The notes: generated by a model from the sequence alone, not told the origin. A stretch of DNA of 10,427 nucleotides from Candidatus Zixiibacteriota bacterium (GCA_030628225.1 DAOVRJ010000068.1:1-10427), one strand, 5' to 3'; numbered from the stretch's first letter, positions 1 through 10,427 are shown. A program made the numbers and translations.

Positions 1-728
1 TCTTCTATTGGAGCCTCTTCGGATTGTTCCTCCGGAGCCGCGGTGGTTTCGGCCTCTGCGGAAGCTGCTTCAGACAATTCTGTTGCCGTTTCGACTGGCG
101 CCTCGACCTCTGCGGGTGTTTCCTCGGGTTTCTCCTTTGATGGCTCAGAAGCCTCGGTTTCCTCGGGCTTTTCCTCGGGTATTACCGGCGGCGCCCCGGC
201 GTCTTCGGTCTGCGGAGGTGTCTGCTCAAGTTTCTCTGCCGCCGGCTCAGCTGCTTCGGCCTCGACAGTTGCCTCCACGGCTTCTTTCGCCTCCGGGGTA
301 GTCACTGCTTCTTCGGGCTTTTCCGCTTCAGGGACGGGCATCGCTTCTTTAGCTGTTGCTTCTGCCGGCGCAGACACCCTGACTGCCCGTGCAGAGGGTT
401 GAGTCTCGGCCGCAGTCTTCTTGGCCCGGGCGGCAATCTCTTCCGCTGTGTGAATGGAGACCACGGTCAGATATCGCAGGTAGAGTTCGCTCAGCTTATA
501 GTGATGTTCCAGCTTGGCGGGTAGATCCGCCTCACCTTTGAAGTACACGCAGGTATAAAAACCCTGCCCTTTCCGTTTGATCTCGTAGGCCAGTTTCTTC
601 ATGCCCCAGCGGTCGACGCTGACCACCTCGCCCTTGTTGGCAGTGATCAGATCTGTTACCTTCTGGATCTCAGCGTCGATGGCATCCGACGGGGCGTCCA
701 GAATGAAAACGGTTTCATAAAAGGTCAT
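1..728 (-). CDS. rpsF: 30S ribosomal protein bS6 with a very long acidic C-terminal extension (partial, runs off the left edge)
   Basis: bS6 binds 16S rRNA in the 30S platform together with bS18. I translated the minus strand from ATG at 728. Residues 1-95 are a normal S6 core: it opens MTFYETVFILD, has DRWGMKKLAYEIK at 39-51, GFYTCVYF at 56-63 and LRYLTVVS at 84-91. A good Shine-Dalgarno (GGGAGG) lies 9 nt before the ATG. The family is usually about 95-140 residues, but here the frame stays open to base 1, giving at least 242 residues. After a short basic linker (about 99-118) the rest is Glu/Ala/Pro/Thr-rich and low in complexity, with KPEE at 137, 187 and 200. No stop is seen, so the true C-terminus and any fusion partner lie outside the window. 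E. coli S6 gains C-terminal glutamates through RimK; here acidic residues are encoded in the gene. The core identity is very secure, the purpose of the tail unknown. Confidence 0.95.
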   Translation of the reverse strand, partial: MTFYETVFILDAPSDAIDAEIQKVTDLITANKGEVVSVDRWGMKKLAYEIKRKGQGFYTCVYFKGEADLPAKLEHHYKLSELYLRYLTVVSIHTAEEIAARAKKTAAETQPSARAVRVSAPAEATAKEAMPVPEAEKPEEAVTTPEAKEAVEATVEAEAAEPAAEKLEQTPPQTEDAGAPPVIPEEKPEETEASEPSKEKPEETPAEVEAPVETATELSEAASAEAETTAAPEEQSEEAPIE

Positions 729-856
729 GGTTGGTAACCTCCCTTTGGACGTCAGAAGAACGGCCCCAGCCCTCAGCTGGAACAGGGACAGTCCTGGTGG
801 ACGCCATCCTGCGCCCACCTTCTTTTGAGAATTAGGATGAACGCTTTGTGCTGCAC
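729..856 (-). promoter_or_regulatory. rpsF 5' leader with strong stem-loops, candidate S6:S18 autoregulatory region
   Basis: This 128-nt gap between ychF and rpsF is longer than most gaps here and is structured. On the coding strand, GGTGGGCGC (819-811) pairs with GCGTCCACC (804-796): a 9-bp stem with one G.U pair and a 6-nt loop. A second hairpin, CCAGC/GCTGG with a 5-nt loop, lies at 780-766 and is followed by GGCCG. Many bacteria regulate rpsF through an S6:S18-binding leader with a conserved CCG; the CCG just 3' of the second stem could be that element. This is inference, and the full fold was not computed. The rpsF Shine-Dalgarno lies at the 3' end of the region. I see no convincing promoter. 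Confidence 0.35.
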
Positions 857-1951
857 TCATCCGGCGTGAAATTTAATGGTCAGTACATCACCGTCCTGGA
901 CAACGTAGTCCTTACCCTCTATGGCCAGCAAGCCGTGTTCGCGAACCGTGTGCTCTGAGCCGTACCTCTCCAGATCCTCAAATTTCATCATCTCCGCCCT
1001 GATGAAACCCCTTTCCATGTCGGAGTGGACCTGGCCGGCGGCGGCCGGTGCCTTCTGGCCACGCTTCAGAGTCCAAGCCCGGACCTCATTTTCTCCGGCG
1101 ATGGTGTAAAAGGTGATCAGATCCAGCAGCCGGTAGCCCACCTTGATGACCTTCTCCAGACTCGACTCGGTGACTTCGTAGCTCTTCAGGAACTCCCTGG
1201 CCTCGTCGGGGGAGAGGTCGGTCAACTCGCTTTCCAGCTTCGAGGAAACGTTGACCGTCTCCCTCTGGACAGAAGCGGCATGCTCGGCCACCGTCCGGGA
1301 ATAGTTATTTCCCTCGGCGATAGCCTGCTCATCGATGTTGGACACGTAAAATTGAGGTTTTATGGTCAATAGCTGGAGGTCGCCCAGGTGTTCCAGGTCC
1401 GTCTTGCTCAGAGACATGCTTTCCGCCGGCCTGCCGCCCTCCAGGGTTTGCTGAATTCTCTCCAGCAGATCTATTTCCTTTTTGGTCTCGGCCTGACCTG
1501 TCTTCAACAGCTTTCGTGTCTTGGACAGACGGCGCTCCACCATCTCCAGATCGGCCAACATCAGCTCCGTCTCCACCACCTCGATGTCGCGCAGCGGATT
1601 GACGGTGCCGTCGGTGTGAGCGACGTTCCTGTCCTCGAAACAGCGAACCACGTGCACGATGGCATCCACATTGCGGATGTGGCCCAGGAACTGATTGCCC
1701 AGCCCCTCCCCGTGGCTGGCTCCCTTGACCAGGCCAGCGATGTCCACGAACTCGATGTGCGTCGGGGTCAGCTTGGGCGGCTGGAGAATCTGGCCCAGTC
1801 TCTGCAGCCGCTCATCGGGAACAATGGCCACCCCCACGTTCTGATCGATGGTCGTGAAGGGGTAATTGCTGGCCGGGGCGTGGCCCTTGGTCAGGGCATT
1901 GAACAGAGTGGATTTGCCCACGTTGGGCAGGCCGATGATCCCCAGCTTCAT
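857..1951 (-). CDS. ychF: Redox-regulated ATPase YchF (OLA1/Obg-family P-loop NTPase)
   Basis: YchF is a cytosolic, ribosome-associated P-loop NTPase of the Obg/OLA1 family that prefers ATP over GTP. The 364-residue product matches the usual length of about 363. The Walker A motif GLPNVGKS is at residues 7-14, the switch/G3 motif DIAGL at 70-74, and the G4 position reads NIDE at 205-208. That sequence, instead of NKxD, is the family trait behind its ATP preference. The middle part (about 130-200) is the coiled-coil insertion, and residues about 280-362 form the TGS domain, ending [12 protein letters not shown]. The start is ATG at 1951, with AAGGAAG about 9 nt upstream; that site is inside a perfect hairpin described separately. 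It lies 69 nt after hppA, and rpsF follows after 128 nt. In E. coli and many others ychF directly follows pth; here hppA comes between them. Confidence 0.98.
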
Positions 1952-1969
1952 AAAGGACCGCTTCCTTTA
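1951..1969 (-). promoter_or_regulatory. Hairpin covering the ychF ribosome binding site
   Basis: On the coding strand TAAAGGA (1969-1963) is perfectly complementary to TCCTTTA (1957-1951), with a 5-nt loop AGCGG. The 5' arm holds the AAGGA core of the Shine-Dalgarno and the 3' arm ends on the A of the start codon, so folding would hide both. The complementarity is seen directly. A role in holding down ychF translation until the helix is opened is inference. The stem is AU-rich and short, so it would be only moderately stable. Confidence 0.5.
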
Positions 1970-2020
1970 GGTTGAAACTGCTGACCGACCTGGTCATCTG
2001 TCTGTCGGTTTCCCCACCTC

Positions 2021-4054
2021 TTAGCGCATGAACAGGGGGGCGAGAACCAGGGAGATGACCGACATAAGCTTGATCAGGATGTTGATAGATGGCCCCACGG
2101 TGTCCTTAAGAGGATCTCCCACGGTGTCTCCCACCACTGCCGCTTTGTGGGTGTCTGAGCCTTTGCCCCCCAGGTTCCCCTCCTCGATCCATTTTTTGGC
2201 GTTATCCATAGCCCCGCCACTGTTGGCTGTCTGGATGCCCAGCATCACCCCGCTCACGATGGCCCCCACTAAAACGCCACTGAGTACCACGGGTCCCATG
2301 GTGAATCCAACGGCCACGGGGACCAGTACAGCCAGCAGACCAGGCAACATCATCCCCCGCAAGGCTCCTTTGGTGCTGATGTCCACGCATGTGGCCGAGT
2401 CGGGCATGGCGGTGCCCTCCATGAGGCCGGGGATTTCCCGGAACTGCCGGCGTACCTCCTCGATGAGCTGGAAGGCAGATTTGGCCACCGCCTTGAACAG
2501 CATGGAGGAGAACAGATAGGGCAGCATGCCCCCGATGAGCAGACCGGCCACCACCTTCGGCTCGGTCAGAGACAGCTTGGCTGCTTCCACGTGGGAGATC
2601 TTCATGTATGCCGAGAGCAGTCCGATGGCGGCGAGCGCCGCCGACCCAATGGCGAACCCCTTGCCGATTGCCGCTGTGGTGTTTCCCACAGAGTCCAGGT
2701 GGTCGGTGATCTTGCGGACCTCCGGGGGCAGACCGGCCATCTCAGCGATGCCGCCGGCGTTATCGGCGATGGGACCGTAAGAGTCCACGGCCACCACCAT
2801 GCCCGTGGTGGCCAACATGCCCACCGCCGCCATAGCCACCCCGTACATGCCGGCCATCTGGTGAGCTACCAGCACGGCTGCAGCCAACATCAGGACAGGC
2901 AGGGCGGTGCTGCGCATGCCCACGGCCATTCCGTTGGTGACGGAGATAGCTGGTCCTGACTGGGCGCTATGGGCCAGAGCGCGCACAGGACCGTATTTCG
3001 AGGAGGTGAAATACTCGCTGGTCAGGCCCACGATGATTCCGGAGATCAGTCCGGACAGGATGGCCCAGAAAGGGCCCAACTTGCTGTAGCTGGCGAACTC
3101 GATGCCCAGGCTGTTGACGATCAAATAGGAGGCCAGGGCGGTCAAGCCCGCGCTGATATAGGTTCCCCCCAGAAGAGCCGACTGGGGATTGAATCGACCA
3201 AGGATGCGGATAAAGGCTACGCCCAGGATGGAGGCGATGACGCCGGCGCTGGCCACGTAAATGGGCAGGAAAATGAGCTTGCTGGAGATGAGCGCGGCGT
3301 TTGGGGTAACCAGGGTGGCAAAGGTGGCCGCGATGGCCATGGAGGCGATGATGGACTCCACGTAGGACTCCAGGAGATCCGATCCCAATCCGGCCACGTC
3401 GCCCACGTTGTCGCCCACATTGTCGGCGATCACCGCTGGATTGCGCGGGTCATCTTCGGGGATGCCGGCCTCCACCTTGCCCACCAGATCCGCGCCCATA
3501 TCCGCCCCTTTGGTGAAGATCCCACCCCCCGATCGGGCGAACAGAGCCATCAGACTGGCCCCCATGGCGTAGCCGTTGATTACCATCGCGTTATCGGGAG
3601 TGATGCCCGATCGGGCGAAGGCAAAGATGACGGCCACCAGCCCCAAAAGAGCCAGGCCCACCACGCTGAGGCCCATCACCGCACCGCCGGAGATAGCCAC
3701 GCCCAATGCTTTGTTCAGACCGGTCTGAGCAGCATGGGTGGTGCGTGCGTTGGACTGGGTGGCAATGCGCATGCCCAGGTATCCGGCCAGGGCGGAGACC
3801 AGGGCACCAAAGGCGAAGCTGACGCCTGTGTGCCACCCTAAGCTTGTGAAGGAGATGGGCACGGCGATGACCAGCACCACCAGAAAAACGGTCTTGTACT
3901 CCCTAAACAAAAAGGCCTTGGCTCCCTCCTGAATGGCCATGGAGATGCTCTTCATCCTGTCGCTGCCCGGGCTCTTTTTTTTGATCCAGATCACCAGGTA
4001 GAGGACAAAAATCATGGCCACAACCCCGGCCACCAGAGGCATCCAGAGCCCCAT
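2021..4054 (-). CDS. hppA: K+-dependent, ion-translocating membrane pyrophosphatase
   Basis: This integral membrane enzyme couples hydrolysis of pyrophosphate to pumping of Na+ and/or H+ across the cytoplasmic membrane. I place the start at ATG 4054 (677 residues): AAGGAG lies 9 nt before it but only 3 nt before the GTG at 4060. About 16 hydrophobic segments are visible. Catalytic motifs, numbered from ATG 4054: DNVGDNVGDVAG at 211-222, and GDTVGDPLKDT at 642-652. The potassium-site segment GNTTAAIGKG (457-466) has Ala 461 and Gly 464, where K+-independent enzymes have Lys and Thr, so this is the K+-dependent class. The ion gate has Asp 226, Glu 229 and Lys 662 (NILIKLM), which fits a Na+ pump, but a second Glu at 233 occupies the spot used by plant H+ pumps. 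Which ion is moved cannot be decided here. The gene lies between pth and ychF. Confidence 0.97.
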   Translation of the reverse strand: MGLWMPLVAGVVAMIFVLYLVIWIKKKSPGSDRMKSISMAIQEGAKAFLFREYKTVFLVVLVIAVPISFTSLGWHTGVSFAFGALVSALAGYLGMRIATQSNARTTHAAQTGLNKALGVAISGGAVMGLSVVGLALLGLVAVIFAFARSGITPDNAMVINGYAMGASLMALFARSGGGIFTKGADMGADLVGKVEAGIPEDDPRNPAVIADNVGDNVGDVAGLGSDLLESYVESIIASMAIAATFATLVTPNAALISSKLIFLPIYVASAGVIASILGVAFIRILGRFNPQSALLGGTYISAGLTALASYLIVNSLGIEFASYSKLGPFWAILSGLISGIIVGLTSEYFTSSKYGPVRALAHSAQSGPAISVTNGMAVGMRSTALPVLMLAAAVLVAHQMAGMYGVAMAAVGMLATTGMVVAVDSYGPIADNAGGIAEMAGLPPEVRKITDHLDSVGNTTAAIGKGFAIGSAALAAIGLLSAYMKISHVEAAKLSLTEPKVVAGLLIGGMLPYLFSSMLFKAVAKSAFQLIEEVRRQFREIPGLMEGTAMPDSATCVDISTKGALRGMMLPGLLAVLVPVAVGFTMGPVVLSGVLVGAIVSGVMLGIQTANSGGAMDNAKKWIEEGNLGGKGSDTHKAAVVGDTVGDPLKDTVGPSINILIKLMSVISLVLAPLFMR

Positions 4055-4120
4055 GGTCACTCGCTCCTTTTCAAGAGGGTTACCCCCTTAATGAGGGTTG
4101 GTTTCCGCCAACGCGGTGTG

Positions 4121-4681
4121 TCAGGCATTGTATCTATTCATGGCATCCTCGATGCCATCCTGCAGAAAACAACTGGCCGCCTCGGCCGCCAGTTGGACCA
4201 TCCGGGTTACCAGTATCTCCTCCTCCGGCTCAAAATTGGCCAGAACGAAGGTGACCATGTCCTGATTCTCGGGCAACGGCCCGATTCCCATCCTCAGACG
4301 GGGAAAATTCTCCGAGGCCAGGTGGTAGATGATCGATTCCAGTCCCCGGTGTCCGCCATCAGATCCGCTGCGACGGAGGCGAATCTTTCCCAGGGGCAGA
4401 TTCGTATCATCACAAATGACGAGCAGCCTGTCGAGATCAACCTGATAACCTTCTATCAGGTTGATGGCTGCCCGTCCGCTTTCGTTCATATAGGTGAGGG
4501 GTTTGACCAGGGCGATCTGCGCATCTTCCAGAAGGCCCAGCCCGATGAGATAACGATCCTCATGGATCTCAAAGGAGGTTCCCAGGCGGTCGCCCAGAAG
4601 GTCCACCACTCGAAACCCCAGATTATGCCGGGTGCGAGCGTATTTCTCTCCCGGATTGCCCAGACCCAATGCCAGCTGCAA
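4121..4681 (-). CDS. pth: Peptidyl-tRNA hydrolase (Pth family)
   Basis: Pth cleaves the ester bond of peptidyl-tRNAs that drop off ribosomes, freeing tRNA for reuse. The 186-residue length is normal. GLGNPG (6-11) carries the conserved Asn 9, and TRHNLGF (17-23) carries the catalytic His 19. YMNESG (64-69) carries Asn 66, and CDDTNLPLG (90-98) carries the Asp 91 that orients the histidine. The GGHNGL motif of E. coli reads GGHRGL (109-114), so Arg 112 replaces the Asn equivalent to E. coli N114. The only start that keeps the N-terminus intact is TTG at 4681, one base after the rplY stop. Its Shine-Dalgarno (GAGGAGG, 12 nt upstream) lies within the last codons of rplY, so translation is probably coupled. 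The next gene, hppA, begins 66 nt downstream of the stop. Confidence 0.96.
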   Translation of the reverse strand: MQLALGLGNPGEKYARTRHNLGFRVVDLLGDRLGTSFEIHEDRYLIGLGLLEDAQIALVKPLTYMNESGRAAINLIEGYQVDLDRLLVICDDTNLPLGKIRLRRSGSDGGHRGLESIIYHLASENFPRLRMGIGPLPENQDMVTFVLANFEPEEEILVTRMVQLAAEAASCFLQDGIEDAMNRYNA

Positions 4682-4682
4682 C

Positions 4683-5372
4683 TTACTTCTGTTCCTCCTC
4701 TTTCTTCCCTTCCTCTCCCTCTTCCTCCTTGCGTTCCTTCTCGATCAGCTCTGGTTCCTCCAGTCCCTCCTCCTCGACGAGCTCCTCCTCCTCTACGACA
4801 GGAGCCTTGATCACGGTGGGAGGAACGACGGTGGCTATAGAGCGTTGTACCTCGGTGAGGATGTTCAGCTTCTCCAGGGAAAGGTCCCGTATGTGAATGG
4901 AGTCGCCCACGTCCAGCTCGGTCACGTCCACCTCGATGTGCTCCGGGATTTCCCCGGGCAGACATTCGATCTCCAGCTCGTGAAGAATGTGCTGAAGTAC
5001 GCCGCCTTTTGTGCTGACCCCCACGGGAGACCCGACCAGGACTATGGGCACTGAGACGTGCAGCTTCTTCTTCATGGAGATGTGCAAAAAATCCAGGTGA
5101 AGGATATCGCCCCGCACCGGGTGGTGCTGGACCTCGCGGATAATGGCCTTGAAAGGGTTCTTTTGCCCTGGTATTTTAACGTCGAAGATGATGTTTTCCG
5201 CAGCATGGGTATGCAATATGTTGTGAAACATCTTGGCGTCTATGGTCAGGGAGATGGATTTCTCTCCGTGGCCGTAAAAGATGGCCGGGATTTTCCCCTC
5301 AGCTCGTAGCCTCTTGGCCGGCCCCTTTCCTTGCGACTCGCGTTTTTCAACTTCCAGTGTGACTTGTGCCAT
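4683..5372 (-). CDS. rplY: 50S ribosomal protein bL25, Ctc-type long form with acidic tail
   Basis: bL25 binds 5S rRNA in the large subunit's central protuberance; the long form is also called Ctc or TL5. The product has 229 residues. Residues 1-95 are the 5S-binding domain (MAQVTLEVEKRESQGKGPAKRLR, then GKIPAIFYG at 27-34 and HPVRGDILHLDF at 84-95). Residues about 100-188 are the beta-rich C-terminal domain found in long forms (LPGEIPEHIEVDVTELDVGDSIHI). From about residue 192 the protein is nearly all Glu and Lys, encoded by a purine-rich tract. The ATG at 5372 has AGGAGG 8 nt upstream. It lies 33 nt after prs and 1 nt before pth, an order (prs-rplY-pth) common to many bacteria. Confidence 0.97.
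   Translation of the reverse strand: MAQVTLEVEKRESQGKGPAKRLRAEGKIPAIFYGHGEKSISLTIDAKMFHNILHTHAAENIIFDVKIPGQKNPFKAIIREVQHHPVRGDILHLDFLHISMKKKLHVSVPIVLVGSPVGVSTKGGVLQHILHELEIECLPGEIPEHIEVDVTELDVGDSIHIRDLSLEKLNILTEVQRSIATVVPPTVIKAPVVEEEELVEEEGLEEPELIEKERKEEEGEEGKKEEEQK
4692..4730 (-). repeat. 39-nt homopurine tract in the rplY 3' end
   Basis: The plus strand is unbroken pyrimidine over 39 bases, so the rplY mRNA is pure purine here. It encodes the Glu/Lys/Gly tail of bL25 and, at its 3' end, contains the GAGGAGG used by pth. The tail sequence is thus constrained both as protein and as a ribosome binding site. Composition is read directly; the constraint is inference. Confidence 0.75.
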
Positions 5373-5405
5373 CCTGAGATCCTCCTGCGTGTAAAGGCCA
5401 AACCC

Positions 5406-6341
5406 TCAATCAAAGAGTGAGGTCACCGACTCCTCTTGATGAATACGACGGATGGCCTCTCCGAAGAGCTCTGCCACCGAGACCACCTCAAAGTCGCCGT
5501 TTTTGGCCTCCGTCCGGAGAGGGATGGTGTCGGTGACGATGACCTTGGTGATGGGCGAGTTGGCAACATTTTCGATGGCCGGGCCGGAGAGCACAGGATG
5601 GGTGCAGTAGGCGAAAATCTCCTTGCTTCCCCTCTCACTGAGAGCCTGCGCCCCTTTCGTCAGGGTGCTCGCGGTGTTGATCATGTCATCTTGGATGATG
5701 ATGTTCTTCCCGTCCACCTTCCCGATCACGTTCATCACCTCGATCTTGTCCGCTTCCGGGCGGCGTTTGTCGATGAAGGCCAGTGAAGTTTTCAGCTTCT
5801 GGGCGAAGTGCCGGGTAATGGGGATACTGCCCGGGTCGGGAGCGACCAGAACCAGATTGGAAAGCTTTCGCCGCTGCACATGTCTGATAAACACAGGGGC
5901 GGCGAGCAGATGGTCCAGGGGAATATCAAAAAAGCCCTGGATCTGAGAGGCGTGCAGGTCCATGGTCAACACCCGGTTGGCTCCGGAGATCGAGAGAAGG
6001 TTGGCCACCAGCTTGGCGGTGATGGGCACCCGCGGCTGATCCTTTCTATCCTGACGGGCGTAGCCGAAGTACGGGATTACGGCGGTGACCCTCCGGGCTG
6101 AGGCCCGTTTGGCCGCGTCCAGCATGATCAGAAGCTCCAGAAGATGCTCGGCCGGAGCGTGAGTGGACTGGATGATGAAGATGTCCGCGCCCCGTACGTT
6201 CTCCCCGATCTTGACGGAGACCTCCCCATCGCTGAACCTGCCCACAGTGGCCCGAGAAAGGGGTATCTTGAGATAAGCGCTGATTTTCTCCGCCAGCGGT
6301 CGGTTGGAGTTACCACAGAATAGCTTCAGATCATCCTTCAT
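5406..6341 (-). CDS. prs: Ribose-phosphate pyrophosphokinase (PRPP synthetase, class I)
   Basis: Prs transfers the pyrophosphoryl group of ATP to ribose 5-phosphate, making PRPP for purine, pyrimidine, NAD, His and Trp synthesis. The 311 residues match the usual 310-320. Visible motifs: GRFSDGEVSVKI at 34-45, YFGYARQDRK at 91-100, TMDLHASQIQGFFDIPLDHL at 126-145, the flexible-loop DKRRP at 191-195, CTHPVLSGPA later, and a family-typical end (SVTSLFD). Two differences stand out. The ribose-phosphate loop, DDMIDTAGT in the family, reads DDMINTAST (218-226). The segment after SPDxGG reads APDPGSIPITRHF. The start ATG at 6341 has GGAG 7 nt upstream. The 152 nt between tRNA-Gln and this gene hold two hairpins and a duplicated Shine-Dalgarno-like octamer. 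rplY follows after 33 nt. Confidence 0.97.
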   Translation of the reverse strand: MKDDLKLFCGNSNRPLAEKISAYLKIPLSRATVGRFSDGEVSVKIGENVRGADIFIIQSTHAPAEHLLELLIMLDAAKRASARRVTAVIPYFGYARQDRKDQPRVPITAKLVANLLSISGANRVLTMDLHASQIQGFFDIPLDHLLAAPVFIRHVQRRKLSNLVLVAPDPGSIPITRHFAQKLKTSLAFIDKRRPEADKIEVMNVIGKVDGKNIIIQDDMINTASTLTKGAQALSERGSKEIFAYCTHPVLSGPAIENVANSPITKVIVTDTIPLRTEAKNGDFEVVSVAELFGEAIRRIHQEESVTSLFD

Positions 6342-6347
6342 GAGGCA

Positions 6348-6365
6348 TCTCCAATTGTCTCCAAT
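6348..6365 (-). repeat. Duplicated ATTGGAGA octamer in front of prs
   Basis: The octamer ATTGGAGA occurs twice on the coding strand (6365-6358 and 6355-6348), repeating every 10 nt. The copy nearer the gene is the prs ribosome binding site at correct spacing; the farther copy is too distant from the ATG to serve directly. It may be a standby site or a chance duplication. Confidence 0.4.
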
Positions 6366-6370
6366 AAACG

Positions 6371-6425
6371 TCCACCCAGCTGATCACTGGGTGGAGTTGT
6401 CTCACACCCCTCCTCTGACGAGGGG
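6371..6425 (-). promoter_or_regulatory. Two tandem hairpins between tRNA-Gln and prs
   Basis: Hairpin 1 pairs CCCCTC with GAGGGG (arms 6407-6412 and 6420-6425; 6 bp, 7-nt loop). Hairpin 2 pairs TCCACCCAG with CTGGGTGGA (arms 6371-6379 and 6387-6395; 9 bp, 7-nt loop). Only a weak U-rich stretch (CGTTTATT) follows the second one, so it is not a clear intrinsic terminator. Likely roles are protecting the prs mRNA 5' end after tRNA excision, or partial attenuation. The pairing is seen; the role is inferred. Confidence 0.45.
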
Positions 6426-6493
6426 GATCGACTGTTGGAATTACGACTGAGTATCTAAAACGGAATATGTCTCGTTAGGCTCCCATCCCGATG

Positions 6494-6567
6494 TGGCTGG
6501 GGCGGGAGGATTCGAACCTCCGATGCAGGATCCAAAGTCCTGAGTCTTACCACTTGACGACGCCCCA
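6494..6567 (-). tRNA. tRNA-Gln (anticodon TTG), CCA encoded
   Basis: A complete 74-nt cloverleaf is present. The acceptor TGGGGCG pairs perfectly with CGCCCCA, followed by discriminator G and an encoded CCA. The D-arm is GTC...GAC around AAGTGGTAA. The anticodon stem CAGGA/TCCTG encloses CTTTGGA, giving anticodon TTG, which reads CAA and, by wobble, CAG. The T-arm is GGAGG-TTCGAAT-CCTCC. The first base lies only 5 nt after the spoVG stop codon, with no room for a promoter, so it is probably cut from a longer spoVG-prs transcript by RNase P and 3' processing. Confidence 0.97.
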
Positions 6568-6572
6568 ATGTC

Positions 6573-7040
6573 TCATGAATCTTCTTTTTTCTCTTCCTCT
6601 TCCTCTTCCTCTTTCTCTTCCTCTTTCTCTTCCTCTTTCTCTTTCTCTTCCTCGGTCTCTTTCTCTTCCTCGGTCTCTTCCTCTAGGGCTTCCTCGGTGG
6701 TCTTCTCAGGGGTCTCTTCCTTGCTTTCCTCCACGACTTCCTCTGTCTCCGGCGCAGGTTCGGCCGTGTCCTGGAAGGAAGCGTCGGCCTGGCGCTCATT
6801 CTCGTAGGCGCCGAGCACGGCGTCCTCGATGATTCGTCTCATCTCGTTGTTGATGGGATGGGCGATATCCTGGTAGGTGCCGTCCGGCCTTTTCCTGCTG
6901 GGCATGGAAACGAAGTATCCGTTGGTGCCGTTGATGACCTTTAATCCACGCACTACAAAAGCATCATCAAAGGTCACATTGGCGAAGGCCTTCAGTTTTT
7001 CTTCGTCTCTCAGCGTGATTCTAACCTCGGTGATTTCCAC
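6573..7040 (-). CDS. spoVG: SpoVG family nucleic-acid-binding regulator with long Glu/Lys tail
   Basis: SpoVG proteins are small DNA/RNA-binding regulators, first known from Bacillus sporulation but widespread in bacteria that do not sporulate. The start is GTG at 7040: AGGAGG lies 7 nt upstream, and translation from there gives the family-typical MEITEVRITL. The longer frame from 7121 is not supported. Residues 1-80 are the conserved domain (AFANVTFDDAFVVRGLKVI at 19-37, GYFVSMPSRK at 41-50, DIAHPINNEMR at 58-68). Typical SpoVG proteins are about 85-100 residues; this one has 155. Residues about 85-155 are a low-complexity tail that becomes almost pure Glu and Lys and ends KKEDS. It is encoded by a purine tract described separately. 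It lies 99 nt after ispE, and tRNA-Gln follows after 5 nt. Confidence 0.95.
   Translation of the reverse strand: MEITEVRITLRDEEKLKAFANVTFDDAFVVRGLKVINGTNGYFVSMPSRKRPDGTYQDIAHPINNEMRRIIEDAVLGAYENERQADASFQDTAEPAPETEEVVEESKEETPEKTTEEALEEETEEEKETEEEKEKEEEKEEEKEEEEEEEKKEDS
6580..6653 (-). repeat. 74-nt homopurine/homopyrimidine tract in the spoVG 3' end
   Basis: The plus strand is unbroken pyrimidine for 74 bases, made of imperfect CTCTTC/CTTTCT units; the coding strand is therefore all purine and encodes the Glu/Lys end of SpoVG. The units mostly keep a 3-base period, so copy changes of whole codons would preserve the frame. Tracts of this kind can slip in replication or form triplex DNA. The composition is observed, the consequences inferred. 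Confidence 0.85.
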
Positions 7041-7097
7041 GCTCCGTCCTCCTTTACATATACATAGATGATGTGATGAAACGACGATGGTGAGTGT

Positions 7098-7121
7098 GTG
7101 CTCGTTTTTATTCAAGAGCAC
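7098..7121 (-). other. Inverted repeat in the ispE-spoVG gap
   Basis: GTGCTC and GAGCAC form a 6-bp perfect stem around a 12-nt AT-rich loop, about 58 nt before the spoVG start. No U-run follows, so termination is unlikely. It could be a protein-binding palindrome or a leader hairpin. I see no convincing promoter boxes in this 99-nt gap. Confidence 0.25.
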
Positions 7122-7139
7122 CGATCTTCAACGATCAAA

Positions 7140-8012
7140 TTACCTCAGAGTTTTACACCTCCTTACAGGCCGAACGACGAAAAGTTGCCGCCCGGCGCGG
7201 CTCATCTTCTTGGCCAGTTTCTCCGCGGCCTTTTTGGTTTTGACCAACCCGAAAACCGCTGACCCGCTCCCGGACATAACCGCACCCAGGGCGCCCTTTG
7301 ACAGTAATTCCCTCTTGAGCTCGCCGATGGCGGGATGAACTTCCGCCACCGCCCTTTCCAAATCGTTATCCAAGAAGCTCAAAAGCTGTTCAAGATTTAC
7401 TATTTCCTTTAAGTCTTTTAATTTAACTAATAAAGAATTTGATGTCAAGGGAATTTTAACGTGCCCATAAGCCCAGCGGGTGGCGATAGAGAAGTCGGGC
7501 TTGATTATCACCAGCCAAAAGTCGGGGACCATTCGGAGAGAGGTGAGTTTTTCTCCCCGTCCCTCGGCCAGAGCCGTTCCTCCCTCCAGGAAGAAGGGAA
7601 CATCCGACCCCAGCCTGGCGGCCAGGGTGAGGAGTTTTCCTTTGGAGAGGTTCAAATCCCACAGCCGGCCAAGGCTAACCAGTGTGGCCGCTGCGTTGCC
7701 GCTGCCTCCTGCCAGCCCCGCACCAGGCGGAATTCTCTTGACGATCTCGATGCGACAGCCCTGGCGGACCCGGAACTCCCGCTGAAGCAGTTGGGCGGCC
7801 TCATGGACCAGGTTCTGCTCACCGGAGGGTACCTCCGGGTGGTCGCAGAGAACCTGGATCTCTTCGTTCTGGATAAGTGATACGTTGAGCGTGTCACAAA
7901 GATCCACGGTCTGCAGAACCGTCTGAATCTCGTGGAATCCATCGGGCCGTTTGCGCAAAACGCGCAGCCCGAAGTTTACTTTTGCATAGGATAAAAGGGG
8001 AGTCGTTTCCAC
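7140..8012 (-). CDS. ispE: 4-diphosphocytidyl-2-C-methyl-D-erythritol kinase
   Basis: IspE is a GHMP-family kinase that phosphorylates the 2-hydroxyl of CDP-methylerythritol in the MEP (non-mevalonate) isoprenoid pathway. The 290 residues are typical. SYAKVNFGLRV (8-18) includes catalytic Lys 11, and KRPDGFHEIQT (21-31) is the substrate motif. PPGAGLAGGSGNAA (95-108) is the ATP loop, with a Gly where Ser is usual. LGSDVPFFL (134-142) carries catalytic Asp 137, and MSGSGSAVFGL (246-256) is the third GHMP motif. The start is GTG at 8012 with no good Shine-Dalgarno; no earlier start is available in frame. Bases 7391-7440 inside the gene have only 9 G/C in 50, very unlike the rest. It lies 58 nt after the acyltransferase gene and 99 nt before spoVG. 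Confidence 0.96.
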   Translation of the reverse strand: METTPLLSYAKVNFGLRVLRKRPDGFHEIQTVLQTVDLCDTLNVSLIQNEEIQVLCDHPEVPSGEQNLVHEAAQLLQREFRVRQGCRIEIVKRIPPGAGLAGGSGNAAATLVSLGRLWDLNLSKGKLLTLAARLGSDVPFFLEGGTALAEGRGEKLTSLRMVPDFWLVIIKPDFSIATRWAYGHVKIPLTSNSLLVKLKDLKEIVNLEQLLSFLDNDLERAVAEVHPAIGELKRELLSKGALGAVMSGSGSAVFGLVKTKKAAEKLAKKMSRAGRQLFVVRPVRRCKTLR

Positions 8013-8030
8013 GGCAGATCTTGAAGTAGA

Positions 8031-8057
8031 ACAGAGACGGCCTGTGGCCGGTTCTGT
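8031..8057 (-). terminator. Stem-loop between the polysaccharide genes and ispE, possible weak terminator
   Basis: Inner arms CGGCC/GGCCG with a 3-nt loop are extended by ACAGA/TCTGT, giving about 11 pairs around one mismatch and one G.U pair. What follows on the coding strand (TCTACTTC) is only moderately U-rich, so intrinsic termination is uncertain. Its place at the boundary between two functional groups supports a boundary role. Confidence 0.35.
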
Positions 8058-8070
8058 GCGAGGATAGGGC

Positions 8071-8757
8071 TCAGGTCTGGTAAGGAGCCCACAGGTAGGG
8101 TCTGGCGAAGAAACCCGGGGGGCATTTCAGATCCTGAATGTGTTTGATCACCCTGGCGGGATTGCCCACTACTACGGTATCGGGAGGAACGTCCTTGACC
8201 ACAACGGAGCCGGCGCCAACCAGGGAATTTCTGCCGATGACCACGCCGGGCAACACCGTCACATTGGCCCCGATCCGGGCCAGATCCTCGACGATGGCTC
8301 CTCCCAAACACTCTTTGTAGTGCGGACAGTTCATGGGATGAGGGTCATCGGTGAAGACCGTATTGGGCCCGATGAAGACATTGTCACCCACGGCCACCAT
8401 CTCTAAGAAACAGCCGCTGTGGATGCGCACGTAATTGCCGATCTTGTTCTCGAACTCCAGGATGGCGTTGGTGCCTACGCTGACCCCGTCACCGATCACG
8501 TTGTTCTCGCGAATAGAAGTGCCCTGGCCGGTCTGGAAGCCGTCGCCGATTCTATTTCCGGCGTAGATGGTGGTAAAGGGACGCACGACGGCACCTTTAC
8601 CGATAATCACCGGTAATTCACCGGCTTTCTTGCCCCGCGGAGGATGGCCGATGATGGCCGGCCCGTGGATGACAGAGTCCCGTCCGATCTTCACGTTGGG
8701 ATAGATGCGGCAGCTCTCCTCGATCTGTACTCCGGGGAGCTCTGGGGGCCTGCTCAT
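8071..8757 (-). CDS. Left-handed beta-helix acyltransferase (WlbB/WbpD-like sugar N-acetyltransferase)
   Basis: This 228-residue protein belongs to the hexapeptide-repeat acyltransferases, which form trimers and usually transfer an acetyl group from acetyl-CoA to an amino sugar. Isoleucine-patch repeats run through most of the chain, for example IYPNVKIGRDSVIHG (18-32), NVIGDGVSVGTNAIL (86-100) and GANVTVLPGVVIGRNSLVGAGS (163-184). The family-typical end DVPPDTVVVGNPARVIK is at 189-205. Cysteines 144 and 150 lie in NCPHYKEC before a GG, with another in DLKCPPG. The ATG at 8757 overlaps the stop of the preceding oxidoreductase gene as ATGA, with GGAG 8 nt upstream; a longer frame from 8874 runs inside that gene and lacks family similarity. 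The pairing suggests that both act on one UDP-sugar, such as a 3-amino-3-deoxy glucuronic acid derivative. The exact substrate is inferred. Confidence 0.88.
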   Translation of the reverse strand: MSRPPELPGVQIEESCRIYPNVKIGRDSVIHGPAIIGHPPRGKKAGELPVIIGKGAVVRPFTTIYAGNRIGDGFQTGQGTSIRENNVIGDGVSVGTNAILEFENKIGNYVRIHSGCFLEMVAVGDNVFIGPNTVFTDDPHPMNCPHYKECLGGAIVEDLARIGANVTVLPGVVIGRNSLVGAGSVVVKDVPPDTVVVGNPARVIKHIQDLKCPPGFFARPYLWAPYQT

Positions 8758-9779
8758 CCGATTTGCTCCACATGTCCTTTGTTTTCCAGCGATTTTTGGG
8801 CGGCCTCCAGGGCCTGAACCACCCGTAGGCCGCTGAGCCCGTCCGTTCTGGGTTTCTTGCCATTCCAGATACAATCGAAGAAGTGGGATACCTCTACACC
8901 AAGGGGCTCGTAGTTGTCCAGCCTGGGGGAGATGATGTCCCCGGCGCGGTAGCTCAGCTGAAATTCTCCGAATGTGCCGGGATCTTTATAATCTACACCC
9001 TTGTCATAGATTTTGACCTTTTCCATGACCTCGGTGTCATCGTAGACCAGCATCTTCTCGCTTCCGATAACCGCCGTCCGGCGCAGTTTGCTGGGCGCCA
9101 GCCAGCTGACCTCCACGTGAGCGAGGCAGCCTGAGGGGAATTCCATGTTGATGAAGGCCACGTCAGGGATCCCGCGCTGGACATAGTCTTTTCCCAGAGC
9201 GGTTATTCTCAATGGGACAGTTTTGAGCCAGGAGAACAAGATGGAGAAATCGTGGGAGGCCAGATCCCATATTACGCTGACGTCCTTTCGGTGCAGACCC
9301 AGGTTAACCCGTGAGGAGCTGATAAAATAAATATCACCCAGTGCCCCCTCAGAGATGAGCTCCCCGATCTTCACTACCGGAGGACTATATTCGAAGGTGT
9401 GGCCCACCATGAGGGTCAACTTTTTCTTCTCGGCCAGCTCGATCAGTTCCTGGGCCTCGGCCGCCTTGCAGGTGAAGGGTTTCTCCACAAAGACGTGCTT
9501 GCCGGCCTGAAGAGCATCCCGGGCAAGCTGGAAATGGGTATTCACCGGGGTGGCGATGGCCACGGCATCCACCTGATTTGAGCCCACAAGGTCCTGGTAA
9601 TGAGGGGTCAGCTTCAGGGAGGGATATCGCCCTTGAATTTGCTCCAATTTGGTTTGGTCCAGGTCACAGCAGATGACCTGGCCGCAGTTCTTGTTGTTCA
9701 AAAAATTCCTGATCAGGTTGGGACCCCAATACCCGCATCCCACGATGCCCACGCCGATCTTTTCCGATGTTTTGTGCAT
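8754..9779 (-). CDS. Gfo/Idh/MocA family NAD(P)-dependent sugar oxidoreductase (WlbA-like)
   Basis: The 341-residue protein has the two-domain fold of this dehydrogenase family. Near the N-terminus is the Rossmann motif VGIVGCGYWGP (10-20), with acidic DLD at 39-41 closing the nucleotide pocket. The hallmark EKP is at 99-101, followed by GHTFEYSP (126-133). WDLASHDFSIL (171-181) contains the Asp/His pair expected at the active site. The second half is the beta-sheet substrate domain. Because it overlaps a WlbB-like acetyltransferase gene and follows an initiating sugar transferase, 3-dehydrogenation of a UDP-N-acetyl sugar or sugar acid is the most likely role. A partner DegT-type aminotransferase is not in the window. 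The ATG at 9779 lies 6 nt after the preceding stop, and the AGGTGA site overlaps that stop. The family is certain, the substrate not. Confidence 0.9.
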   Translation of the reverse strand: MHKTSEKIGVGIVGCGYWGPNLIRNFLNNKNCGQVICCDLDQTKLEQIQGRYPSLKLTPHYQDLVGSNQVDAVAIATPVNTHFQLARDALQAGKHVFVEKPFTCKAAEAQELIELAEKKKLTLMVGHTFEYSPPVVKIGELISEGALGDIYFISSSRVNLGLHRKDVSVIWDLASHDFSILFSWLKTVPLRITALGKDYVQRGIPDVAFINMEFPSGCLAHVEVSWLAPSKLRRTAVIGSEKMLVYDDTEVMEKVKIYDKGVDYKDPGTFGEFQLSYRAGDIISPRLDNYEPLGVEVSHFFDCIWNGKKPRTDGLSGLRVVQALEAAQKSLENKGHVEQIG

Positions 9780-9785
9780 ATCACC

Positions 9786-10427
9786 TCACAGTGCGCCTTT
9801 CCCTGAGAATGCCGCAGGGATGGTTTTCAACATCAGTCGAAAGTCGAAGAGCAGAGACCAATGCTCCACATAGTATAAATCCAGCATTACCATATCGTCG
9901 AATTCCACCGCGCTTCGGGCGGAGACCTGCCACAGGCCGGTGATTCCCGGCTTAACCTGCAGGCGTTTGGTGTGCCAATCTTGGTACAGTTCCGCCTCAT
10001 AGGACAGGGGGGGGCGAGGACCCACCAGGCTCATCTCTCCCCGGATGACGTTGATCAGCTGGGGAAGTTCGTCCAGGCTCAGCCGCCGCAGGAATTTTCC
10101 CACCCTGGTGATCCGGGGATCGTTCTCCAGCTTGAACAGCTTTTCTCCATCCTCGCTTTTGCCGGCCGTTTTGTTGTTGGCGATGAAGTCCTTCAGATAT
10201 TGGCGGTGAATGTTGTCTCCCTTGTCGTTGATCATGGTGCGCAGTTTATACAGAGTAAAAGGGCGGCCGTTTTTGCCCAGCCGGTTCTGTTTATAGAAGA
10301 CCGGCCCCGGGGAGCTCATCTTGATCATTATGCCGGCGATGGCCAGCACTGGTAGGGCGAAAAACATCCCCAGACAGCTCAGGACCAGGTCGATGCCCCG
10401 CTTGATGACCAGGCCCACCTCTGAGAA
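9786..10427 (-). CDS. Polyprenyl-phosphate sugar-1-phosphate transferase, catalytic domain (partial at right edge)
   Basis: This membrane enzyme starts a glycan chain by moving a sugar-1-phosphate from a nucleotide sugar to undecaprenyl phosphate. Counting from the GTG at 10418, the visible part has a hydrophobic segment at about 10-32, then SPGPVFY (36-42) and [17 protein letters not shown] (46-62). [21 protein letters not shown] (100-120) carries the Asp-Glu catalytic pair, followed by [25 protein letters not shown] (156-169) and a KTIPA end. It therefore has the whole bacterial-transferase domain. The frame stays open through the last bases (F-S-E before the GTG) and no Shine-Dalgarno is seen near that GTG. 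The gene may begin beyond the window and carry the N-terminal membrane domain of larger WbaP/WcaJ-type enzymes. It precedes the oxidoreductase gene by 6 nt. Confidence 0.93.

Follow-up and report, generated by a model that had tools for sequence, protein, structure and literature searches.

Charged C-terminal tails on SpoVG and a small set of ribosomal proteins in a family of Zixibacteria

The composition of the ribosome is often taken as fixed, yet lineages single out a few of its proteins and append disordered tails to them. In one gene run of a Zixibacteria draft genome, the ribosomal proteins bS6 and bL25 and the non-ribosomal protein SpoVG all end in long acidic tails, and we asked whether these are errors of the assembly, harmless additions or parts on which selection acts. 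The window analysed, 10,427 nucleotides, covers contig 142 of this genome in full (2.34 Mb in 306 contigs, 92% complete), and its minus-strand genes stand in the order ispE, spoVG, tRNA-Gln, prs, rplY (bL25), pth, hppA, ychF and rpsF (bS6). The family is sampled by two genomes, both incomplete draft assemblies: the source genome and the closest relative compared, candidate division Zixibacteria bacterium SM23_81, which belongs to a different genus. The bL25 and SpoVG tails of this relative are the same as those encoded in LJUY01000008.1.

Three tails in one gene run

Up to the point where the tails begin, the three proteins are regular members of their families. bS6 matches Ribosomal_S6 (PF01250) with 81.5 bits against a cut-off of 27 and TIGR00166 with 62.7 against 42.9; its Pfam domain is over by about residue 90 and the remainder is tail (27% D/E and 37% A+P). 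From an ATG at window position 728 on the minus strand the reading frame runs to position 3, where the contig start truncates it, so the bS6 tail lacks its end. In SM23_81 the gene that follows bS6 is that of bS18; a search of the source draft assembly found no bS18, and this absence beside the cut gene is probably an assembly gap. bL25 is of the long (CTC/TL5) type (PF01386 and PF14693 both 96.6 bits, TIGR00731 154 bits), with L25 and TL5_C domains complete up to residue 185 and a tail at residues 189-229. SpoVG was identified by its domain (PF04026, 109.5 bits) and, in an alignment, by its invariant residues; the domain extends to residue 80 and the tail covers residues 81-155 (Table 1).

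These coordinates and residues bear out the sequence-only reading, which had described acidic tails after complete domains on these three proteins and none on their neighbours: in our domain search of the window, YchF, HppA, Pth, Prs and IspE are each complete over their domains and tailless. That reading had also asked whether the tails might be assembly or frameshift errors, and they are not, since SM23_81 carries all three (133 residues in bS6, 44 in bL25 and 54 in SpoVG). Its proposal that they are disordered stood in part. The bL25 tail is predicted by AlphaFold2 with low confidence and SpoVG is predicted to be disordered from about residue 94 to 124, but the last 31 or so SpoVG residues (125-155, pLDDT 76-87) may instead form a charged helix. 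E/K-rich stretches are frequently predicted as helices, which makes this helix a weak prediction.

Table 1. Positions of genes, tails and short elements discussed in the text; plain positions are counted in the window.
Feature	Position	Strand	Description
bS6 (rpsF)	3..728	-	PF01250 5e-23, TIGR00166; open at contig start, 242 aa read
bS6 tail	3..452	-	at least 150 aa, rich in A/P/E/T; probably incomplete; net -0.19 per residue
bL25 (CTC/TL5 type)	4683..5372	-	PF01386, PF14693, TIGR00731; 229 aa
bL25 tail	4686..4808	-	41 aa, 49% D/E; AlphaFold2 pLDDT 50-56 (low confidence)
EPELI	4743..4757	-	local form of EPE[VLI][IV], a short motif of bL25 tails in several phyla
bL25 last codons	4683..4703	-	AAAGAGGAGGAACAGAAGTAA, including GAGGAGG; strong Shine-Dalgarno match before pth TTG start
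tRNA-Gln(ttg)	6494-6567	-	start 5 nt after SpoVG stop; arrangement shared with SM23_81
SpoVG	6573..7040	-	PF04026 9e-32, NF009749 above cut-off; 155 aa, GTG start
SpoVG tail	6576..6800	-	75 aa, 53% D/E, net -0.40 per residue
GAGGAA/GAGAAA tandem repeat	6580..6684	-	12/18-bp units; accounts for the extra length at the end of the SpoVG tail; absent from SM23_81 tail
uL3	L145:176-1180 (source genome)		334 residues, 129-residue tail of mixed charge; both genera
bL17	L145:15399-15965 (source genome)		188 residues, 70-residue basic tail; both genera
bS16	L146:3042-3755 (source genome)		long charged tail
bL31	L158:4304-4663 (source genome)		119 residues, charged tail

Distribution of tails over ribosome and proteome

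The sequence-only reading had proposed a lineage trend towards acidic tails, and we compared about 30 ribosomal proteins of the family with those of two sister-family genomes. Only uL3, bS16, bS6, bL17 and, modestly, uS3 are extended; about 25 others agree with their sister-family counterparts over the full length or to within some 15 residues, and uS2, checked in particular, has no extension. The bS6 open frames of the sister family hold 119-123 residues, whereas the protein has 225 residues in SM23_81 and at least 242 in the source genome. bS16 has 237 and 296 residues in the two genera, with tails of 145 and 204 residues of mixed charge. For bL31 the open frames hold 122 and 136 residues in the family but 68 and 93 in the two sister-family genomes, and of the two family tails that of SM23_81 is the shorter (about 30 aa). 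Among the 36-59 diverse genomes with a match, the family ranks first to fourth in the open-frame length of bS6, uL3, bS16 and SpoVG and in mid-range for bL25, all these lengths being approximate in that they run from stop to stop and may take in in-frame upstream sequence. Over 60 genomes, tail length in one ribosomal protein correlates only weakly with that in another, and the uS2 control shows a correlation too. The trend survives as a habit of this family that reaches uL3, bS16, bL17, bL31 and uS3 and that the sister family lacks or shows to a much lesser degree. Its acidic character does not, as bL17 is basic and bS16 and uL3 are mixed; most ribosomal proteins are unextended, and bL25 stands outside the trend.

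Tails of this kind are concentrated on few genes. Among 350 genes sampled from SM23_81, five end in low-hydrophobicity tails of at least 50 residues, and these are bS16, bS6, uL3, bL17 and SpoVG. A Fisher test of enrichment gives p of about 5e-6, an indicative value given approximate counts and partly chosen contigs. From the source genome we sampled 489 kb of contigs, the ribosomal ones partly picked deliberately, with 323 genes that have a stop; genes were called with a home-made caller, and ribosomal proteins that it missed were read directly from the sequence. The 99th percentile of the D/E fraction over the last 30 residues of these genes is 0.30, with SpoVG at 0.70 and bL25 at 0.53. The sequence-only reading had held that it would be refuted if like tails were common on unrelated proteins, and in a six-frame check of the 489 kb no stop-terminated frame other than those of SpoVG and bL25 reaches 0.40 D/E over its last 30 residues. 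As a separate observation, a BatC-like TPR protein (L101:260-1060) ends in 121 residues rich in Glu and Gln, the sample's one long low-hydrophobicity tail outside ribosomal proteins and SpoVG.

Adaptation to salt or acid, in which the tails would be part of a proteome-wide acidification, is highly improbable: SM23_81 presumably comes from estuary sediment, but the median pI is 6.7-6.8 and only about half of all proteins fall below 7, the tails include basic and neutral ones, and the distribution of C-terminal D/E together with the median pI indicates no broad acidic or salt-adaptation trend. With a median of 6.7, the proteome is not of the salt-in acidic type, and the earlier suggestions of salt adaptation or charge balance find no support.

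Extensions of this general kind are known from other ribosomes. In Cutibacterium acnes and Mycobacterium smegmatis, ribosomal proteins at the surface (bS16, uS5, uL4, uL22 and bL25) bear long C-terminal extensions, which are partly invisible in cryo-EM and so flexible, and the contacts of their bS16 tails reach uS4 (PMC10085706, PMC6133939). The Zixibacteria tails extend this kind of ribosome variation: besides bS16 the set consists of uL3, bL17, bS6 and bL31, the charge is stronger, the non-ribosomal SpoVG is included, and the tails are predicted from gene sequences.

Conservation and possible roles of the tails

To judge whether the tails are maintained, we compared them between the two genera. 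The protein cores are 74-99% identical (74-81% for bS6, uL3 and bS16). The tails of bS6, uL3, bL17, bS16 and SpoVG are 35-67% identical, mostly with many gaps, those of bS6, uL3 and bS16 falling at 35-53%; the bL25 tail is at 76%. The charge per residue in the source genome and SM23_81, respectively, is -0.19 and -0.17 for bS6, -0.32 and -0.34 for bL25, -0.40 and -0.31 for SpoVG, +0.29 and +0.27 for bL17, +0.08 and +0.04 for bS16, and -0.14 and -0.05 for uL3. When unconstrained change was simulated at the observed third-position divergence, hydrophobic content rose to 0.25-0.31 against an observed 0.05-0.17, the net charge of acidic and basic tails drifted towards zero, and in most cases stops were introduced. 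The simulation is a simple model, with a single divergence value per protein from a forced alignment, and is supportive rather than a formal test. As charge and hydrophobicity stay close within each protein and far from the simulated values, the composition of the tails has been kept, which indicates, on this sequence comparison, that composition is under selection while sequence turns over.

We hold it to be somewhat probable that this family carries a small set of RNA-binding proteins with selected, disordered, charged tails on exposed C-termini that tune RNA contacts. The tails would project from SpoVG or from ribosomal C-termini that are exposed to solvent in published ribosomes of other species, and would act electrostatically. 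Acidic tails, those of SpoVG and of bS6, which sits close to the mRNA exit on the platform of the 30S subunit, could weaken or compete with RNA contacts, while the mixed or basic tails of bS16 and bL17 may extend to adjacent rRNA or proteins; raw length would be provided by expansion of purine-rich GAG/GAA/AAA repeats, most clearly in SpoVG. That flexible tails at exposed C-termini electrostatically tune RNA or protein contacts would be the most economical reading of our analysis. The charge, kept despite sequence drift, and a habit that reaches SpoVG make the role of charge testable by swaps. RNA is bound by SpoVG in Listeria (PMC4959528).

A rival account would be neutral growth, in which slippage in purine-rich codons lengthens C-termini wherever this is harmless and the tails have no function. 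The SpoVG tail fits it, being a tandem 12/18-bp array that makes it 21 residues longer than that of SM23_81, and these repeats mark it as a recently lengthened tail. The purine content of the SpoVG and bL25 tails (0.77-0.80, against 0.52 for coding sequence) and the strong divergence of the bS6, uL3 and bS16 tails relative to their cores fit it as well. Slippage is, however, expected in any gene, whereas the long tails of low hydrophobicity cluster on ribosomal proteins and SpoVG; bL17 and uL3 have tails that do not consist of simple repeats; and tail charge and low hydrophobicity stay far from the unconstrained expectation. Neutral growth of the whole set is therefore somewhat unlikely in our view. 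The differing histories of the three tails (bS6 diverges freely, bL25 keeps a motif, and SpoVG shows recent tandem expansion) also agree with the earlier suggestion that they did not arise from one duplication.

The same SpoVG domain ends in just 8-28 tail residues in other Zixibacteria. WOR-3/Stahlbacteria SpoVG proteins (L049:3081-3596, L052:3123-3659 and L055:3208-3735) share the domain as well and have acidic, imperfectly repeated tails of 91-98 aa, and bS6 is tailless in these bacteria; their repeat units differ from those of the source genome, and their origin looks separate.

A bolder proposal, which we regard as unlikely, is that about 600 residues on bS6, bS16, uL3, bL17, bL31, bL25 and uS3 form a selected corona of charged tails of fixed sign, shared with SpoVG, that controls how ribosomes meet mRNA or one another, and that, separately, the bL25 motif EPE[VLI][IV] is a docking site for a ribosome-binding partner in many phyla.

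For bS6 in particular, its acidic tail could be a fixed, gene-encoded version of the poly-glutamate added by RimK, the likeness being an acidic extension at the bS6 C-terminus. In Pseudomonas fluorescens RimK extends bS6 with terminal Glu residues, and when 4 or 10 Glu are encoded at that site the translation of 159 or 45 genes is altered (PMC7343187). Neither family genome (each about 92% complete) has a RimK match above the curated cut-off of 143 for the TIGR00768 profile, the best scores being 35 bits in the source genome and 37 in SM23_81. The sister family, however, likewise lacks RimK above this cut-off and yet has no long bS6 tail, which leaves the encoded substitute as a possibility only, and the Zixibacteria extension is an Ala/Pro/Thr/Glu mixture of more than 150 residues, not poly-Glu. 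We consider this substitution quite improbable. In Flavobacterium the 3' end of 16S rRNA can be held by the C-terminal part of bS6 together with bS18 (work cited in PMC10085706; PMC9976891). Occlusion of the anti-Shine-Dalgarno of this Bacteroidia/Flavobacterium type is ruled out for our family by its normal Shine-Dalgarno use: consensus 5-mers occur in 38% and 30% of upstream regions and in 4-7% of control windows.

The bL25 tail and its motif

Most of the bL25 proteins that we sampled, from many phyla, have a charged or low-complexity tail, and by this comparison the bL25 tail is ordinary across bacteria and lies outside the family-level trend. Nothing essential sets the source-genome tail apart from other acidic tails that follow TL5_C in bL25/CTC/TL5 proteins; it is richer in Glu and Lys and carries EPELI, and EPE[VLI][IV] occurs in about a third of those sampled. 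With the last position widened to EPE[VLI][IVT], the motif is present in at least 23 of 72 bL25 sequences, several of them incomplete, while shuffled tails give 0.24 on average, although related lineages inherit it by descent and the 23 are not independent events. It usually lies 12-19 residues past the domain and ranges over Zixibacteria, Acidobacteria, WOR-3/Stahlbacteria and one Clostridia MAG (for example L063, L053, L032 and L067). The top PDB bL25 sequences carry EPEVV, and those of Thermus, whose form we take to be EPEVI, align across the stretch.

We think of the bL25 tail as a separate, older element whose motif probably docks on some partner. The low AlphaFold2 confidence of the tail suggests that the motif has no evident partner inside the protein, and the literature searched assigns no function to the acidic tail of bL25 or to its motif. 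The motif, short and conserved within a tail that is disordered elsewhere and shared by several phyla, is a concrete lead.

The very end of the tail may be kept for another reason. The TTG start of pth lies one base past the bL25 stop, the last bL25 codons are identical in SM23_81 at 20 of 21 nucleotides, and the Shine-Dalgarno match for pth falls within them, so part of the Glu-rich end may be kept as a ribosome binding site.
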